Origin: Paludisphaera rhizosphaerae | GTDB lineage: Bacteria > Planctomycetota > Planctomycetia > Isosphaerales > Isosphaeraceae | Direction: 5' to 3' | Length of the DNA: 64,000 nt | Assembly (NCBI RefSeq): GCF_011065895.1 | Contig: NZ_JAALCR010000002.1 | Span: forward strand, 186,001 to 250,000 | Shown here: piece by piece, positions 1 through 64,000 of the stretch | Position numbering within the stretch: position 1 is the first letter of the stretch | Layout of the letters: every line of letters begins with the position of its first letter | Notes under the pieces: model-generated | Databases searched by the model: none | Told to the model about the DNA's origin: nothing | What the model saw: only the letters and a program-made list of their open reading frames with translations | Program-made: the position numbers and the translations under genes

Positions 1-1265
1 CCGTAGCTCTCCTCCAGGGTGTACGTCATCGCGACGGCTCCGCCCTCTCCGTCGACCACAGAGAAATGCGTGGTGTGGTTGGGCTCGGTGGCGATGATCG
101 GAAAGGGCGCGAGATGCGCGCTGGGGGTGGCGTGCGAGTCGTCGATTGTCCGCGCCAACTCGTCGGCGACGGCCTTGGAAGTTAGCTCTGCGACGGAGAC
201 GTCAACGTAGTCGGGGTCGGCGATCTTCGTCGCCCGGGTGAAGTAGGCGCGTCGCATCGCCTCGGTCACGCGGTGGAGCGTTCGGGGCGATTGCGGGCCG
301 TCAGCGCGGAGGTCGTAGCGCTCGAGGATGTTGAGCATTTGGCAGAGGACGATCCCACCGGACGCCGCAGGACCCATGCCGTAAACGTCATAGCCGCGGA
401 ACGTCGTATGGACCGGCGGCCGCTCCTTGGCTCGGTAGTCGGCCAGATCCTTCTTCGAGATCCAACCGCCGCGCTCGGTCATGTACGCAGCGATCAGGTC
501 GGCCGTCCGTCCACTGTAGAACTCGTCCGGTCCCTCGGCGGCGATCCGTTCGAGCGTCGCGGCGAGGTCGCCCTGGATGAGTCGGTCGCCGCCATGCCAG
601 GGTTGGCCGTCGGGCTTGCCGAAAGCGGCGATCGATTCAGGGAAGTCGACCATGCGATTCTGAAAAGCCGGCCGACCGGGAACGCTGGCCGGTGCATCCG
701 GGTTGTGGGGGCGGAGCTGCCCGTTGAGCGCACGAGCCAGTTCGTCGGAAATCTCGAATCCCTCACGAGCCAGCTTCACGGACGGCGCGACGAGGTCGCG
801 CCAGGGGAGCCGGCCCCATTTCGCGTGCGCTTCGCCCAGTCCACGAACCGTACCAGGGACCCCAGCCGCCCAGGCTCCAGCGCGGTGTCGAGGAAGGAGT
901 TTGCCCTCGGCGTCGAGATACATCCGAGGCTTGCCCGCGCCCGGCGCTGTCTCGCGGAAGTCGAGCGTGACAATCTGCTTGGACTTAGGGAGGTAGGCGA
1001 CGATGAAGCCGCCGCCGCCGATGTTTCCGGCTTCGGGAAGGGTCACAGCCATCGCGAACGCCGTGGCCACGGCCGCGTCGATCGCGTTGCCGCCCGCCCG
1101 CAGGACGTCCCGGCCGACGTCCGCCGCATTCGACTCCTGCGCCGACACGACGTATTTGCTGAACGTCCCGCCCTGTCCCAGGGCGCAGGTCGGCAGGACC
1201 GTCGCCAGGATCAGGCACAACGCCGCGCGCGCGGCTCCACTTCGACTCGTCACGCAATCTGACAT
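1..1265 (-). CDS. ggt: Gamma-glutamyltransferase, C-terminus cut by window edge
   Basis: This is an exported Ntn-hydrolase that transfers or hydrolyses gamma-glutamyl groups, for example from glutathione. About 421 residues lie in the window. Residues 1-31 look like a signal peptide (hydrophobic ARAALCLILATVL then CALG). The large subunit shows GGNAIDAAVA (58-67), the glycine-rich NIGGGGF (81-87) and LDFRETAP (101-108), whose Arg binds the gamma-glutamyl carboxylate in the family. TTHFSVVD begins at about residue 398; its first Thr is the expected autoprocessing site and nucleophile. The small subunit is cut about 24 residues later. The ATG at 1263-1265 was chosen because the signal peptide follows it. 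Family call is sure; natural substrate is not known. Confidence 0.93.
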   Translation of the reverse strand, partial: MSDCVTSRSGAARAALCLILATVLPTCALGQGGTFSKYVVSAQESNAADVGRDVLRAGGNAIDAAVATAFAMAVTLPEAGNIGGGGFIVAYLPKSKQIVTLDFRETAPGAGKPRMYLDAEGKLLPRHRAGAWAAGVPGTVRGLGEAHAKWGRLPWRDLVAPSVKLAREGFEISDELARALNGQLRPHNPDAPASVPGRPAFQNRMVDFPESIAAFGKPDGQPWHGGDRLIQGDLAATLERIAAEGPDEFYSGRTADLIAAYMTERGGWISKKDLADYRAKERPPVHTTFRGYDVYGMGPAASGGIVLCQMLNILERYDLRADGPQSPRTLHRVTEAMRRAYFTRATKIADPDYVDVSVAELTSKAVADELARTIDDSHATPSAHLAPFPIIATEPNHTTHFSVVDGEGGAVAMTYTLEESY

Positions 1266-1494
1266 CGGCTCGTCCGTCTCGACCTTTTGGGTGTGATGCG
1301 TCGTCGCCCACGCGATCGGGTCGGGCTGATCGAGCGGGGTCTCTCTGGGGGATGTCGGCTTACTGACTACGCTGAGCGAACCGGACCGCCGACCATAATC
1401 CTGACCTCATCAGAAGCGGCAGCAGCAGTTCGGAGTCAAGCGGTGTGGGCTAAGGGAGCAATCCACGTCAGCCTAACAGTCTTTGTTGACAACG

Positions 1495-1839
1495 TCACTC
1501 GCTCGATCGGCTTCCGCTCGGCATGACCGTTTCGGCCATCTCGAATGAGATGGTACCACCTTTGGGAAAGATCTGGACATCCCTGGCTCGTGACTCGTAT
1601 CCATCGTCGAAGACAATCAAGAATGGAAACGCGCTGATTCGATCCTCTATCTGATCGAGGAGGCTGAACGTCTGGTTGTTGACGATCTCCTCGTATTCCT
1701 CGAACAACCGACGCAGCGATTCGGGCATCTGATCCACATGGACCGTTCCGGAGTAGCACCCTTTCGTGTATTCGACGTCAGCCGTCGCGATCGGATTTCG
1801 ATCCCCGTTAAGGATCGTAACGACTCGATGCGGCATCAT
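1495..1839 (-). CDS. Unknown 114-aa protein, second gene of a small overlapping pair
   Basis: I do not recognise this protein. It is 114 residues, acidic, with no signal peptide or membrane segment. It starts with a short strand-like stretch (MMPHRVVTIL), has a charged helix with EEYEEIVNN near the middle, then alternating strands such as FLIVFDDGYE and GTISFEMAE. Its start codon overlaps the stop of the upstream 146-aa gene by four bases (ATGA, 1836-1839), so the two are translationally coupled. A small acidic protein made after a slightly larger partner fits a toxin-immunity or toxin-antitoxin arrangement, but nothing in the sequence proves it. Confidence 0.7.
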   Translation of the reverse strand: MMPHRVVTILNGDRNPIATADVEYTKGCYSGTVHVDQMPESLRRLFEEYEEIVNNQTFSLLDQIEDRISAFPFLIVFDDGYESRARDVQIFPKGGTISFEMAETVMPSGSRSSE

Positions 1840-2276
1840 GGCTCCTCCATTACAGTGTCGACGAATGCCCGGGACAGACGGTCAAGCTTGCCATCGACGA
1901 ATCCAGCGGCTCCGTCGGGATGAGTGATCCGAAAGTGATTCGGCAACCTCCGCGTTGGATCGGGCATGACATCGAAGCCAGCATATCGGATAGCATCCTC
2001 CGTCGTCGAACCCACGACTCTCGCGGATTCGAGGAGCTTTCTGGCACCCGGGAATGCCGCTTTCATCTGCTCCGCGGCCTCCGCGGGCGAGCCTCCCTTG
2101 AGAACGGAGATCCCAGGAGGCTCCAGCGTAGCCTCGGCTGGCTTCAGTCGTAGATTTTCGATGCTCCCCCCACCGATCCTGTGGATATCGCCGACCGCTC
2201 TCTTCGGTTCGACCACGGCTATCGGACAGACGGCTGTTTTCTGGGGGCGGCTCTCCTCAACCAGGCCGTTCTCCAC
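1836..2276 (-). CDS. Unknown 146-aa protein, possible toxin-like partner
   Basis: I do not recognise this protein with certainty. The C-terminal 90 residues are compact: GISVLKGG, then a helix EAAEQMKAAFPGA, then VGSTTEDAIRYAGFDV, then PNHFRITHPDGAAGF. This suggests one small globular domain. The early strand DIHRIGGG could be compared with the first Arg-bearing strand of ADP-ribosyltransferase toxins, but that is a guess. The start is unclear: GTG at 2276 has no good ribosome-binding site. The open frame continues upstream to about 2327, with a hydrophobic IAFLLCCGWGVLV stretch but no ATG, GTG or TTG in frame. The real N-terminus may therefore be altered or truncated. It overlaps the next gene by ATGA. 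Confidence 0.6.
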   Translation of the reverse strand: MENGLVEESRPQKTAVCPIAVVEPKRAVGDIHRIGGGSIENLRLKPAEATLEPPGISVLKGGSPAEAAEQMKAAFPGARKLLESARVVGSTTEDAIRYAGFDVMPDPTRRLPNHFRITHPDGAAGFVDGKLDRLSRAFVDTVMEEP

Positions 2277-2505
2277 CAGGACACCCCACCCGCAACAAAG
2301 GAGGAATGCGATTCCTCCAGCTCGAAATTATACCGTTGGACGGACCGTCGCCGAAGCGGCGATCCGTGACATTCGGAATCACCGAATCACCCAGGAGGAC
2401 ACCCGGCCCCATCCGTGAAGAGGCCGGGCGTGAGGCGGCAATCGTGCGGCAAAGACTACGGGTTGTCGCACGAACCTCTTTTGGTCATCAGGGACAGTGA
2501 CACCG

Positions 2506-3501
2506 TCACTTCGACGCGGTCGCGCCGAAGTCGCCGTCGGCGTTTCGGTAGAACGTGTGGATGTGGTTGGCGTTGTTCTGCTCGTCGTTGAAGTCGATGA
2601 AGACGGTCGGTCCCTGGAGCCGGAAGGCGTGGGGCTTGGACGGATCCGTCGGGCCGAACCATGCGAAATGACCCTCGCCGTGGCCCGCCTTCAGCTTCTC
2701 CACCAGGTCGGCCGAGACCTCGTCCGGAAAGAGGTGGACGTAGGCTTCCAGGGCGGAGATCAGCAGCTTCTTCTGGTCGCCGTTCAGCTTCTGGACGTCA
2801 ATGCCGTCGGAACCCGAGGCGAGCGGTTTGGCCGCGGCGGGCGACGCCGGAATTTTGGGGGCGACGTCGGAGAGGATGGCGGCCTTTTTCTGATCCGAAT
2901 CAAGCGACGCCAGGAGCGCGTAGATCGGGTCCTGGATATCGGCCAGGTTCCGCAGCCCCTTGTTCGGTCCGTCCGCCACCGTCGCTGGATTCGCGCCGAA
3001 CATGAAGGGGGTTGCCGAGACGATTTTGTTCCCCTTGAGCGTGTAGTTCAGCGAGAGGTGGTGTCCTTCCCAGCGCCATCCCCAGGAATCGCCGCCGGGG
3101 GTCCCGAAGACGCTGATGTAGTACAGCTCCGGGTCGCGGACGGGCCCCGTCCCCTTCTCCTCGATCCGGATGAGCTCCTCGTAGCTCATCGTGGTCGCCG
3201 CCGTAACGTAGCCCTTGTCGGAAAGGCCGGTGTTCAACAAGGCGAACGCGAGAGCGCGCTGGTAGGAGGTCAACTCCTTCAGCGGCAGGCCCTTGCGAGC
3301 CCTAGGAATCCAGTGCCAGTTGAGCCGCTCGGCGTCGTCGAAGGCGAAGGTCGCCTTGGCTCGCTGGGCGTCGTCGAGCGAGCCCAGGAATCGGCGGGCC
3401 GTTTCGGCCATCAGGTCGCCGGCCGAAGCGGCTCGGGTCTGAGCCGGGAACATGGAAGAGACGAGCAGGATCGTTGCGAGGGCGGTCAGGGGCCGCTTCA
3501 T
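2506..3501 (-). CDS. DUF3500 family secreted protein
   Basis: The protein has 331 residues and matches the DUF3500 pattern as I know it: an early FDDAERLNWHWIPR block, a central FGTPG with GWRWEGHHLSLNY, and a late HIHTFYRN near the C-terminus. The N-terminus MKRPLTALATILLVSS followed by TRAAS is a signal peptide, so it is exported. The ATG at 3501 was chosen over an upstream start at 3591 because AAGGAG lies about eight bases before it and the signal peptide begins there. Family members bind or process unknown ligands; no enzymatic function is established. It stands alone, divergent from the PpiC gene. Confidence 0.88.
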   Translation of the reverse strand: MKRPLTALATILLVSSMFPAQTRAASAGDLMAETARRFLGSLDDAQRAKATFAFDDAERLNWHWIPRARKGLPLKELTSYQRALAFALLNTGLSDKGYVTAATTMSYEELIRIEEKGTGPVRDPELYYISVFGTPGGDSWGWRWEGHHLSLNYTLKGNKIVSATPFMFGANPATVADGPNKGLRNLADIQDPIYALLASLDSDQKKAAILSDVAPKIPASPAAAKPLASGSDGIDVQKLNGDQKKLLISALEAYVHLFPDEVSADLVEKLKAGHGEGHFAWFGPTDPSKPHAFRLQGPTVFIDFNDEQNNANHIHTFYRNADGDFGATASK

Positions 3502-3726
3502 CGAGGGGGTCTCCTTGGCAGCGTCCGGTCGGGGCGGGAGTCGCACAAATCTTAAACAACCAGACGTAGCCGACCGGAAGCGGTCCGCCAAGGGGGGAAC
3601 GCCGGAAAGCGTCGAGATGCGAGAGGTGAGGATCTCTGTTTGAGGTTGACCGATTCCGGCGCAATCCCTAAATTCTCGGCCGATTCGTCCTGGGACTTGA
3701 GACGATCTCGCAAATCAACCTAGGGA

Positions 3727-5064
3727 ATGGGGAGACGCAACACGATGATCGCAAAGGATGGCGGTCGCACCGCCCAGGCTTGGGCTGCGGGCTTGACTCT
3801 CCTGGGGATCGCGACGGCCCCGCTGGCCCTCGCCCAGCAGGCCCCTCGCGGCCAGGCTCCCGCCGGCAAGGCGGCTACGGGCCAGCCGGCAAAAGCCGCC
3901 GTCGTCGCCAACGGACCGACGGCCGTCGAACAGAAGATTCCTGTCGACCCGAACTCCGCCATCGCCGTCGTCAACGGCCAGGAGATCAGCCGGAACCAAC
4001 TCGCCGACGAATGCGTCGCGCGGAAGGGGAAGGAAATCCTGGAGACGCTCATCAACCGAGCGCTCATCGAGCAGGCGTTGAAGTCTCAGAACAAGAGCGT
4101 CACCGCCGCAGAGATCGACAAGGAGATCGACAGCGTGGCCGCTCGCTTCGGCATCGGCCGCGAAGCCTGGCTCCGGACGCTCGACAAGGAGCGCGGCATT
4201 AGCCCGTTCCAGTACGCTCGCGACATCATCTACCCCGCCCTGGCGATGCGTAAGCTCTGCGAGAACCGCGTCCAGGTCACGGATGAAGACCTCAAGCAGG
4301 CGCTTGAGTCCCAGTACGGCGACAAGATCCGCTGCCGGATGATCATGGTCGACACGCTCCCCAAGGCCCAGGACATCTGGGAGGCGCTTCGCAAGAACCC
4401 CGCCGGGTTCGAGAAGATGGCGCAGGAGCAGTCGATGGACCTGGCGACGCGCTCGCTCGGCGGCCTCCTCGGCGAGCCGATCACCCGCCACGCCCAGCCG
4501 ACGAACGTCTCCGAGGCGGCTTTCTCCCAGCTCGTCGACGGCGACCCCGCCGACAAGGATCCCAGCCACAAGCCGAAGAACGGCGACTTCACCGGCCCTA
4601 TCCAGGCCAGCGAAGGAGCGTGGATCATCCTCCGTCGCGAGGGGATCATCCCGTCCACCCCGAACATCACGCTGAAGGATGAGAACGTCCGCAAGAAGAT
4701 CCACGAATTCGTCTATGAGCTGAAGCTCAAGGAGGCGATGGGCTTGGTCTTCGAGGAGATCGTCAAGAAGGCCGCCATCGAGAACCACCTCGTCGGCTCG
4801 GTGAAGCTGGCCAACGAGGAGAACCAGCCGGACTTCCGCGTCGACGACAAGGTGAAGCTGATGAGCAACCCCCAGTCGTCCACGCCTGAGCCCCAGGCGA
4901 ATCAGGCCGCCGCGCCGGCCGCCGGAGCGGCTCGCAAGCTGCCGACTCCCGCCGCCGTCAGCCCCGAGACCGCCGCCGAGTTCGACAAGACCAAGGCCGT
5001 GTCCCGGCCTCAGTCGCCGACTGCTCCGTCGCCGGTCACGCCCTCGCCCGGCGCGCCTCACTGA
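3727..5064 (+). CDS. PpiC/SurA-type peptidyl-prolyl isomerase
   Basis: This is a 445-residue exported folding factor. A signal peptide covers about residues 14-36 (AWAAGLTLLGIATAPLALAQ). After an Ala/Pro-rich linker, residues 78-190 have the SurA-like N-terminal pattern (AIAVVNGQEISRNQLADE, then ETLINRALIEQAL). A divergent parvulin domain follows at about 195-305 (RCRMIMVD, FEKMAQEQSMD, SLGGLLGEPI, GAWIILRREGI). The tail from about 385 is Pro/Ala-rich and probably disordered. Such proteins chaperone or isomerise outer-membrane and periplasmic proteins. The start could also be the ATG at 3745, with GGGGAG upstream. A strong hairpin at 5093-5127 ends the unit. Confidence 0.87.
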   Translation: MGRRNTMIAKDGGRTAQAWAAGLTLLGIATAPLALAQQAPRGQAPAGKAATGQPAKAAVVANGPTAVEQKIPVDPNSAIAVVNGQEISRNQLADECVARKGKEILETLINRALIEQALKSQNKSVTAAEIDKEIDSVAARFGIGREAWLRTLDKERGISPFQYARDIIYPALAMRKLCENRVQVTDEDLKQALESQYGDKIRCRMIMVDTLPKAQDIWEALRKNPAGFEKMAQEQSMDLATRSLGGLLGEPITRHAQPTNVSEAAFSQLVDGDPADKDPSHKPKNGDFTGPIQASEGAWIILRREGIIPSTPNITLKDENVRKKIHEFVYELKLKEAMGLVFEEIVKKAAIENHLVGSVKLANEENQPDFRVDDKVKLMSNPQSSTPEPQANQAAAPAAGAARKLPTPAAVSPETAAEFDKTKAVSRPQSPTAPSPVTPSPGAPH

Positions 5065-5092
5065 CCGCTCGCGACGGTCCGCCATCGCAAAG

Positions 5093-5127
5093 GGCCCTTG
5101 CCGACGGCGTCGCCGACGGCAAGGGCC
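5093..5127. terminator. Strong hairpin after the PpiC gene
   Basis: An 11-bp perfect inverted repeat (GGCCCTTGCCG at 5093-5103 with CGGCAAGGGCC at 5117-5127) encloses an inner CGGC/GCCG stem with a GTC loop. There is no following T-run, so it is either a factor-assisted terminator or a 3'-end stabiliser. Confidence 0.5.
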
Positions 5128-5177
5128 GCGTCGTCACTGGACTTCCCCGGTCGCTTTTGAGACGGTGAATCAAGCGA

Positions 5178-5951
5178 ATGACGAGGTCCAATCCTTTTCC
5201 GATCGTCCCGTCCCATCCGTCGGTCCGAATCGGCGTCTACCTGGCGCTATCGGCGATCGCTGGTTGTGGGACGGTGAAGACCACGAACACGTCCCGAACC
5301 GGCACCGAGCAACTCCTGCTCACCGACGCCTGGGACGCCGCCCTCTGCCGAATCGACTTTCGGCCTCTAACGGGCGTCCCCTGCTTCCTGGACACGGCCA
5401 ACGTCACGGCCGTCGATCAGGGGTGGGTCGTCTCCAGTCTGAAGCAGGCGATGCTGCAGCAGGGCGTCCTGCTCCGTCCCAAGGCGGAGCAGGCCCAGTG
5501 GGTCGTCGAGGCCCGCGTCGGAGCTTACGGAACCGACCAGTACGACCTGCTCGTCGGCATCCCTCAGACGACGATCCCGGCGGTCGTGGCCGGCGTCGGC
5601 GGTACGATCCCGGAGATGTCGCTCGCCAAGCGAACCGACCAGCATGGCGTCGTGAAGCTGGCTCTGTTCGCCTATGATCGCGCCAGCGGCCACCTCGTCT
5701 GGACCTCGGGCACATCCCAGTCCAAATCGAACGCCAAGGACGTGTACGTCGGTGGCGTCGGCCCGATCCAGAGCGGGACGATTCGCAAGAGCACCGAGTT
5801 CAGCGGGATGAAGCTCCCCGTCCCCCAGGATCTGACCGGAGGGCTCGTCGGCCGCGCCGCGCCCGATACGGAGGGCCCGGCGGGCGAGGCTGCCCCCGCC
5901 CCCCTGCCCCCGTCGGCCACGACGAGCGACATCGAGTCGTTCTCGCCATGA
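5178..5951 (+). CDS. Lipoprotein resembling DUF6655 proteins
   Basis: This is a 257-residue predicted lipoprotein. The hydrophobic segment VYLALSAIAGC ends at a lipobox Cys at residue 30, followed by GTVKTTNTSRTGTEQLLLTDAWD. This start of the mature protein is characteristic of a planctomycete family I know as DUF6655. The middle alternates strands and glycine-rich stretches (VVAGVGGTIPEM, LALFAYDRASGHLVW), and the C-terminus is Pro/Ala-rich. It probably sits on a membrane facing the periplasm. No catalytic motif is visible and the function is unknown. It lies downstream of the PpiC gene and is convergent with the next lipoprotein gene. Confidence 0.82.
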   Translation: MTRSNPFPIVPSHPSVRIGVYLALSAIAGCGTVKTTNTSRTGTEQLLLTDAWDAALCRIDFRPLTGVPCFLDTANVTAVDQGWVVSSLKQAMLQQGVLLRPKAEQAQWVVEARVGAYGTDQYDLLVGIPQTTIPAVVAGVGGTIPEMSLAKRTDQHGVVKLALFAYDRASGHLVWTSGTSQSKSNAKDVYVGGVGPIQSGTIRKSTEFSGMKLPVPQDLTGGLVGRAAPDTEGPAGEAAPAPLPPSATTSDIESFSP

Positions 5952-5973
5952 GGTCGAAATCGTCGGTGATCAC

Positions 5974-6402
5974 TCACTCAACCGACAGCTTCTCGACCTT
6001 CCACTCGCCTCCCTCCGACGAACCGACGATGACGTCGATCGTCGCGGGGATTGCCTTGCCTTTGACCTTGGCCGAGCCGTGGAAGCGGCATTCGGCCATG
6101 ACGTGTCCTTCACGCTCGATCCTGCGGACCTCAGTGAACTCGGTCGGTCCCTTGAGCGCCGGGTGGGTTTTGATGTAGTCCCTCAGGTTTTCCAGACCCA
6201 TGAGGGACTTGAACTCTGTCGAGGTTTCCTGCCAGGCCGATTCCAGCTTGCCGGCCTGGATTGCCTCCAGGAATTGCGAAGCGGCCTGCTGCGAGGCGTC
6301 CTTCGGCGGTTCGGGACCCGCTCCGCAGCCGGCCGAGGCCAGCGCGAGCATGGCCGCCGCAGCGATGGCGGACAGCGGACTCGGCCGTTGGGTCGTCGTC
6401 AT
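5974..6402 (-). CDS. Small lipoprotein, hypothetical
   Basis: The 142-residue product starts with a lipoprotein signal (AAAAMLALASAGC, lipid-bearing Cys at residue 26) followed by an acidic, Pro-containing linker. The mature part has a helix (AASQFLEAIQAGKLESAWQ) and then strands with EVRRIEREGHVMAECRF and GGEWKVEKLSVE. This layout resembles the NTF2-like folds of DUF4878/DUF3887 lipoproteins, but I cannot assign the family. It lies 12 bases downstream of the DUF1559 gene on the same strand, so the two are probably co-transcribed. Confidence 0.78.
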   Translation of the reverse strand: MTTTQRPSPLSAIAAAAMLALASAGCGAGPEPPKDASQQAASQFLEAIQAGKLESAWQETSTEFKSLMGLENLRDYIKTHPALKGPTEFTEVRRIEREGHVMAECRFHGSAKVKGKAIPATIDVIVGSSEGGEWKVEKLSVE

Positions 6403-6414
6403 GCTTCCTCCGAA

Positions 6415-7431
6415 TCAGTACGAATCGGCGGAGATGGTTTCGCCGCCGGCCCTCGTACCCAGGCTCCGCCAAACCTGGCTGCTGATCGAATTCTTGACGT
6501 TCCGGACCGAGCCGTCCAGCATCAGGGTGTTGACCGCGCCTGGGTGAAAGCTGCGCGAAGTGACGGCCGCATACGTGGGCAGGGTGATCGATTCGCCGTC
6601 GCGCATTGATGTGTAATCCACGTCGTACGGCTGGCCGTTGACCGTCATCTGGACGGGATAGTTCGGCGTGATCGTCGTCGTGAAGCCGACCTCGTGGACG
6701 TCGCCTTCGACCCATTCCGTGTGGCCGTTCGAGTCGTACGTCCCGGTGATGAGGGGCGTCAGTGCGCCGACGTTGACGGGAGGCGCGACGCCGAGCGTCC
6801 CGGGGTTCTTACCGTCCCAGTAGTTGGGCTGGTACGCCTTGACCTCAGACATCGCCACAGTGTTGCTCAGGCCGTCGGTCATTGCGGCGGGGGTGAAAGC
6901 GCGATTGGGGATGAACGGGCCGTCGCCCGCCTGGTCCGAAGCCGGGTCGTAGACGAACCAGGTGCCGTGGTTGAAGCCGTAATTGCACGGGTAGTAGGTC
7001 AGCGTGGGAGTGATCCGGGGGCGGTCGTTGATTTCACTCGGACACATGTACGCCGCGACCCGAGTGGCGGCGAGCGTTGCATTGACGGTGAACTCGAACT
7101 CCGCGTTCCAGTTCACGGCGTTGTAGAGGTTGCCTTGCTCAAGGTGCGGGAGGATTCGAACGAGTCCCGACCAGGGCTGGAAGGTCCGATTGCGGGGCAG
7201 AACGGTCACCGGCGGGAAGGTGTCGTTGGTCGACATGTAGTTGTGCAGCGCCAGGCCGATCTGCTTCATGTTGTTGACGCATTGGGCCCGTCGAGCGGCC
7301 TCACGCGCGGCCTGCACGGCCGGCAGCAGCAGGGCGATCAGCACGGCGATGATCGCGATCACCACCAACAACTCGATCAGCGTGAAAGCCGTCCGGGGCC
7401 GGCCGGGCGCGGGCAAACGTCGTCGCAACAT
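6415..7431 (-). CDS. DUF1559 protein with pseudopilin-type N-terminus
   Basis: The 338-residue protein has a type IV prepilin-like leader. Basic residues are followed by [20 protein letters not shown] and then [21 protein letters not shown], with processing expected just before the Phe at residue 16. The rest is the DUF1559 domain (LALHNY, ending with [18 protein letters not shown]). Planctomycetes carry many copies of this family, thought to be envelope or fimbria-like structural proteins; the role of this copy is unknown. The ATG at 7431 was chosen because GGAGG lies eight bases upstream and the leader follows at once. The frame also extends to 7485. Confidence 0.93.
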
Positions 7432-7533
7432 GTTTTCGACCTCCGAGCGATCGCGAACGAGTCCCCGAACCTCATCGGAGACCATCTCGCTCGAAGCTAC
7501 CCTCCGCGAGGTCCGGGCGGGGGGGCTGTTCGG

Positions 7534-8922
7534 TTAGTTCTTTCTAACGGAGGCTGCGGCGACGGTGGTCGCGACGGGAAGAACGACCTGGAAGGTACTT
7601 CCCTCCCCGGGCGTACTTTCGGTTTCGACCGACCCGCCATGGCGTTCGACGACCGCCCGGACGATGCTCAGCCCCAGGCCGGTGCCGCCGGTTCGGCGGC
7701 TGCGTGAGGCGTCGACGCGATAGAACCGATCGAAGACCCGCGGCAGCGAGTCCGCGGGAATACCGACTCCTGTGTCGCTCACCTCGAACACGGCCCGGCT
7801 GTCGTCGTTGTGGCCGCGGATGGTCACCGCGCCGCCGGCCGGCGTGTATTTCAGGGCATTCTCAATGAGGTTGTCGAAGACCTGTCGGAGCAGGTCGGAA
7901 TCTCCGGCGACGATCGCCTCGGGCAACTCCTCCATCCTCAACGAGACTCCGAGATCCGCGGCCGTTTGCGACGCCTTGTCGACGGCCTCGCGAACGATCT
8001 CGTCGAGCCGGAACGAGCGCCGGGGGAGTTCAACTCCGGCATCGTCGCCGGAGAGGAGCAGTAGTCGTTCGGCCAGTCGCGAGAGGCGCTCGGCTTCTTC
8101 AACGACGCTGCGCAGCGCCTCGCGGTAGTCTTCCGGAGATCGAGGTAGGATCAGGGCGACCTCGGCCTCCGCGCGAAGCGAGGCCAGCGGAGTTTTCAGC
8201 TCGTGGGCGGCGTCGGCCGTGAAGCGGCGGGCGGCGACGAATGCCTGGTCGATCCGGTCGAGCATGTCGTTCAGAGTCGTCGCCAGTCGACCAAGCTCGT
8301 CGCCCTCGTGGGCGACCTCAATTCGTTCTCCGAGATTTGCGGCGGAGATCCGCTGAGCGGCCGCCGTCATCCTTCCCACTGGCGCGAGCGCCCGTCCGGC
8401 CAGCCAGTATCCTCCGAGGGTCGAAAGCACCAGTCCTGCCGGAAGAATCGTCCATAAGACGCCTCTCAGGGCGATGAGATCCCGTTCATAGGATCGGAGC
8501 GGAGTGGCGATCTGCACGATCCTCCCATGCGTTGATCCTGTGACCACTCGGCTCTCGCCGATGTGGTCAATTCGCGCGTCCGAGTGATTCAAGGCCCCTT
8601 CGGCGGCTCCGAGCTGCGGGGGAGGAAGCGTCTGTCCGGCCAGTCCTGGGCTCTCAACCTCGATCCTGCCGCCCTGATCCAGGATCCGGAGGAGGTAGAC
8701 CTCGTGAAAGGCCGCCGGCGATCCTTCCAGGATCTCGGTCGGCTTCCCGTGGACCAGTCGCTCAGCCGCCTCCTGGAACTCGAAGTCGAGCATGCCGTCG
8801 ATCCGCCGCAGGAGGGCCTGCGCCAGCAGCATGTAGAGGGCCAGGCCGAGGCCGGCGATCGTCGCCATGACGAGGGCGGCGTTCCAGGCGGTGAGGCGGA
8901 CGCGGAGGCTCGCCCGGGGCAT
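7534..8922 (-). CDS. OmpR-family-associated sensor histidine kinase
   Basis: This is a 462-residue membrane sensor. The first membrane segment is at about 13-37 and a periplasmic loop of roughly 115 residues follows. The second segment is at about 154-176 (LWTILPAGLVLSTLGGYWLAG), followed by a HAMP linker. The HisKA motif is FTADAAHELKTPLASL with the phosphorylated His at 240. The ATPase domain shows an N-box (NLIENALKYTP), DTGVGIP and GTGLGLSIV. It autophosphorylates and passes phosphate to the regulator encoded eight bases upstream at 8931-9602. The stimulus is not evident. Start ATG 8922 follows the regulator stop by eight bases. Confidence 0.95.
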   Translation of the reverse strand: MPRASLRVRLTAWNAALVMATIAGLGLALYMLLAQALLRRIDGMLDFEFQEAAERLVHGKPTEILEGSPAAFHEVYLLRILDQGGRIEVESPGLAGQTLPPPQLGAAEGALNHSDARIDHIGESRVVTGSTHGRIVQIATPLRSYERDLIALRGVLWTILPAGLVLSTLGGYWLAGRALAPVGRMTAAAQRISAANLGERIEVAHEGDELGRLATTLNDMLDRIDQAFVAARRFTADAAHELKTPLASLRAEAEVALILPRSPEDYREALRSVVEEAERLSRLAERLLLLSGDDAGVELPRRSFRLDEIVREAVDKASQTAADLGVSLRMEELPEAIVAGDSDLLRQVFDNLIENALKYTPAGGAVTIRGHNDDSRAVFEVSDTGVGIPADSLPRVFDRFYRVDASRSRRTGGTGLGLSIVRAVVERHGGSVETESTPGEGSTFQVVLPVATTVAAASVRKN

Positions 8923-8930
8923 GGTTGGGT

Positions 8931-9602
8931 TCAGCCTTTCAGCAGATAGCCGACGCCGCGGACAGTCTGGATGGCGTCCGATGCGCCCACTTTCTCGAGC
9001 TTCTTCCGAAGGTAATTGACGAAGACGTCGATGACGTTCGTCTGGACGGCGGCCGGGTCGCGCCAGACGTCGTTGGCAAGCTGAGCCCGGCTGACGACCT
9101 GGTCGACTCTGCGAATCAGGTATTCGAGCAGTTCGCACTCGCGGATGGTCAGGTCGACCTCTCGGGCGTCGCAGATCAAACGGCGATGGACGCGATCGAG
9201 GTCGATCCGACCCGCCCGCAGAAGGGACGCCTCGCCAGACGTCCTCCGCCGCAGGCACGACCTCAGCCGCGCCAGCAATTCCGACCACGCGAACGGTTTG
9301 GCCAGATAGTCGTCCGCGCCGAGGTCCAGCCCTCGCACGCGATCCTCGACGCTCCCTCGCGCAGACAGGACGAGAATCGGATTCGGAAAACCGCCGGCGC
9401 GAAGTTCGGTCAGGACTTCAACTCCGTCGCGCCCGGGGAGCATCAGGTCCAGAATCAGGCAGTCGAAGGGCTCCTCACGAGCGAAGGCCAGGCCGAGGTC
9501 GCCGTCCTCGACGGCCGTAACGTCGTAGCCCTCGTCGGACAGCCCCCGTTGAAGGGCGCGACGGAGCTTGTCTTCGTCCTCGACGATCAGGATACGCGGC
9601 AT
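8931..9602 (-). CDS. OmpR/PhoB-type response regulator
   Basis: The 223-residue protein has a receiver domain (MPRILIVEDED, phosphoacceptor Asp 52 in LILDLMLPG, conserved Lys 102 in DYLAKPF). A winged-helix DNA-binding domain follows (LTIRECELLEYLI, VQTNVIDVFVNYLRKKL, IQTVRGVGYLL). It is the transcription-factor half of a two-component system with the kinase at 7534-8922 and is the first gene of the pair. The ATG at 9602 is favoured over one 51 bases upstream because the canonical PRILIVEDED start follows it and GAGG sits five bases before. Target genes cannot be told from the sequence. Confidence 0.95.
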   Translation of the reverse strand: MPRILIVEDEDKLRRALQRGLSDEGYDVTAVEDGDLGLAFAREEPFDCLILDLMLPGRDGVEVLTELRAGGFPNPILVLSARGSVEDRVRGLDLGADDYLAKPFAWSELLARLRSCLRRRTSGEASLLRAGRIDLDRVHRRLICDAREVDLTIRECELLEYLIRRVDQVVSRAQLANDVWRDPAAVQTNVIDVFVNYLRKKLEKVGASDAIQTVRGVGYLLKG

Positions 9603-9775
9603 GACGACCTCGAAGGTCCAACCTGGGTTCGCAACCCGGCGACAGACCATCATATCCGGCCGGCCTCATGCCTTCAGCCCCGGCGCGAGTCTGGACAATC
9701 CCCGGGCGCATGCCGCATAGTGGGGCTCTGACCGGCTCGCCCGCCTTTTCTCCACGATCCTGGAGCACCCGCGAC

Positions 9776-10306
9776 ATGGCTGCGTCCGCGCCTGTGGACA
9801 TCCGCAACTGGATCCGCGACATCCCCGACTTTCCCAAGCCCGGCATCCTCTTCAAGGACATTACGCCGCTGCTGGGAAACGCGGACGCATTCAAGACGTC
9901 GATCGATCTCCTCGCCGAGGAGTTCCAGGGGAAGGGCATCGACGTGATCGCCGCCGCCGAGGCTCGCGGCTTCATCTTCGGGGCCCCGCTCGCCGTCCAG
10001 ATGGGGGCCGGCTTCGTTCCCATCCGTAAGCCGGGCAAGCTGCCTTACGCCACGATCGCCCAGGAGTACGCGCTCGAATACGGCAGCGACCGCCTTGAGG
10101 TTCACTCGGACGCCCTTGGGCCGGGTCGCCGGGTCCTCCTCATTGACGACGTCCTGGCCACGGGAGGCACCATGTGCGCCTGTCGCGACCTGGTGAAATC
10201 GACGGGGGCCGAACTGGTCGCCTGTGCGTTCGTGATCGAACTTTCTTTCCTCGGCGGGCGTCCGAAGCTGGAACCGTGCGAGGTCTTCAGCCTCGTCACC
10301 TACTGA
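9776..10306 (+). CDS. apt: Adenine phosphoribosyltransferase
   Basis: The 176-residue enzyme converts adenine and PRPP to AMP (purine salvage, cytoplasm). [21 protein letters not shown] at the N-terminus is typical of Apt. [13 protein letters not shown] and the PRPP loop [13 protein letters not shown] are both present. Length matches bacterial Apt. ATG 9776 was chosen because GGAG lies upstream and the family start follows; the frame remains open to 9668. It is divergent from the two-component pair and is followed 35 bases later by an aminotransferase gene on the same strand. Confidence 0.96.
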
Positions 10307-10341
10307 CGACGAATTTCGCTCCTCCTCTTCAGGGAACGACC

Positions 10342-11460
10342 GTGGATCAGCGCTGGATCGCCGACCGTATGTCCCGCATCGACGCCTCGGGAATCCGCAA
10401 GGCGTTTGAACTGGCGAAGGCCATGAAGAATCCGATCGACCTGTCGATCGGCATGCCTTACTTCGACGTCGACGACGCGATCAAGGACGCCGCCTCCAAG
10501 GCGATCCACGACGGCCGGAACCAGTACTCCGTGACGATGGGGCTACCCGAGCTGCGGGAGGCGATCCGCGGCTCGATCGCTCACTTCGGCCATGCGGACC
10601 GCGAGGTCATGGTGACGTCCGGGACCGCCGGCGCCCTGATGCTGGCGATCTGTGCGACGGTGAACCCTGGGGACGAGATCATCGTTTTCGACCCTTACTT
10701 CGTCATGTACCAGCACCAGACGACGCTGGCCGGCGGCGTCACGGTGGTCGTCGACACCTACCCCGACTTCCGTATCCACCTGGACAAGGTCGCCGCTGCG
10801 ATCACTCCGCGGACGAAGGCGGTCATCGTCAACAGCCCGAACAATCCTTCAGGCGTGGTCGCCACGCCAGATGAGTTGAAGGCGCTCGCCTTGCTCTGCA
10901 AGGACCGCGGCATCCTTCTGATCAGCGACGAGGTCTACAACTGCCTTTGCTATGACGGCGAATACCGCTCGCCGGCCGAATGGAACGACGAGGTCCTCGT
11001 CGTCGATGGCTTCAGCAAGACCCTGGGCATGACCGGCTGGCGGCTTGGCTTCGCGCACGGTCCAACTCAGATCATCCAGGAGATGGCCAAGCTTCAGCAG
11101 TTCACCTTCGTCTGCGCGCCGACCCCGTTACAGCAAGGCGTCGCAAGCGTCCTCTCCAAGGGGAAGCTCGACATGCACGAGCAGATCGAGACCTACCAGC
11201 GCAAACGCGACATGATCGTTGAAGCCCTTGACGGCCTCTACGAGTTGGCCCGTCCCCTGGGGGCCTTCTACGCCTTCCCCAAGGCCCCGTGGGGAACGGC
11301 CTCCGAGTTTTGCGCGGAGGCGATTCGCCGCGAGTTGTTGGTGATCCCCGGGAACGTCTTCAGCCGACGGGACACCCACTTCCGCATCTCGTACGCAACG
11401 TCCGACGAGACGCTGAAGCGGGGCCTCGACGTGCTTCGCGGCCTGGCGAAAAAGGCCTGA
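10342..11460 (+). CDS. PLP-dependent class I/II aminotransferase (aspartate-aminotransferase-like)
   Basis: This 372-residue fold-type I enzyme has SIGMPYFDVD near the N-terminus and TSGTAGALMLA as the phosphate-binding turn. NSPNNPSGVV and ISDEVYNCLCYD provide the cofactor Asn and Asp/Tyr region. FSKTLGMTGWRLG holds the Schiff-base Lys at about 226. FRISYATSDE at the C-terminus supplies the substrate-carboxylate Arg. Substrates are likely aspartate or a related amino acid with 2-oxoglutarate; the sequence does not settle this. I chose GTG 10342, nine residues before an internal ATG at 10369, because AGGGA precedes it and the family usually has these residues. It probably shares a transcript with apt. 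Confidence 0.9.
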   Translation: MDQRWIADRMSRIDASGIRKAFELAKAMKNPIDLSIGMPYFDVDDAIKDAASKAIHDGRNQYSVTMGLPELREAIRGSIAHFGHADREVMVTSGTAGALMLAICATVNPGDEIIVFDPYFVMYQHQTTLAGGVTVVVDTYPDFRIHLDKVAAAITPRTKAVIVNSPNNPSGVVATPDELKALALLCKDRGILLISDEVYNCLCYDGEYRSPAEWNDEVLVVDGFSKTLGMTGWRLGFAHGPTQIIQEMAKLQQFTFVCAPTPLQQGVASVLSKGKLDMHEQIETYQRKRDMIVEALDGLYELARPLGAFYAFPKAPWGTASEFCAEAIRRELLVIPGNVFSRRDTHFRISYATSDETLKRGLDVLRGLAKKA

Positions 11461-11469
11461 GCCAAACGC

Positions 11470-11475
<6 letters not shown>
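11449..11475 (-). terminator. Intrinsic terminator shared by convergent aminotransferase and clpX
   Basis: The inverted repeat GCCTGAGC (11455-11462), loop CAAAC, GCTCAGGC (11468-11475) is followed on the minus strand by CCTTTTT. The hairpin therefore reads as a rho-independent terminator for clpX. It overlaps the stop codons of both genes. In the plus direction the trailing CTTTCCTT is a weak T-run. Confidence 0.65.
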
Positions 11476-12831
<1,356 letters not shown>

Positions 12832-13247
12832 ACCAAGCCCTTTCATCCCGCCAAGGGATCAAGCCGTTCTTTCCCGATCTTGCGAGGGACCGAAGGACGT
12901 GATCGAGCGGGAGAACGCCCGCCGATTCCGAGGCCCCGTGACGCCTTCCGCAAGTCCTGGAATAGAAAAGGGAGAACCTCACCGACGCAATCGAGCAGCC
13001 TACCGAATGAAGCCCGGGCGACGAGGGCGGCTCCTGCGAATCCTCGGTGGAGAAGCGTCGTCGGGCCGGGGTCCCTTCAAAATAGGACTCCGACGCAATC
13101 GCGGTCGCTCCCTCCTTGGTACGGACCGCCCCGACCAATCTCATTCTAGAGCACCCTTTTCGATCAAGCAAGTCCGCTCGTGACTCCCCGCTTAATCGCG
13201 ATCCATCCATGCAGATCGTACCGATTGAGCGGCGTCTCGAAGAGTTT
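12832..13247. other. Intergenic region between clpX and mutY
   Basis: About 416 bases lie between the start of clpX and the end of the mutY-like gene. No convincing protein is visible on either strand. The only structured element I find is a sigma70-like promoter facing clpX, which would give a 5' leader of roughly 300 bases. I see no tRNA-like cloverleaf or long hairpin. Confidence 0.5.
13143..13171 (-). promoter_or_regulatory. Predicted sigma70-type promoter for clpX
   Basis: On the minus strand TTGCTT (13166-13171), a 17-base spacer and TAGAAT (13143-13148) fit a housekeeping promoter. It lies about 310 bases before the clpX start, which is far, so it is a prediction from pattern only. 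Confidence 0.35.
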
Positions 13248-14387
13248 TTACGAAGGCTCGACGCCCCACGCCGAAGGAGCGGCCGCCACGGCGGCGATCA
13301 GTCGCCGGCTCGCGGCGCTGAAGGTCAACGCGTGCAGACTGTCGGCCTTCACCCAGGATACCTCCGACATTCCCGGCCCAGGAGCCACCTCCGACTTCCC
13401 CTTTGCTCGACGACCGGCGAAGGCGTCCAGCCTCACCCTGTAACGCGTTACTCCGTAGTTAAGCGACTTAACGAGATCGCCGACTTGAACTCGAACCCCC
13501 GTCAAGCGTTCGACCCCATCGGCCAACTCGACTGGCATGCCGAACGAACGGCTTGCCGGGTCAGGGCCCTCGCGGTGGATCGTCGGAAACTCCCAGAACC
13601 CGGCCCAGAGTCCAGGACCCGCCCGTCGGACCACGAGAACGCGCGGACCATCCGCGACCACGGCGCAGGCTTCGACGACGGCCGTTGGCGGTGCCTTCGC
13701 CGTCGCCTTTGGCAACTGCTCCTGGATGCCGAGTCGCCGACCCTCGCAGAGTTGGGATACGGGACAGAACATGCAGCGCGGAGAGCGGGGCGTGCATATC
13801 AGGGCCCCCAACTCCATCATTGCCTGGTTAAACTCCCCCGCTCCGCTAGGAGGAACGAGTCTGGCCGCGGCATCCCAGAGCCGTTCCTGCGAGGCGGCCG
13901 TCCCAACGTCCTCGTTCCAGGCGAGCAGACGTGCCAGAACGCGACGCGAGTTCGCCTCGACGATCGGCTCGGGGCGGTCGAACGCCTGTGAGAGGATCGC
14001 CCCCGCCATGTAACGACCGACGCCGGGCAGGGCGCGGACGGCCGTAGGGTCGTCGGGAATCCGGCCGCCGTGGAGTTCCACGACGGCTTTCGCCGCGGCA
14101 TGAAGCTGGCGAGCCCGCCGGTAGTAGCCAAGGCCCTCCCAGGCCTTCAGCACTCGTTCCTCATCGGCCCTGGCCAGAGCCTGAACGTCGGGGAACTCTC
14201 GGAGGAAACGTTGGAAAAAGGGGACCACGGCGGCCACCGTCGTCTGCACCAACATCATTTCCGAGACGAGGATCCGGTAGGGGTCTCGGTCCGCTCGCCA
14301 GGGGAGATCGCGCTTCTCTTCCTCGAACCAGGCTAGCAACCGACTACGAACCGAAGCCAGCCAACCTGCGTCACCATCCGGACCCAT
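13248..14387 (-). CDS. mutY: MutY-type A/G-specific adenine glycosylase
   Basis: The 379-residue DNA repair enzyme removes adenine paired with 8-oxoguanine. The N-terminal HhH-GPD domain has DLPWR, SEMMLVQT (catalytic Glu region), GLGYYRRAR and the helix-hairpin-helix LPGVGRYMAGAI. PIVEANSRRV occupies the position of the usual catalytic-Asp block. The iron-sulfur ligands are complete as C-x6-C-x2-C-x5-C. A Nudix-like C-terminal recognition domain follows (VLVVRRAGPGLWAGFWEFP). The Asp-to-Glu change in EAN and VQT in place of QQT differ from E. coli MutY; I recall EAN as common in distant MutY proteins. Start ATG 14387. Confidence 0.9.
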   Translation of the reverse strand: MGPDGDAGWLASVRSRLLAWFEEEKRDLPWRADRDPYRILVSEMMLVQTTVAAVVPFFQRFLREFPDVQALARADEERVLKAWEGLGYYRRARQLHAAAKAVVELHGGRIPDDPTAVRALPGVGRYMAGAILSQAFDRPEPIVEANSRRVLARLLAWNEDVGTAASQERLWDAAARLVPPSGAGEFNQAMMELGALICTPRSPRCMFCPVSQLCEGRRLGIQEQLPKATAKAPPTAVVEACAVVADGPRVLVVRRAGPGLWAGFWEFPTIHREGPDPASRSFGMPVELADGVERLTGVRVQVGDLVKSLNYGVTRYRVRLDAFAGRRAKGKSEVAPGPGMSEVSWVKADSLHALTFSAASRRLIAAVAAAPSAWGVEPS

Positions 14388-14696
14388 CCAACCCCACCCT
14401 TTCCCAGCCGTGGGCCCAAAAAAATCTCCGACGGCTTCGACAGTAATTGGGCTCCGGGAACCATTGTTAGGTGAGTGAACAAAGAAAGTAAGTCGCCCAG
14501 GCGGAGAAGAGAACTCACTCCGAGAAAAATTTTCCCCGCCTCCTTTGACTTATTAGGCCGTCCGAGTAGATTTGCGTGTCCGGGAATAAATCGCCAAAGA
14601 TATCCCTTTATCGCAGGCGATCGGCCCGCATGTCGGATTCGTTGTCGAATCGATCGGTCCTCAGTCTCATCATTCGCCCGCCTAAGGATGGACCTT
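14388..14696. other. Divergent intergenic region with plus-strand promoter
   Basis: This region of about 309 bases separates mutY (leftward) from the 126-aa gene (rightward). It is clearly richer in A and T than its surroundings, with runs such as AAAAAAAT near 14420 and GAAAAATTTT near 14523. A sigma70-like promoter is at 14545-14572. I see no protein or structured RNA. Confidence 0.5.
14545..14572 (+). promoter_or_regulatory. Predicted sigma70-type promoter upstream of the small gene and sigma factor
   Basis: TTGACT (14545-14550), a 16-base spacer and TAGATT (14567-14572) are a good match to a housekeeping promoter. It lies about 125 bases before the ATG at 14697 in an A/T-rich stretch. 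Confidence 0.45.
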
Positions 14697-15077
14697 ATGA
14701 ACGCCACGATTCTCTCGATTCGCCCGGGTCGCGATCGCTTGGTCCAGAACATGGAGAATGGCTCGCTTCTCGACCATGTTCGAGGTTTGAGCAACTTCGA
14801 CCTTGCCGACAGACTGGTTCACGTTTGGTGTCGCAATGAACGTCGGTTGGGGAAGCTGGATGTGCTCGCCGAGGACATCGCCTCGATCCGGCGGCGGCTG
14901 GCGACGCCGGGCGCCTCGCGGGGACTCGCCGAGGCAAAGCTCCAGCAACTGATCGACACACGCGAGGAATGCCTGGCTGAGGCTCACTCCGACGAACGTC
15001 TGGCAGCGGCTCTCGTGCAGGAATGGCGGTCCAGGCATCTGGATCCTCCCGCGCTGCGACTCGCCGCAGGCGGCTGA
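14697..15077 (+). CDS. Hypothetical 126-aa helical protein upstream of sigma factor
   Basis: I do not recognise this protein. It is 126 residues, with no signal peptide, and its composition suggests helices: HVRGLSNFDLADRLVHVW, then LDVLAEDIASIRRRL, then AEAKLQQLIDTREECLAEAH. ATG 14697 was chosen because AAGG lies nine bases upstream; an in-frame ATG at 14688 is almost touching that site. It is followed 122 bases later by a sigma factor gene on the same strand whose start region looks alike (ATG, a few bases, then ATGAACGC). This context hints at a regulatory partner, but there is no direct evidence. Confidence 0.65.
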   Translation: MNATILSIRPGRDRLVQNMENGSLLDHVRGLSNFDLADRLVHVWCRNERRLGKLDVLAEDIASIRRRLATPGASRGLAEAKLQQLIDTREECLAEAHSDERLAAALVQEWRSRHLDPPALRLAAGG

Positions 15078-15199
15078 TACGTTGGCCGGCCCCGATCCCG
15101 CCATCCCTCATTTGGATGTCCCGCATGCGGGATTCCAGCGGGAGGGGATTCTCGAGTGAACCGACTGCTGGTGTCCTGGTTAGAGCGAGGCGGATGACC

Positions 15200-15925
15200 A
15201 TGAACGCAACAACGCTCCCCTGCCCCCCGTCGGCCGACCATCGCCGATCGGCCCCTGCCTTCTCAGGTCGATCGAACCCCTGGAAGACGTCGAACGCGAC
15301 GGAGAAAGGGCGATCAGCCCCAGCCTACCCGGACAAGTGCCGGCCCAGGTCGACTCGGCCGCCGCTGAGTCAATCGCAGCGAGATCTCGCGGAGCGTTAC
15401 GTCCCGCTGGCTCGGTCGCAGGCGAAGAAGTTCGCGAAGTCCTGCCCTTGGGCCTACGACGATTTCCGGGCTTCGGCCAGTCTGGCTCTTGTCGAGGCGG
15501 CCCAGACGTTCGACCCCGATCGGGGCATCGACTTCGCCACCTACGCCCGCCACAGGATTCACGGCGCTCTGGTGGACGCCCAACGCGAGCTTTTCTCCGA
15601 CGGCTGGCGTGGGGCCAAGGAACTTCGTCCTCGGTTCCGCCCGCTGGATTCTGACGAGAACCGCGGAACGTTCATCGGCCAACACGCAGAGGAGCCTGTC
15701 GGGGCGAGCCTGGAAGCCCGTGACGACGTCGACCACTGGCTGCGCAAACTCCCTCCCCGCCATGCCGAAGCCTTTCGCCACATTTATCTGGACGGCAAGA
15801 CGCAGGAGGAGACGGCCGACCTGGTGGGATGCTCAAAGGCAGGGATGTGCCGCTTGCACCGCGAACTCCTCGATCGAATCCGGGATCTTGAGGGCGGTCG
15901 CCCACCGTTGCTCATGGCCGTCTGA
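15200..15925 (+). CDS. Sigma-70 family RNA polymerase sigma factor
   Basis: The 241-residue protein has a sigma region 2 at about residues 61-130 (DLAERYVPLARSQAKKF, then FRASASLALVEAAQTFDP and GIDFATYARHRIHGALVD). It has a region 4 helix-turn-helix at about 175-228 (LPPRHAEAFRHIYLDGKTQEETADLVGCSK). The segment between is short and lacks a clear region 3. The first 55 residues are polar, Pro/Ser-rich and probably disordered. It would direct polymerase to an alternative promoter set; the target is unknown. ATG 15200 has GAGG nine bases upstream; ATG 15194 is also in frame. No anti-sigma factor is recognisable nearby. A strong terminator follows. Confidence 0.87.
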   Translation: MNATTLPCPPSADHRRSAPAFSGRSNPWKTSNATEKGRSAPAYPDKCRPRSTRPPLSQSQRDLAERYVPLARSQAKKFAKSCPWAYDDFRASASLALVEAAQTFDPDRGIDFATYARHRIHGALVDAQRELFSDGWRGAKELRPRFRPLDSDENRGTFIGQHAEEPVGASLEARDDVDHWLRKLPPRHAEAFRHIYLDGKTQEETADLVGCSKAGMCRLHRELLDRIRDLEGGRPPLLMAV

Positions 15926-15938
15926 GGAGCAAAGCAGG

Positions 15939-15989
15939 CCGGGCCCGGCTCCCGCGAGCGAATCGCGAGGGCCGGGCCCGGTTTGTTTT
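15939..15989 (+). terminator. Rho-independent terminator after the sigma factor gene
   Basis: A 19-bp stem (arms 15939-15957 and 15963-15981, starting CCGGGCCCGG) with one wobble pair, one mismatch and a GCGAA loop is followed by TTTGTTTT (15982-15989). It probably ends transcription of the sigma factor gene and also shields the convergent DegT-type gene. Confidence 0.85.
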
Positions 15990-16015
15990 CGAAGATCGAG
16001 CTGCGATTCGATCGA

Positions 16016-17194
16016 TCAGGCGGCGCGGTCGCTGAAGAGCGACGGGTAGGCCCGCTCGTGGAGGAACTGCTGCATCGTTCCGACGACGAGCCGCTGTTCG
16101 GACTCGGTCAGTTCGGGATAGATGGGCAGGGCGATCGTCTCGCGGGCGGCGGCTTCCGTTTGGGGGAAGTCGCCGTGCTTGTGGCCGAGCGAGGCGAAGC
16201 AGGGCTGCAGGTGGAGCGGGATCGGGTAGTAGATCTCGGTCCCGATCTTCCGGTCGCTCATCCGCTGCCGCATTTCATCGCGGATCGTCGCGGGGACGCG
16301 GACCACGAACTGGTTGTAGACGTGGTAATTGCCGGGCCGCTCGATCGGGAGACCGACCATCTCCTCAAGGCCGTGAGCTGCGAAGAGGCTGCGGTAACGG
16401 TCGGCGACCTCGCGACGGGCGGTGGTCCACTCGTCGAGGTGACGGAGCTTCACGCGAAGCACGGCAGCCTGCAGGGCGTCGAGCCGCGAGTTCAGGCCGA
16501 CTTCATGGTGGTGGTACTTCGGCTCCATGCCGTGGACCCGAAGGCGGGCGATCCGACGGGCGAGGACCGGGTCGTCGGTCGCAACCATGCCGCCGTCGCC
16601 GAAGCCGCCGAGGTTCTTCGACGGATAGAAGCTGAAGGCGGCGACCGTTCCCAGCGTCCCGGTGCGACGACCCTCGTAGGCCGCACCGATCGCCTGGGCG
16701 GCGTCTTCCAGCACCATCAGGTTGTGGCGTTCGGCGATCTCGCGGATCGGGTTCATATCCGCCGCCTGGCCGTACAGGTGGACGGGGATGATCGCCTTGG
16801 TCCGGGGTGTGATCGCGGCTTCGATCTTGGCCGGATCGATGTTGAACGTGTCGGGCTCGATGTCGACGAAGACGGGCCGGGCGCCGGTGCGCCAGATCGA
16901 GCCGCCGGTGGCGAAGAAGGTGTATGGGCTGGTGATCACCTCGTCCCCAGCGCCGAGGTCGATGGCCATCAAGGGGAGCAGAAGAGCGTCCGTCCCCGAG
17001 GCGCAGCCAACGGCGTGGGCCGCGCCGCAGTATTCGGCGATCTCCGATTCGAGGCTGCTGACCTCGGGGCCCATGACGAAGCCCTGAGTTTCGAGGACCT
17101 CGCGGACGACCGGCTCGATCTCATCGCGGATCGTGCGGTACTGGGCGCGCAGATTGAGCGCGGGAACCCCGGTCGGTTCGTACGGTACAGCCAT
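16016..17194 (-). CDS. DegT/DnrJ/EryC1/StrS family sugar aminotransferase
   Basis: The 392-residue PLP enzyme is of the kind that aminates keto-sugars bound to nucleotides. Visible motifs are YRTIRDEIEP, CASGTDALLLPL (cofactor phosphate), VHLYGQAADM, LEDAAQAIGA (cofactor Asp) and SFYPSKNLGGFGDGG with the Schiff-base Lys at 193. HHEVGLNSRLDALQAAVL follows. Products are usually amino sugars for surface polysaccharides or glycans. No other nucleotide-sugar gene is adjacent, so the substrate is unknown. AAGGAG lies nine bases before ATG 17194. Confidence 0.93.
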   Translation of the reverse strand: MAVPYEPTGVPALNLRAQYRTIRDEIEPVVREVLETQGFVMGPEVSSLESEIAEYCGAAHAVGCASGTDALLLPLMAIDLGAGDEVITSPYTFFATGGSIWRTGARPVFVDIEPDTFNIDPAKIEAAITPRTKAIIPVHLYGQAADMNPIREIAERHNLMVLEDAAQAIGAAYEGRRTGTLGTVAAFSFYPSKNLGGFGDGGMVATDDPVLARRIARLRVHGMEPKYHHHEVGLNSRLDALQAAVLRVKLRHLDEWTTARREVADRYRSLFAAHGLEEMVGLPIERPGNYHVYNQFVVRVPATIRDEMRQRMSDRKIGTEIYYPIPLHLQPCFASLGHKHGDFPQTEAAARETIALPIYPELTESEQRLVVGTMQQFLHERAYPSLFSDRAA

Positions 17195-17325
17195 GGTTCG
17201 TCACTCCTTCGACGCCTGTAGCAGTCGCGACCTAAAGGGCGCGCGCGAGCGAAATGCTCTCGAGGTGGCGTCTCCCTCCTTGGAGTAGATCGGCGGAGGA
17301 TTTCTATCTCTTCGGTGAAAACACG

Positions 17326-17766
17326 TCAAGGTGAGCCGGTGCAGTCTTCCGGATCAGACGGACCGGCCTCTCCGGCCCGATCCTTGCATTCTGCCATTAG
17401 CTCGTGGACGCGAGCCTCGACGAGTCGGTCCAGCAGGGGATGCGGTCCGAGCGGCGGGCCGAGCACGAAGTCGACTCCGGGGTGCTCGGCCGCGAGATCC
17501 TCCCGCGCTGCGGAGAGGTCCCTCATGATATGGATGCCCGCAGCCAGAAAATACGGAATCATGAGCACGCGCTTCGCCCCCTTCGCCACGCAGCAGGCGC
17601 CGCCGGCCGGGATGTCTGGCTCAGCGAGTTCGAGAAAGGACGCCACGACGATTGGGTATGGGCCGGAGGTGGAGAGCCTCTCCGCCAGCTCGCGAAGGTC
17701 CGCGTTGGCTGGTTCCAGACGGCTGCCGTGGGCGATCAGGAGGACGGCCGTCTCGTCATGACGCAT
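17326..17766 (-). CDS. CbiX/sirohydrochlorin chelatase-like protein
   Basis: The 146-residue protein is a single CbiX domain. LLIAHGSRLEPANADL has the metal-binding His at 13, and MIPYFLAAGIHIMRDL has the second His at 79. Single-domain CbiX/SirB-type chelatases insert Co, Fe or Ni into sirohydrochlorin for cobalamin or siroheme synthesis, usually as homodimers. No other tetrapyrrole gene is adjacent, so the metal and pathway are open. ATG 17766 was chosen for the family-like start with GAGG ten bases before; the frame extends to 17841. It is divergent from the EamA-type gene. Confidence 0.88.
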   Translation of the reverse strand: MRHDETAVLLIAHGSRLEPANADLRELAERLSTSGPYPIVVASFLELAEPDIPAGGACCVAKGAKRVLMIPYFLAAGIHIMRDLSAAREDLAAEHPGVDFVLGPPLGPHPLLDRLVEARVHELMAECKDRAGEAGPSDPEDCTGSP

Positions 17767-17826
17767 CAATGGGGTATCCTCGGACGGGTGGCGAGAGTCG
17801 ACATCTATTGTAGCAGAGGGGCGGCG

Positions 17827-18276
17827 ATGAGCTGGGTCCACTACGCCTTGCTGTCGGCCTTCTTCGCGGGCCTGACGGCGGTCCTCGCGAAGATCGGCGT
17901 TTCGGAAGTTCCCTCAAACCTGGCGACCCTGATCCGGACGCTGGTGGTCGTCGCGTTCGCCTCGGCGATCGTCGCGGCCTCTGGAGACGCGCGAGCCGTC
18001 CGCACACTGAGCGCACGCGACTGGCTGGCGTTGGTGTTTTCAGGCCTGGCGACCGGCGCATCGTGGCTCTGCTATTTCGCCGCCCTGAAGAGCGGCCCGA
18101 TCTCCGGAGTGGCTCCGATCGACAAGCTCAGCTTCGTTGTGGCGATGACGCTGGGGGTCGTCGTCCTCAAGGAGCCGATCCGACCTTTGACGATCGTCGC
18201 AGCGATCTTGATTGTGGCGGGAGTCGCATTGACCCTTCCTTCGGTGCAGGACTCGCTGAAACGATTGTTCACCTAG
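17827..18276 (+). CDS. Single-domain EamA (DMT superfamily) transporter
   Basis: This 149-residue membrane protein has about five membrane segments: residues 5-25, 36-53, 67-87, 99-116 and 119-139. The pattern DWLALVFSGLATGASWLCYFAALKSG followed by VAPIDKLSFVVAMTLGVVVLKEP is typical of one EamA domain. Most EamA exporters have two fused domains, so this half-size protein would have to act as a dimer, as small multidrug transporters do. Substrate is unknown. ATG 17827 has AGGGG upstream and lies 60 bases from the divergent chelatase start. Confidence 0.85.
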   Translation: MSWVHYALLSAFFAGLTAVLAKIGVSEVPSNLATLIRTLVVVAFASAIVAASGDARAVRTLSARDWLALVFSGLATGASWLCYFAALKSGPISGVAPIDKLSFVVAMTLGVVVLKEPIRPLTIVAAILIVAGVALTLPSVQDSLKRLFT

Positions 18277-18419
18277 TTCGGGTTGCATCGATTCTCACGC
18301 GGGCGACTCGACTCAGGGGAGCTTTCTAGCTCAAGGCGTTCGTGACTCTCGCCGATGCGAGAGATGCGGCGAAGTTTCGCCCTCATTGATGCTCACCTTG
18401 ATCCGCACCGAGGTCCGTC

Positions 18420-20168
18420 TTGCCCGGCATCCCCGGAGCCTGTTCGCTCATCTCTGGCTCGCCGATTGGCCGGGGCATTTTCGCCCTCGCGCTGGCGTTC
18501 GTCTGCGGCTGCAGGACGATGGACGTCGGCCCGGTGGTGACGACGAAGATGACCGCGCCTGCCGCCACGGCAGAGTCACGCTTCGACTGTGCCTGTCGCG
18601 AACGGCGCGAGGGCGCGAGGCTGGAGCGCCGGGGGATCGACGCCGCCGTCGACCGGTATTACGAGGCCACTCTGCAAGCCGCGTCACTGCTGAGCTCGGA
18701 ACTCTCCGCGACGGGGGGCGACTCCGAGAGCGTCGTCCGCACGCGAGGCCTGTACAACGGCTGCCTCGCCGACTGCTTACGCGCAGGGCAGAAATTCGGA
18801 AGGCTCGATCCCCGATCCACGCTTCTGGTCAACACGTCGCAAGGAACGCGGAGCATCCCCGTACGACATGTGGGATTCGTCTGGAAGCCCGACGATTTCG
18901 TCCGACTGGTCGACGCCGATTCGGTGCCGGCTAACCCGAACGCTCGCGCCTGCCATCACTCACCGGGCCTCGGCGCGAGTGTCTCCTTCCAACGTCCCAA
19001 CCCACGGAGGGAGGCTCAGGACGACTATCTGCCCCGGATCGCCACGTTCAACGCCACGGCCGTTCTTCGACCCGAGACGGGCTCGCCGGACGGGGCCGTC
19101 CTGGAACTGTACGACCCTCTTCGCGTGAAGACGGTCGCGTTTGGATCGTCGCCTGCCGTGCCGCTCGGGGCCGACTACGGATTGGCGGCGGGACTGGCTT
19201 ATGAAATCCAGGAATCGCGCGGGCCGTACGCACTGGCGGGGTTCGCTATGCCGGAGCGGATGCTCTCGCAGGCGGACCTCCGGATGCTGGAGCCCTATCA
19301 GCCGGGGAAAAAGCCATTCGTTCTGGTCCACGGCCTGCTTGCCGACCCGTTCATCTTCACCGATATGATCGTCGCTCTGGAGAAGACGCCGAGATTCCTG
19401 GATGAATATCAGATCTGGGTCTTTCGGTATCCCACTGGCGTGACGTTCGTTCGGACTGCGGCGATTCTTCGCAAGTCGATCGAGGATCTTCCTCGCACCG
19501 TCGATCCCGCCGGGTCCGACCGGGCGCTCTCCGACTGGACGATCCTGGGGTATAGCATGGGCGGGTTGCTGACTCGACTTCAGACCTGCTGGAGCGACGA
19601 CGCCCTGTGGAACTCGATGGCGACTCGTCCGCTGGATTCCCTTTCCATGTCAGACGAGGCGCGACGAACGGCCCGAGATCTCTTCTACTTCGAGCCCTCG
19701 CCGCGTATCCGTCGGGTGATCTACCTGGCGACGCCCCACGACGGCGCCTCCCCGGCGATCGCCTCGGCGAGTTGGCTCACGACGCGGATCGTCCAGCGCC
19801 CGGCCGATACCCGCCGGCTGATTCAGGAAGTGGAAGCCGCCAACCCGGGCGCGCTCCGTCCTGGACTGCGCGACCTCCCCAGCAGCGTCGACGCGCTGGC
19901 GGCGTACAGCCCTCTTTTGCCGGTGGTCCGTCGACTCCGCTCCGATCCCAACGTGACGTTCCACACCATCGCGGGCACCGGCTTTCACCCGGCCGACGAC
20001 GGCCACGGCGACGGCGTCGTCCCGCTGACGAGCGCGCATTTCGACGAAGCCGCGACCGAGCATCACGTCCGCGCCTTTCACAACACGATCTACTACAACT
20101 CGGACACGATTGACGAAGTGCGCCGGATCCTGGGCCTCACATCGCCGGCCTTCGCCTCAGGGCCGTGA
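18420..20168 (+). CDS. Lipoprotein with alpha/beta-hydrolase domain
   Basis: The 582-residue protein starts with a hydrophobic segment (IFALALAFVCGC, probable lipid-bearing Cys at 31), so it is likely membrane-tethered. Residues 45-290 form an unassigned N-terminal region. The alpha/beta-hydrolase part begins at FVLVHGLLADPFIF, with the nucleophile elbow LGYSMGGLL (Ser 379) and YLATPHDGAS. A DDGHGDGVVPLTSAH block supplies a likely catalytic Asp, and HNTIYYN near the end may hold the His. This resembles lipases or esterases acting on envelope or extracellular esters. The TTG start is supported by GAGG six bases upstream. Its last 12 bases overlap the convergent hybrid kinase gene. Confidence 0.85.
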   Translation: MPGIPGACSLISGSPIGRGIFALALAFVCGCRTMDVGPVVTTKMTAPAATAESRFDCACRERREGARLERRGIDAAVDRYYEATLQAASLLSSELSATGGDSESVVRTRGLYNGCLADCLRAGQKFGRLDPRSTLLVNTSQGTRSIPVRHVGFVWKPDDFVRLVDADSVPANPNARACHHSPGLGASVSFQRPNPRREAQDDYLPRIATFNATAVLRPETGSPDGAVLELYDPLRVKTVAFGSSPAVPLGADYGLAAGLAYEIQESRGPYALAGFAMPERMLSQADLRMLEPYQPGKKPFVLVHGLLADPFIFTDMIVALEKTPRFLDEYQIWVFRYPTGVTFVRTAAILRKSIEDLPRTVDPAGSDRALSDWTILGYSMGGLLTRLQTCWSDDALWNSMATRPLDSLSMSDEARRTARDLFYFEPSPRIRRVIYLATPHDGASPAIASASWLTTRIVQRPADTRRLIQEVEAANPGALRPGLRDLPSSVDALAAYSPLLPVVRRLRSDPNVTFHTIAGTGFHPADDGHGDGVVPLTSAHFDEAATEHHVRAFHNTIYYNSDTIDEVRRILGLTSPAFASGP

Positions 20169-22964
20169 TCGGACGGACGCCAATTCCGAGAGCAAGGCGT
20201 CAACGGAAGCTGGCTTGATCATGTGTCGGTCGAACCCCTCCGCCAGCGCCCGCCGACGGTCGTGTTCGCTGCCGTAGCCGGTCAGGGCGATCAGGAAGAG
20301 GCTGGGGCCTTCGGCAAGCTCCCGCAAGCGTCCGGCGAGGGTGTAGCCGTCCATGCCGGGCAGGCCGATGTCGAGGATGGCCGCGTCGGGCTGGAATCGT
20401 GCGGCCACGTCCAAACCGGACGGTCCGTCGAACGCCGTTTCGACTTCGTGCCCAGCGGACTCCAGGAGCTTCGCCAGGGAACAGGCGGCGTCGGTGTTAT
20501 CGTCCACCACGAGGATGCGCCGCTTGACTCCCCTTCCCTCGCCCGTCGGCGGGGGTTGGGACTGACGGACGGCCCGAGCCTGCGCGAGGGGGAGTTGAAC
20601 CGTCATCGTGCTCCCCTGGCCGGGGCCGTCGCTCGTCGCGGTCAGATCGCCGCCGTGAAGTCGGACGAGGGAGCGGGCGATCGTGAGGCCGACTCCCAGC
20701 CCCCCCTGGGAGCGGTCGATCGAGGTCTCGGCCTGCGCGAAAGGATCAAACACACGGGCGAGCACCTCGGGCGTCATCCCCACGCCCTGGTCGTGCACCT
20801 GAACGACCGACTGGTCGCCGTCGGCGACGGCGGAGACCGTGATCGTCCTCCCCTCCTCGCTGTATTTCGCGGCGTTCGCCACCAGGTTCACGAGCACCTG
20901 TTCAATCCGCGCTGGATCGGCGACGACCGTCAGCGGTTCATCGGGAAGGTGGATCTCGATTCGATGTCGTCGGGCGTCGACCGACGGTCGGGCGGTTTCA
21001 ACGGAGCGCTCCACGACCGCGCGCAAATCGATCTCCTCGCGTCGGAGGGTGATTTTCCCCCTTCGGATGCGCGAGACGTCGAGCAGGTCGTCCAGGAGTC
21101 GTGAGAGTTGACGCGTCTGCCGGTCGACGACATCGCCGCACCAGCGGAGGTCGGGGTCGTCCGGGGCTTTCATGCAGAGGATCTGGGCCGCGTTCGAAGC
21201 CGCCGAGATCGGGCTGCGCAGCTCGTGAGCCAGCATCGCGAGGAATTCGTCCTTGCGACGGTCGGCGTCGCGGAGATCTTCCAGGAGTTGCTCGCGTTCG
21301 CGTTCGGCCCGTCGTTGTTCGGTGATATCAAGGAAGACGGCCACGCAGCCGCGCGTCGCTCCCTGTTCGTCGAACAGCGGTTCGACGCTCTCGCGAAGGT
21401 GAATTTCCCGGCCGTCGTCGAAGATGACGTCGACTTCGACATTCCTCAGGCCGATGCCCGTCCGCGCGGACGTTTGCATCGGCAGCTCCTCGGGCGTCAA
21501 CTCGCGACCGTCCTGAAACGGCTTGAAATTGGTCGGCCGTTCCGAATCAGGCGCTGAAAGCGAGACGTTCTCACCCACGGGCGTTCTGAGCATGGCTGAA
21601 AGCGTCGGATTCGCTCGAATCGAGCGACATTGCGGGTCCTCGGCGATTCCCACGCCGATGGGCAGCACATCGAGGACCGTCTGAAGTTCAGCGGCCTGGC
21701 GAACCAGCGAGCGGTTCAGGCGGAGGATTTCCTCCTCGGCTCGTTTTCGTTCGGTGATGTCCTCGGCGACGTAAAAGAAGCGGTCTCGGCCGCCAGCCCC
21801 TGGGCCCATGTGGGTGACGACCACGCCCTGCCAGCGGCGCCCGTTTTCGTCCTCCTGATGGTCCTCGAAGTGGACCGGCCGGCCCAACCTCTGGCTGGCC
21901 CGATAGGCGGAGATCCAGGCCTTCATAGTCGCGGGGGGGACGCCCAGATCCTTGCCGTCCCAGAGTCCGTCCGTGGCCCCGGCCGCCAGTCCGAACGACC
22001 GGCACGTCGCGGGATTGTCGAAGACGTGCAGAACGTCGTCGTCGGACTCGGTCAACTCGACGACGCCCATCGGCAACGGAACGCTGTGGAGGATCTGCCG
22101 GAAGAGCGCCGCGTGTCGCGACCGGACCTCCATCGGCCCTCGCGGAGGGGTCACGTCCTGCCAGACCGACTGCACGGCCGCGAGTCCTCCCGAGCGAATA
22201 CGTCGGGAATGAACGGCGATCTGGCGGAGGTCTCCCGACTTCGTCCTTTGAACGCCCTCGAACCGCCCTCGGCCGTTCGTAAGTACCGCCGACAGCCGGC
22301 GACGAATCGCCTCCGGATCGGTCTCGACGTAGACGTCCCCCAGGGTCAGCGATCCGAACTCGGCGCGGGTGTAGCCCAGGGATTCGCAGGCGGCGTCGTT
22401 GAAGTCCAGAAACCGTTCCGTCTTCGGGTCGATCACCACGACGCCGATCGGAGACTGCGCCAGCAGGGCCCGATACTGAGACGTCTCGTCGGCGGGCGAC
22501 GGCCCAGCGATGGGGTGGATCAAGGACGTCCGCCGGGCCGGGCCGCCGGAATCGACGCCGCTCGACTCGATTTCAACCATCGTCCACTTGCCGTCGGCGC
22601 GAAACAGCCGCTTTCGCATTCGGTACGAAGCCTGCGTTCCGTCGCGCAGGCGAAGGATCTGGGCTCGTTCCGCCTCGGCGTCTTCGGGATGCGTGAAGTC
22701 CTCCACGGCCCTGCCGATCAGGTCGTGCCGGGATCGCCCCAGAATCTCGCAGAGCCGCGCGTTGACGTCGATCCAGCGGCCGTCGGCGTCGACCAGGTCG
22801 AGTCCGACGAGCCGGCTGTTCCATAAAGGCGTCTGACGAACGTCCCCCTCGGCGGCGATCTGCGGCGCGGAAGATTGCATCATGCCCTCGACAGGAAACC
22901 CGGAGACGCGTTCCGGAGCCTCTCCGGGTTTGTCTCGTTCATCGTCTGACGTTGACGCGAACAC
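20157..22964 (-). CDS. Multi-PAS hybrid sensor histidine kinase/response regulator
   Basis: This is a soluble 935-residue protein. Four PAS-like domains appear at about 48-160, 165-280, 285-410 and 430-560; two of them are followed by the linker signatures DITERKRAEEE and DITEQRRAERE. HisKA follows with FLAMLAHELRSPIS (His 580), then an ATPase domain (NLVANAAKYSEEG, DQGVGM, GGLGVGLTIARSLV). A C-terminal receiver has ILVVDDNTDAACSL, Asp 865 in AILDIGLPGMDG and a conserved Lys in HMIKPA. It has no membrane segments, so it senses an internal signal. GTG 22964 immediately follows the TGA of the HINT gene; MMQSS at 22883 is an alternative start with GAGGG just before. The 3' end overlaps the hydrolase gene by 12 bases. 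Confidence 0.94.
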   Translation of the reverse strand: MFASTSDDERDKPGEAPERVSGFPVEGMMQSSAPQIAAEGDVRQTPLWNSRLVGLDLVDADGRWIDVNARLCEILGRSRHDLIGRAVEDFTHPEDAEAERAQILRLRDGTQASYRMRKRLFRADGKWTMVEIESSGVDSGGPARRTSLIHPIAGPSPADETSQYRALLAQSPIGVVVIDPKTERFLDFNDAACESLGYTRAEFGSLTLGDVYVETDPEAIRRRLSAVLTNGRGRFEGVQRTKSGDLRQIAVHSRRIRSGGLAAVQSVWQDVTPPRGPMEVRSRHAALFRQILHSVPLPMGVVELTESDDDVLHVFDNPATCRSFGLAAGATDGLWDGKDLGVPPATMKAWISAYRASQRLGRPVHFEDHQEDENGRRWQGVVVTHMGPGAGGRDRFFYVAEDITERKRAEEEILRLNRSLVRQAAELQTVLDVLPIGVGIAEDPQCRSIRANPTLSAMLRTPVGENVSLSAPDSERPTNFKPFQDGRELTPEELPMQTSARTGIGLRNVEVDVIFDDGREIHLRESVEPLFDEQGATRGCVAVFLDITEQRRAEREREQLLEDLRDADRRKDEFLAMLAHELRSPISAASNAAQILCMKAPDDPDLRWCGDVVDRQTRQLSRLLDDLLDVSRIRRGKITLRREEIDLRAVVERSVETARPSVDARRHRIEIHLPDEPLTVVADPARIEQVLVNLVANAAKYSEEGRTITVSAVADGDQSVVQVHDQGVGMTPEVLARVFDPFAQAETSIDRSQGGLGVGLTIARSLVRLHGGDLTATSDGPGQGSTMTVQLPLAQARAVRQSQPPPTGEGRGVKRRILVVDDNTDAACSLAKLLESAGHEVETAFDGPSGLDVAARFQPDAAILDIGLPGMDGYTLAGRLRELAEGPSLFLIALTGYGSEHDRRRALAEGFDRHMIKPASVDALLSELASVRSRP

Positions 22965-24974
22965 TCAGCGACGAGCCGTCGTCGCGACCGTCGTGGTCGC
23001 GGCGGCGTCGAAAGGCCTCGGTGGTTCGCGGACGATGCTGTAGTCGTGAACCAGCAGCCCGGAGCGGCCGACGAAGAAATCGAGATCGTCGGTCACTTCC
23101 AGATTAAACACCTCAGCGGTCGGACCGGGCTCGACGGCGACGACGACGCGCGTCGCTCCGACCGCTCGCACGGTATCGCCGACCTTCAGATCGCGAGCCA
23201 TCGTCCAGCCGATTCCCGGCTTCCAGAAACGGTGAATCCCCGTCGCTCCGATCGTTTCACCGTCGAAATTGAGCTTGAGAGTCGCCGTCGGCGGGTTGCG
23301 ATGGATGGCGACGACGGTCTTGTAGGAGATCGCGCCAGTCTCCACATTTTGAGACAGCACCAGGTCTCCCACCGCGACCTCCTCAATCGCGCTCAGGCCG
23401 GTCAGCGTGCGGACGGGCGTTCCTGCGACGAAGCAGGAGTGGTGGGCTCTCACGGTATACGGCGATTGGATCTCCTGGATCTGCTGGTACGTCGGCTTCG
23501 ACTCAGAACTCGGCGACTCGTAGGCATAGCCGAGATGGTCGTTCCACCAGCCTTTCCAGGCATCCTGGTCCTCGCCGAGGTCCTTTCCCGTTACAGGTCT
23601 GGCGACGGCCAGAGCCCGATCGTTGACGGCGCGGATCTGGGAGTTCATCGATTCGATGGTCGCCACGTCGTTGCGAATGGACTGCTGAGCTTCCCGGATG
23701 CGGTTCTGCTCGTCCTCGAGCACTCTCGCGATCTCGCGGTCGCGGCGGACGGCCTCGAGATAGAAACCCGCGGGTAACGTCACGTTCCGAGACGCAGCGG
23801 CTGCTGCTCCACTCAGCAAAGGCGAAGCGGGAGTTCCAACGACCGCCGTCGGCGAGGCGACCCGCAGCCAGTCCTGGGCGATGGCCGGGAGCGGCAATTC
23901 GGTCTGAAGCGGCATTCCGTCGGCAAAGATCCTTCGAGGAATCTGCGCGGGATCGGTCGCCCATATCCGGTATTTCTTGTCGATGTTGTACCGCTCGCCT
24001 TCCACCAACAGGGCGCCCTGATCGCCTCCCAGCCCCACAGGTTTGGCGGTATATCGGAAAGGTTTGTGGATCAACTCCAGAACCGGATCAAGGAAGTCTC
24101 CGGGGTCGCGACGCATCAACATCCCGATGGAAAGACCGCGCACCTCCGCGAATGGGCTGAACACCGCAAGCTCTGCCAGCGCGAGCGACGCGGATCGGCC
24201 GTCGATTCGTGCGAACGATTCGGCCGCTCGGCTCTGAAGGCGGGGATCGTCGCGAACGAAGGCGTTCCAGATCGGCGTCACGGCGAAGGGGTCCGTGATC
24301 GCGTCGAGCTTCTCCTGGGCCTTGAGCCGCGTTTTCTCGTCCTTACCGGTGTAGTCGCTGCGTGCCTTGTCCAGGACGGGCTTCCAGCGGAGATCGGCGA
24401 GTCGCTGGGCTTCGGCTCGGGTCTTCTCGGCGACGGCTTCCTCGGGGAGCATCCACCGACCACCCGTTTTGCGATAACCAAGCTTCTTCCGGAGCGACTC
24501 TCGGTTCGGATCGAGCCGGAGGACGGCTTTGTAATGCGCGAGGGCTTGCTCCGGAAGCCCGTGTTGCTCGCACCAGCGAGCCAACTCACGCTGAGGTTCC
24601 GCCCGGTCGGCGGTCGCGGCTCGCTTCGCCAGATACTGCTTCATCGTCTCCTGGGCGATCGGGTCGTTGTCCAGCGTGGCGCGGGCCTCTTCCGGCCGCA
24701 CCCAGCGGCCGTCGTGGCTGACCATCCCGAGAAGCCCGCGCGCTGCCGCGTTGTCGGGCGCGATCAGGACGGCTCGGGTGAGATGTTTGAGACGCTCGGC
24801 CGCCATGCCGCGACTCTCGCACCAGAGCGCCAACGCGACCTGGCCGTCGGCGTCGCGCCCGGCTTCCGCCGCGATGGTTTGGTACTCCCTCAGATCCTCG
24901 TCCGTCGGTCGCGAGGTCGGGGATTGCTGCAGGGTTATCGACGCGGAAAGGAAGAGCGCGACGATCATCTTCAC
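22965..24974 (-). CDS. Exported repeat protein with C-terminal HINT (intein-like) domain
   Basis: This 669-residue protein has a signal peptide (MIVALFLSASITLQQS). Residues 25-185 form tetratricopeptide-like units (HLTRAVLIAPDNAAARGLLG, LAHYKAVLRLDPNRESLRKKLG), each followed by a GRW(V/M) linker. HEAT-like helices follow, then a helical segment at about 415-465. A HINT domain spans about 513-644. It starts with Cys 514 in SCFVAGTPV, continues with IEEVAVGDLVLS and GIHRFWKPGIGW, and ends in GLLVHD (His 643, Asp 644). HINT domains self-cleave and in polymorphic toxins normally end HN before a toxin. Here the ending is HD and only 25 residues follow. The stop TGA touches the GTG of the hybrid kinase gene. 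Confidence 0.85.
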   Translation of the reverse strand: MKMIVALFLSASITLQQSPTSRPTDEDLREYQTIAAEAGRDADGQVALALWCESRGMAAERLKHLTRAVLIAPDNAAARGLLGMVSHDGRWVRPEEARATLDNDPIAQETMKQYLAKRAATADRAEPQRELARWCEQHGLPEQALAHYKAVLRLDPNRESLRKKLGYRKTGGRWMLPEEAVAEKTRAEAQRLADLRWKPVLDKARSDYTGKDEKTRLKAQEKLDAITDPFAVTPIWNAFVRDDPRLQSRAAESFARIDGRSASLALAELAVFSPFAEVRGLSIGMLMRRDPGDFLDPVLELIHKPFRYTAKPVGLGGDQGALLVEGERYNIDKKYRIWATDPAQIPRRIFADGMPLQTELPLPAIAQDWLRVASPTAVVGTPASPLLSGAAAAASRNVTLPAGFYLEAVRRDREIARVLEDEQNRIREAQQSIRNDVATIESMNSQIRAVNDRALAVARPVTGKDLGEDQDAWKGWWNDHLGYAYESPSSESKPTYQQIQEIQSPYTVRAHHSCFVAGTPVRTLTGLSAIEEVAVGDLVLSQNVETGAISYKTVVAIHRNPPTATLKLNFDGETIGATGIHRFWKPGIGWTMARDLKVGDTVRAVGATRVVVAVEPGPTAEVFNLEVTDDLDFFVGRSGLLVHDYSIVREPPRPFDAAATTTVATTARR

Positions 24975-25153
24975 CCCCGTCAGTGAGCTGCGATGTGAAC
25001 GGTTCGTTCCGCGGGGTCTGTCGAAATCATCTTAGGCGTGACGCAACCCAATTCGAAGAGAAATGACGAAGATCCTCGTAAGTCTTAGGAGTCCATGGGT
25101 ACGTGACGCACGCGGGCGTGCAGCATGGACTTACGCGACGAGGGGCAGTCCGC

Positions 25154-25183
25154 TTGACCGTTCCACCGTCGAAACACTAAGAT
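25154..25183 (+). promoter_or_regulatory. Predicted sigma70-type promoter for the membrane-anchored repeat protein
   Basis: TTGACC (25154-25159), an 18-base spacer and TAAGAT (25178-25183) lie about 70 bases before ATG 25256, in the divergent region between this gene and the HINT gene. Confidence 0.45.
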
Positions 25184-25255
25184 TCTGTTTGATTTATGGT
25201 CCGATCGAGGAGTCCCTCTCGCGGGGACCGCGAGCCAGGGCGAGAGGTGAGCAGG

Positions 25256-26170
25256 ATGAAGAACGAACCGACCCCCCATCACAATCCCGTCGCGCCGGCC
25301 GCCCCGGTGAAACACCAGTACGAGCACGCCACGCCGACGGTGATCCACGACCCCGAAGAGGACATGATGCTCCTCGCCCGGTGGGTCCATCGGGCGATGA
25401 AGGACCCGGCGCGGTTCTGGGGATGGGTTCTCGGCATCTGCGCAGCGGTTCTCGGGCTCGTGGTGGTCGCCAACCTTCTCACGTCGGGCGGCTCCTCCAC
25501 ATCGAACCTGTGGACGGACGTCGAAGCGGCTCGGAGCGCGGACGACCTCACCCAGATCGCCACGAACAACCCTCGGTCGCCGGTCGCCCCCTGGGCGCTG
25601 CTCCAGGCGGCTTCGAGACTCTATGAGTCCGGGATCAACGACCTCCCCGGCAATACCGACCCTGCGCTTCAAAGCCTGAAGAAGGCGATTGACCTCTTCG
25701 ACCAGATTGGTCGAACCGAGCCCAAGACGTCTCCGGTGGCCCTGGCCGCGGCGTTCGGCAAGGCCCGCGCTCTGGAGGCTCGCAACGAGCTTCCCAAGGC
25801 CGTCGACCAGTACAAGCTCGTCGCCGACACCTGGCCGGATTCGCCCGAAGCCGCCGAGGCCAAGAAGCTGGCCGCCTCCCTTCAGAAGCCCGAGGCAGCG
25901 ACGTTCTACAAGGATCTCTACGCTTTCAAGAAGCCGGTCGTCGCGCTGCCCCCGCTGGGGTCGCAGTCTCTGGATTTCCCGGTCAATCCCGCACCGGCTA
26001 ATTCGATCCTGCCGACGGTTCCGCTGATCCCTCCGCCGACCTCATCGCCTTCGCCGGCCGCTGAGACCGCTCCTGCTGCGGCCACGCCGGCGGCTGACGC
26101 CCCCAAGACGGAGACTGCCCCGGCTGCGACGCCGGCCGAGGCTCCGAAGACCGACGCCCCCAAGCCCTGA
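25256..26170 (+). CDS. Membrane-anchored TPR-like protein, hypothetical
   Basis: The 304-residue protein has one membrane segment at about 55-75 (GWVLGICAAVLGLVVVANLL). A cytoplasmic N-terminus of about 54 residues rich in Pro and His precedes it. Residues 80-205 form helical repeats (PVAPWALLQAASRLYESG, AAAFGKARALEARNELPKAVDQYKLVADTWPDSPEA) similar to tetratricopeptide proteins such as the YfgM/BamD type. The last 80 residues are Pro/Ala/Thr-rich and probably disordered. It likely scaffolds an envelope complex; no partner is evident. ATG 25256 has GAGAGGTGAG upstream. The pseudouridine synthase gene follows 33 bases later. Confidence 0.8.
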   Translation: MKNEPTPHHNPVAPAAPVKHQYEHATPTVIHDPEEDMMLLARWVHRAMKDPARFWGWVLGICAAVLGLVVVANLLTSGGSSTSNLWTDVEAARSADDLTQIATNNPRSPVAPWALLQAASRLYESGINDLPGNTDPALQSLKKAIDLFDQIGRTEPKTSPVALAAAFGKARALEARNELPKAVDQYKLVADTWPDSPEAAEAKKLAASLQKPEAATFYKDLYAFKKPVVALPPLGSQSLDFPVNPAPANSILPTVPLIPPPTSSPSPAAETAPAAATPAADAPKTETAPAATPAEAPKTDAPKP

Positions 26171-26203
26171 GGTCGGGACCCTTCGCTCCCAGACGACCCG
26201 ACC

Positions 26204-27256
26204 ATGCACCCGAGTCACCCGGTCCCCACGATGTCGGAGACCCCGCTTTCCGAGACGCCCCAGGAGTTCGAGGTCAAGCCGCGGACCGATGGTCGGCGGC
26301 TTGACGCCTATCTGGCGAGTCGGTTCATCGACTACTCCCGAAGCGTCCTGCAGAAAGTCATCGAGGCCGGCGCGGTTGAGGTGAACGGGCGGGTCGTGCG
26401 GGCTTCTTACAAGATCCGGGCCGGTGATAAGGTCCGGATCTCGCTGCCGCCGCTGCACGACTCGACCCCCGTGGCCGAAGACATCCCCATTGAGGTCGTC
26501 TACGAGGACGAACACCTGACGGTCGTGAACAAGCCGGCCGACATGGTGACGCACCCCTCGCGGGGCAACTGGCGCGGGACTCTCGTCAACGCGATCCAGT
26601 TCCATTACGACCAGCTTTCCACCGTCGGCGGTGAGGAGCGGCCGGGGATCGTCCACCGCCTCGACCGTGACACCACGGGCCTGCTGGTGGTCGTGAAGAC
26701 GGATCTGGCTCATCGCCGGTTGGGGCTTCAGTTCGAGCATCGCCAGGTCCACAAGGAATACATGGCGATCGTGTACGGCGTCCCCCAGCGCGACAGCGAC
26801 TACATCGAGAAGCCGATCGGCTTCCACCCGATCGTTCGCGAGAGGATGGCTGTACGCGAGATCTCCGACGGCGGCCGCGACGCCGTCACGTTCTATGAGG
26901 TCGTCGAGCGATTCCAGGGTTTCGCCCTGGTGCGCTGCAAGCCTCGAACGGGTAGGACTCACCAGATCCGCGTCCACCTGGCCAGCATCGGCCACCCGAT
27001 CATCGCCGACAAGCCGTACTCCGGTCGCGATCGAGTGACGCTCGCCGATCTGGAGGTCGAAGGCGCAGTCGCCGACGATCCTGCTTCGCTCCTGATCGAG
27101 CGGCAGGCCCTCCACGCCCAGGCCCTCCGCTTCTCCCACCCCATCACCGAGGCTCCCGTCGAACTGTTCGCCCCTCTCCCACCGGACATGTCGAAGACCC
27201 TGGAAGCCCTTCGTTCCCACCGCCCCGAGATCTCCGCTTCGAAGCGGTCCCGTTGA
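26204..27256 (+). CDS. RluD-family pseudouridine synthase
   Basis: The 350-residue RNA-modification enzyme has an S4 RNA-binding domain at about 30-82 (RRLDAYLASRF, VEVNGRVVRASYKIRAGDKVRI). The catalytic domain carries HRLDRDTTGLLVV with the nucleophilic Asp at 154, plus RTGRTHQIRVHL and GHPIIADKPY. This is the RluA/RluC/RluD layout; RluD acts on helix 69 of 23S rRNA, RluC elsewhere, and the sequence does not say which applies. Starts at 26204 or 26231 (MSETPL) are both possible, neither with a strong ribosome-binding site. It is likely co-transcribed with the preceding gene. Confidence 0.92.
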   Translation: MHPSHPVPTMSETPLSETPQEFEVKPRTDGRRLDAYLASRFIDYSRSVLQKVIEAGAVEVNGRVVRASYKIRAGDKVRISLPPLHDSTPVAEDIPIEVVYEDEHLTVVNKPADMVTHPSRGNWRGTLVNAIQFHYDQLSTVGGEERPGIVHRLDRDTTGLLVVVKTDLAHRRLGLQFEHRQVHKEYMAIVYGVPQRDSDYIEKPIGFHPIVRERMAVREISDGGRDAVTFYEVVERFQGFALVRCKPRTGRTHQIRVHLASIGHPIIADKPYSGRDRVTLADLEVEGAVADDPASLLIERQALHAQALRFSHPITEAPVELFAPLPPDMSKTLEALRSHRPEISASKRSR

Positions 27257-27673
27257 CCGGCCGATCGCCGATTCAAGCTCGGTGTTTTGTCGTATCATCC
27301 ATATAGAAGCGCCGCGTAAGAGCCGCCGTGGTTCGTGGGGCTTCGCACTCGCATTCAAGAGCTCAACGGCCTGCTTGCGGCGTGAAATCGGTCCAAACAA
27401 AGCCAATTGAGCGAGTCGTTCATCGGTCGCAACATGCTGCGGAATAGTGATTTGTGAAGTCTGATCTGTCGATCGGGTTCGGCGAGCGAACCCAATCTAA
27501 CCCGAGCCCGGACATCGCGTGAAAAGGGCCGGATGTGAGGATTGAGAGGGAGGGTTGCCGACGCGAGGGGCGACGGAGTTGAGTCGTCGGTGATTCGCGA
27601 CGTCCGCCCGGATAGACTGGAGCCGCCATCGAGGTTCGACCGCGCGAGACTGCAACCGACGGGAGTCGACGCC
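27257..27673. other. Intergenic region before the aldolase gene
   Basis: About 417 bases without a credible gene. The only element noted is a 7-bp perfect hairpin, GGGTTCG (27475-27481), loop GCGAG, CGAACCC (27487-27493). It has no T-run and might be a weak terminator or leader element. I see no tRNA-like fold. Confidence 0.4.
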
Positions 27674-28594
27674 ATGCCTGGGCCGTTGTCCGGATTGATC
27701 CCCGCCCCTTACACCCCGTTCGGCCCCGATGGCCGGCTCGCCCCGGAGGTGATCGACCTCCAGGCAAGCCTCCTCAAGGAGTCGGATATCCGAGCGGTCT
27801 TCGTCGGCGGGACGACCGGCGAATGGTCGTCGCTGAGCACGGCCGAGAGAATGGCGCTCGCCGAGCGCTGGTGCAAGACCGACGGTGGGTTGTTCCAGGT
27901 GGCCGTGCACGTCGGCGGCAACAATCAGGCGGAGTGCGTCGAACTGGCTCGCCACGCCCGCGAGGTCGGTGCGACGGCTGTTGCGGCCCTGGCGCCGAGC
28001 TACTTCAAACCGGCGACGATCGGCGACCTCGTCGAGTTCTGCGTCCCCATCGCCGCCGCGGCCGGTACTCTGCCCTTCTATTTCTACGACATCCCCGGCA
28101 TGACCAATGTCAGGCTGCCGATGTCCGAGTTTCTCAAGGCCGCCAAGCCCCGCATTCCCAACCTGGTTGGGCTCAAGTTCTCAAACACCGATCTCGTTGA
28201 GATGTCCGAGTGCCTTCAGCTCGACGGCGGCGCGTTCGATCTCCTCTTCGGCGCGGATGAGTGCTATCTCGCCGGTCTGGCGATGGGAGTTCGGGGAGCG
28301 GTCGGCAGCAGCTTTAACTTCGCCGCCCCCCTGTATCGTCGAATCGAGTCGGCCTTCGCTCGCGGCGACTACGAGACGGCCCGTCGTGAACAAGCTCAGT
28401 CGATCACACTGATCAAGACGCTCGCCGGCTTCGGCTACCTCGGCGCGTCCAAGGCGGTCATTGGGATGCTGGGCGTCGAGTGTGGGCCGGTGCGGTCGCC
28501 GCTGCGCCATCCGTCTCGCGAGGAGAGGCTGGAGATCTGGGAGCGCCTCTCCCGGCTCGACGTTTTTCCCCGGCCGCTCAAAAAGCCGGAATGA
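27674..28594 (+). CDS. Dihydrodipicolinate synthase/N-acetylneuraminate lyase family aldolase
   Basis: The 306-residue TIM-barrel class I aldolase has FVGGTTGEW (pyruvate-binding loop, 43-51) and FYFYDIPGMTN with the catalytic Tyr at about 138. LVGLKFSN holds the Schiff-base Lys at about 168, and LLFGADECYL follows. The Tyr-Asp-Ile-Pro and Gly-Leu-Lys-Phe signatures are closer to N-acetylneuraminate lyase than to DapA. A role in cleaving sialic-acid-like or other 2-keto acids is therefore likelier than lysine synthesis. Start ATG 27674. It is convergent with a DUF1080 gene, which may suggest a sugar-degradation context. Confidence 0.85.
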   Translation: MPGPLSGLIPAPYTPFGPDGRLAPEVIDLQASLLKESDIRAVFVGGTTGEWSSLSTAERMALAERWCKTDGGLFQVAVHVGGNNQAECVELARHAREVGATAVAALAPSYFKPATIGDLVEFCVPIAAAAGTLPFYFYDIPGMTNVRLPMSEFLKAAKPRIPNLVGLKFSNTDLVEMSECLQLDGGAFDLLFGADECYLAGLAMGVRGAVGSSFNFAAPLYRRIESAFARGDYETARREQAQSITLIKTLAGFGYLGASKAVIGMLGVECGPVRSPLRHPSREERLEIWERLSRLDVFPRPLKKPE

Positions 28595-28597
28595 GTA

Positions 28598-29407
28598 TCA
28601 CTCGTCGAGGAGCATGATCTCGACCTTCCGAAACTCCACGGGATGCGACTCGGCCTGGAGCGAGATCCATCCGCCGTCCAGGTCGCGTTCCCCGTTCTTT
28701 AGAATCCGTGCTGCGTCGGGATCGTTGAGGTCGAGCTGAGGCTTCTCATACTCCATGACGAGCTGGCCGTTGACGTAGTTCTTGATCGGGCCGAATCCAT
28801 GGCACTCCATCTCGACGGTCACCCACTGATCGCCCCGGAAGGTGTCGGACGTCGAGTTGGTGCAATGCTGGGTGATAAGCTTGCCGCCCATCGTGAAAAC
28901 GGTGCCGGGCGAGCAGACGTTCGCCGTCGGGCGTTTGCCGCGCTCGGCGCCTCCGAGGAACTGGACCTCCAGCGAAACGGGGAATTCCTGGTCCTTCCGC
29001 ATGGTCGTCGGATCCTGCCCGTAGAGCATCGCCCCGCTGTTGCGGACGGCCCAGCCGGGCCCGTTAGGACACTGGTCGCCGACGAACCGATATTCGACCC
29101 GCAGCCGATACTTCGAGAACGGCTGATGAAAGAAGAGGTGGCCGAACTCGCCGTTGAACTTGTCCCACTTGTCGTACTTCACCTTCAGCAATCCGTCCTC
29201 GACGCGGAAGGTGTCGCGATAGTTCTCGCCCAGGGGACTCTTCGTGAACTTGGGGATCCAGCCCTCCAGGTCCTTGCCGTTGAACAGGCTGATCCAGCGT
29301 CCGGTCTCCTTGGGGGCGTTCGATTGAGCGTTTGATCGCGGAGAGGCGACGAGACCACCGGCGAGCATCATGAAGAGAGCGGCGAGTCTGGGCCGAAGCG
29401 GGGACAT
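28598..29407 (-). CDS. Secreted DUF1080 (3-keto-disaccharide hydrolase-like) protein
   Basis: The 269-residue protein starts with a signal peptide (LAALFMMLAGGLVASP then NAQS). The mature part is a DUF1080 domain: WISLFNGKDLEGW at the start, GHLFFHQPFSKYRLRVEYRF, GWAVRNSGAMLYGQDP, SLEVQFLGG, NYVNGQLVMEY and finally GWISLQAESHPVEFRKVEIM. This concanavalin-like fold is abundant in planctomycetes. Some members hydrolyse 3-keto-glycosides, and others probably bind glycans. It is exported. It is convergent with the aldolase gene, with only three bases between the stops. Confidence 0.92.
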   Translation of the reverse strand: MSPLRPRLAALFMMLAGGLVASPRSNAQSNAPKETGRWISLFNGKDLEGWIPKFTKSPLGENYRDTFRVEDGLLKVKYDKWDKFNGEFGHLFFHQPFSKYRLRVEYRFVGDQCPNGPGWAVRNSGAMLYGQDPTTMRKDQEFPVSLEVQFLGGAERGKRPTANVCSPGTVFTMGGKLITQHCTNSTSDTFRGDQWVTVEMECHGFGPIKNYVNGQLVMEYEKPQLDLNDPDAARILKNGERDLDGGWISLQAESHPVEFRKVEIMLLDE

Positions 29408-29526
29408 GGGGCGAATCTCCGGTTCCGAGAATGAAGCGAGGCTGTTCCGACGCGCCCATCATCACCCTTACTCCGGGTCGCGTCCAGGGCTCGTCAGTTT
29501 GCCGACGACCGCTCGGAAGCGATGAC

Positions 29527-29556
29527 TTGTGGACGGATCGATGGTCCGGTGATAAT
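29527..29556 (+). promoter_or_regulatory. Predicted sigma70-type promoter for the WD40 kinase
   Basis: TTGTGG (29527-29532), an 18-base spacer and GATAAT (29551-29556) lie 49 bases before ATG 29606. The -10 matches five of six consensus bases; the -35 is weaker. Confidence 0.4.
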
Positions 29557-29605
29557 CAGGCACTCATAACCAAGCATAGGGTCATGTAATCCTGGGAAAC
29601 GGGCG

Positions 29606-32600
29606 ATGTCCATGACCCCTCCGCCGGAAGATCGCGACGACTCGGATGTGACGCCGACCCTACCGGACGGCGTGCCGTACCACGTCCTGGACAATCTGGA
29701 TGAACACGAAGTCGCCGAGATGCGAGCCGCCTTTGAGCGGCTCGAGGCGGAGCCGAACCGCACCTCGGATGGAACGCCCACGCGCCTGGAAGCACTTGGG
29801 CCGTTTCGCGATCTCGTGGAGATCGGGCGTGGAGGGATGGGCCGAGTCTATCGGACGCTCGACCCGGCGACCGGCGAGGACGTCGCGGTCAAGGTCACGG
29901 CCCCCGCGCTCAAGCACGACCTCAGCGTGCGTCGTCGCTTCCTTCGCGAGGCCAGGGCCGCTCAGATCCTCCAACACCCGGGAATCGTCCCGTGCCGGGG
30001 TTGGGGGGAAGACGACGGCGGATGCTACATCGTCAGCGACCTCTGCGACGGTCCCAATCTGGAAACCTGGCTGAAGGCGAGGAAAGGCTCGGTGCCGGCG
30101 CGCGAGGCCGCTCGGATCGTCCGCGTTCTGGCCGAGGCGATCGCGCACGCCCACTCGCAGGGGGTCCTGCACCGCGACCTCAAGCCATCGAATGTTCTCC
30201 TGCCTGGGGCGACGGTGAACTCCGACGCTGAGGACCTCTCTCCTCGGCTCACCGACTTCGGACTGGCTCGAGCCATCGATCAGGACGCCCCGGCCGGCGA
30301 CACGCCCACCGCGACGGGACTGATTCTCGGTTCCCCCCCCTACATGGCTCCGGAGCAAGCAGCCGGTGGAGGCCATGAAGTCGATCGGCGGACGGACGTC
30401 TACGGCCTTGGGGCCATGCTCTACGCTGTGCTGACGGGTCGGCCTCCATTCCGTGGCGAGACCCCCCGAGAAACCATAAAGATGGTCATCAACGATGACC
30501 CCATCCCCGTGAGAGTCCTTCGCCCAGGCGTCCCCAAAGCCCTGGAGACGATCGCGCTGACGTGTCTGGAGAAGCAGAAGGATAATCGATATCGGACGGC
30601 CGAAGACCTGTGCGAAGATCTCGATGCGTTCCTCGAAAATCGACTGATCAAGGCGCCGGGGATCAGCCGCGCCGAGAGGTTTCGCCGATGGTCGCGACGT
30701 CGACCCAAGGCGACCACCGCGCTGGTCGCTGGAGTAGCGGCCCTGGCGGTTCTCATCGCGGCGATCGCGGCGTGGACCTACGAACTGACGAATCACGTCA
30801 AAGAGCTTCGTCGCCAGCGCGACGTGATCGCACGTCTGGGATACGATGCGACGATCCAATCGGCCGGACGCGATCTTGAGGACGGCCGCCTCGGGGTCGC
30901 TCAGTCCAAACTCGCCGAGCTCGTCCCCGGCCCGGGAATGCCCGACTTCCGTGAGTTCGCCTGGAGCTTACTTTGGAATTCGGCCTGCCGCGAAGCCAGA
31001 ATGCTGTCGGATCAACTACTCTCACTTGTTCAGCCATCGATTAGCCCCAGCGGCCGCTTCCTTGCGACGGGGAGCGACAACTCGACGCTCAAGGTCTATG
31101 ACCTGGATCAAGATCGGGTCCTCTGGTCGGTCGATACGCCGAATCGAGTCCTCGCGCTCCGCCCCACATTCTCGCCCGACGATCAGTTGATGGCCGTCTG
31201 TTTCTCGGCGCCCGAGGGAGAAGCGTCGTCGCGGAGTTTCTGCGTCGAGGTGCGAAACCTCCGCACGGGCGAGGTCGTCGCGACCCGTGCCCCGTTCCTT
31301 CCAGGAAAGCCGATTTGGCAAATCAGTTTGCTCGACGACGGGCGATTGATCACGACGATCCTCGACGTTGATGAATCCCGTCCGGGGACGGTCGACGTCC
31401 TCATCTGGTCGATTCGCAATCGCCTTCTCGAAGATCACGGGGCGTTGCGACTTGTCGGCTGCCGAGCCATTTCCCCCGATGGTCGACGGTTCGCGGCGGA
31501 GAAGGACGAGGGCTTCCTGGCTGTCTACGACCTGGATCGTGAATGGCTCCCCGGGCATGAGCGGATTCCCGTTGAGGACGTCTGTCGCGTGGTCTTTGAT
31601 GAGCAGGCGAGACGCATGGCGGTCGGCTTTGAGAGGGCCGGCGAGGTTCGGGTCGTCGATACGGAGACCGGCCTACTCCTCATGCGGGCCGCAGGGTTTT
31701 CGACCATGATCGATCAAATCGCCTTCCACCCTTCCGCCAACGCTCTGCTGGTCCACGAGAAGAACCAGGAGGTTCGCCTGGTCGAGCCGTCTCGGGGAGT
31801 CGACCTCCAGGTCTTCGGCCCGACCAACTCGCCGGGCGTCGGCACGATCCGAATGCTTTTCTCCCAGGATGGCTCGGTCTTTTTCGTCCATCGCTCAGAG
31901 TACATGGCAGCCGACCATCTTGAGGTCCACTCGTCCGCGGACGGCGTCAAATTTGGGGAGTCGCCCGGGCGGGTCAAGGCGCAGATGGGGGATTGGTTCC
32001 TCCGAAGCGGAGGGAGGCAGGAGTTGGTCTATGGACTGGGAAGACGCGTCTGGAGTTGGGACTGGCGCGCATCGATCACGTCGCATGGCGATCAGGCTGT
32101 CACAGCCCACCGCGACGAGGGATGGGCGATCGACTACAGCCCAAACGGTCAGTTTATCGCGACGGGGGCGGACGACGACGGCGATCCCGTAACGATCAAG
32201 ATTTGGGAAGCCCTATCGAAGAAGGAGGTCCGTTCCTGGAGAGAAGCCAACGGCACGGCCGCGGATCTGGCGTTCTCGCCAGATGGGAAGCTGATCGCCA
32301 CTGTCCACCTGTCCAGGGACAGAGCCGTGCGGGTGCGTGAGACAGCTGGAGGCGATCCGTTCGTCTTCGAGATGCCAGAGGAGCAGTGGGCTCGGTCTGT
32401 GGAATTCGACCCGACAGGCGAGTTGCTCCTAGCCGGTGGAGACAAGGGCGACCTGATGGCCTGGAATGTCCGCTCGCGCAAGTTGGTCTGGTCGAACCGT
32501 CTCTCCAGTCCCAGGGCGCTCGCGCTGAAGCAACTCCGGATTCACGACCTTGAGGTCGACGCAGGGCGTGCCAGGTTGGCTTCCGCTTCCGACGACGGCT

Positions 32601-33013
32601 CTGTACGACTTCATGAACTGGCTACCGGTGAGGTGGTCGCCCACTACCAGGCGCCGGCCGCGGTCTACTCCCTCGCCTTGAGCCCCGACGGTCGCGTGCT
32701 GGCCGCCGCCGACCGCGAGGGGGCGATTCACATACTCGACGCCGACACCTGCCGGCTTAAGCGAATTCTATACGGCGACGAAAGTGACCTTCGGGCGATC
32801 GCCTTCAGTCCGGACAGCCGCACGCTGGCGGCTGGCGGACTCGATCGGGTTGTTCACCTTTGGGATCCGGAGACCTCGCAGGAGCTCTTAAGCCTGCGCG
32901 GCCCGCAGGCTCAGATCAACGGTCTCGCTTTCAGCCCGGACGGCGAAACGCTCGCCGCCATCGACCATTCGGGGATGCTTTGGTTCTGGAGAGGGTCGCG
33001 TCGTGCTCCGTGA
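29606..33013 (+). CDS. Transmembrane Ser/Thr protein kinase with WD40-like repeats
   Basis: The 1135-residue protein begins with a short N-terminal region that has two acidic helices. A Hanks-type kinase domain follows at about 69-345: glycine loop IGRGGMGRVY, Lys 96 in VAVKV, HRDLKPSN with Asp 191, DFGL with Asp 217, and PYMAPEQ. A membrane segment lies at about 371-391 (ALVAGVAALAVLIAAIAAW). Residues from about 460 to the end form WD40-like blades, for example SGRFLATGSDNSTLKVYD, LAFSPDGKLIATVH, IAFSPDSRTLAAGGLDRVVHLWD and LAFSPDGETLAAI. The kinase faces the cytoplasm and the propeller the other side. Planctomycetes often pair such kinases with ECF sigma factors; none is adjacent here. Confidence 0.95.
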   Translation: MSMTPPPEDRDDSDVTPTLPDGVPYHVLDNLDEHEVAEMRAAFERLEAEPNRTSDGTPTRLEALGPFRDLVEIGRGGMGRVYRTLDPATGEDVAVKVTAPALKHDLSVRRRFLREARAAQILQHPGIVPCRGWGEDDGGCYIVSDLCDGPNLETWLKARKGSVPAREAARIVRVLAEAIAHAHSQGVLHRDLKPSNVLLPGATVNSDAEDLSPRLTDFGLARAIDQDAPAGDTPTATGLILGSPPYMAPEQAAGGGHEVDRRTDVYGLGAMLYAVLTGRPPFRGETPRETIKMVINDDPIPVRVLRPGVPKALETIALTCLEKQKDNRYRTAEDLCEDLDAFLENRLIKAPGISRAERFRRWSRRRPKATTALVAGVAALAVLIAAIAAWTYELTNHVKELRRQRDVIARLGYDATIQSAGRDLEDGRLGVAQSKLAELVPGPGMPDFREFAWSLLWNSACREARMLSDQLLSLVQPSISPSGRFLATGSDNSTLKVYDLDQDRVLWSVDTPNRVLALRPTFSPDDQLMAVCFSAPEGEASSRSFCVEVRNLRTGEVVATRAPFLPGKPIWQISLLDDGRLITTILDVDESRPGTVDVLIWSIRNRLLEDHGALRLVGCRAISPDGRRFAAEKDEGFLAVYDLDREWLPGHERIPVEDVCRVVFDEQARRMAVGFERAGEVRVVDTETGLLLMRAAGFSTMIDQIAFHPSANALLVHEKNQEVRLVEPSRGVDLQVFGPTNSPGVGTIRMLFSQDGSVFFVHRSEYMAADHLEVHSSADGVKFGESPGRVKAQMGDWFLRSGGRQELVYGLGRRVWSWDWRASITSHGDQAVTAHRDEGWAIDYSPNGQFIATGADDDGDPVTIKIWEALSKKEVRSWREANGTAADLAFSPDGKLIATVHLSRDRAVRVRETAGGDPFVFEMPEEQWARSVEFDPTGELLLAGGDKGDLMAWNVRSRKLVWSNRLSSPRALALKQLRIHDLEVDAGRARLASASDDGSVRLHELATGEVVAHYQAPAAVYSLALSPDGRVLAAADREGAIHILDADTCRLKRILYGDESDLRAIAFSPDSRTLAAGGLDRVVHLWDPETSQELLSLRGPQAQINGLAFSPDGETLAAIDHSGMLWFWRGSRRAP

Positions 33014-33024
33014 GCGGCTCGACT

Positions 33025-33696
33025 TCAGCGCGGTCTGATGACCAGATCGTCGAACATCCCCTTGTCATCGAACGAGCCGAGCCCGACTTTCCCCACGCCG
33101 AACCGCTTGTCGTGGGCCGTCATGATCGGTTTCTTCAAATCGTCGAAGTAGAACTCGATGAGTCCCGATTCGGGCTCTCTCACCAGGCGGACGTCGTGCC
33201 AGCCGTCGCCCCACTTGATCCCCTTGGTCCGCTGCTCGGCGATCGAGACGCGGGGCTCGCCGTTGACGATGAACACGCTGTGGGCATGTTCGTCGGCCGC
33301 ATTGGCGATGTGGACGTAATAGAAGTGGGAGGGGTCGACGTGGCCGAACATGAGGCACATCGAGCGATGGTCGTAGTCGGGGACCGTCGATCGCACCTTG
33401 ACCCTCAGGTCGAACGCGCCGAACTCCTTCCCCTCGATCAGAGCGATGTTGAACGGAGACCGGACCTTGGGCTCGTACTTGCTTTCCGCGAAGAGTTCCA
33501 GGACGCGGTCGCCGTCGGGCGTTTTCGCGATCCGCCATGCGGCTGGGTCCGTGAAATTCCATCCCGTGGGTTGATCGCGCTCGAAGTCGTCTCGGAAAAG
33601 CGCTGCGGACGGGAGGTCGTCGGCCGAGACGGGGAACGACGAAAATAGCAGGGCCGCCGTCGCCGCGGCGGTCGCGAGGATGTGGATCGGTCGCAC
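33025..33696 (-). CDS. Secreted concanavalin-like (DUF1080/LamG-type) protein
   Basis: The 223-residue protein has a signal peptide (ILATAAATAALLFSSFPVSA). The mature chain looks like a jelly-roll sugar-binding fold: LFRDDFERDQPTGW, FGAFDLRVKVRS, MCLMFGHVDPSHFYYVHIA, VSIAEQRTKGIKW, GWHDVRLVREPESGLIEFYFDD and VGLGSFDDKGMFDDLVIRP. It resembles DUF1080 proteins but lacks the GWISLQAESHP-type ending. Likely an exported glycan-binding or hydrolase-like protein; the ligand is unknown. It lies tail to tail with the WD40 kinase, 11 bases apart. Confidence 0.8.
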   Translation of the reverse strand: MRPIHILATAAATAALLFSSFPVSADDLPSAALFRDDFERDQPTGWNFTDPAAWRIAKTPDGDRVLELFAESKYEPKVRSPFNIALIEGKEFGAFDLRVKVRSTVPDYDHRSMCLMFGHVDPSHFYYVHIANAADEHAHSVFIVNGEPRVSIAEQRTKGIKWGDGWHDVRLVREPESGLIEFYFDDLKKPIMTAHDKRFGVGKVGLGSFDDKGMFDDLVIRPR

Positions 33697-33876
33697 GGTC
33701 GAGCCTCCGTATGCGGTTGGTCACGCGGCATAACGAATCGGATTAGAGCCGATCCGGCTCGCTGATCAAGCCCCTGGATACGGATACGCCGGTTCCCCCG
33801 ACTTGACGCGGCTCTTCCCTCGGTCGAAGATCGTTCGGGCGGTGAGGTTGGCGGCGGTTGTTTGCGGAGGTTTCGC

Positions 33877-34374
33877 GTGGCGGTTGAGCGGTCGAGATTC
33901 GTCGACATCCTGGTTCTGCTGGACTTTCTGGGCCTCACGGCCCTCGCCGCAGTGATCGGCTCCCGGGCGACCATCCCCCACCTGGCGGTCTGGTACGCGA
34001 AGCTTCGAAAGCCCCCCTGGACTCCTCCGAACAGCGTCTTCGGACCCGTCTGGACGGTCCTCTACATCCTCATGGCGGTCGCCGCCTGGCGAATCTGGCG
34101 ACGGTCCGACGCGCTGGCCCAGCCTCGTAAGGATGCTCTGGCCTGCTGGGTGTTTCAACTCGCGCTCAACGTGGGCTGGTCGTGGTTGTTCTTCGGGTTC
34201 CACAACCCCGCGCTGGCGTTCATCGCGATCATCTCGTTGTGGCTGATGATCATCGCCACGGTGATCTCGTTCGCACGCGTCGACCGTCCGGCCGCCGGGA
34301 TGATGGCCCCGTATCTCCTCTGGGTGATGTTCGCCATGATCCTGAATGGTGCGATCGTGCGGCTGAACCTCTGA
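33877..34374 (+). CDS. tspO: TspO/MBR family membrane protein
   Basis: The 165-residue integral membrane protein has five membrane segments. Signature residues include WYAKLRKPPWTPPNSVFGPVWTVLYILMAVAAWRIW and NVGWSWLFFGFHNPALAFI, which together define TspO. The family binds porphyrins and related tetrapyrroles and is linked to stress signalling. The GTG at 33877 was chosen because GGAGG lies six bases upstream; an upstream TTG at 33862 has no such site. It is divergent from the preceding secreted protein and precedes an oxidoreductase gene by about 100 bases. Confidence 0.92.
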   Translation: MAVERSRFVDILVLLDFLGLTALAAVIGSRATIPHLAVWYAKLRKPPWTPPNSVFGPVWTVLYILMAVAAWRIWRRSDALAQPRKDALACWVFQLALNVGWSWLFFGFHNPALAFIAIISLWLMIIATVISFARVDRPAAGMMAPYLLWVMFAMILNGAIVRLNL

Positions 34375-34474
34375 ACGGGCGTCGGATTCGGTCGAACTCC
34401 GGGCCGAGATCGGATAGTATAAACTGAAGGCAAGCGCCGACCCGACCGCCGCGTTCCGACGGGAGAACCGAACA

Positions 34475-35638
34475 ATGCCCCCGATCACCCTCAATCGCCG
34501 CCGATTCCTCGGCTGCTCGGCCGCCAGCCTTGCCCTGGCCCCGGGAGCCTCGGCGCAGGGTTCGCCGGCCGGCGACGCGGCTTCCCCGTTGCGGGTAGGC
34601 CTGATCGGCGTGGGCAATCGCGGGACGACGCTCCTCCGAACGCTCCTGGAGATTCCGGGCGTCACGATTCCGGCCGTCTCCGACCCCGAACCGCGCCATC
34701 GCGCCCGAGGCGAAGGGATCGTCGAGAAGGCCACCGGACGTCGTCCCGAATCCTTCCCAGACCCTCGCCGCCTCCTGGAACGGAACGACGTCGACGCTGT
34801 CGTGGTCGCCGTTCCCTGCGACCTCCACGAGCGAATCTCGGTCGAGGCGCTCCGCGCTGGCAAGCATCTGTACGCCGAAAAGCCGATGGCCATCACCGTC
34901 GAAGGGTGCGACCGGTTGATCGCCGAATCCGCTCGGACGCCGGAACTCGCCTTGCACGTCGGCTTCCAGCGGCGGTCGAATCCAAGGTTTCGCGAGGGCG
35001 TCGGTCTGATCCGCTCGGGAACACTCGGCCATCTCATTGAGGCTCGGGCGTCCTGGACGAGCAGCAACGGTCCGTTGACGGGTCACGACGGTTGGCTCGG
35101 AAGCCGACGGCGTTCGGGAGACTTCATGGTTGAGCAGGCCGTCCACATCTGGGACGTGCTCAACTGGATTCACGGCGGGCCGCCAGCCACGGCCGTGGGC
35201 TGGGGTCGGCGAGGGCTCTTCGCTCGCGAGCATCCCACCCGCGACGTAACCGACCACTACGGGGTCGAACTAGCCTGGGCCGACGGTTTCCGCGCCTCGT
35301 TCGTGCAGAGCTACGTCGCGCCTCCGGACGACGAATTCACCGGCTCGCATCTCCGCGTGCTGGGCGTTGAAGGGGGCTTCGACTTCGGCTCCGGCACGCT
35401 GACGTTCCGCGATCGCGAGCGCCCCCGGCGGTCGATCGAGCCTGGCAATCGCAACGACACCCGTCTGGCCGTCGAGGCGTTCGTGGCTGCCTCTCGGGCA
35501 GGTACATCGACCACCCCACCCGTCTCGCTCCAAGAGGCTCGGGACGCCACGCTGACCGGCCTGCTTGTCCGTAAGGCCGTCGATGAAGGGCGTCTCGTCA
35601 CACTCGGCGAAGTCTCCGAGACGTCGTCCTCGGTCTGA
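34475..35638 (+). CDS. Twin-arginine exported Gfo/Idh/MocA oxidoreductase
   Basis: The 387-residue protein has a twin-arginine leader (NRRRFLGCSAASLALAPGASA), so it is folded with its cofactor before export. A Rossmann NAD(P) domain follows (LRVGLIGVGNRGTTLLR, then AVSDPEPRHRARGEG). AVVVAVPCDLHERISVEALRAGKHLYAEKPMA carries the EKP motif. The C-terminal domain includes HVGFQRRSNPRF and VEQAVHIWDVLNWIHGG. Family members oxidise or reduce sugars and inositols; secreted versions are numerous in planctomycetes. Substrate unknown. It is convergent with the HEPN-like gene (four bases between stops). Confidence 0.93.
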   Translation: MPPITLNRRRFLGCSAASLALAPGASAQGSPAGDAASPLRVGLIGVGNRGTTLLRTLLEIPGVTIPAVSDPEPRHRARGEGIVEKATGRRPESFPDPRRLLERNDVDAVVVAVPCDLHERISVEALRAGKHLYAEKPMAITVEGCDRLIAESARTPELALHVGFQRRSNPRFREGVGLIRSGTLGHLIEARASWTSSNGPLTGHDGWLGSRRRSGDFMVEQAVHIWDVLNWIHGGPPATAVGWGRRGLFAREHPTRDVTDHYGVELAWADGFRASFVQSYVAPPDDEFTGSHLRVLGVEGGFDFGSGTLTFRDRERPRRSIEPGNRNDTRLAVEAFVAASRAGTSTTPPVSLQEARDATLTGLLVRKAVDEGRLVTLGEVSETSSSV

Positions 35639-35642
35639 GCGT

Positions 35643-36047
35643 TCAGCCGACCAGTTCGAGCACTCGTCGGACGAAGGCCGAGGCGTGATCCACGGCTTCC
35701 GCCGGCGTGAGCTTGAGCCGCTGGGCTGACTCGAACCGCCGCAGGTGTTCGCCGTCGAACTCGCCGGTTCGGACGTAGAGGGTCTCGCACGCCAGCATCA
35801 GGCAGCGCAGGCCCATCTCGCGATATCCTCGGGCGTACACCAGTGCGCGAAGCCCGCAGAACATCGCCTCGTAGCTGAGGAAGACCGCGTCCGCCGGATC
35901 GCCCTGACCCGTCCGCTGGATGTTCGATGCGGCTTCGAGCCGGTCGCCCGCCTTGGCGAGCATCTCGCCCACGCGGTTGGCGGCGGAGGCGTCCTCGACG
36001 AGATATCGGCTCTCAATGCAGCGCTGAAATGTGTTGATGATGGCCAT
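35643..36047 (-). CDS. HEPN-like helical protein
   Basis: The 134-residue protein is all helical, with no signal peptide. Features are ANRVGEMLAKAGDRLEAASN, SYEAMFCGLRALVYARGYREMGLRCLMLAC and LKLTPAEAVDHASAFVRRVLEL. A helix with ALRALVYARGYRE followed by a second helix resembles HEPN domains of the SAV_6107 kind, often RNA-processing or nucleotide-binding-associated. The R-x4-6-H catalytic motif of HEPN ribonucleases is not seen (RGYREMGLRC has no His). Assignment is tentative. The gene lies 12 bases downstream of nuoN on the same strand, so it may share the complex I transcript. Confidence 0.6.
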   Translation of the reverse strand: MAIINTFQRCIESRYLVEDASAANRVGEMLAKAGDRLEAASNIQRTGQGDPADAVFLSYEAMFCGLRALVYARGYREMGLRCLMLACETLYVRTGEFDGEHLRRFESAQRLKLTPAEAVDHASAFVRRVLELVG

Positions 36048-36059
36048 TGCCGCAGGGTC

Positions 36060-37757
36060 TCAGTCGGTATCGGAAGAAGGGTGCCAGGCGACGGGCTTCG
36101 TCGGCCTTGGGGCTGCGAGGGCGGCCGGAGCGTCCAGCTTTCGGGCCGTGAGCATCGGCTGTGCGACCGATCGGAGGAGTTCGACGGCAGGTCCAGGAAC
36201 GATCCCGAGCACCGTGACGATCACCGCCGAGAGCCCGATCGGTAGCGCGATCGCCGGCCCCGCGGCTTTCAAGGGATGATCGGCGGGCTCGCGGAAGTAC
36301 ATCGCCCGCAGCACGCGGACATAGTAGAAAGCGGAGACAACGGAGTTGAACAGGCCCAACGCAACGAGCCAAGTCAGGGCGATCCGCGTCTCGGCCGGCC
36401 CTTGCCGCAGGGCCTCCATGAAAATGTAGAGCTTGCCGAAAAAGCCGCCGAACGGCGGGACGCCGATCAGCGAGAACATCAGGACCACAATGCCGAGAGC
36501 CAGGAGCGGCGACCGGCGCCCCAGACCGTCGAGGTCGGCGATGGCATCGCCCCCTCGATCGCGGGCCGTCCATGCGGCTGCGGTGAACGCGCCAAGGTTC
36601 GCGAAGGCGTAGACGACCAGATAGTAGAGCACCGCTCCAGCCGCCGCAGGACCGGAAGTCGAAACGCTGGCCGCTGCCAGGCCGACGAGCATGTAGCCCG
36701 CATGAGCGATCGACGAATAGGCCAGCATCCGCTTGAGGTTCGTCTGCCCCAGCGCCGCGAAGTTTCCGTAGGTCATCGTCGCCGCGGCAATGAGCGCCAC
36801 GACGCCGATCCAGCCGGGCCCCAGGACGGTCATCGACGGATGCGACCACGCGCCGAGCCCATGCAAGAAGACCTTCAACATCGCCACGAAGGCAGCGATC
36901 TTCGAGCCAGTCGCGATCCAGGCGGCGACCGGAGCGGGCGCTCCTTCGTAAACGTCGGGAGCCCATTGGTGGAAGGGCACTGCGGCGACCTTGAAGCCGA
37001 ACCCCGCGAGCATCAGCAACAACGCCGCACCGCCGGCCAGGTTCCCCGTCATCCCCCGACCTCCGCCCGCGAGCACTCGACCGATCGCGTCGAAGTAAGT
37101 TGATCCGGTCAGGCCGTAGACGAGGCTCAGACCGTAGAGGAACAGGGCGGAAGAAACCGCACCGTAGATGAAATACTTGAGGCCCGCCTCGGGTGAACGC
37201 GGCTTCGATTTCTCGAAGGCCGTCGCGAGATAGAGACAGATCGTCATCGTCTCCAGGGCGATGAACAGCGTCGCCAATTCCTCCGAGGCGGCCAGGAGCA
37301 TCATGCCGACCGTCGCCCACAGCAGGAGGGCGAAATACTCGCCGATCTCCTCGGTGAAGGAGTAGGCGCAAGAGATCCAGACGACCATCGCCAGCGTCGA
37401 TAGCAGCAGGAGATTCAGAACGTCGGTCGACAGGCCGCGCGCGAGTGTGCCCAGAAAGATCAGCCCGTCCGTTCGCGCGAGGTACGAGCCGAGCGAAGAG
37501 CCGAACGCACCTTCCAGCCTCGACGGATCGGACTGGGCCGTCGCGTCGATCCAGAGGAGGAGCAGCGTCGTCGCCAGGGCGAGTCCGACGCCGGCCATGG
37601 TCAGTCGTCCCACAGCCAGTCGACGCGACTCACCGTCGAGACGTCGATACCAGGCAAGGTCTCCCATGACCACGACGAGGCCCCAGAGCGCCAGAACGAC
37701 GGCAGGGGCCACGCAGAGAAAATCTCGGTAGTCGAACGGGGGAACAGTCAGGGGCAT
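36060..37757 (-). CDS. nuoN: NADH-quinone oxidoreductase subunit N
   Basis: The 565-residue antiporter-like subunit of complex I has roughly 14 membrane segments. It is recognised by LFIALETMTICLYLATAF, GLKYFIYGAVSSALFLYGLSLVYG, FKVAAVPFHQWAPDVYEGAPAPV and LKRMLAYSSIAHAGYMLVGL, typical of NuoN. It forms one of the proton-pumping modules in the membrane arm. ATG 37757 was chosen over GTG 37766. It is the last of five complex I genes in this cluster (A-H-J-K-N); NuoL and NuoM, the other two antiporter-like subunits, are absent here. Confidence 0.94.
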   Translation of the reverse strand: MPLTVPPFDYRDFLCVAPAVVLALWGLVVVMGDLAWYRRLDGESRRLAVGRLTMAGVGLALATTLLLLWIDATAQSDPSRLEGAFGSSLGSYLARTDGLIFLGTLARGLSTDVLNLLLLSTLAMVVWISCAYSFTEEIGEYFALLLWATVGMMLLAASEELATLFIALETMTICLYLATAFEKSKPRSPEAGLKYFIYGAVSSALFLYGLSLVYGLTGSTYFDAIGRVLAGGGRGMTGNLAGGAALLLMLAGFGFKVAAVPFHQWAPDVYEGAPAPVAAWIATGSKIAAFVAMLKVFLHGLGAWSHPSMTVLGPGWIGVVALIAAATMTYGNFAALGQTNLKRMLAYSSIAHAGYMLVGLAAASVSTSGPAAAGAVLYYLVVYAFANLGAFTAAAWTARDRGGDAIADLDGLGRRSPLLALGIVVLMFSLIGVPPFGGFFGKLYIFMEALRQGPAETRIALTWLVALGLFNSVVSAFYYVRVLRAMYFREPADHPLKAAGPAIALPIGLSAVIVTVLGIVPGPAVELLRSVAQPMLTARKLDAPAALAAPRPTKPVAWHPSSDTD

Positions 37758-37782
37758 CGGTCGCACATCCAGAAGGGCAGGC

Positions 37783-38112
37783 TCAGCCCGAGAGCGAGTC
37801 GTATCGATCGACGTCCACGGCGTGTCGTCGGCGGTAGCAAAGGAGGATCAGCCCGATCCCCACGGCGACCTCAGCCGCAGCGACCGCGATCACCAGGAGG
37901 GCCAGGATCACTCCCGGGAGCGGCCCGGAGTCGGGGGCGTGAGTTCCGTACCTCCAAAATGCGACGAGGTTGATGTTCGCGGCGTTCAACATGATCTCGA
38001 TGGCCATCAGCACAGCGATCGCGTTACGCCGAACGAGGACGCCGATCAGCCCAATCGCGAAGGACGCCGCTGCGAAGTCCAGGAACCAGCTTAGAGGGAT
38101 GTCGTTCGTCAT
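37783..38112 (-). CDS. nuoK: NADH-quinone oxidoreductase subunit K
   Basis: The 109-residue membrane protein has three membrane segments. FAIGLIGVLVRRNAIAVLMAIEIMLNAANINLVAFW carries the conserved Glu used in proton transfer, and LLVIAVAAAEVAVGIGLILLCYR the second. It forms the centre of the complex I membrane arm between NuoJ and NuoN. It lies 17 bases downstream of nuoJ. Confidence 0.96.
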   Translation of the reverse strand: MTNDIPLSWFLDFAAASFAIGLIGVLVRRNAIAVLMAIEIMLNAANINLVAFWRYGTHAPDSGPLPGVILALLVIAVAAAEVAVGIGLILLCYRRRHAVDVDRYDSLSG

Positions 38113-38129
38113 GTCGTCGTTCCGATTCG

Positions 38130-38771
38130 TCAGGACGGGGACGATCCCACCGGTTCCGCAACGTTCACCGACCGTGATTCAGTCTCGGTCGCCGCTGATC
38201 CGGGCGCCTCGTCGCGGTGTGCGAGCGCGACGGCTCCGACTAGCGCGGCGGTGAGTAGCAGGCCGGCCAGTTCGAAGGCCATCGCGTAGCGGGTCACGAA
38301 CTCCACTCCGACCACCCGTGCCATGTCGTCGACAGCCTGTCGCCGCTCGACGGCGCTCGCTGCCTCGTCTGCGCTGGGGGCGATCGAGGGGCGGGAGGTC
38401 ATCCGCGACCAGGGGCTCGTCCCTGACGGGGAGACGGCGTTGTTGATGCCGAAGAACAGGACGGCGAAGAGACAGAACCCGGCCGCCAGAGCCGGCGTGC
38501 GCCAGGGGCCTGACAGGCTGCCCCCTTCATCGCCGCGAGTATTCCGCGTGAGCATGATCCCGAACATCAAAAGGATCGCCACGGCCCCGATGTAAACAAG
38601 CACTTGCACGGCTGCGAGGAACTCGGCGTCCAGCAGCACGAACAGGCAGGCGACGCAGAAGAAGAAGCCGACGAGATGCAGGGCCGCGTGGACGAGGTTG
38701 CGCGACAGAACCGTGCCGAGCGCGGCCAGCAGGCCGAGAGTCGCAATCACCAGGAAGACGAGCTGGAGCAC
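38130..38771 (-). CDS. nuoJ: NADH-quinone oxidoreductase subunit J
   Basis: The 213-residue membrane subunit has segments at about residues 1-20, 27-45 and 50-73, and further ones near 100 and 170. Key NuoJ signatures are LVHAALHLVGFFFCVACLFVLL and VLVYIGAVAILLMFGIMLT. The loop between the last segments is long and Ser/Ala-rich. GTG 38771 was chosen because GAGAGG lies six bases before it; the frame is also open from a GTG at 38792, touching the nuoH stop. Confidence 0.93.
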   Translation of the reverse strand: MLQLVFLVIATLGLLAALGTVLSRNLVHAALHLVGFFFCVACLFVLLDAEFLAAVQVLVYIGAVAILLMFGIMLTRNTRGDEGGSLSGPWRTPALAAGFCLFAVLFFGINNAVSPSGTSPWSRMTSRPSIAPSADEAASAVERRQAVDDMARVVGVEFVTRYAMAFELAGLLLTAALVGAVALAHRDEAPGSAATETESRSVNVAEPVGSSPS

Positions 38772-38792
38772 GACGATCCTCTCCCCTTCCAC

Positions 38793-40031
38793 TCAACGCA
38801 CCGCGCCGGCGTCGACTGGGGCGACCGTCGGCCAGTCGGCGTCGATGGGGACGGCGGCGGCGAGTTTTCGGTTCACCCAGAAGACCAGCTTCACGGCTGC
38901 GACCGCCAGAGGCCCCGTGATGATCAGTCCCCAGGCCCAGGCCGGCAGGCTCGGCCCTCGACCTCGCAAGACGACCTCGTACCAGACTGCCGCGAACAGG
39001 ACGTTGAGCACGCAGAGCGGAACCAGATACTTCCACGCGAAGTTCATCAGCCGGTCGATCCGCATCCGGGGGAGCGTCGCCCGAACCCAGAACATTGCGA
39101 AGATGAACAGTAGCACCTTCAGCAGGAAGACCGCCAGCAGGATCGCGTCGACGAAGAGGTACGACAGGATCGAGCCGTTGATCAGGTTTACGGGGAACGA
39201 CGAGAACGGCAACGGAGTCCCGCCCCCCAGGAACAGCACCGTGGCCACGCAGCTCACCGAGAAGACGCTCAGGTATTCGGCCAGGAAGAAGAGGCCGAAC
39301 CTCATGCCTGAATACTCGGTGTGATAGCCGGCGATGATCTCGGACTCGGCCTCGGGAATGTCGAAGGGCGTGCGGTTCACTTCGGCCACGCCAGCGATCA
39401 GGAAGATCATGAACGCCAAAAACCCCGGAGGATTGAGGGCGTTCCAGCCGTAGTTCACCTGATGCTCGAAGATCGTGACCAGGCTCAAACTGCCCGCCCA
39501 GAGGACGACGGGGATCGTCGACAGCACCTGGGGGATCTCGTAAGAAACCAGTTGGGCCACGGCGCGCATCGCACCCAGCAACGAGAACTTGTTGCGGCTC
39601 GACCAACCGGCCAAGAAGATCCCCAGCGGACTCAGGCTGGAAACGGCGACGAGGTACACGAGGGCCGACGGCGGATCGATGGGAACCAGTCCGACTGCAA
39701 AGGGCACGACGGCCAGCGTCAGAAAGGCTGAGACCAGGACCATCACCGGTGCGAGGAGGTGGACGACGCCGTCAGCCGACCGAGGGACGATGCTTTCCTT
39801 GGCGATCAGCTTGATCGCGTCGGCGATCGGCTGCAACAGTCCCAGTGGGCCGACGCGGTTGGGGCCGATTCGGTCCTGAAACCGGGCGGCGACCTTGCGC
39901 TCCAGCCAGACCATGTAAGCGACGATCCCAGGGAAGATCCCGGCGAAGCCGACGAGCAGCCATAGGGCCCAGACGACCGCAGTGCTCCAGGTCAGGTCGA
40001 CGTGATGCGACTGGGCGTACAAGACCGACAC
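38793..40031 (-). CDS. nuoH: NADH-quinone oxidoreductase subunit H
   Basis: The 412-residue subunit anchors the quinone-binding module to the membrane arm. It has about eight membrane segments. Signatures are MVWLERKVAARFQDRIGPNRVGPLGLLQPIADAIKL and AEVNRTPFDIPEAESEIIAGYHTEYSGMRF, the latter being the conserved acidic loop near the quinone site. GTG 40031 has AGGGG eight bases upstream; another GTG at 40052 is possible. It is separated from nuoA by 43 bases, with no nuoB, C, D, E, F, G or I between. Confidence 0.96.
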   Translation of the reverse strand: MSVLYAQSHHVDLTWSTAVVWALWLLVGFAGIFPGIVAYMVWLERKVAARFQDRIGPNRVGPLGLLQPIADAIKLIAKESIVPRSADGVVHLLAPVMVLVSAFLTLAVVPFAVGLVPIDPPSALVYLVAVSSLSPLGIFLAGWSSRNKFSLLGAMRAVAQLVSYEIPQVLSTIPVVLWAGSLSLVTIFEHQVNYGWNALNPPGFLAFMIFLIAGVAEVNRTPFDIPEAESEIIAGYHTEYSGMRFGLFFLAEYLSVFSVSCVATVLFLGGGTPLPFSSFPVNLINGSILSYLFVDAILLAVFLLKVLLFIFAMFWVRATLPRMRIDRLMNFAWKYLVPLCVLNVLFAAVWYEVVLRGRGPSLPAWAWGLIITGPLAVAAVKLVFWVNRKLAAAVPIDADWPTVAPVDAGAVR

Positions 40032-40074
40032 GTCCGCAACCCCTTTCGCCACCGTCGTCGCAGCCCTCGACGGC

Positions 40075-40434
40075 TCAACTCCACTTCAGAACGCCCTTCG
40101 CCCATGCGTAGGCCAGGCCGACGAATAGCAGGGCAAGGAAGATCGTCATCTCGACGAGTGCATACGCCCCCAGCGCTCCATATGCAGCCGCCCAGGGATA
40201 GAGGAAGACCGTTTCGACGTCAAAGACGACGAACATGATGGCGTAGATATAGTACTGGATACGGAAACGCACCCAGGTCTCGCCTTGGGTACGGACGCCG
40301 CATTCATACACGTCCGACTTCGTGTGCGACCGCTTGCGTGGAGCAGCCAGGGCGACGATCACCAGTGGAGCCAGCGCGAAGCCGACGGCCACCAGCAACA
40401 GCAACCCAACGAAGACGTAATTGGCGGCGACCAT
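40075..40434 (-). CDS. nuoA: NADH-quinone oxidoreductase subunit A
   Basis: The 119-residue membrane protein has three membrane segments. KSDVYECGVRTQG and FVVFDVETVFLYPWA are the NuoA signatures. It helps form the quinone cavity with NuoH. ATG 40434 follows the stop of the 89-aa gene by three bases (TGA-GCG-ATG), so the two are translationally linked. Complex I genes elsewhere in the genome must supply the hydrophilic arm. Confidence 0.95.
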   Translation of the reverse strand: MVAANYVFVGLLLLVAVGFALAPLVIVALAAPRKRSHTKSDVYECGVRTQGETWVRFRIQYYIYAIMFVVFDVETVFLYPWAAAYGALGAYALVEMTIFLALLFVGLAYAWAKGVLKWS

Positions 40435-40437
40435 CGC

Positions 40438-40707
40438 TCAGCCGGCCGCAGGGGCCAGGACGTCGACCTCGGTGTTTTCGTCCAGGGCCACAACGGTGAT
40501 CTCACCATCGGCCCGACGGATCTGAAGGGTCGACTGATGGATGGCCGAGGCCTTTCCGCCCATCTCGATCCCGCCCACGGGCCGTCGACCTTCGCGCTCG
40601 ACGACACCCTCAAACTGCGTCTTCCAGCGGCGATGCCCGACGCGGACGAACTGGACGACGCGGACCTGGGTCCCCGGAGTGTATTTGGGCGTGCGGGTAG
40701 GGATCAT
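40438..40707 (-). CDS. Small hypothetical protein coupled to nuoA
   Basis: The 89-residue protein is not one I recognise. It has no signal peptide or membrane segment. Short strands alternate (TQVRVVQFVRV, KTQFEGVVEREG, EITVVALDENTEVDVL) with a His/Gln-containing middle, suggesting a small beta-barrel. Its stop lies three bases before the nuoA start, so it is the first gene of the complex I operon seen here. The small size, basic N-terminal half and acidic C-terminal half are the only features visible. Confidence 0.7.
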   Translation of the reverse strand: MIPTRTPKYTPGTQVRVVQFVRVGHRRWKTQFEGVVEREGRRPVGGIEMGGKASAIHQSTLQIRRADGEITVVALDENTEVDVLAPAAG

Positions 40708-40867
40708 AAAAAGCCGGTCGTTCCGAGGGCGGCTCGCGCCGCGGTGGATGAGGAGAGATTCCCCGGCCGACCACTGCGACGTCGGCGGGACGGGGATGTC
40801 TTTCGACCACCCCGACCCCTGATCTTAAGGAACACAGTCCACCTGGGCAAGGGTTGTCCCCGGTCGT

Positions 40868-41221
40868 TCACCGTCGTTTCGTCTTGTATCCAATCTTTTG
40901 CAACGCTTTGTCGGCGGCGTCACGGTGATCGCCCTGGAGTTCGATGTTGCCGTCCTTGAGGGTTCCGCCTGAACCGCATGCGTTCTTCAGTCGAGTCGCC
41001 AGATCGGCCAGGTCGTTTCCTTCAGGGTCGAGGCCAGAAACGACGGTGACGACCTTCCCCTTGGGACGCTTCTCGACGGCTAGACGCGCAGTTTGAGTTT
41101 CGGGCGGGATTCTGACCGGCTCCGTCTTCCTGGGTGGGCAGGTGCATTCGGCTTCAGGCTGTCCGCAATCGTCGCAGACGGGAGGACGGTCCCAGGGGGT
41201 GCCGGCGAAAAGACGGGTCAC
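40868..41221 (-). CDS. yciH: SUI1/YciH-type translation initiation factor homologue
   Basis: The 117-residue protein has a four-Cys zinc-ribbon-like segment near the N-terminus (CDDC then CTCP). The SUI1/eIF1 domain starts at about residue 40 (RLAVEKRPKGKVVTVVSGLD, LATRLKNACGSGGTLKDGNIELQGDH, ALQKIGYKTKRR). This is the bacterial YciH family, thought to influence start-codon choice by the ribosome. GTG 41221 was chosen because GAGGG lies eight bases upstream. It lies 11 bases downstream of the DinB gene. Confidence 0.93.
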   Translation of the reverse strand: MTRLFAGTPWDRPPVCDDCGQPEAECTCPPRKTEPVRIPPETQTARLAVEKRPKGKVVTVVSGLDPEGNDLADLATRLKNACGSGGTLKDGNIELQGDHRDAADKALQKIGYKTKRR

Positions 41222-41232
41222 GGCGAGGTCCC

Positions 41233-41736
41233 TCACACGATCGGGAAGGTGTATCGGGGCTGGATCGCCACCGAAAGATTGGCGCGCTTGGCGTAGAGGA
41301 ACTTCAGGTGATGATCGAGGTGCCCTACGTAGGTGGCCACGAGGTCGGCCAGCGTTTTGCGTCCAGTCTCCGAATGGATTCCGGAGCGGGCGAAGTCTTC
41401 GTCGGAGCAGGCTCGTAGGATCCGTTCTGTCCAGCGACGGTTGGCGGCGAAGAGAGCGACAGCCAGGTCGAGCGGGGCGTCCTGCATCTGGAGCCGATCG
41501 TTCCAGGCGTTCTCGTCGTAGGCCAGCAGCGAGGGGTTCGGCTCGGCGATCACTCGTTTCATTCGGTCGCTGGCCACCACGTCGCTGTCCGCCAGATGGG
41601 CGACGAGCTCGGCGATGCTCCACGCCCCCGGCCCCGGCTTGGCGCGGGCCTGCTCGTCGGTCAGGCCGTGGACGGCGTATTCCAGGGTGGCCGGGCCCAG
41701 GGCGTAACGGTCTATGAGTTCTGTGGCCTTGCTCAT
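41233..41736 (-). CDS. DinB family metal-binding protein
   Basis: The 167-residue protein is a four-helix DinB-type bundle. His 47 in IAELVAHLADSD and His 139 with His 143 in YVGHLDHHLKFL form the expected metal-binding triad. WSIAELVAHLADS is the most recognisable stretch. DinB-like enzymes act in thiol-dependent reactions or have unknown roles. It lies four bases downstream of the 171-aa gene and 11 bases before yciH, so the three likely form one operon. Confidence 0.87.
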   Translation of the reverse strand: MSKATELIDRYALGPATLEYAVHGLTDEQARAKPGPGAWSIAELVAHLADSDVVASDRMKRVIAEPNPSLLAYDENAWNDRLQMQDAPLDLAVALFAANRRWTERILRACSDEDFARSGIHSETGRKTLADLVATYVGHLDHHLKFLYAKRANLSVAIQPRYTFPIV

Positions 41737-41740
41737 GGCG

Positions 41741-42256
41741 TTAGTCCTGATCGGAGGAGTCGTCTCCGGTTTCCGGCGAGCGTCGCCAGATGGAGAGTTG
41801 GGGATGGTTGTATTCCACGAACCAGATTTCCTCTTCCACGCCCAGTTCCATGGCGAACCTGCGTGCGACGAGGTGATTGACCACCTCGAGAGAGACCGCC
41901 AGGAAGTCGGTCCGGTCGTCTTCGGCCGAGTCGTCCGGATTATGGAAGATGAACCGGATGACGATCACCCGCTCATCAATCGGACCCTGGTTGGACAGGT
42001 ATCGCCCGTCCATCTCGTAGATTGAATAGCCCCGGCTCGCCTTGCAGAGGTTCTTGATCCAGCGCTCTTCGTCGAAGTCCTCCTGCTTGCGGCGGCGGGC
42101 GATCGATTGCTTGACGAACGGGATCCTGCGGATGGCGCGCTCGTCGAACAGGTCTTCGAGGACTTCCTGGATCTTGCCGAAATAGCCGAGCTTCTTCGGC
42201 AGGATGACTTCATACATCCGGGCGGGCTTTGGCCCACTGAAGCGATAGTTGGCCAT
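41741..42256 (-). CDS. Unknown 171-aa protein
   Basis: I do not recognise this protein. It is 171 residues, soluble, and highly charged. It begins ANYRFSGPKPARMYEVILPKKLGYFGKIQEVLEDLFDERAI in short pieces that look like a helical cap. It then has IARRRKQEDFDEERWIKNL, a strand-rich part with YSIYEMDGRYLSN and VIVIRFIFHN, and VVNHLVARRFAMELGVEEEIWFVEYN. Such a small alpha/beta fold has no visible catalytic motif. It is co-directional with DinB and yciH, 39 bases after the glycosylase gene. Confidence 0.72.
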   Translation of the reverse strand: MANYRFSGPKPARMYEVILPKKLGYFGKIQEVLEDLFDERAIRRIPFVKQSIARRRKQEDFDEERWIKNLCKASRGYSIYEMDGRYLSNQGPIDERVIVIRFIFHNPDDSAEDDRTDFLAVSLEVVNHLVARRFAMELGVEEEIWFVEYNHPQLSIWRRSPETGDDSSDQD

Positions 42257-42295
42257 GCCCTACCCTCGCGTCTCGTGCGGCGGTCGTTGCGGGGA

Positions 42296-42958
42296 TCAAC
42301 CGTCGACGGCGATTGGTCCGCCATCGGGTAAGACGACTCTCAACGGGCAAGGTTCGCAACGCGGCGCCGAGGGTTTGCAGAACCGTCGACCCACATCGGC
42401 GAAATCCGACGACATCCGCGCAAGGTCGGCCGGATCGCCCTCGGCAGCGGAGATCAACGCTTGAGCCGCATCGTCGTATTCCGCCGTCACATCGATCCAG
42501 CCGTGTCGGACCAGGATGCGATAGGTTGCTCGATCGACGGGGTACGAGGCCTGACCGAAGACGTGCAACGCGATCCCGTCGGCCGTGGCTCGGCCGACTC
42601 CGTTGATCGCCGCCAGCTCGTCTCGCGGAAACGGCGGTTGAGTCTCGCCGGGACCTGGCTCGTGCTCCAGGTCCTCGCGGTGGGAGGCGTACCAGCCCGC
42701 AAGCCGTTGAAGCAGCCGAACAAGCCTGGGGTCGGCCTCGACGCGAGCGTCACGAAGGACGTCGGCGACCTCCGCAAGAGGCGCGGCGGCCAGTTCGGCC
42801 GGATCAAGCAGGCCGGCCTCGTCGAGCGCAGAGGCCGCTGGATCGCCTCGGCCACCGAAAACGGCCAGGTCGATCAGCGCCTGAAACCGAGACGCCCCCT
42901 TGGGGAAGTCGATGGGCCGGCCTCGAAGGACCGGCAGCACATCACGCAAGGGGGGCAT
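42296..42958 (-). CDS. HhH-GPD (endonuclease III-like) DNA glycosylase
   Basis: The 220-residue protein resembles endonuclease III. The helix-hairpin-helix is INGVGRATADGIALHVF (about 118-134), with the catalytic-type Asp at 142 in YPVDRATYRI. At the position where Nth has its lyase Lys there is Thr, so it should be a monofunctional glycosylase at best. The iron-sulfur loop is FCKPSAPRCEPCPL: Cys 194, 201 and 204 are present but the fourth Cys, expected near 210, is Leu. The cluster may be absent. DNA base substrate is unknown. It stands 39 bases before the 171-aa gene. Confidence 0.85.
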   Translation of the reverse strand: MPPLRDVLPVLRGRPIDFPKGASRFQALIDLAVFGGRGDPAASALDEAGLLDPAELAAAPLAEVADVLRDARVEADPRLVRLLQRLAGWYASHREDLEHEPGPGETQPPFPRDELAAINGVGRATADGIALHVFGQASYPVDRATYRILVRHGWIDVTAEYDDAAQALISAAEGDPADLARMSSDFADVGRRFCKPSAPRCEPCPLRVVLPDGGPIAVDG

Positions 42959-43022
42959 TGGGAACCTCCGCGAAAGTCGCGGGAGGGGAGAGCCGGCGCC
43001 GACCAGACCGGCTCCGGTCGAT

Positions 43023-43304
43023 TCAGGACTTCTTGGCCTTCTCGACGGCCGCCTTGTAGGCGCGGGCCAGCTTGCTCTTGCGACGGGCGGCGGTGTTCTT
43101 GTGCAGAACGCCCCGAGCGCCGGCCTTGTCGATCTTCGCGACGGCGGCGCGGAACTGGGTTTCGGCGGCCTCGAAGTTCTTTTCGGCGGCCGTTTCCAGC
43201 GCCTTCCGCGAAGAGGTCTTCACGATCTTCTTGGCGATCCGGTTGTGGAGCCGCTTCTTGATGCTCTGGCGCAGCCGCTTGGCGGCTGATTTGGTCGTGG
43301 GCAT
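43023..43304 (-). CDS. rpsT: 30S ribosomal protein S20
   Basis: The 93-residue basic helical protein is S20: SAAKRLRQSIKKRLHNRIAKK, then KALETAAEKNFEAA, then GVLHKNTAARRKSKLARAYKAA. It binds 16S rRNA early in 30S assembly. Length fits the family. ATG 43304. A perfect 18-base palindrome (43354-43371) lies upstream; it may be a terminator or leader structure for the preceding TPR gene or for rpsT. Confidence 0.97.
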   Translation of the reverse strand: MPTTKSAAKRLRQSIKKRLHNRIAKKIVKTSSRKALETAAEKNFEAAETQFRAAVAKIDKAGARGVLHKNTAARRKSKLARAYKAAVEKAKKS

Positions 43305-43345
43305 GGGTGCGTCGATCTTCCCGCGTGGATGACGAAACGTAACAA

Positions 43346-43380
43346 AGCCCGCCCGCGCCGGGCCCGGCGCGATTGCGGGC
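43346..43380. terminator. GC-rich hairpin between the TPR gene and rpsT
   Basis: The 18-base perfect palindrome CGCGCCGGGCCCGGCGCG (43354-43371) is flanked by outer GCCCGC and GCGGGC arms. On the minus strand it lies downstream of the TPR gene and upstream of rpsT. No T-run is obvious, so termination is a prediction. Confidence 0.4.
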
Positions 43381-43432
43381 GTCCTGTTGAGGTCGGCCTA
43401 CTTGAGGAGAAACTTTACCATGAACCGGTGCT

Positions 43433-44815
43433 TCAGTTCAAGTTCTTGAGTCGCTGAGCGACGTCGCGATAGGTGTAGTCGTTGGCGGCGACCTCGTTGT
43501 AGTGCTCTTCGGCCGCCTCCATGTTGCCGAGCGTCTCATTGACGCGGCCAAGCTGGTAGTGGATGGCGTTGAACTTGGTGGTGTCGCCGGGCTCGATGAG
43601 CTTTAAGGCTTCCTGATAGGTCCGCTCTGCAAGCTTGCCACGACCGTCGGCCTCGAAGCTGAGGCCGGCCTGCAACATGGCGTCCACCTTGAGGTTCGGG
43701 CTCCCCTTGGCGATCTGGAACTCGCCGATCGCCTCGGCGTATTTGCCGTCGCGGGCCAGGGCCAGGCCGAGCTGGTAGTGGAGGTTGTGGTCCTCGGGGC
43801 TGATGGCCACTCGGCGTCGGAATTCCTTGATCTCGTAGTCCAGGAGCATCCTGTGGAGTTGCTCCAGCTTGGACTTCGACGTGACGTCGGTCGGATCGTC
43901 GTCGACGCGTTTGGTGAGGGCTTCAATCGCCCGCTTCAGCCGGGTCATCTGAACCTCGGCGTAGTTCTGAAGCAGGATCGGATCCTTGGCGACGGCCTTC
44001 AGGCCGGCGGCCAGGATCTTCTCGGCGTGCTCGAACTGACTCCGCTTTCGGAAGATGTCGGCCAGCTCGATGTACGGCCAGACCTGTTTGGGATCCTTCT
44101 GGATCTCCTTGTGGAGGCGTTCCTCGGGCGTCATCTTCTCGAGCTTCATCTGCTCGAGCTTGGCGGCAATGTCCTCGGCTGTTTCCTTGGGCTTCTCGCC
44201 GGCCTTCTCGATGGCGTCCTCGTAGTTGGCCTTCTTCATGGTCTGGCTGGCGAAGAGGCCCTTGATCTTCCGTTCGGACTCATCGTTGTAGGGATCGATC
44301 CGCTTGACGGCTTCCCAGGCGGAGATCGCCTTCGGCCAGGCTTCGCAGAGTTCATGAACGTGGGCGGCGTGACGGTAGTATTCCACGTCCTTTCCGACCT
44401 CGTTCTGCACCGACTCCAGATACCACTGGGCGAGCGGGAACAGGTCCATCATCTCGGCCGCTTCGGCCGCTTCACGAGCGGCGGTCACATCCCAGGGGTT
44501 GTTGGTGAAGGCTTCCTCGCAAACCTCCAGGCAGACGGCGTAGTTCTGCTTCCCCCTCGCCGAGCGGGCTTTCATATGGATGGGCTTGTTCGTCATGGCG
44601 ACGAGTCGACCCACCTTGGAAGGCTCGTTATTGAACCTCCGCCGCTGAATCCCCCGAAGCGCCTGCCTGAACTGGAGGCTGTCCGGGACCAACTTGCAGG
44701 CCCGCTTGTACATGTCGATCGCATAGTCGAAATTGGACTTCTGCGAGGCATCGTTGCCGAACTCGAAGAAAGTGCGAGCTTTCGAGAGATCCTGGGGATC
44801 CTGCTCCGCTGGCAT
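43433..44815 (-). CDS. Tetratricopeptide repeat protein
   Basis: The 460-residue soluble protein is nearly all helix pairs. Repeats are readable as FGNDASQKSNFDYAIDMYKRACKLVPD, LYHQLG-like units further on (NLHYQLGLALARDGKYAEAIGEFQ) and IHYQLGRVNETLGNMEAAEEHYNE. A Lys/Glu-rich stretch lies at about 205-240. There is no signal peptide, so it is cytoplasmic and probably scaffolds protein complexes. Partners cannot be told. It is divergent from the SMP-30 gene and followed by the rpsT region. Confidence 0.9.
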   Translation of the reverse strand: MPAEQDPQDLSKARTFFEFGNDASQKSNFDYAIDMYKRACKLVPDSLQFRQALRGIQRRRFNNEPSKVGRLVAMTNKPIHMKARSARGKQNYAVCLEVCEEAFTNNPWDVTAAREAAEAAEMMDLFPLAQWYLESVQNEVGKDVEYYRHAAHVHELCEAWPKAISAWEAVKRIDPYNDESERKIKGLFASQTMKKANYEDAIEKAGEKPKETAEDIAAKLEQMKLEKMTPEERLHKEIQKDPKQVWPYIELADIFRKRSQFEHAEKILAAGLKAVAKDPILLQNYAEVQMTRLKRAIEALTKRVDDDPTDVTSKSKLEQLHRMLLDYEIKEFRRRVAISPEDHNLHYQLGLALARDGKYAEAIGEFQIAKGSPNLKVDAMLQAGLSFEADGRGKLAERTYQEALKLIEPGDTTKFNAIHYQLGRVNETLGNMEAAEEHYNEVAANDYTYRDVAQRLKNLN

Positions 44816-44928
44816 CGGGCGTGCTCCTCACCAAGCCGGGGCGTGCGTCGGCCGGAGTTCTTGAACCGGGAGAGTTTTCTGTATTCTACAAGATTGCCGA
44901 CCGCCCCACCACATACCAGATAGGCGGC

Positions 44929-45843
44929 ATGCGACCTCCAACAGATCCGAGAAAGCCCATGGACATTCTCAGGAACGCTGGCCTGTCCGATTTGATCGCG
45001 GGCGACCGCCTGGAAACCCTCGCGGACGGCTTCGAATTCACCGAAGGCCCGCTCTGGCTTCCCGACGGCTCGATCCTATTTCAGGACATCAAGGCTGAGA
45101 AGACCTACCGCGTCGACGCCGACCGAAAGGTCACGGCCGTCCGCGAACGGACGGAGGCGGCCAATGGCCAGACCTTCGCCGCCGACGGCGGCATCGTCTT
45201 CTGCGAGCAGAACGGCCGTCGATTGTCATGGATGTCGCCCCGGACGTTCGAGCGGGTCGTTCTAGCCGAGCAATGGGAGGGGAAGCGGCTCAACAGCCCC
45301 AACGACGTCGTCTGCCGGAGCGACGGCTCGGTCTATTTCACCGACCCACCCTACGGAGTGAAGCCCGAGAATCGGGAGATCGACTTCCAGGGAGTCTTCC
45401 GATGGACCCCGACTGAAGGCCCCGTGAAGGTGCTGGAGGGCTTCGAGAAGCCCAATGGCCTGGCCTTCTCTCCCGATGAGTCCATCCTCTACGTTTGCGA
45501 CACGGGACGATACCACGTAAGGGCCTTCCAGGTTCGTCCTGACGGCACTCTGGAACACGGTGCGGGCCGAGTATTCGCGGATCTCGACCCCGGGCAGCCG
45601 GGAGGGCCGGATGGGATCAAGGTCGATCATTCCGGGCGAGTTTACGTGGCCGTTGCTTTGGGCGTCTGGGTCTTCGAGCCCGATGGGCGACTGCTGGGAA
45701 TTCTGCCGACGCCCAAGAGGCCTTCCAACCTCAACTGGTGCGACGCCGACTCTCGCGGACTGGTCATCACGGCCGTCGACGCGGTCCATTACGTTCGGTT
45801 CAAGGAGCCTGGCCAGGCGCCGACCTTTCTGCCGAAGGCTTGA
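44929..45843 (+). CDS. SMP-30/gluconolactonase-family protein
   Basis: The 304-residue six-bladed beta-propeller has FEFTEGPLWLPDGSILFQDI (metal-ligand Glu), RLNSPNDVVCRSDGSVYFTDPPYG (Asn/Asp ligands), KPNGLAFSPDESILYVCD and GPDGIKVDHSGRVYVA. This matches SMP-30 lactonases that open sugar lactones such as gluconolactone. No signal peptide is clear. Start ATG 44929 or the in-frame ATG 44959 (MDILRN). It is divergent from the TPR gene. Confidence 0.92.
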   Translation: MRPPTDPRKPMDILRNAGLSDLIAGDRLETLADGFEFTEGPLWLPDGSILFQDIKAEKTYRVDADRKVTAVRERTEAANGQTFAADGGIVFCEQNGRRLSWMSPRTFERVVLAEQWEGKRLNSPNDVVCRSDGSVYFTDPPYGVKPENREIDFQGVFRWTPTEGPVKVLEGFEKPNGLAFSPDESILYVCDTGRYHVRAFQVRPDGTLEHGAGRVFADLDPGQPGGPDGIKVDHSGRVYVAVALGVWVFEPDGRLLGILPTPKRPSNLNWCDADSRGLVITAVDAVHYVRFKEPGQAPTFLPKA

Positions 45844-45865
45844 GTTCCAGCAATCGAGAGATGCC

Positions 45866-45897
45866 CTGTTAATACAGCCCATTGTGGAATACAATGG
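45866..45897. promoter_or_regulatory. Two adjacent short inverted repeats upstream of infA
   Basis: CTGT-TAAT-ACAG (45866-45877) is followed directly by CCATTGT-GGAAT-ACAATGG (45879-45897), both perfect inverted repeats. TACAAT (45890-45895) inside the second could be a -10 element. They lie about 150 bases before the infA GTG and after the SMP-30 stop. They may be an operator or processing signal; this is prediction only. Confidence 0.35.
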
Positions 45898-46045
45898 TCG
45901 TCGCGACGTTCCGCGTCCCCTTTGCGGAACGAGGCGACCCGAGCCGGCCATCCCCGCGAGTCGCCTCTCCCCGCCCGTCCAGGCTCGTCAGGCTAATCAC
46001 GACCCGCGCCACGAATGGCCGCGCGGGCCGTCGTAGGAGATCCGC

Positions 46046-46264
46046 GTGGCTAAAGAAGAACCGATCCGGACCGAAGGGCGCATCGTGGAGGCCCTCCCCA
46101 ATACACAGTTCATGGTCGAGCTGGAAAACGGCCATAAGGTGCTCGCGCACATCGCGGGAAAGATGCGGAAGAATTTCATCCGAATCGTCCCCGGCGACCG
46201 CGTGACCGTCGAGATCTCGCCGTACGACATCGACAAGGGTCGAATCGTCTACCGCGAGCGCTGA
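46046..46264 (+). CDS. infA: Translation initiation factor IF-1
   Basis: The 72-residue OB-fold protein occupies the ribosomal A site during initiation. [41 protein letters not shown] and [12 protein letters not shown] are textbook IF-1 blocks. Start is GTG at 46046 with AGGAG six bases upstream. It stands alone, not in a ribosomal-protein operon, and is convergent with the RNase HII-like gene (43 bases between). Confidence 0.97.
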
Positions 46265-46307
46265 GGCTATCCCCCGCCCGCATCGTCCCGCCCCGAATCA
46301 GGGCCGC

Positions 46308-47297
46308 TCAACGCTCCCGCCACCAGAGGCGCGGCCCGATCCCCAACTTCGCCGCCGTCGGCTCGACATCCCGCCGGAACCGAGAGGCGTCGACCGGGTA
46401 GCCCGCCGACGGCCTCAGGCCCGGGACGAGCCGGGTCCAGTAGGCGTTGAAGACGTCCATCCAGCATTCGCGGATCGTCTTCGCCGCGATCGAGGCCAGG
46501 GCGACGAGCGCATCGTCGGCGTCGGCCCGAGGAGTCAGCCGAAGGCTGAGGGAGCGACCAGGCGAGCGGATCATGTACTCGCTCAGCGCGGGGCCTTCCT
46601 CGCCGCGGTCGATCCACGTCTCGGGGAACGCTGAAGCCAGCGGCTCCAGGTAGTAGTGCCGACCCCCGTGCTTGTCGCCTCGGACGTGAATGGGCCGGCC
46701 GTCAGCGGCCAGGTCCCAGACTTTCCCAAGCAGCCTTGCGAAAGCCTCGAAGTGGACGGCTGCCTTGGATGGAAGTCGTTCCAGGCCTGCGTTGAAGCGC
46801 TCGGGACCGACGACCTCGACGTACACCTCGGCGATCTGCCAGGCCTTCGAGGGAGGGGCGAACGGTCGCGCGGCGAGCCTGACTCGAAGCCCCTCGATCA
46901 GGTCAGGCTTCGGCCAGGGGGGCGGCGGCTCCTCGGCATGCCGCCAGCGGTCAAGCTCGACGCTCGATGCATCGAGAGCGGAGTCGCTGATAAGAGCGGC
47001 GGTCGAATCGGGCAGCGGCCGGCCGGCGGCGTCGAGCAGGGCGAGGCACGTTGAATAGAGGGCTGTGCGGCCCTTCGCACCCTTGAGGATCGCCTTGGAG
47101 TCGTCGACAGCGAAGCGATCGGCCGGCCCCCTCGCGCGGCGAACGGAGAGGGCCAGGTCTTCCCAGAGGGTCGTCGGCGGGTCGAGGTCCGGCGGGCAGG
47201 ATGCGGACGTCCCGCACGATTCGACGACGACGGCGGCCATGACGAGGGGGCCAAGGTTCGGTCCGTAGCCCGCCTCGTCGATTCCGACCCATCGCAT
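46308..47297 (-). CDS. RNase HII-like protein, divergent
   Basis: The 329-residue protein begins VGIDEAGYGPNLGPLVMA, like the catalytic start of RNase HII (normally GIDEAGRGPLAGPVV). Asp 7 and Glu 8 sit at the first active-site positions. VDDSKAI (64-70) resembles the DSKKL block, RGDKHGG has a third acidic residue at 208, and ASIAAKTIRE (268-277) resembles the ASIIAKVTRD block. The middle, about residues 75-200, is longer than in RNase HII and unlike it. True RNase HII is about 200-260 residues. The nuclease fold is likely kept; whether it cuts RNA in RNA-DNA hybrids is unknown. It lies 23 bases downstream of the parA gene. Confidence 0.75.
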   Translation of the reverse strand: MRWVGIDEAGYGPNLGPLVMAAVVVESCGTSASCPPDLDPPTTLWEDLALSVRRARGPADRFAVDDSKAILKGAKGRTALYSTCLALLDAAGRPLPDSTAALISDSALDASSVELDRWRHAEEPPPPWPKPDLIEGLRVRLAARPFAPPSKAWQIAEVYVEVVGPERFNAGLERLPSKAAVHFEAFARLLGKVWDLAADGRPIHVRGDKHGGRHYYLEPLASAFPETWIDRGEEGPALSEYMIRSPGRSLSLRLTPRADADDALVALASIAAKTIRECWMDVFNAYWTRLVPGLRPSAGYPVDASRFRRDVEPTAAKLGIGPRLWWRER

Positions 47298-47320
47298 GGC
47301 GGCCGTCTCGCGGGGATGAC

Positions 47321-48175
47321 TCAGGCGGCCGAGGCGTCGGCCGTCGGGGCGTCTTCCTCGGCGTCGGTGTCGGCCCAGATCGCGGCCGGGGCCTTGCCAA
47401 GGACTTCAGCGGCCAGCGAGGCGTAATCCTCAGCGCCTCGGCTGGACGGCCCGTACTGGAAGATGGACTGGCCGAAGCTTGGGCATTCCGCCAGCCGGAT
47501 GTTGCGCCTGATGCGCGTCCGGTAGAGCTTGGCTTCGGCCCAGGGGGAAGCCCCCTTCTTCTTGGCGGAGAAGAAGGCCTGCAGATCCTCGACGACCTCG
47601 CCGCCGTGACGGGTGCCGGCGTCGTACAGGCAGAGGACCACGCCGCCGACCTTCAGGTCGCGGTTGACCCGCTTGGAGACGAGGTTCACCGTTTCCAGCA
47701 GCTTCGAGAGCCCGTGGAGAGCCAGGAAGTGAGCCTGGAGCGGGATGAGGACCTCGTTGGCCGCGCACAGGGCGTTGAGCGTGAGGACGCTGAGCGACGG
47801 GGGGCAGTCCATCAGGACGAAGTCGTACTGCTCTTCATCGGCGGCGAGCTGGTCGCGGAGAATAACCTCGCGGCCGACAGTGCCCAGCAGTTCCAGCTCG
47901 GCGCCGGCCAGGTCGATATGGCTGCCCACGATCGAGAGGTTCGGCGCGACCTGGCGTCGGACCTCTTCGATGCTGAGACCCTGGGTCAGGATCTCGTAGA
48001 GCGAAGGCCCCGAACGGCCCGGCAGCAGGCCGAGGTGGAGGGTTGCGTGGGCCTGGGGGTCGAGGTCGATCACCAGGACCTTGTGGCCTTCCAGGGCCAG
48101 CGCGGCGGCGAGATTGACGGTCGACGTCGTCTTGCCGACCCCGCCCTTCTGGTTGAGCACCGCGATCCGCCGCAT
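47321..48175 (-). CDS. ParA/Soj family ATPase
   Basis: The 284-residue ATPase has the deviant Walker A KGGVGKTT (10-17), then [13 protein letters not shown] and [18 protein letters not shown] (Walker B region) and [15 protein letters not shown]. The C-terminal 25 residues are acidic and Ala-rich. ParA proteins form DNA-bound gradients that position chromosomes, plasmids or protein complexes. No parB partner or parS-like repeat is visible, so it may position another cargo. GGAAGGAG lies five bases before ATG 48175. It is upstream of the RNase HII-like gene on the same strand. Confidence 0.92.
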
Positions 48176-48313
48176 CGTAACTCCTTCCGTGGACGTATCC
48201 TGGCCGAGCCGGCACGGCCGTCCTCGGCCTTGCCTCCCTGCCGTCGGCTGCCGGCGAGCCCGAGGTCGGCAGTCCATCCTCTTCGCATCCCTGCTCTAAG
48301 CTGAATCGGCGAG

Positions 48314-49264
48314 TCAGCCGCCCGCCTTGAGCCGGCCCCGGTTCTTCTTCTTTTCAAGCTTCGGCTGAAGCTCGGCGAGGAAGGCGTCGCGGGATTCGTC
48401 GGCCTCCCGTCGAAGGCGTTCCAGCAGTTCGCCGGCCGCCTTGCGGAAGGCGTCGTCGAGTCCCGCCTCGGCCAGCATCGCCTCGACTTCGTCGACGGCC
48501 ACCACGGCGTCCTGATGGGCTCCCAGGACGTCCTGGGTCGTCCGCGCCAGCTCGATCAACCGCTTCGCCTGCTTCTCCACGCTCGATCCGAGCGTCGGGG
48601 CGATCAACTCCGTCGTGTATCGGGCTCGCTTGGCTCGTTTGCGGAGGTCGTGGAAAGCCTGGTCGGGACTGTCCGATCGCAGTTCTTCCGAGTCCTTACG
48701 AAGCCGCTTCCAGGCCCCGGCGACCAGGGGGGGCAGGACCTTCCGACAGGGCTTCGACGCCTTAGGAGCGAGCGGCGGATTGTCGAGCGCTCCTCGAATC
48801 GCGGTGAGGAGCGCCTCGAACCGCTCCCCCTTGAGCGTCCGCTTCATGGCTCGTGCGGCGCGGGTGTGGCGATCGGCCAGCCGATCGAAGAGGGGTTTGA
48901 GGGCCAGGCGGTCTTCCTCGGACTCGCCCTTCTCCAGCCTCTCCCGCAGGACGTCCAGGTCGCGGACCTCGCCGACGGCCGCGCCCAGCCATTGCAGCTC
49001 GGCGATCAGTCGCCCCCCCTGCTCCCCCTCGAGCAGCTTCCCGAAGGCTTGCAGCTCGCTGCGAAGGCGTCGACAAGACGTCCGCAACCGATGCACTCCC
49101 TCCGGACTGCCTGCCCGTGCAGCAGCTTCGGCGGCTTCGATGCGCTGAACGGCTGTCCTCAAAGCGGCGAGGACCGCCCTGGAAGCCGCATCGTCCGGCT
49201 CCGTCGACCTGGCATCATCGACCCCCGCGGGCTGGATCGGATCGGGGATGGGCTGGGAACTCAT
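48314..49264 (-). CDS. CHAD domain-containing protein
   Basis: The 316-residue protein is all helical and rich in conserved His and Arg/Lys: GVHRLRTSCRRLRSELQAF, GAAVGEVRDLDVLRERL and FHDLRKRAKRARYTTELI, then LGAHQDAVVAVDEVEAML. This is the CHAD domain, which binds polyphosphate through its basic surface. The C-terminal KLEKKKNRGRLK is basic. ATG 49264 was chosen because the family-like region follows; no strong ribosome-binding site is seen. It is upstream of parA on the same strand, 138 bases away. Confidence 0.9.
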   Translation of the reverse strand: MSSQPIPDPIQPAGVDDARSTEPDDAASRAVLAALRTAVQRIEAAEAAARAGSPEGVHRLRTSCRRLRSELQAFGKLLEGEQGGRLIAELQWLGAAVGEVRDLDVLRERLEKGESEEDRLALKPLFDRLADRHTRAARAMKRTLKGERFEALLTAIRGALDNPPLAPKASKPCRKVLPPLVAGAWKRLRKDSEELRSDSPDQAFHDLRKRAKRARYTTELIAPTLGSSVEKQAKRLIELARTTQDVLGAHQDAVVAVDEVEAMLAEAGLDDAFRKAAGELLERLRREADESRDAFLAELQPKLEKKKNRGRLKAGG

Positions 49265-50004
49265 GAGAAAACCAACAGGCTGGATAATCCGCGACGACTG
49301 CCGCTTCCCCAACGATACGGCCGCGATGGATCTGGCACAAGGCAGCGACCTGAGACCGACGGACTGCTCGTCGACCTCATGCCGCCCACGGATCCCCGCC
49401 CAGAGTCCATCCCGTCGAGGAAGTCCTCGTGTCGATCCTCCCTGTCCAGATCCAACCCAGGATCGGGTTCGATTGGCTTCGGTCGAGGCCAAAATCAAGC
49501 AAATCCACGATTCGTAACCTGCTTGTCGGATTCAACTTATCGCTTCAAATGTGCGTGCTTTCGGCGGGTTCGTTTGGCAACTTTGCTCGATGCGAGCAGA
49601 GCCGTTTTCCCGCCGCTCACAACCAACGACCGGATTGTCAAGGATCGCTCTCTATCCAATAGCATGGTCCCAGATCGAATTAGTGGGGCGACGAATCGCA
49701 AGAGGAGCCCCGAGAGCCGACGCTACAACCGGCCCCTCGATTCGGGCTTTCGAGCGCCGACCGATCAGGTAGAACGAGTGGCCCGGGCGGCCAGCCCGGG
49801 CTTCGCAAGCCTGGGATCGAAGTCGTCCGGTCGGGCCGCCCGGACTACCGGTGACGAGCCTCCTTGCCAGTCCGCAACCCAGGAGCATCCGCTCTATGGT
49901 CGCCGCCGGCCGAGGGCCACAGTCCCCATGCTCCTTCGTCGTCGGGAGGAATCCAAAACGTCGGCGCACGAAAGCAGCTACCGGCTCATCCTTCAGACGA
50001 GGGC
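49265..50004. other. Long region without a supported gene
   Basis: About 740 bases between the CHAD gene start and the release-factor-like gene end. The part from about 49440 to 49670 is visibly poorer in G and C than its flanks. A perfect hairpin GCCCGGGC (49781-49788), loop GGCCA, GCCCGGGC (49794-49801) could end the operon that reads leftward from 54035. Long open frames here have compositions typical of antisense frames (Arg/Pro/Ala-rich) and I do not support them. Confidence 0.5.
49781..49801 (-). terminator. Possible terminator of the five-gene sugar operon
   Basis: Eight-base-pair GC stem GCCCGGGC with a five-base loop, about 200 bases after the last stop codon of the operon (50005). 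No T-run follows on the minus strand, so this is tentative. Confidence 0.3.
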
Positions 50005-50505
50005 TTACCGGAGCGGATGAAGTCCGCGATTGACGCGCCGGGCGTTTACCTGGCCAAGCGCGAGAGGCTCCAGGGCCAGCAGCTTGACCAGTTGGGTGGT
50101 GGAACAATCCAGCCGCAGGGCGGCCTCCCTGGCGTCGTCGTCGCACGTCGCGAGGACGTCCAGCGCCTCGGCGAGGAGGGCGGGGAAGTCGTCGTGTTCG
50201 GGGCTGACGACGATCCGGCCGCCTCGGAGGCGGGAGGTCCAAAGGGGGCTCGGGGAGGGTTCAGCGGGAGTCCGGATTTCGATGGCCAACCGGACGCGGA
50301 GTCGGAAGAGGGCCTGCTGGCGGTTCTGGCCCTGGCTGCGGCGTTCGGCGGCCTCGGCCGAGATGCCCGTGGGGCGATGCGTCAGGATGACGGCCGTCTC
50401 GACCTTGTTGCGGTTCTGACCGCCGGGGCCGGAGCGTCGGGTGGCCCGGAACTCGCACTCGGCGGCCAGCTTGTCGGGATCGAGCGCGGCGGGGTGGCCG
50501 CTCAT
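50005..50505 (-). CDS. Release-factor-like GGQ protein
   Basis: The 166-residue protein carries SGPGGQNRNKVET with the GGQ motif at 28-30. This is the catalytic loop of class I release factors and of ArfB-type peptidyl-tRNA hydrolases. AVILTHRPTGISAEAAERRSQGQNRQQAL follows as in release factor domain 3. It lacks domain 1 and the codon-reading part, and the C-terminus is not the long basic tail of ArfB. It may rescue stalled ribosomes or act on another ester. Its start overlaps the stop of the PfkB kinase gene (ATGA at 50502-50505), an unexpected place for a translation gene. Confidence 0.88.
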   Translation of the reverse strand: MSGHPAALDPDKLAAECEFRATRRSGPGGQNRNKVETAVILTHRPTGISAEAAERRSQGQNRQQALFRLRVRLAIEIRTPAEPSPSPLWTSRLRGGRIVVSPEHDDFPALLAEALDVLATCDDDAREAALRLDCSTTQLVKLLALEPLALGQVNARRVNRGLHPLR

Positions 50506-51533
50506 GCCGGGGCGACCTGATCGAGCAAGGCGGCCAGGTCGAAGACCGTCGCCACGCCGGTCGTCCCAAGCTGGTGCACGACGACCGACGACGCCACGAC
50601 CGCCAATTCCACGGCCTCGCGCAACGAGGCTCCCGCCGCCAGCGCCGCGGTCAGGTTGGCCGTGACCGAATCCCCTGCCCCGACGACGTCGATCGCCCCT
50701 CGCAGAGGGAGCGTCGGGACGTGGACGGCTTCGCCGTTCGGGTCGGCGGCGAGGATTCCGCGTTCGGAGAGCGTCACGAAAACCGGCCGGCCCGAACCTT
50801 TCGCCAGTTCGACGGCGGCCTGCCTGATTTCGTCGATCTCGGCGGCCGGCGGTCGTTCGAGCATCGCGGCCAGCTCGGCGGCGTTCATCTTGAGGGCGAC
50901 GCTGGGCCAGCCCTTCAGGCCGCGTCGCGAATCGGCCAGGAAGAGGAGGTTCGGACGTTGTGCCGTCAGTTCGTCGATCGCCCCGAGGAGCTTACGCGTC
51001 ACGACCCCCGTCTCGGCGGCGTCGACCTGCTCCAGGACGATGATCGCGTCGCAGGTTTCGGCTACGTCACGCAGGCTTTCGATCAGCCGCTTCTCCAGCA
51101 CTTCGGGTGTGGGCGTCCAGTTCTTGGAGTCGAGTCGGTTCAACTCCACCGGGGGCTCGCCCGGACGCACGACGAGCGGCTTGCAGTAGGTGAAGGTGCG
51201 GCGGTCGCGAGCAGTCAGGAAGTGCTCGGTCGAAACTCCGGGGGCGGCTCGAAGCCCGCGCTCAAGTTCGTACCCTTCGCCGTCGTCGCCCCGGAAGCCG
51301 ACCACCTCCACCCGGCCGACGCCCAGCGCCACGAGGTTGTTCAGCACCGTCCCCGCCCCTCCCGGCTGCGCCCGAACGGCGACGACGTTATGGACTGGCA
51401 GGCCGGTCTCGATGGACGTCTCGGCGCGGTCGGGGTCGATCTCCAGGTAGCGATCGAGGCAGAAATCGCCTACGACCGCGATTCGCAGATCTTTGTAACG
51501 GGAGACGATCTCCCGGAAGCGTTCCGGCGTCAT
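50502..51533 (-). CDS. PfkB-type kinase, HldE/RfaE kinase-domain-like
   Basis: The 343-residue sugar kinase has VVGDFCLDRYLEIDPDRAE, QPGGAGTVLNNLVALG and RVEVVGFRGDDGEGYEL, then NPLLFLADSRRG-like middle parts (NLLFLADSRRGLKGWP). GAIDVVGAGDSVTANL carries the catalytic Asp at 288. The first blocks recall the kinase half of HldE, which phosphorylates heptose 7-phosphate at C1. Sugar identity is inferred only. ATG 51533 overlaps the stop of the upstream 367-aa gene by ATGA. It is the fourth gene of a five-gene coupled operon. Confidence 0.88.
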   Translation of the reverse strand: MTPERFREIVSRYKDLRIAVVGDFCLDRYLEIDPDRAETSIETGLPVHNVVAVRAQPGGAGTVLNNLVALGVGRVEVVGFRGDDGEGYELERGLRAAPGVSTEHFLTARDRRTFTYCKPLVVRPGEPPVELNRLDSKNWTPTPEVLEKRLIESLRDVAETCDAIIVLEQVDAAETGVVTRKLLGAIDELTAQRPNLLFLADSRRGLKGWPSVALKMNAAELAAMLERPPAAEIDEIRQAAVELAKGSGRPVFVTLSERGILAADPNGEAVHVPTLPLRGAIDVVGAGDSVTANLTAALAAGASLREAVELAVVASSVVVHQLGTTGVATVFDLAALLDQVAPA

Positions 51534-52633
51534 GAAACCACCTGGCGATACAGGTTCTGGAGGAAGGCGGCGTTGTCGCACTGGAGGTAGTGCATCTCGC
51601 CCCCCATCCGGGCGTAGCTCTTGCAGAACCTCAGATAGTAGGCGGGATTCGACTTCGGAGGTTCCCCCGTCGACCAGTCCCAGCCGCCGCCGTCCTGGAC
51701 GTCGACGACGTAGATCGCGTGGTGGTCGACGATCGGTCGATCGTCCTGGATCCGAAGGTTGTTGACGTTGCTCAGGCTTTTCTCAAAGACCTGAGGCCCC
51801 ATGATCGCCGAGCCGACCGACAGGACGACGCCGTGGTCGAGCGTCTCCACCGAACCGCAGAAGTGTCGGAAGTCCGCAGCCGCCGCCCGGCCGATCACAG
51901 CGCCGTCGAACATCGGATGATTGGCGATGATGTCGTAGCCGATCCCCGGATGCACGGTCATCGGGATCTTGTGCTGGAAGGCTTGCGCCAGGATCGACGC
52001 GTGCTTCCAGCGATGCTCGACAGTAATCCTTCCCGACGGCAGGTCGTGATCGAGGATCGCCCCGAGGGCGTCGGCCCGAGCGGCGGCGAAAGGATGGGTC
52101 GGCTCGTCGCGGAGGGACTGTTCCAGCTCAGCGGCCGTCGGGAGTGTCACGCCGTCCTCGGCGATGAATCGACCGAGCCCCGCACCGTAGCCCTCGCCAC
52201 GAAGGCCGGCGGCGATGAGGGCGAGGTGGATGTTCCGGCCGGTCTCGTCCCACGAGCCGAACTTGCCGAGCGGGACGTTCTCGCGGACGCTCTCGGTCGA
52301 ACGGCCGAGCCAGGCGTACTCCCAGTCGTGGATCGTCCCCGCGCCGTTCGTGGCGAGGTGGGTGATCCATTCCCGCTCCATCATCCGGCCGAGGATCGCC
52401 GCCGCCCCGTTGCGGAGGAGGTGCGCCCCGTAGATCAGCATCACTCCCCCGCCCTTTTCGCGGGCGCGTCGGATTCGCCGGGCGCATTCGGCGATCCGAT
52501 CGGCGACGACCGGCGGGACCGGCTTCGGCGGGGCGTCGGGATCGAGGACGACGTCCTCGACGTTCGTCAGGCTCCGGCGTTCTTCCAGGGGGAAGACGCG
52601 GAGGCGGGAGAGGTCGAGCGGCGGCGTGTTCAT
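51530..52633 (-). CDS. Unknown enzyme, deoxyhypusine-synthase-like fold (tentative)
   Basis: The 367-residue protein is not one I can name. VMLIYGAHLLRNGAAAILGRMMER followed by ITHLATNGAGTIHDWEYAWLG resembles the dinucleotide-binding start of deoxyhypusine synthases. KIPMTVHPGIGYDIIANHP and LSVGSAIMGPQVFEKSLSNVNNLR are the other conserved-looking blocks. The active-site Lys segment of true deoxyhypusine synthase is not seen. There is no signal peptide or membrane segment. Its position between a HAD phosphatase and a PfkB kinase, all joined by four-base overlaps, suggests a step in a sugar pathway. Confidence 0.75.
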   Translation of the reverse strand: MNTPPLDLSRLRVFPLEERRSLTNVEDVVLDPDAPPKPVPPVVADRIAECARRIRRAREKGGGVMLIYGAHLLRNGAAAILGRMMEREWITHLATNGAGTIHDWEYAWLGRSTESVRENVPLGKFGSWDETGRNIHLALIAAGLRGEGYGAGLGRFIAEDGVTLPTAAELEQSLRDEPTHPFAAARADALGAILDHDLPSGRITVEHRWKHASILAQAFQHKIPMTVHPGIGYDIIANHPMFDGAVIGRAAAADFRHFCGSVETLDHGVVLSVGSAIMGPQVFEKSLSNVNNLRIQDDRPIVDHHAIYVVDVQDGGGWDWSTGEPPKSNPAYYLRFCKSYARMGGEMHYLQCDNAAFLQNLYRQVVS

Positions 52634-53469
52634 GATCCCAGGATCAACTCCAGCAGCGGGGCCTCGTCGCGATAGTCGGGGATGACGACGTCGGCGCCGA
52701 CGCCCGTCAGGCGTTCGAGCTTCCAGGCGTCCATGCGCCCGGAGCCGTTGTCCGCCTCGTCGCTGGCCACAGCCACGGCCAGGCCGCCGACTTCCTTGGT
52801 GTTCTGGATCTCGACGTAGCCGTCGCCGAAGGAAAGAAGCTCCGCGCCATGGATGTCGTTCTCGCGGAGGATCCGCTCGATGACCATCTTCTTGGAGAAC
52901 GTCTTGTAGTCGTCCTGGGCCCCGTAGATGTGAGGGCCGAAGTAACGCGCGACGTCCAGTAGTTCGGCCTCGCGACGAACGAAAGGCTCGTCGGTGCCGC
53001 TGGCCAGGTAAAGAGTCAGGCCGCGACGCGTGAGGTTCTCAAGCAACTCGCGGGCTCCGTGGACGAGCAGGTCGTCGGGGCGGATCGTCCCGTGCTTGAG
53101 GCCGTCGAGCCGGTGGGAGATCCGTTCGTCGAGCCGGTTGAGGTACTCGTGCTTGTACCAGAGCGGGTCGTGGGGATGCCCTCCCCGTTCCTTGATGCGT
53201 TCGGCGAGCTGGATCATCTGGTAGATGGTCTGCTTGCCGTTGAGGTGCATGATGTCCTCGAACGCCATGCGACGGCGGTCCTCCTCGGACTCGCCCTCGA
53301 GCGGAGGGAGCATCTCAACGAACATGGGGACCATGACGTCCGGCCAGCCCTGGCGGACCAGCGAGAGCGTGCCGTCGAAGTCGAAGAGGACGCGGCTGGT
53401 CCCTGGTCGAGGGGCGAACGACGGCTGCAGGATCACGTCGCCCGCGAAGGACGGGGCTGGGGTCGTCAC
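52630..53469 (-). CDS. HAD-family phosphatase
   Basis: The 279-residue protein has the HAD signature VLFDFDGTLSLVRQGWPD with catalytic Asp 30 and 32. LTLYLASGTDEPFVRREAELL holds the Thr/Ser motif, and LLSFGDGYVEIQNTKEVGGLAVAVASDE the acidic metal motif. A helical cap lies at about 45-140. The GTG at 53469 was chosen because AAAGGAG lies five bases upstream and it overlaps the stop of the SIS gene by GTGA. Its own stop overlaps the next start by ATGA. In context it could remove a phosphate from a bis-phosphorylated sugar, as GmhB does, though the sequence is not GmhB. Confidence 0.87.
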   Translation of the reverse strand: MTTPAPSFAGDVILQPSFAPRPGTSRVLFDFDGTLSLVRQGWPDVMVPMFVEMLPPLEGESEEDRRRMAFEDIMHLNGKQTIYQMIQLAERIKERGGHPHDPLWYKHEYLNRLDERISHRLDGLKHGTIRPDDLLVHGARELLENLTRRGLTLYLASGTDEPFVRREAELLDVARYFGPHIYGAQDDYKTFSKKMVIERILRENDIHGAELLSFGDGYVEIQNTKEVGGLAVAVASDEADNGSGRMDAWKLERLTGVGADVVIPDYRDEAPLLELILGS

Positions 53470-54035
53470 GCCGGCTCCTTTGTCTGTTCCATGAACGCGT
53501 AGCAGATCATGTGGAGGATGGTCATCTGGACGTCCTCGACGCGACCGTAATGAGTGTCGGCCACGACGATCGCCTGCTCCGCAAGGGTGGCGATCCCGCC
53601 ACGCTTCGCGCCCACCAGGGCGATGGTCCGCAGGTCGTTGTCGCGGGCCCACTCCATCGCGCGGACGAGGTTCGGGGAACTGCCGCTCACGCTGCTGGCG
53701 ATGAGGACGTCGCCGGGCCGGGCGTAGTTTTCGAGCGGTCGGAGGAAGACGTCGTCGAACTTGTAGTCGTTGCCGATGGCCGTCAGCCAGGCGACGTTGT
53801 CGGCCAGGGTGAGGATCCGGAATCGCCGGCCGAGGGCGTCGCTGGCCCCTTTGCCCAGGTCGGTGGCGAAATGAGAGGCGCTGGCGGCGTTGCCGCCGTT
53901 GCCGATCGCGAAGATCTGGCGGTCTTCCTCCCAGGCTCGTTTCACGGTGGCAACGGCCTGCTCCACGTCGGGGAGCGAGATCGAATCCAGCGCGCGGTGC
54001 TGGGCTTCGACGTAACGCGACAGCCAGGATTGCAT
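53466..54035 (-). CDS. SIS-domain sugar isomerase, GmhA-like
   Basis: The 189-residue protein has FAIGNGGNAASASHFATDLGKG (45-62), ASSVSGSSPNLVRAMEWA (phosphosugar-binding Ser loop) and VEDVQMTILHMICYAFM near the end, with the His expected for isomerases. This is the layout of phosphoheptose isomerase GmhA, which converts sedoheptulose 7-phosphate to a heptose phosphate. First gene of the coupled operon; GAGG lies five bases before ATG 54035. Substrate is inferred from family and neighbours. Confidence 0.88.
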   Translation of the reverse strand: MQSWLSRYVEAQHRALDSISLPDVEQAVATVKRAWEEDRQIFAIGNGGNAASASHFATDLGKGASDALGRRFRILTLADNVAWLTAIGNDYKFDDVFLRPLENYARPGDVLIASSVSGSSPNLVRAMEWARDNDLRTIALVGAKRGGIATLAEQAIVVADTHYGRVEDVQMTILHMICYAFMEQTKEPA

Positions 54036-54217
54036 GAGGGCCTCGCTACAGGGGGATCTCGGGGCGGCTCGAACAACCCGATCATAGTGCGTCGCCGATG
54101 TGCGAGCGAGACCCCGGCGGGCGTCGCAGCCTTGCCCGACCTGGACGGCGCCGTTACCTTGATTACTCTTCGCAAGGTCGCAAGAGCGGCCCGAGTCCCC
54201 CGCCCCGAGTATCCGTC

Positions 54218-55279
54218 GTGAACCCTCCTCCAGACAGTCCGGTCGGATGGCGCAAGCCGGCGATCCGTGCGGTCAAGGCGGCAATCGCCGTCCTGATCTT
54301 CTGGGGAGTCGGTCGACACGTCGTTCGAACCTGGAACGACCTCGGAAACAGTGGAACGACTCTCGAGATCCACCCCGTCTGGTTAATTGCGTCCGGCCTG
54401 ATTTACATCATCGGACTGACGTTCTGTGGAGCCTTCTACGGCGACGTCCTGCGTTCCAGCCCCTCGCCGATCTCGCGGTTCGCCGCTCAGAGGGCGTATC
54501 TCATCAGCCACCTGGGAAAGTACGTCCCGGGCAAGGCGGTGGTCGTGGTGATGCGTGCTGCGCTCTCGACTCCTTATGGAGCCCGGGCGTCGACCTCGGC
54601 CGTGGCGACGTTTTATGAAACGCTCGTCATGATGGCCTCGGGGGCATTGATCGCCGCGGTGGTCTTCGCGATGGGGGGCGATTCACCGGTGCTGACGCTG
54701 GATCGAACGATCCTGGGGGTTCGCGAGATCCGGGCGTTCGTCCTGTTCGCCCTGCTCGCGGCGGGCTTGGCGGCGGCGTTCCTCGTTGTCGTCGCACCGC
54801 CGGTCTTCCATCGCGTGGCCGGGACCCTGCTTCGAAAGGTTCCCGGCGTGAGCGCCGATGCGATGCCCACGCTCTCCTGGGGATTGCTGGGGCTGGGGCT
54901 CATTCGGACGGCCGGCTCCTGGGTCTTGCTGGGACTGAGTCAGTTCGCGGCGGCTCGCGGCCTGGCCGGCCAGGTTGATCCATCCGTGATTCCGGTCGTG
55001 ACGGCGAGCGTCGCGTTGGCGACTGTGGCCGGATTTGTCGTAGCCGTCGCTCCGGGCGGGCTGGGCGTTCGCGAGAGCGTTTTGATGTATGCTCTGGGGC
55101 CAGCACTTGGGACGCGACTGGCCGTCGCCGCCGCCCTCGCGCTGCGATTGTCATGGGTGGCCGCGGAACTTCTAGCCGCCGCGGTCCTCGTCCCGATGGG
55201 TAAGAAGTCCGCCGCGCCGGAACGGGTGCGGACGGCAGAGGCGATCCAGGAAAACATCCCGATGACGGAAGCCCCATGA
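54218..55279 (+). CDS. Flippase-like membrane protein (lysylphosphatidylglycerol synthase TM type)
   Basis: The 353-residue integral membrane protein has about eight membrane segments. RAYLISHLGKYVPGKAVVVVMRAAL and VAPGGLGVRESVLMYALGPALG are diagnostic of the PF03706-type membrane domain found in MprF and in many glycolipid-related proteins without the synthetase part. It probably moves or recognises a lipid-linked sugar. GTG 54218 was chosen because the N-terminal polar stretch and first membrane helix follow. It overlaps the glycosyltransferase start by ATGA (55276-55279) and is divergent from the sugar operon. Confidence 0.88.
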   Translation: MNPPPDSPVGWRKPAIRAVKAAIAVLIFWGVGRHVVRTWNDLGNSGTTLEIHPVWLIASGLIYIIGLTFCGAFYGDVLRSSPSPISRFAAQRAYLISHLGKYVPGKAVVVVMRAALSTPYGARASTSAVATFYETLVMMASGALIAAVVFAMGGDSPVLTLDRTILGVREIRAFVLFALLAAGLAAAFLVVVAPPVFHRVAGTLLRKVPGVSADAMPTLSWGLLGLGLIRTAGSWVLLGLSQFAAARGLAGQVDPSVIPVVTASVALATVAGFVVAVAPGGLGVRESVLMYALGPALGTRLAVAAALALRLSWVAAELLAAAVLVPMGKKSAAPERVRTAEAIQENIPMTEAP

Positions 55280-56277
55280 TCAGCGTCGTGATTCCGGTCT
55301 ACAACGAAGAGCAGAGCCTCGCCATCCTTCACGGCGAGTTGGACGCCGTTTTCTCCCGACTTGGAGAGGACGTCGAGTTCCTCTTCGTGGACGACGGCAG
55401 CCGCGACGGCTCGTGGCGGGCGGTTTCGGAACTGGCCCAGAAGGATTCCAGGGTTCGGGGGATTCGTTTCCGGCGGAACTTCGGCAAGGCTTCCGCCCTG
55501 ACGGCGGGATTCCAGGCGGCGACGGGCGATCGCGTCTTCACGCTCGACGCCGACTTGCAGGACGACCCGGCGGAGATCCCTCGCTTCCTGGAGCGTATCG
55601 ACTCAGGGCTCGACGTGGTGAGCGGTTGGAAACGGACTCGTCACGACCCCTGGCACAAGGTTTATCCCAGCCGGGTCTTCAATGCGCTGGTGAGCAACCT
55701 CACCGGCTGCGTCCTGCACGACCACAACTGCGGCTTCAAGGCGTATCGGAACGAGGTCCTCCGCGAGGTCGGCATTTACGGCGAGCTGCACCGGTTCGTA
55801 CCCGCATTGGCCTTCGCCAAGGGTTTCCGCGTCGGCGAGATCGAGGTGAATCATCGCCGTCGCGAGCATGGCAAGTCCAAGTATGGATTCACGCGGTTCC
55901 TCAAGGGCTTTCTCGACCTTCTGACGGTCGTCTTCCTGACGAGGTTCCGTCAACGCCCGCTCCACGTCATCGGCGCTTCGGGGATGATCCTCTCGACGCT
56001 CGGGACGCTCGGGATGCTCTACATGGCCTACGTCTGGTTGATCAACCACTGGGCGACCGACCCCCACCCGATCGGCTCCCGGCCGTTTCTGTTTTACTCC
56101 ATGGCCCTCATGCTGGTGGGCGCCCAGCTTTTCAGTCTGGGCTTTCTTGCCGAACTGGTGACCTCTTACGGAATCCGGGCGCAGGACACGTACTCCATCG
56201 CCGAGAAGATTCGCCCTGAGGGCGTCACGAACCAGTCCCGCGACGGCGTGGGATCTCCTTCTCAACCGCAAGCCTGA
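55276..56277 (+). CDS. GT2-family glycosyltransferase (dolichol-phosphate-mannose-synthase-like)
   Basis: The 333-residue enzyme has a GT-A domain: SVVIPVYNEEQSLAIL, FLFVDDGSRDGSW, RGIRFRRNFGKASALTAGFQAATG and FTLDADLQDDP with the metal-binding DxD, then CGFKAYRNEVL. Two C-terminal membrane segments lie at about 230-255 and 275-300. Such enzymes attach a sugar to a polyprenyl phosphate. The start overlaps the flippase-like gene by ATGA. Neighbours suggest it supplies the polytopic protein encoded next. Confidence 0.94.
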   Translation: MISVVIPVYNEEQSLAILHGELDAVFSRLGEDVEFLFVDDGSRDGSWRAVSELAQKDSRVRGIRFRRNFGKASALTAGFQAATGDRVFTLDADLQDDPAEIPRFLERIDSGLDVVSGWKRTRHDPWHKVYPSRVFNALVSNLTGCVLHDHNCGFKAYRNEVLREVGIYGELHRFVPALAFAKGFRVGEIEVNHRRREHGKSKYGFTRFLKGFLDLLTVVFLTRFRQRPLHVIGASGMILSTLGTLGMLYMAYVWLINHWATDPHPIGSRPFLFYSMALMLVGAQLFSLGFLAELVTSYGIRAQDTYSIAEKIRPEGVTNQSRDGVGSPSQPQA

Positions 56278-56288
56278 GCAGCGCGATC

Positions 56289-57812
56289 ATGAGCACCCTC
56301 GAGACTTACGAGACCCCCGTCGAGCCCGTTCCTGTTCGAACGGAGCCCCGTCGCCTGCTGGCTGGGTTGTTGATCGCCACGGCCGTCGGGCTGGCGTTCG
56401 GCTCGCTCCTGCGGCAGCCGACCATGATGGGCGCCAACGACATCTCGCGGTGGTGCACCGTCTGGAGCCTGCTCGAACGCGGGACGTACGTCATCGACGA
56501 ATGCCCCTGGCACGCGGACACCCAGGACAAGGTGCAACTTCCGGCGAAGCCCGAGCAGATCGGCCCCGACGGGCAGCCGGTGAAGCATTACTACTCCAGC
56601 AAGCCGGCCCTCCTGCCGACGCTAATCGCGGGGGTCCTCTACCCCGCGCGAAAGCTGATCGGCGTGCCGCTCGACAAGGTGACTCTGGAAAAGCGGGAAC
56701 CACGGTGGTCGCAGATCCCTGACCCCGACAACCCGGGCAAGGTCAAGGGAGTCCTCACGACCCCCGACCAGCCGGTGAAGTGGCCGGTCTACATCTTCTA
56801 CTTCAAGCCGATCTTGATCCTGCTGAACATCATCCCCTTCTGGGGATTCCTCGTTCTCCTCGGGAGGATGCTCGACCGGTACGCGCGGACGGACTGGTCC
56901 TGGTTCTATACGCTCTTCGCGGCGGCGTTCGCCACTTATCTGCTCCCCTACTCGCAGACGCTCAACAACCATACCGTCGCGGCGTTCTCGGCCTTCTTCA
57001 CGCTCTACCACTTCGTGAGGATCTGGGACGAAGGAGCGACCGAGAACTGGCGATTCGCGCTCGTCGGCTTCCTGGCCGCCTTCACGGCGACCAACGAATT
57101 GCCCGCCGCCGCCTTCGCAACCCTGGCCGCACTGGCGCTGCTGCGGCGATTCTTCTGGAAGACGCTCACCTGGGGGATCCCCTTCGCGTTGATCCCTCTC
57201 GTCGCCATGTTCGCCTGCCAGTACGCGGCGATGGGTCAGTTCAAGCTCCCCTACGAAGAGTTCGGCCATGACGCCTACCTGTTCGAGGGGAGTCTGTGGA
57301 AGACGCCTCTGGAGCTGGACGCCCTGAACGTCCCCTGGATGGACCCAGAAGAAGCCGCGCGACGGGGGATCGCCAAGGAGTCGTATGCCAAGTACTTCTT
57401 CCACTTGACCTTCGGCCATCATGGCTTCTGGTCCTCTTCCCCCATCTTCCTGATCGCGGCGATCGGGCTCTTCTCGTTGCTTCGCGGCAGAAAGCCGATG
57501 GGGGCGGTCGCCTGGATCACGCTGGCTCTGACTGTGATCCTCCTGGCGTTCTACACGTGGAATCCGAAGGCCCGCAACTACGGGGGCTCGGCGCAGGGGC
57601 TCAGGTGGCTCTTCTGGTTGATCCCGTTCTGGATCCTGATGCTCCCCGCCGGGCTAGACGCTGTGGCGGACCGCCCCTGGCTTCGCCGTGCGGCGGTGCT
57701 GGCCCTGTTCGTCTCGGTGATGTCCGTGGGATACGCCATGCGGGGGCCGTGGAGCAACCCCTGGTTCCAGGACATGATCGAGCACCTGGGGCTCTACCAC
57801 CTGCCTCGGTGA
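56289..57812 (+). CDS. Polytopic membrane protein, possible lipid-sugar glycosyltransferase
   Basis: The 507-residue protein has about ten membrane segments, beginning at about 23-42 (RRLLAGLLIATAVGLAFGSLL). A soluble loop with KHYYSSKPALLPTLIAGVLYPARK and LEKREPRWSQIPDPDNP lies between the first two segments. SQTLNNHTVAAFSAFFTLYHF and FTATNELPAAAFATLAALALL follow. The acidic/aromatic first loop and many helices resemble GT-C enzymes such as ArnT or PMT, but no exact family can be claimed. It is 11 bases after the GT2 gene and likely uses its lipid-linked product. Confidence 0.75.
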   Translation: MSTLETYETPVEPVPVRTEPRRLLAGLLIATAVGLAFGSLLRQPTMMGANDISRWCTVWSLLERGTYVIDECPWHADTQDKVQLPAKPEQIGPDGQPVKHYYSSKPALLPTLIAGVLYPARKLIGVPLDKVTLEKREPRWSQIPDPDNPGKVKGVLTTPDQPVKWPVYIFYFKPILILLNIIPFWGFLVLLGRMLDRYARTDWSWFYTLFAAAFATYLLPYSQTLNNHTVAAFSAFFTLYHFVRIWDEGATENWRFALVGFLAAFTATNELPAAAFATLAALALLRRFFWKTLTWGIPFALIPLVAMFACQYAAMGQFKLPYEEFGHDAYLFEGSLWKTPLELDALNVPWMDPEEAARRGIAKESYAKYFFHLTFGHHGFWSSSPIFLIAAIGLFSLLRGRKPMGAVAWITLALTVILLAFYTWNPKARNYGGSAQGLRWLFWLIPFWILMLPAGLDAVADRPWLRRAAVLALFVSVMSVGYAMRGPWSNPWFQDMIEHLGLYHLPR

Positions 57813-57822
57813 TGCGACGGGA

Positions 57823-59256
57823 TCAGGCTCGGCGAGTCACGGCCGCGACCTCGTCGCGACGGCCTGCGTCAACGGCCCGCGCAGGGAGGGTGACGATGAA
57901 TCGGGCCCCCTCGCCGACCTTGCTCTCGACTTCGATCGACCCCTGATGCAGGCTGGCGACGGCCTGACAGATGGAGAGGCCCAGGCCTGTGGAACTCCCC
58001 GTCCGCGGCCGGGCTGAGTCGATTCTGTAGAACCTCTTGAAGATGTTGGGTAGATGCTCCGGCGCGATCCCGATGCCGTCGTCTTCCACGAAGAGTCTTG
58101 CCTTATCCTGGCCGCAATCGAGGCCGACGTGGATCTGCCCCCCAGCGGGCGTGTACTTCACGGCGTTGTCGATCAGGTTCAGGAGCAGACGACGAAGCTG
58201 GTCGACGTCTCCGTAAACCACACAGGGAGCGACGGGCTCTTCAAGGGTCAGCGACAGGTCGGCTTCGGAGGCGACGGCCAGCATCTGGGACGTGACGTCG
58301 ACGAGGAGGTGGTCGAGACGAACGTCCTCGAACGAGGGTTTGATCGAGGCGTCCTCGCGGCTGAGGTGCAACAGGTGTTCGGTCATCCGCGTCAGATGAG
58401 CGATCTCCTCGAGCATGCTCTCAAGCGTCCGACGATACTCGGCAGGATCACGGTCCGACATGAGCGTGACCTCGGCCTCGCTCCGGAGTGCAGCGAGGGG
58501 CGTACGCAGCTCATGGGCGGCGTCGGCGGTGAACCGTCGGATTTCACCGAACGAGCGCTCCAGGCGGGCGATCATTCCGTTGAGGGTCCGGGCGAGACGT
58601 CCCAACTCGTCGTCCGGGTTGGGGGTGTCCAGTCGCCGGTCGAGGCGAGTCGCGGTGATCTGGTCCGCCTCGGCGGTCAGTTTTTCGACCGGCGAGAGGG
58701 CCTTCCAGGCCAGGAGATACCCGCATCCGAGGGCGGCGAGTAGCAGGACCGGCCCGGTGGAGAGGAAGACGTCGCGGAGCTGGCCAAGGTGCTTCTCATT
58801 GGTCTCAGTGGTCAAGGCCACCTGAACCAGCAGCGAGGCGTAGGGAGTGACGATCGCCTTGCTAAGCATCCGGCAGGGACCCACTCCGATGACCTGGACG
58901 TCTTCGTGGACGCTTTCCCCGTGGGAGAGCGGCGGCACGGCCGGCGGAGGGAGGCCTGAGTCCTCGATCCGGGCGGATCGAAGCCAGGCCTGGTCGCCGT
59001 TCTCCGTAACCTGCATCTCGAAATCGGGATGGATGTCGAACTGCCATTCCAGCCGCTCGCGGAGGACCTCCGGGTTCTCGGCCCGGTTGATTTGGTCCTC
59101 GATCACGGCGAGTTGGGCGTCGAGGTTGTGGTCGGTCCTCGACTGGAAGAGGCGGATCATCAGCAGGTCAACCGACGTCGCGAAGATCGTCAGCACGGCG
59201 GCGAGAACCGCCCCGTACCAGAGGGTCAGGCGCCATCGGATGCTCAAGCGATTCAT
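57823..59256 (-). CDS. Sensor histidine kinase of an OmpR-type system
   Basis: The 477-residue sensor has membrane segments at about 10-30 and 150-180 with a periplasmic domain of about 120 residues between. HAMP follows, then HisKA (RRFTADAAHELRTPLAALRSEAEV) and ATPase motifs (NLIDNAVKYTPAGG, DDGIGI, STGLGLSICQAV). It matches the paired-gene arrangement with the regulator at 59253-59930, whose stop overlaps its start by ATGA. Its domain sequence is similar in layout to the kinase at 7534-8922. The stimulus is not evident. Confidence 0.95.
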   Translation of the reverse strand: MNRLSIRWRLTLWYGAVLAAVLTIFATSVDLLMIRLFQSRTDHNLDAQLAVIEDQINRAENPEVLRERLEWQFDIHPDFEMQVTENGDQAWLRSARIEDSGLPPPAVPPLSHGESVHEDVQVIGVGPCRMLSKAIVTPYASLLVQVALTTETNEKHLGQLRDVFLSTGPVLLLAALGCGYLLAWKALSPVEKLTAEADQITATRLDRRLDTPNPDDELGRLARTLNGMIARLERSFGEIRRFTADAAHELRTPLAALRSEAEVTLMSDRDPAEYRRTLESMLEEIAHLTRMTEHLLHLSREDASIKPSFEDVRLDHLLVDVTSQMLAVASEADLSLTLEEPVAPCVVYGDVDQLRRLLLNLIDNAVKYTPAGGQIHVGLDCGQDKARLFVEDDGIGIAPEHLPNIFKRFYRIDSARPRTGSSTGLGLSICQAVASLHQGSIEVESKVGEGARFIVTLPARAVDAGRRDEVAAVTRRA

Positions 59257-59930
59257 TCCACATCCTTCAGGACGTAGCCGACGCCTCGGACCGTGTGGAT
59301 GAGCGTGGGACGATCGGACTTCTCGATCTTCTTGCGCAGCAGGGTGATATACACGTCGATGGTGTTCGTCAGCGTCCCGGTCCCTTCCTTCCAGACCTCG
59401 CGAGCGATCATCTCACGGGTGACCGGCGTGTTCTTGTTCTTCAGGAGGAACTCCAGGAGTTCGAACTCCCGGCGCGTCAGGTCGATCTCAACTCCCCCGC
59501 GAACGACCGAGCGCTCGACGAGATTCATCTCCAGATCATCCGCCTGGAAGCAGAGTTCCCGGCTGACCACATCGCGGCGGATCAGAGCCCGAAGCCGCGC
59601 GAGAAGTTCCAGGAACGCGAACGGCTTGACGAGATAATCGTCCGCGCCCGAGTCGAGCCCGGCGACCCGGGATTCAACCTCGTCGCGGGCCGTCAGGATG
59701 AGGACCGGCTTGTTGAACCCCTCGGCGCGGAGGCCCTTAAGGACGTCCATGCCGTCGCGCTTGGGGATCATCAGGTCGAGGATCATCGCGTCGATGAGGT
59801 TCGTGGTGGCCTGCTCGTAGGCGGCGTTGCCGTCGGCGGCCGTGAGAACTTCGTAGCCTTCCTCGCGTAGGCCCCGCTCCAGGCTCTGGAGCAGCTTGGA
59901 CTGATCCTCGACGACAAGCACCCGCGGCAT
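59253..59930 (-). CDS. OmpR/PhoB-type response regulator
   Basis: The 225-residue protein has a receiver domain (MPRVLVVEDQSKLL, Asp 52 in AMILDLMIPKRDG, Lys in DYLVKPF). A winged-helix domain follows (LTRREFELLEFLL, TNTIDVYITLLRKKI, IHTVRGVGYVLK). GAGGTGA lies four bases before ATG 59930. Its stop overlaps the kinase start by ATGA, so the pair is co-translated. Targets are unknown; the lipoprotein gene transcribed divergently from 60245 is a candidate. Confidence 0.95.
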   Translation of the reverse strand: MPRVLVVEDQSKLLQSLERGLREEGYEVLTAADGNAAYEQATTNLIDAMILDLMIPKRDGMDVLKGLRAEGFNKPVLILTARDEVESRVAGLDSGADDYLVKPFAFLELLARLRALIRRDVVSRELCFQADDLEMNLVERSVVRGGVEIDLTRREFELLEFLLKNKNTPVTREMIAREVWKEGTGTLTNTIDVYITLLRKKIEKSDRPTLIHTVRGVGYVLKDVE

Positions 59931-60244
59931 AACGTCACCTCGATGATTCCGATGCCACTAACCGAAGCAACTCAGACTGCACCGTCGAGTCAACCCGGAG
60001 CAAAGCCATTGGACGACTTGCGCCGACCCGTGAGTCCAGCCTACCCCATTTCGATCCTTAGGGGGCGCGCTTCGGAGAAGATTAAAAAAATCACGACGCC
60101 TTACACCCACTCACACCACCGAGGTTTCAACACTTCGGATTTGGTCGAGTTTGCTGGATGTACGGACGATAACGGATCTGAGGCGTCAACGGACGGCGCC
60201 CTGGATCATCTACGTCCGTCGACGGCCGAGGGTTCTCGCGTTTC
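59931..60244. other. Divergent intergenic region
   Basis: This region of about 314 bases lies between the regulator gene and the lipoprotein gene. It contains an A-rich stretch GATTAAAAAAATC near 60079-60091, which is a partial inverted repeat. I see no clear -35/-10 pair and no gene. It must carry promoters for both directions. Confidence 0.4.
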
Positions 60245-61504
60245 ATGGCCGACCGAATCCGGATCTACGGAACGAGAGGCTGGCTCCTCGCGGCGTTGGC
60301 GGCGTCGACCGTCATGGCAGCGCCGGGATGCCTGGGACCTCGCGCCCTCCGTTCGACTCGGATGAAATATAACGAGGCGGTTCGAACGACCAACGACGAA
60401 CAACTCCTGATGAACATCGTTCGACTACGATACGCCGACTCGCCGGTGTTCATCGACCTCCCCAGCATTACCAGCCAGTTTGAAATGGCGGGGATGGCCC
60501 ACTTCCTGGGAGGACGGGGAAACCAGTTTCCGGGCTTCGCGAATCTGGGAAGCGGAGAGTTTACTGCCCGAGACAGCCCGACTCTCAGCTATCGCCCGCG
60601 CGAGGGGAAGGACGTCTCGCGGATCCTGCTGACGCCGCTCTCCGCGGAACTCTTCAGCGTGGTCAATGCAGGAGCCAACTTCGAGCAATTGATGCTCACG
60701 ACCATCGACGACATCAACGACGTCCCGAATGCTCCCCAGGCCGCGCTCATGGTCCCCAAAGTCCCGGATTACAACGAGGAGTTTCTCCGCGGAATTCGTC
60801 TGCTCGCAGGACTTTACGAGCGAGGAGGCGTGGAACTGCGAGTCGGAAGCGAGGAAGAGGACGTCAGCGCTTCCGACCCGATCGCCACGAACTCGCTCGG
60901 CGGCCAGGACCTGCTCAACGCCGCCAAGGAGGGTTATGTCTACCGTCAGAAGGGGGAGGGTGAGTACGCCCTGCTGAAGCGCGACAAGGGGTTGGTCCTG
61001 AAGATCCGACCAGGTTTCGTCAACTCGCCCGAGATGCATGAGGTTGAGCGGATTTTTCGCCTTCGACCGGGACTGGCCGGATACCGCGTCCGCTCCGACC
61101 TGGCGGAGAACGCCCTTGAGGCTACCAAACCGATCGACGAGGGGGCGGATACGATCTACCTCCACATGCGGTCGATTCTCCAGATCCTCCTGTTTCTCTC
61201 GAAGGGCGTCTGCGTGCCTGAAGCGCACGTGCTGGACCATGTCGCCCCCAGCACCGAAACCCCTGACGGCGGCGTCTACAACTGGACGCGCGTCACGGCG
61301 GGCAACTTCTTCGTCCACTCTTCCAAGCACCGCCCAAAAGATCCTGAGGTCGCCGTCCAGTATCGGGGGTACTGGTTCTACATCCCCAGCGACGATGTCA
61401 ACAGCCGGTCGATCTTGGCCATCATCGAGATCCTCGTGTCGCTCGAAGATTCGGAGTCTCGGGTGATCGGCGGTCCGCTGCTGACGATCCCTGTCGGCGG
61501 CTGA
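60245..61504 (+). CDS. Conserved lipoprotein, hypothetical
   Basis: The 419-residue predicted lipoprotein has a signal segment (GWLLAALAASTVMAAPGC) with the lipid-bearing Cys at about residue 29. A well-kept block follows: MKYNEAVRTTNDEQLLMNIVRLRYADSPVFIDL. Other blocks are TLSYRPREGKDVSRILLTPL, VYRQKGEGEYALLKRDKGLVLKI, TIYLHMRSILQILLFLSKGVCVP and YRGYWFYIPSDDVNSRSILAIIEILVSLE. The NIVRLRY-type start recurs in uncharacterised bacterial envelope proteins I have seen, with no known function. GAGGG lies about 12 bases before ATG 60245. It is divergent from a two-component system that might control it. Confidence 0.82.
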   Translation: MADRIRIYGTRGWLLAALAASTVMAAPGCLGPRALRSTRMKYNEAVRTTNDEQLLMNIVRLRYADSPVFIDLPSITSQFEMAGMAHFLGGRGNQFPGFANLGSGEFTARDSPTLSYRPREGKDVSRILLTPLSAELFSVVNAGANFEQLMLTTIDDINDVPNAPQAALMVPKVPDYNEEFLRGIRLLAGLYERGGVELRVGSEEEDVSASDPIATNSLGGQDLLNAAKEGYVYRQKGEGEYALLKRDKGLVLKIRPGFVNSPEMHEVERIFRLRPGLAGYRVRSDLAENALEATKPIDEGADTIYLHMRSILQILLFLSKGVCVPEAHVLDHVAPSTETPDGGVYNWTRVTAGNFFVHSSKHRPKDPEVAVQYRGYWFYIPSDDVNSRSILAIIEILVSLEDSESRVIGGPLLTIPVGG

Positions 61505-61562
61505 CGAGGTGACCGAGGGCTGCGAGATCGTCTCACCGAAGCGATAACCCTGGAGGCGGGTC

Positions 61563-62120
61563 TCAGCCCCGAAGGGCCCGGCCGATCTGGTAGTGGCAGA
61601 GGGCGATGGCGCAGGCGTCGGCGACGTCGTGGGGCTCGGGGACCTCGGCCAGTCCTAGCTCCGTCTGAATGGCGCGCTGCATCTGATCCTTGGGAGCGCG
61701 GCCGGAGCCGGTGAGAGTCTTCTTCACGCGGGCGGCGGCATAGCCGAAGACGGGGATCCCCTTGGTGGCGGCTGCCAGCATGATGACGCCCCGGGCGTGA
61801 CCCATCAGGATCGCGGTGCGGGGGAATTTGGCGTGACTGTGGACCTTCTCCAGAGCGAGCGCGCCGGGAGGATAGGCCGCCAGCAACTCGAGGACGTTCT
61901 GATAGAGGTGCTCAAGTCGCTGGCCGAGCGCTCGATCCGACGAGCCGGGTCGGATCACGCCAGCCTCGACGACGATCGGACCTCGGGGGCCGGGGTCGAC
62001 CACCGCGTAGCCGGTCACGTTCAGGCCGGGGTCGATGCCGACCACCCGACCCCAGACCGGGGCGGGGCCGTCGCCGCCGACCTTGGGCTCCCCCTCGGAT
62101 TCGATCGAACGGGCCGTCAT
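61563..62120 (-). CDS. ruvC: Crossover junction endodeoxyribonuclease RuvC
   Basis: The 185-residue Holliday-junction resolvase acts with RuvAB. VVGIDPGLNVTGYAV has the first catalytic Asp at 30, ALALEKVHSHAKFPRTAILMGHARG the Glu at 91, and EPHDVADACAIALCH the His/Asp pair near 164-168. RAPKDQMQRAI is conserved. About 22 extra residues precede the usual start. ATG 62120. No ruvA or ruvB is adjacent. It lies 55 bases downstream of the cysS gene. Confidence 0.95.
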   Translation of the reverse strand: MTARSIESEGEPKVGGDGPAPVWGRVVGIDPGLNVTGYAVVDPGPRGPIVVEAGVIRPGSSDRALGQRLEHLYQNVLELLAAYPPGALALEKVHSHAKFPRTAILMGHARGVIMLAAATKGIPVFGYAAARVKKTLTGSGRAPKDQMQRAIQTELGLAEVPEPHDVADACAIALCHYQIGRALRG

Positions 62121-62175
62121 TGGGTCGACTCCTTCGACCGGCTCAAGATCAGCGTCGTGCCGATCCCCCGGTCTC

Positions 62176-63654
62176 TCAATGCTTGGGTTCGACTCGCCAG
62201 CGGGTCCCTTCGGGCCCGTCTTCCAGTACGACGCCCAGTCCCGTCAGACGGTTGCGGACCTCGTCCGCGAGCGCGTACTGCTTCTCCTTGCGGAGGCGGG
62301 CTCGAAGCTCGATCAGGAGGTTCATCAGGTCTCCCGTCAGGGCGTCGCCGCCGGCCGTCGCCTTATCGGGGAGCTTATGGAAGAGGCCCAGGATGTTGGT
62401 CATCTCCTTGAGGACCGTCATCCCGGCTCGGTAATCGGCCAACTCTTGCTTCGACGAGTTCGCCGAGAGTCCAGCGGCCAACCGGTTGAGAACGCGGACG
62501 ACCTCGAACATCTCGCCGACAGCGCCGCCGGTGTTGAAGTCGTCGTCCATCGCGTCGAGGAAGCCCTGGCGATGTTCGGCGACCTCCTTCAGGGCGTCGC
62601 TCACTCCCGGGTCCCAGTCGTGTCGCTTCGTCGGAGCCGAGAGGGCATCGAACCGCTCGCCCGTCAGTTCTTCGAAGCGGTCGAATGCGTGGTGGAACGT
62701 CTGAAGGCTGCGGGCGATCTCCGAGAGCCGCGTCGGGCCGTAGTCGATCGGCCGGCGATAGTGGCTGGAAAGGAGCAAGAGCCGGATCGCGTCCGGCTGG
62801 TACTCAGCCAGCAGGTCGCCCATCAGGACGATCGTGCCTGGGTCGGACTTGCTGATCTTCTTGCCTTCTCGCGTGAGCAGGCCGTTATGCATCCAGTACG
62901 AGGCGAACGGCACGCCCGTGAACGATTCCGATTGCACCAACTCGTTCTCGTGGTGCGGAAAGACCAGGTCGAGCCCGCCGCCGTGGATGTCGAAATGCTG
63001 GCCCAGAATCTTGAGGCTCATGGCCGAGCACTCAATATGCCACCCTGGCCGTCCAGGTCCCCACGGGCTCTCCCACGAAGGTTCGCCGGGCTTGGACGAC
63101 TTCCAGAGGGCGAAATCGCTGGCGTTTCGCTTGAGGCTCGACGGCTCGATCCTCGCACCGGCCTGGAGTTCCTCCGGGTCGCGGTGGCTGAGCTTGCCGT
63201 AGGTGGAAGCCTTCGTAACGTCGAAGTAGACGTCGCCCCCCGATTCGTAGGCGAATCCCTTGTCGATCAACCCCTGGTTGATCGCGATGATGTCGTCGAT
63301 GTGCTCGGTCGCCCGGGGCATGTGGTCGATGCCCGTGACGTTCAGGGCCTTCAGGCAGTCGAGGTAGTCGGCCGTCACCTGCTCGGCCAGGGCCTTGACC
63401 GTCGTCCCGTCCTTCTGGGCCTGGACGATCAGCTTGTCGTCCACGTCCGTGATGTTCACGACCCAGGAGACGTCGTAGCCCAGGTAGGTCAGGTACCGCT
63501 TGACCGTATCGAAGATCACAGGACCGACCATGTGGCCGATGTGGCTGTTCGAATAAACGGTCGGCCCGCAGACGTACATGCCGACCTTGCCGGGCACGAC
63601 GGTCTGGAAGGGCTCCTTGGTCTGGCTCAGGGTGTTATAGACTCGCAGCGCCAT
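62176..63654 (-). CDS. cysS: Cysteinyl-tRNA synthetase
   Basis: The 492-residue class I synthetase charges tRNA-Cys. YVCGPTVYSNSHIGHM has a zinc-ligand Cys and the HIGH motif at 38-41. WHIECSAMSLKILGQHFDIHGGG contains the other zinc ligands, and GKKISKSDPG is the KMSKS loop. Length fits the family. ATG 63654. It lies 55 bases before ruvC and 42 bases after ispF on the same strand; such mixed housekeeping runs are common. Confidence 0.97.
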   Translation of the reverse strand: MALRVYNTLSQTKEPFQTVVPGKVGMYVCGPTVYSNSHIGHMVGPVIFDTVKRYLTYLGYDVSWVVNITDVDDKLIVQAQKDGTTVKALAEQVTADYLDCLKALNVTGIDHMPRATEHIDDIIAINQGLIDKGFAYESGGDVYFDVTKASTYGKLSHRDPEELQAGARIEPSSLKRNASDFALWKSSKPGEPSWESPWGPGRPGWHIECSAMSLKILGQHFDIHGGGLDLVFPHHENELVQSESFTGVPFASYWMHNGLLTREGKKISKSDPGTIVLMGDLLAEYQPDAIRLLLLSSHYRRPIDYGPTRLSEIARSLQTFHHAFDRFEELTGERFDALSAPTKRHDWDPGVSDALKEVAEHRQGFLDAMDDDFNTGGAVGEMFEVVRVLNRLAAGLSANSSKQELADYRAGMTVLKEMTNILGLFHKLPDKATAGGDALTGDLMNLLIELRARLRKEKQYALADEVRNRLTGLGVVLEDGPEGTRWRVEPKH

Positions 63655-63696
63655 GAGATCAGCGTTCTCTCGGGGGAGGATGAAGGCTTTTGGCTT

Positions 63697-64000
63697 TCAG
63701 CGGCGGGGCTCAAGCAAAACTACGGCGTGACAACAGATCGCCTCGGCCCGGCCGACGGGGCCGACGTGCTCTCCGGTCTTCGCCTTCACGTTCACGGCCG
63801 ACTCCGGCAGGCCCAAAAACCTGGCGAGGTTAGCCCGGATCGTCGCCTTGTGCGGGCCGAGCTTCGGGGCCTGGGCGTGAACGATCACGTCCACGTTCAC
63901 GGGCTTCCAGCCGTTGGCGGCGACGAGGTCGACGACCTCTGCGAGCAGGCGGGTGCTGTCCAGGTCGCGCCACTTGGGGTCGGTGTCTGGATAGTGTTCG
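63697..64000 (-). CDS. ispF: 2-C-methyl-D-erythritol 2,4-cyclodiphosphate synthase, N-terminus cut by window edge
   Basis: About 101 C-terminal residues are in the window. They include HYPDTDPKWRDLDSTRLL, which is the IspF signature of the MEP isoprenoid pathway. VNVDVIVHAQAPKLGPHKATIRANLARFLGLP and VNVKAKTGEHVGPVGRAEAICCHAVVLL follow and match the core that binds the cytidine and diphosphate. The protein makes the cyclic diphosphate from the phosphorylated CDP precursor. The gene start lies beyond the window. Function is firm; the N-terminus cannot be seen. Confidence 0.93.
   Translation of the reverse strand, partial: EHYPDTDPKWRDLDSTRLLAEVVDLVAANGWKPVNVDVIVHAQAPKLGPHKATIRANLARFLGLPESAVNVKAKTGEHVGPVGRAEAICCHAVVLLEPRR

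Follow-up and report, generated by a model that had tools for sequence, protein, structure and literature searches.

What does a Hint domain do at the C-terminus of a repeat protein when it ends in His-Asp instead of the usual His-Asn and carries no toxin behind it? The question was raised by one gene in a window of 64,000 nucleotides (C2:186001-250000) of the Paludisphaera rhizosphaerae genome, which comprises 8.05 Mb in 110 contigs.

The Hint gene and its product

The residues on which the question turns could be read directly in the ORF: Cys514 is intact, His643-Asp644 is the terminal pair, and exactly 25 residues follow, with no toxin domain among them. Several further claims of the original prediction were borne out. 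A HINT domain at the end of a repeat protein was recovered with PT-HINT (PF07591), the best Pfam family for this protein, which matches residues 521-644 (E=1.6e-16) with 61.3 bits against a curated cut-off of 27.7 and places the domain in the HINT superfamily by profile. The Pfam family 'Hint' (PF01079) scores 15.2 bits, under its cut-off of 29.7, and a scan of the protein against NCBIfam gave no match above any cut-off. Near the N-terminus TPR_14 is above its Pfam cut-off, and the HEAT-like stretch is visible as weak alphaRep matches (best E=2.4e-4) and predicted helices. The repeat protein is probably exported, as had been proposed: of 108 members of the family described below, 102 could be scored, and 98 of these have a hydrophobic 12-mer close to the N-terminus, compared with 4% of 918 control windows, counted by a 12-mer scan rather than a dedicated signal-peptide predictor, with the start codons of the relatives not fixed.

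That the Hint identity is not a chance match is supported by the predicted fold. The Hint of the full-protein model superimposes on the bacterial intein-like (BIL) domain 2lwy with Z 19.7 and 1.3 Å over 134 residues. By Foldseek and VIA-align, inteins and BILs rank first (2lwy Z 21.6, 6frg Z 21.4) and Hedgehog matches are lower (6tyy Z 18.2; 1at0 Z 17.9 over 129 residues). With Z values to 2lwy of 19.7 for the full-protein model and 21.6 for the Hint-only model, the models have the Hint fold of the HINT superfamily.

The hybrid kinase gene next to the Hint gene keeps its order and strand in the two genomes of the same genus that have a full-length match at 55-58% identity (L049/L182 of Paludisphaera soli, and L201). 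The adjacency may reflect an operon or no more than synteny; further neighbours are conserved too. Clustering of the ORFs flanking the family loci named no conserved partner gene, and the larger groups, taken as groups and not annotated singly, resemble antisense shadows of the family itself. Elsewhere in the window, at 29606-33013, a serine/threonine protein kinase is fused to WD40 repeats.

Table 1. Features of the Hint gene and its neighbour, in window coordinates
Feature	Position	Strand	Basis
Whole gene, TPR/HEAT repeats and C-terminal Hint, probably exported	22965..24974	-	ORF, 669 aa, GTG start
Signal-peptide-like hydrophobic start, residues 1-17	24924..24974	-	Sequence; hydrophobic N-terminus in 98/102 scored members
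TPR and HEAT-like helical repeats, residues 25-300	24075..24902	-	TPR_14, weak alphaRep matches, predicted helices
Long predicted helix, probable coiled coil, residues 402-462	23589..23771	-	Structure model
Low-confidence linker upstream of Hint, residues 484-513	23436..23525	-	pLDDT block means 63-65, Hint-only model
Hint domain, residues 514-644	23043..23435	-	Pfam, sequence and fold matches
Cys514, Hint residue 1, expected thioester-forming nucleophile	23433..23435	-	Cys 107/111
T578-x-x-H581, block B TxxH motif	23232..23243	-	His 106/111; Thr/Ser 108/111
Asn624, block F position (VFNL)	23103..23105	-	110/111, one gap
His643-Asp644, block G terminal pair	23043..23048	-	Asp 109/109 readable, His 101/109 readable
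C-terminal tail, residues 645-669	22968..23042	-	pLDDT block means
Phe655-Asp656 tail motif, 11 residues past Asp644	23007..23012	-	[FY]D 109/109 readable
PAS/histidine kinase/response regulator hybrid, adjacent downstream gene	20157..22964	-	ORF begins directly after the stop of the Hint gene

A planctomycete family of TPR-Hint proteins

As judged from its relatives, the His-Asp end without a toxin is the rule of a planctomycete family of TPR/HEAT repeat proteins with a C-terminal Hint (the TPR-Hint family) and not the oddity of one protein. The genome of the window holds five further repeat-plus-Hint copies: contig C47 carries four of them in tandem, and the fifth lies on C51 next to a piece truncated at the contig end. 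Among 45 genomes of Isosphaeraceae, the window protein is matched at E<=1e-5 in 40 and the Hint profile at E<=1e-10 in 36, with at most 11 profile matches per genome when fragments and non-family Hints are counted; ORFs with both the repeat N-terminus and the Hint number 1 to 8 per genome in 34 of the 45. Named relatives belong to Paludisphaera, Singulisphaera, Aquisphaera and Tautonia, and distant relatives were seen in Bythopirellula and in a Planctomicrobium MAG. A draw of 294 genomes from the phylum gave 32 with a match at E<=1e-15, the own genome included. The family shows birth and decay.

The main counts below come from members found by profile in the 45 genomes and then read with the profile. 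This gave 139 Hint rows; the repeat N-terminus is present in 111 of them and missing from 28, the latter made up of 16 rows from 12 non-family ORFs and 12 rows from family-like fragments or contig-edge pieces. For the tree, the Ka/Ks values and the spacing, L202, L218 and L224 were dropped because their ORFs run off the contig end, leaving 108 members. An earlier set of loci had been found by a pattern containing HRFW, which inflated the conservation of His581 and Arg582, and a table of 101 ORFs into which such loci are mixed was left out of the main counts. Since the profiles were built from the family itself, strongly degenerate copies could be missed.

Fragmentary copies occur at L165, L162 (an ORF of 83 aa), L154 and L239, the last of which goes out of frame past the Hint; the family-like ORF of 218 aa at L165 has the Asp and ends 7 residues later, without [FY]D. 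In the tandem pair L017 of the own genome (C47:22001-37144), Ks is 0.13 in the Hint, 0.45 in the N-terminus and 2.31 in the middle, and the combination of close ends with a diverged middle points to gene conversion or domain exchange. The same pattern is seen at L187 at the protein level.

The terminal Asp and the tail motif are invariant

The original prediction proposed an alignment of relatives to see whether the Asp is conserved. It is: every one of the 109 readable members has Asp at position 644 (2 of the 111 were unreadable there), and we can rule out that Asp644 is a one-off mutation. The tail motif [FY]D is likewise present in 109 of 109 readable members, again with 2 of 111 unreadable. 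Both the family-wide Asp and this equally invariant motif lay beyond the reading of a single sequence. [FY]D follows Asp644 at a distance of 11 residues in 104 of 108 members and of 12 in 4 of 108, and the tails of these 108 stop-terminated members are 14-50 residues long, with one of 86. Among the 12 fragment and contig-edge rows, Asp is kept in 11 and [FY]D in 10. Counted as minimum parsimony changes on a single FastTree tree of the 108 members, midpoint-rooted and without support tests, Asp644 and Asp656 changed 0 times, Phe655 2, Cys514 3, His581 4 and His643 6 times, against a median of 26 changes per column (158 columns; total tree length 53.8).

In inteins the penultimate His assists the C-terminal reaction. 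The corresponding position 643 is His in 101 of the 111 members, Tyr in 3, Arg in 2, Asn in 2 and Gly in 1, with 2 unreadable. It is altered in 8 members, at least 6 times on the tree, and Cys is kept in all 8. A His retained in 101 of 109 readable members could serve a C-terminal cut.

The residues on either side of the Hint are less constrained. The -1 residue is Ser in 72 of 111 members and changed 27 times on the tree. Position 645 is Asn in 85 of the 109 readable members, and one could imagine that the cyclising Asn has moved by one, giving a His-Asp-Asn end in which Asn645 takes the role. We consider this barely credible: eight other residues (Phe, Asp, Tyr, Ser, Ala, His, Val, Gly) also occur at the position, which changed 18 times on the tree of 108, and the window protein itself has Tyr645.

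Two candidate salt bridges were rejected. Arg582 is Arg in 109 of 111 members and Arg603 in 110 of 111, but neither pairing is strict: the loci L122 and L123 have the Asp without Arg582, which argues against a bridge from Arg582 to Asp644, and L101 and L102 have Arg603 without [FY]D, which argues against one from Arg603 to the tail motif.

Hint domains outside the family

A survey of what follows the domain elsewhere, also proposed in the original prediction, found the [FY]D tail in the family and mostly longer C-termini behind Hints ending in His-Asn (HN). In the 45 genomes, each of the 12 Hint ORFs outside the family ends in His-Asn, with 87-143 residues behind; the pair was located by motif, unaligned by profile, in four of them, and the repeat N-terminus was judged absent within the fetched stretch, off whose 5' side five of the ORFs run. 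In the own genome, HN Hints are found in a giant of 3518 residues and in an ORF of 399 residues. L120, on contig C8 of the same genome (5060-6244), is a toxin-type Hint protein with a CHCGSGRKYKKCC start, which we take to be SEC-C-like, an LVHN end and 143 residues behind.

In the phylum draw, HN is also the end of all 25 loci from L126 to L150, and 21 of them have 79-258 residues behind. Short tails follow the pair in L144 (5 residues), L149 (9) and L146 (23), and in L130 the contig ends 4 residues after it. The simple rule that Asn occurs only with cargo holds for the 12 non-family ORFs but is broken by L144, L146 and L149. HN Hints mostly carry long C-termini, with these three exceptions. 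The terminal Asp is thus a mark of the TPR-Hint family, and Asn comes with C-terminal cargo in most cases but not in all.

Other Hints depart from Asn in their own ways. Four TPR-Hints outside the family, L122-L125 of the phylum draw, share the repeat N-terminus, as judged within the fetched stretches, and have PG[VLY] in place of the family's P[FY]D. L122 and L123 have the terminal Asp (HD); L124 and L125, from one genus of the same planctomycete class, have a terminal Gly (HG) and PGV in the tail. Glycine cannot cyclise. The HD end is combined with PG[VLM] in L095, L101-L103 and L108, loci that were found by the HRFW pattern. A further non-Asn type is seen in Deferrisomatales and Deltaproteobacteria MAGs, where L109 (8494-8892) and L110 (10001-10402) encode large proteins whose C-terminal HRFW Hint has His-Gln where others have His-Asn and is followed by a 43-residue tail that is nearly identical in the two.

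It could be argued that the window protein is a polymorphic toxin that lost its toxin, since its best Pfam family is PT-HINT and the same genome also encodes Hint proteins of the toxin type. One survey of polymorphic toxins, as far as its text was available, lists HINT together with TPR repeats for Sec-exported toxins (PMC3482391), so the combination of repeats with a Hint is in itself not new. We nevertheless find this origin very improbable, as across 108 members the short tail has kept both its sequence and its spacing, the opposite of decay. In the available text of the survey, planctomycetes come up 50 times, HINT 64 times and Isosphaera or Singulisphaera never, and related proteins may be treated there under different names. 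In the published work that we covered on Hint and intein-like domains in planctomycetes, mostly outside subscription journals, the TPR-Hint architecture was not found.

The tail is predicted to be part of the Hint domain

The full-protein model has a mean pLDDT of 87, with a confident Hint and with residues 504-511 disordered. Its block means along the tail are 89 (641-650) and 82 (651-660), falling below 50 from residue 662. When the Hint and tail were modelled alone, the mean pLDDT was 89, with averages of 90 for residues 644-653 and 75 for 654-663; the confidence in the tail is therefore independent of the repeats. In a Hint-only model the upstream linker averages 63-65. The tail is predicted as coil, with no helix in either model. 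Judged from the pLDDT values, the tail is predicted to be part of the Hint.

This prediction bears on whether Asp644 may cyclise as Asn does, in which case there would be a cut at either end of the Hint, setting free the repeat part and a peptide of 25 residues starting at 645. Asp alone leaves a C-terminal cut possible, because inteins ending in Asp, Gln or Glu are described, in the part of the source available, as using the usual mechanism (PMC4031507), and such a cut would agree with an invariant Asp644 and a His643 that is mostly kept. We regard cleavage by Asp as unlikely all the same. Asp644 stays where the Cys and the TxxH His are lost, His643 drifts, two related TPR-Hints of one genus have Gly at the site, and the tail, predicted to belong to the Hint, stands at a fixed distance from Asp644. 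The cut at 644 that had been envisaged originally is less likely than one on the N-terminal side.

Cys and His are lost together

The catalytic positions are well conserved, though less strictly than Asp644. The Cys514 position is Cys in 107 of the 111 members and otherwise Tyr (2), Ser (1) or Arg (1), while the His of TxxH is His in 106 and otherwise Thr (2), Gln (1), Val (1) or Glu (1). The first position of TxxH is Thr or Ser in 108 of 111, and the block F Asn is found in 110 of 111, with a gap in 1. With fragments included, 111 copies have both Cys and His, 5 have neither and 1 has Cys alone. Such joint loss is expected of residues that work as one catalytic unit. Of the copies without Cys, four are full-length and one is a fragment. 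They come from five genomes of three genera (three species of g14, and one copy each in G009 and G038), and all five retain HD and FD, which argues that the Asp and the tail serve more than catalysis alone.

The Hint as a whole is under constraint. It is the most conserved of the regions compared with the window copy, with a mean identity (n=107) of 0.51, compared with 0.40 for the N-terminus, 0.39 for tail residues 645-657 and 0.26 for the middle. Its Ka is below Ks in 26 of the 26 pairs listed, with a ratio of at most about 0.5, although the pairs are not independent. In the Cys-less pair L236/L234, the Hint has Ka 0.21 and Ks 0.93, a sign of purifying selection that speaks for the fold having a structural use in these copies. 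Since Cys-less members persist, with one pair under purifying selection, the Hint fold appears useful even without cleavage.

Would the Hint then be silent in the window protein, a catalytically inactive fold that acts as a C-terminal binding or capping domain, with Cys and His retained for structure or for a metal site? The persistence of the domain, of Asp644 and of the tail motif in the Cys-less copies would fit such a role, as would the selection on L236/L234 and the better conservation of Asp644 and of the tail Asp than of Cys. The drift of Cys that the original prediction had named as a sign against cleavage did occur, but in 4 of 111 members and one fragment, always with loss of the His. 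Cys is never lost without the His (5 of 5), and the great majority of members have both; because the domain persists without them, their positions would matter for chemistry rather than folding. We therefore hold the silent fold to be the weightiest of the alternatives, and still an unlikely one.

Proposed mechanism

The reading that we prefer, and consider reasonably probable, is that the family has kept the N-terminal thioester chemistry of Hint domains and abandoned C-terminal cleavage, with the tail as a fixed extension of the Hint. Cys514, aided by His581 of the TxxH motif, would attack the Ser513-Cys514 bond and form a thioester. The thioester would be hydrolysed or taken by an outside nucleophile, so that the exported repeat part (about residues 18-513) is freed or transferred. 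The C-terminal side would remain uncut, the position of Asn in other Hints being fixed as Asp, and Asp644 together with the Phe655-Asp656 tail would form a fixed structural extension in the place of the adduct recognition region of Hedgehog. With the C-terminal cutting residue exchanged across the family and a short conserved tail retained, the protein probably cuts on its N-terminal side only.

This proposal rests on how the residues are conserved across the family, on Cys and His being lost together, on the fixed distance at which the tail motif stands and on the fold of the models, and from these we infer the thioester, the cut, the role of the Asp and the tail, and the fate of the released part. 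The original prediction had left it between a protein that cleaves and attaches itself and an inactive one. The conservation of Cys (107/111) and His (106/111) favours retained N-terminal chemistry.

A bolder and rather doubtful extension is that the Cys514 thioester passes the exported repeat protein to a putative acceptor on the cell surface or matrix, with the tail positioning the acceptor, as a bacterial counterpart of Hedgehog processing. The question would then be which molecule takes over an exported bacterial protein from its thioester. The natural Cys-less members would be built-in controls.

Comparison with known systems

By sequence, the closest solved relative is the Clostridium thermocellum BIL domain 2lwy, with 35% identity and the LVH of block G in common; it ends in His-Asn, whereas the window protein ends in Asp followed by a conserved tail. 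Neither BIL type fits. Type A has a terminal His-Asn, for which His-Asp is found here, and type B has no block G similarity, while the LVH-D of the window protein aligns with the LVH-N of 2lwy (types as given in the available part of PMC4031507).

Inteins with a C-terminal Asp share the Asp at the terminal position of block G (PMC4031507, available in part). They join a second protein part, which the window protein does not have. Inteins have two exteins with Cys, Ser or Thr at +1; here the +1 residue is Tyr, and it varies in the family, where it is mostly Asn. The PT-HINT polymorphic toxins give the best Pfam match and carry a toxin domain after the Hint, where the window protein has 25 residues only; the non-family Hints combine HN with 87-143 residues behind, and the TPR-Hint family has a short tail behind HD.

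BIL2 of the Tetrahymena BUBL1 locus (6y75, 6tmm) has the Hint fold in common (6y75 Z 20.6) and is a precedent for a Hint that conjugates an upstream domain to an amine: it is described, in the portion of the source at hand, as conjugating a ubiquitin-like domain via an isopeptide bond (PMC8616854). The titles of the BIL2 entries (C1A-N143A) imply a terminal Asn, and BIL2 is flanked by ubiquitin-like domains, unlike the window Hint. By analogy with the zinc site of BIL2, the conserved His and acidic residues may bind metal.

The arrangement of the window protein resembles that of Hedgehog and Hog proteins (1at0, 6tyy): an exported N-terminal part, a C-terminal Hint with Cys as its first residue and a TxxH motif, and a further C-terminal region. 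Hog proteins are described as a Hint with a sterol or adduct recognition region (PMC2362128, available in part). They carry out the N-terminal reaction only, as the window protein would by our reading of its sequence. The likeness to Hog domains was compared at the level of the fold only, with 20% identity between 1at0 and the window Hint. Hedgehog joins a sterol, and no link to sterol is known for the window protein. According to the available text of PMC7242414, the recognition region of Hedgehog is a helix-loop-helix that is needed for cholesterol transfer and not for thioester cleavage by DTT; at its place the window protein has a conserved tail of ~25 residues with the [FY]D motif, predicted as coil and with no predicted helix. 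Bacterial Hints have so far mostly been treated as inteins or toxin releasers. If the proposal is true, the Hedgehog arrangement exists in bacteria too, in a large family that keeps the N-terminal reaction and a fixed tail.
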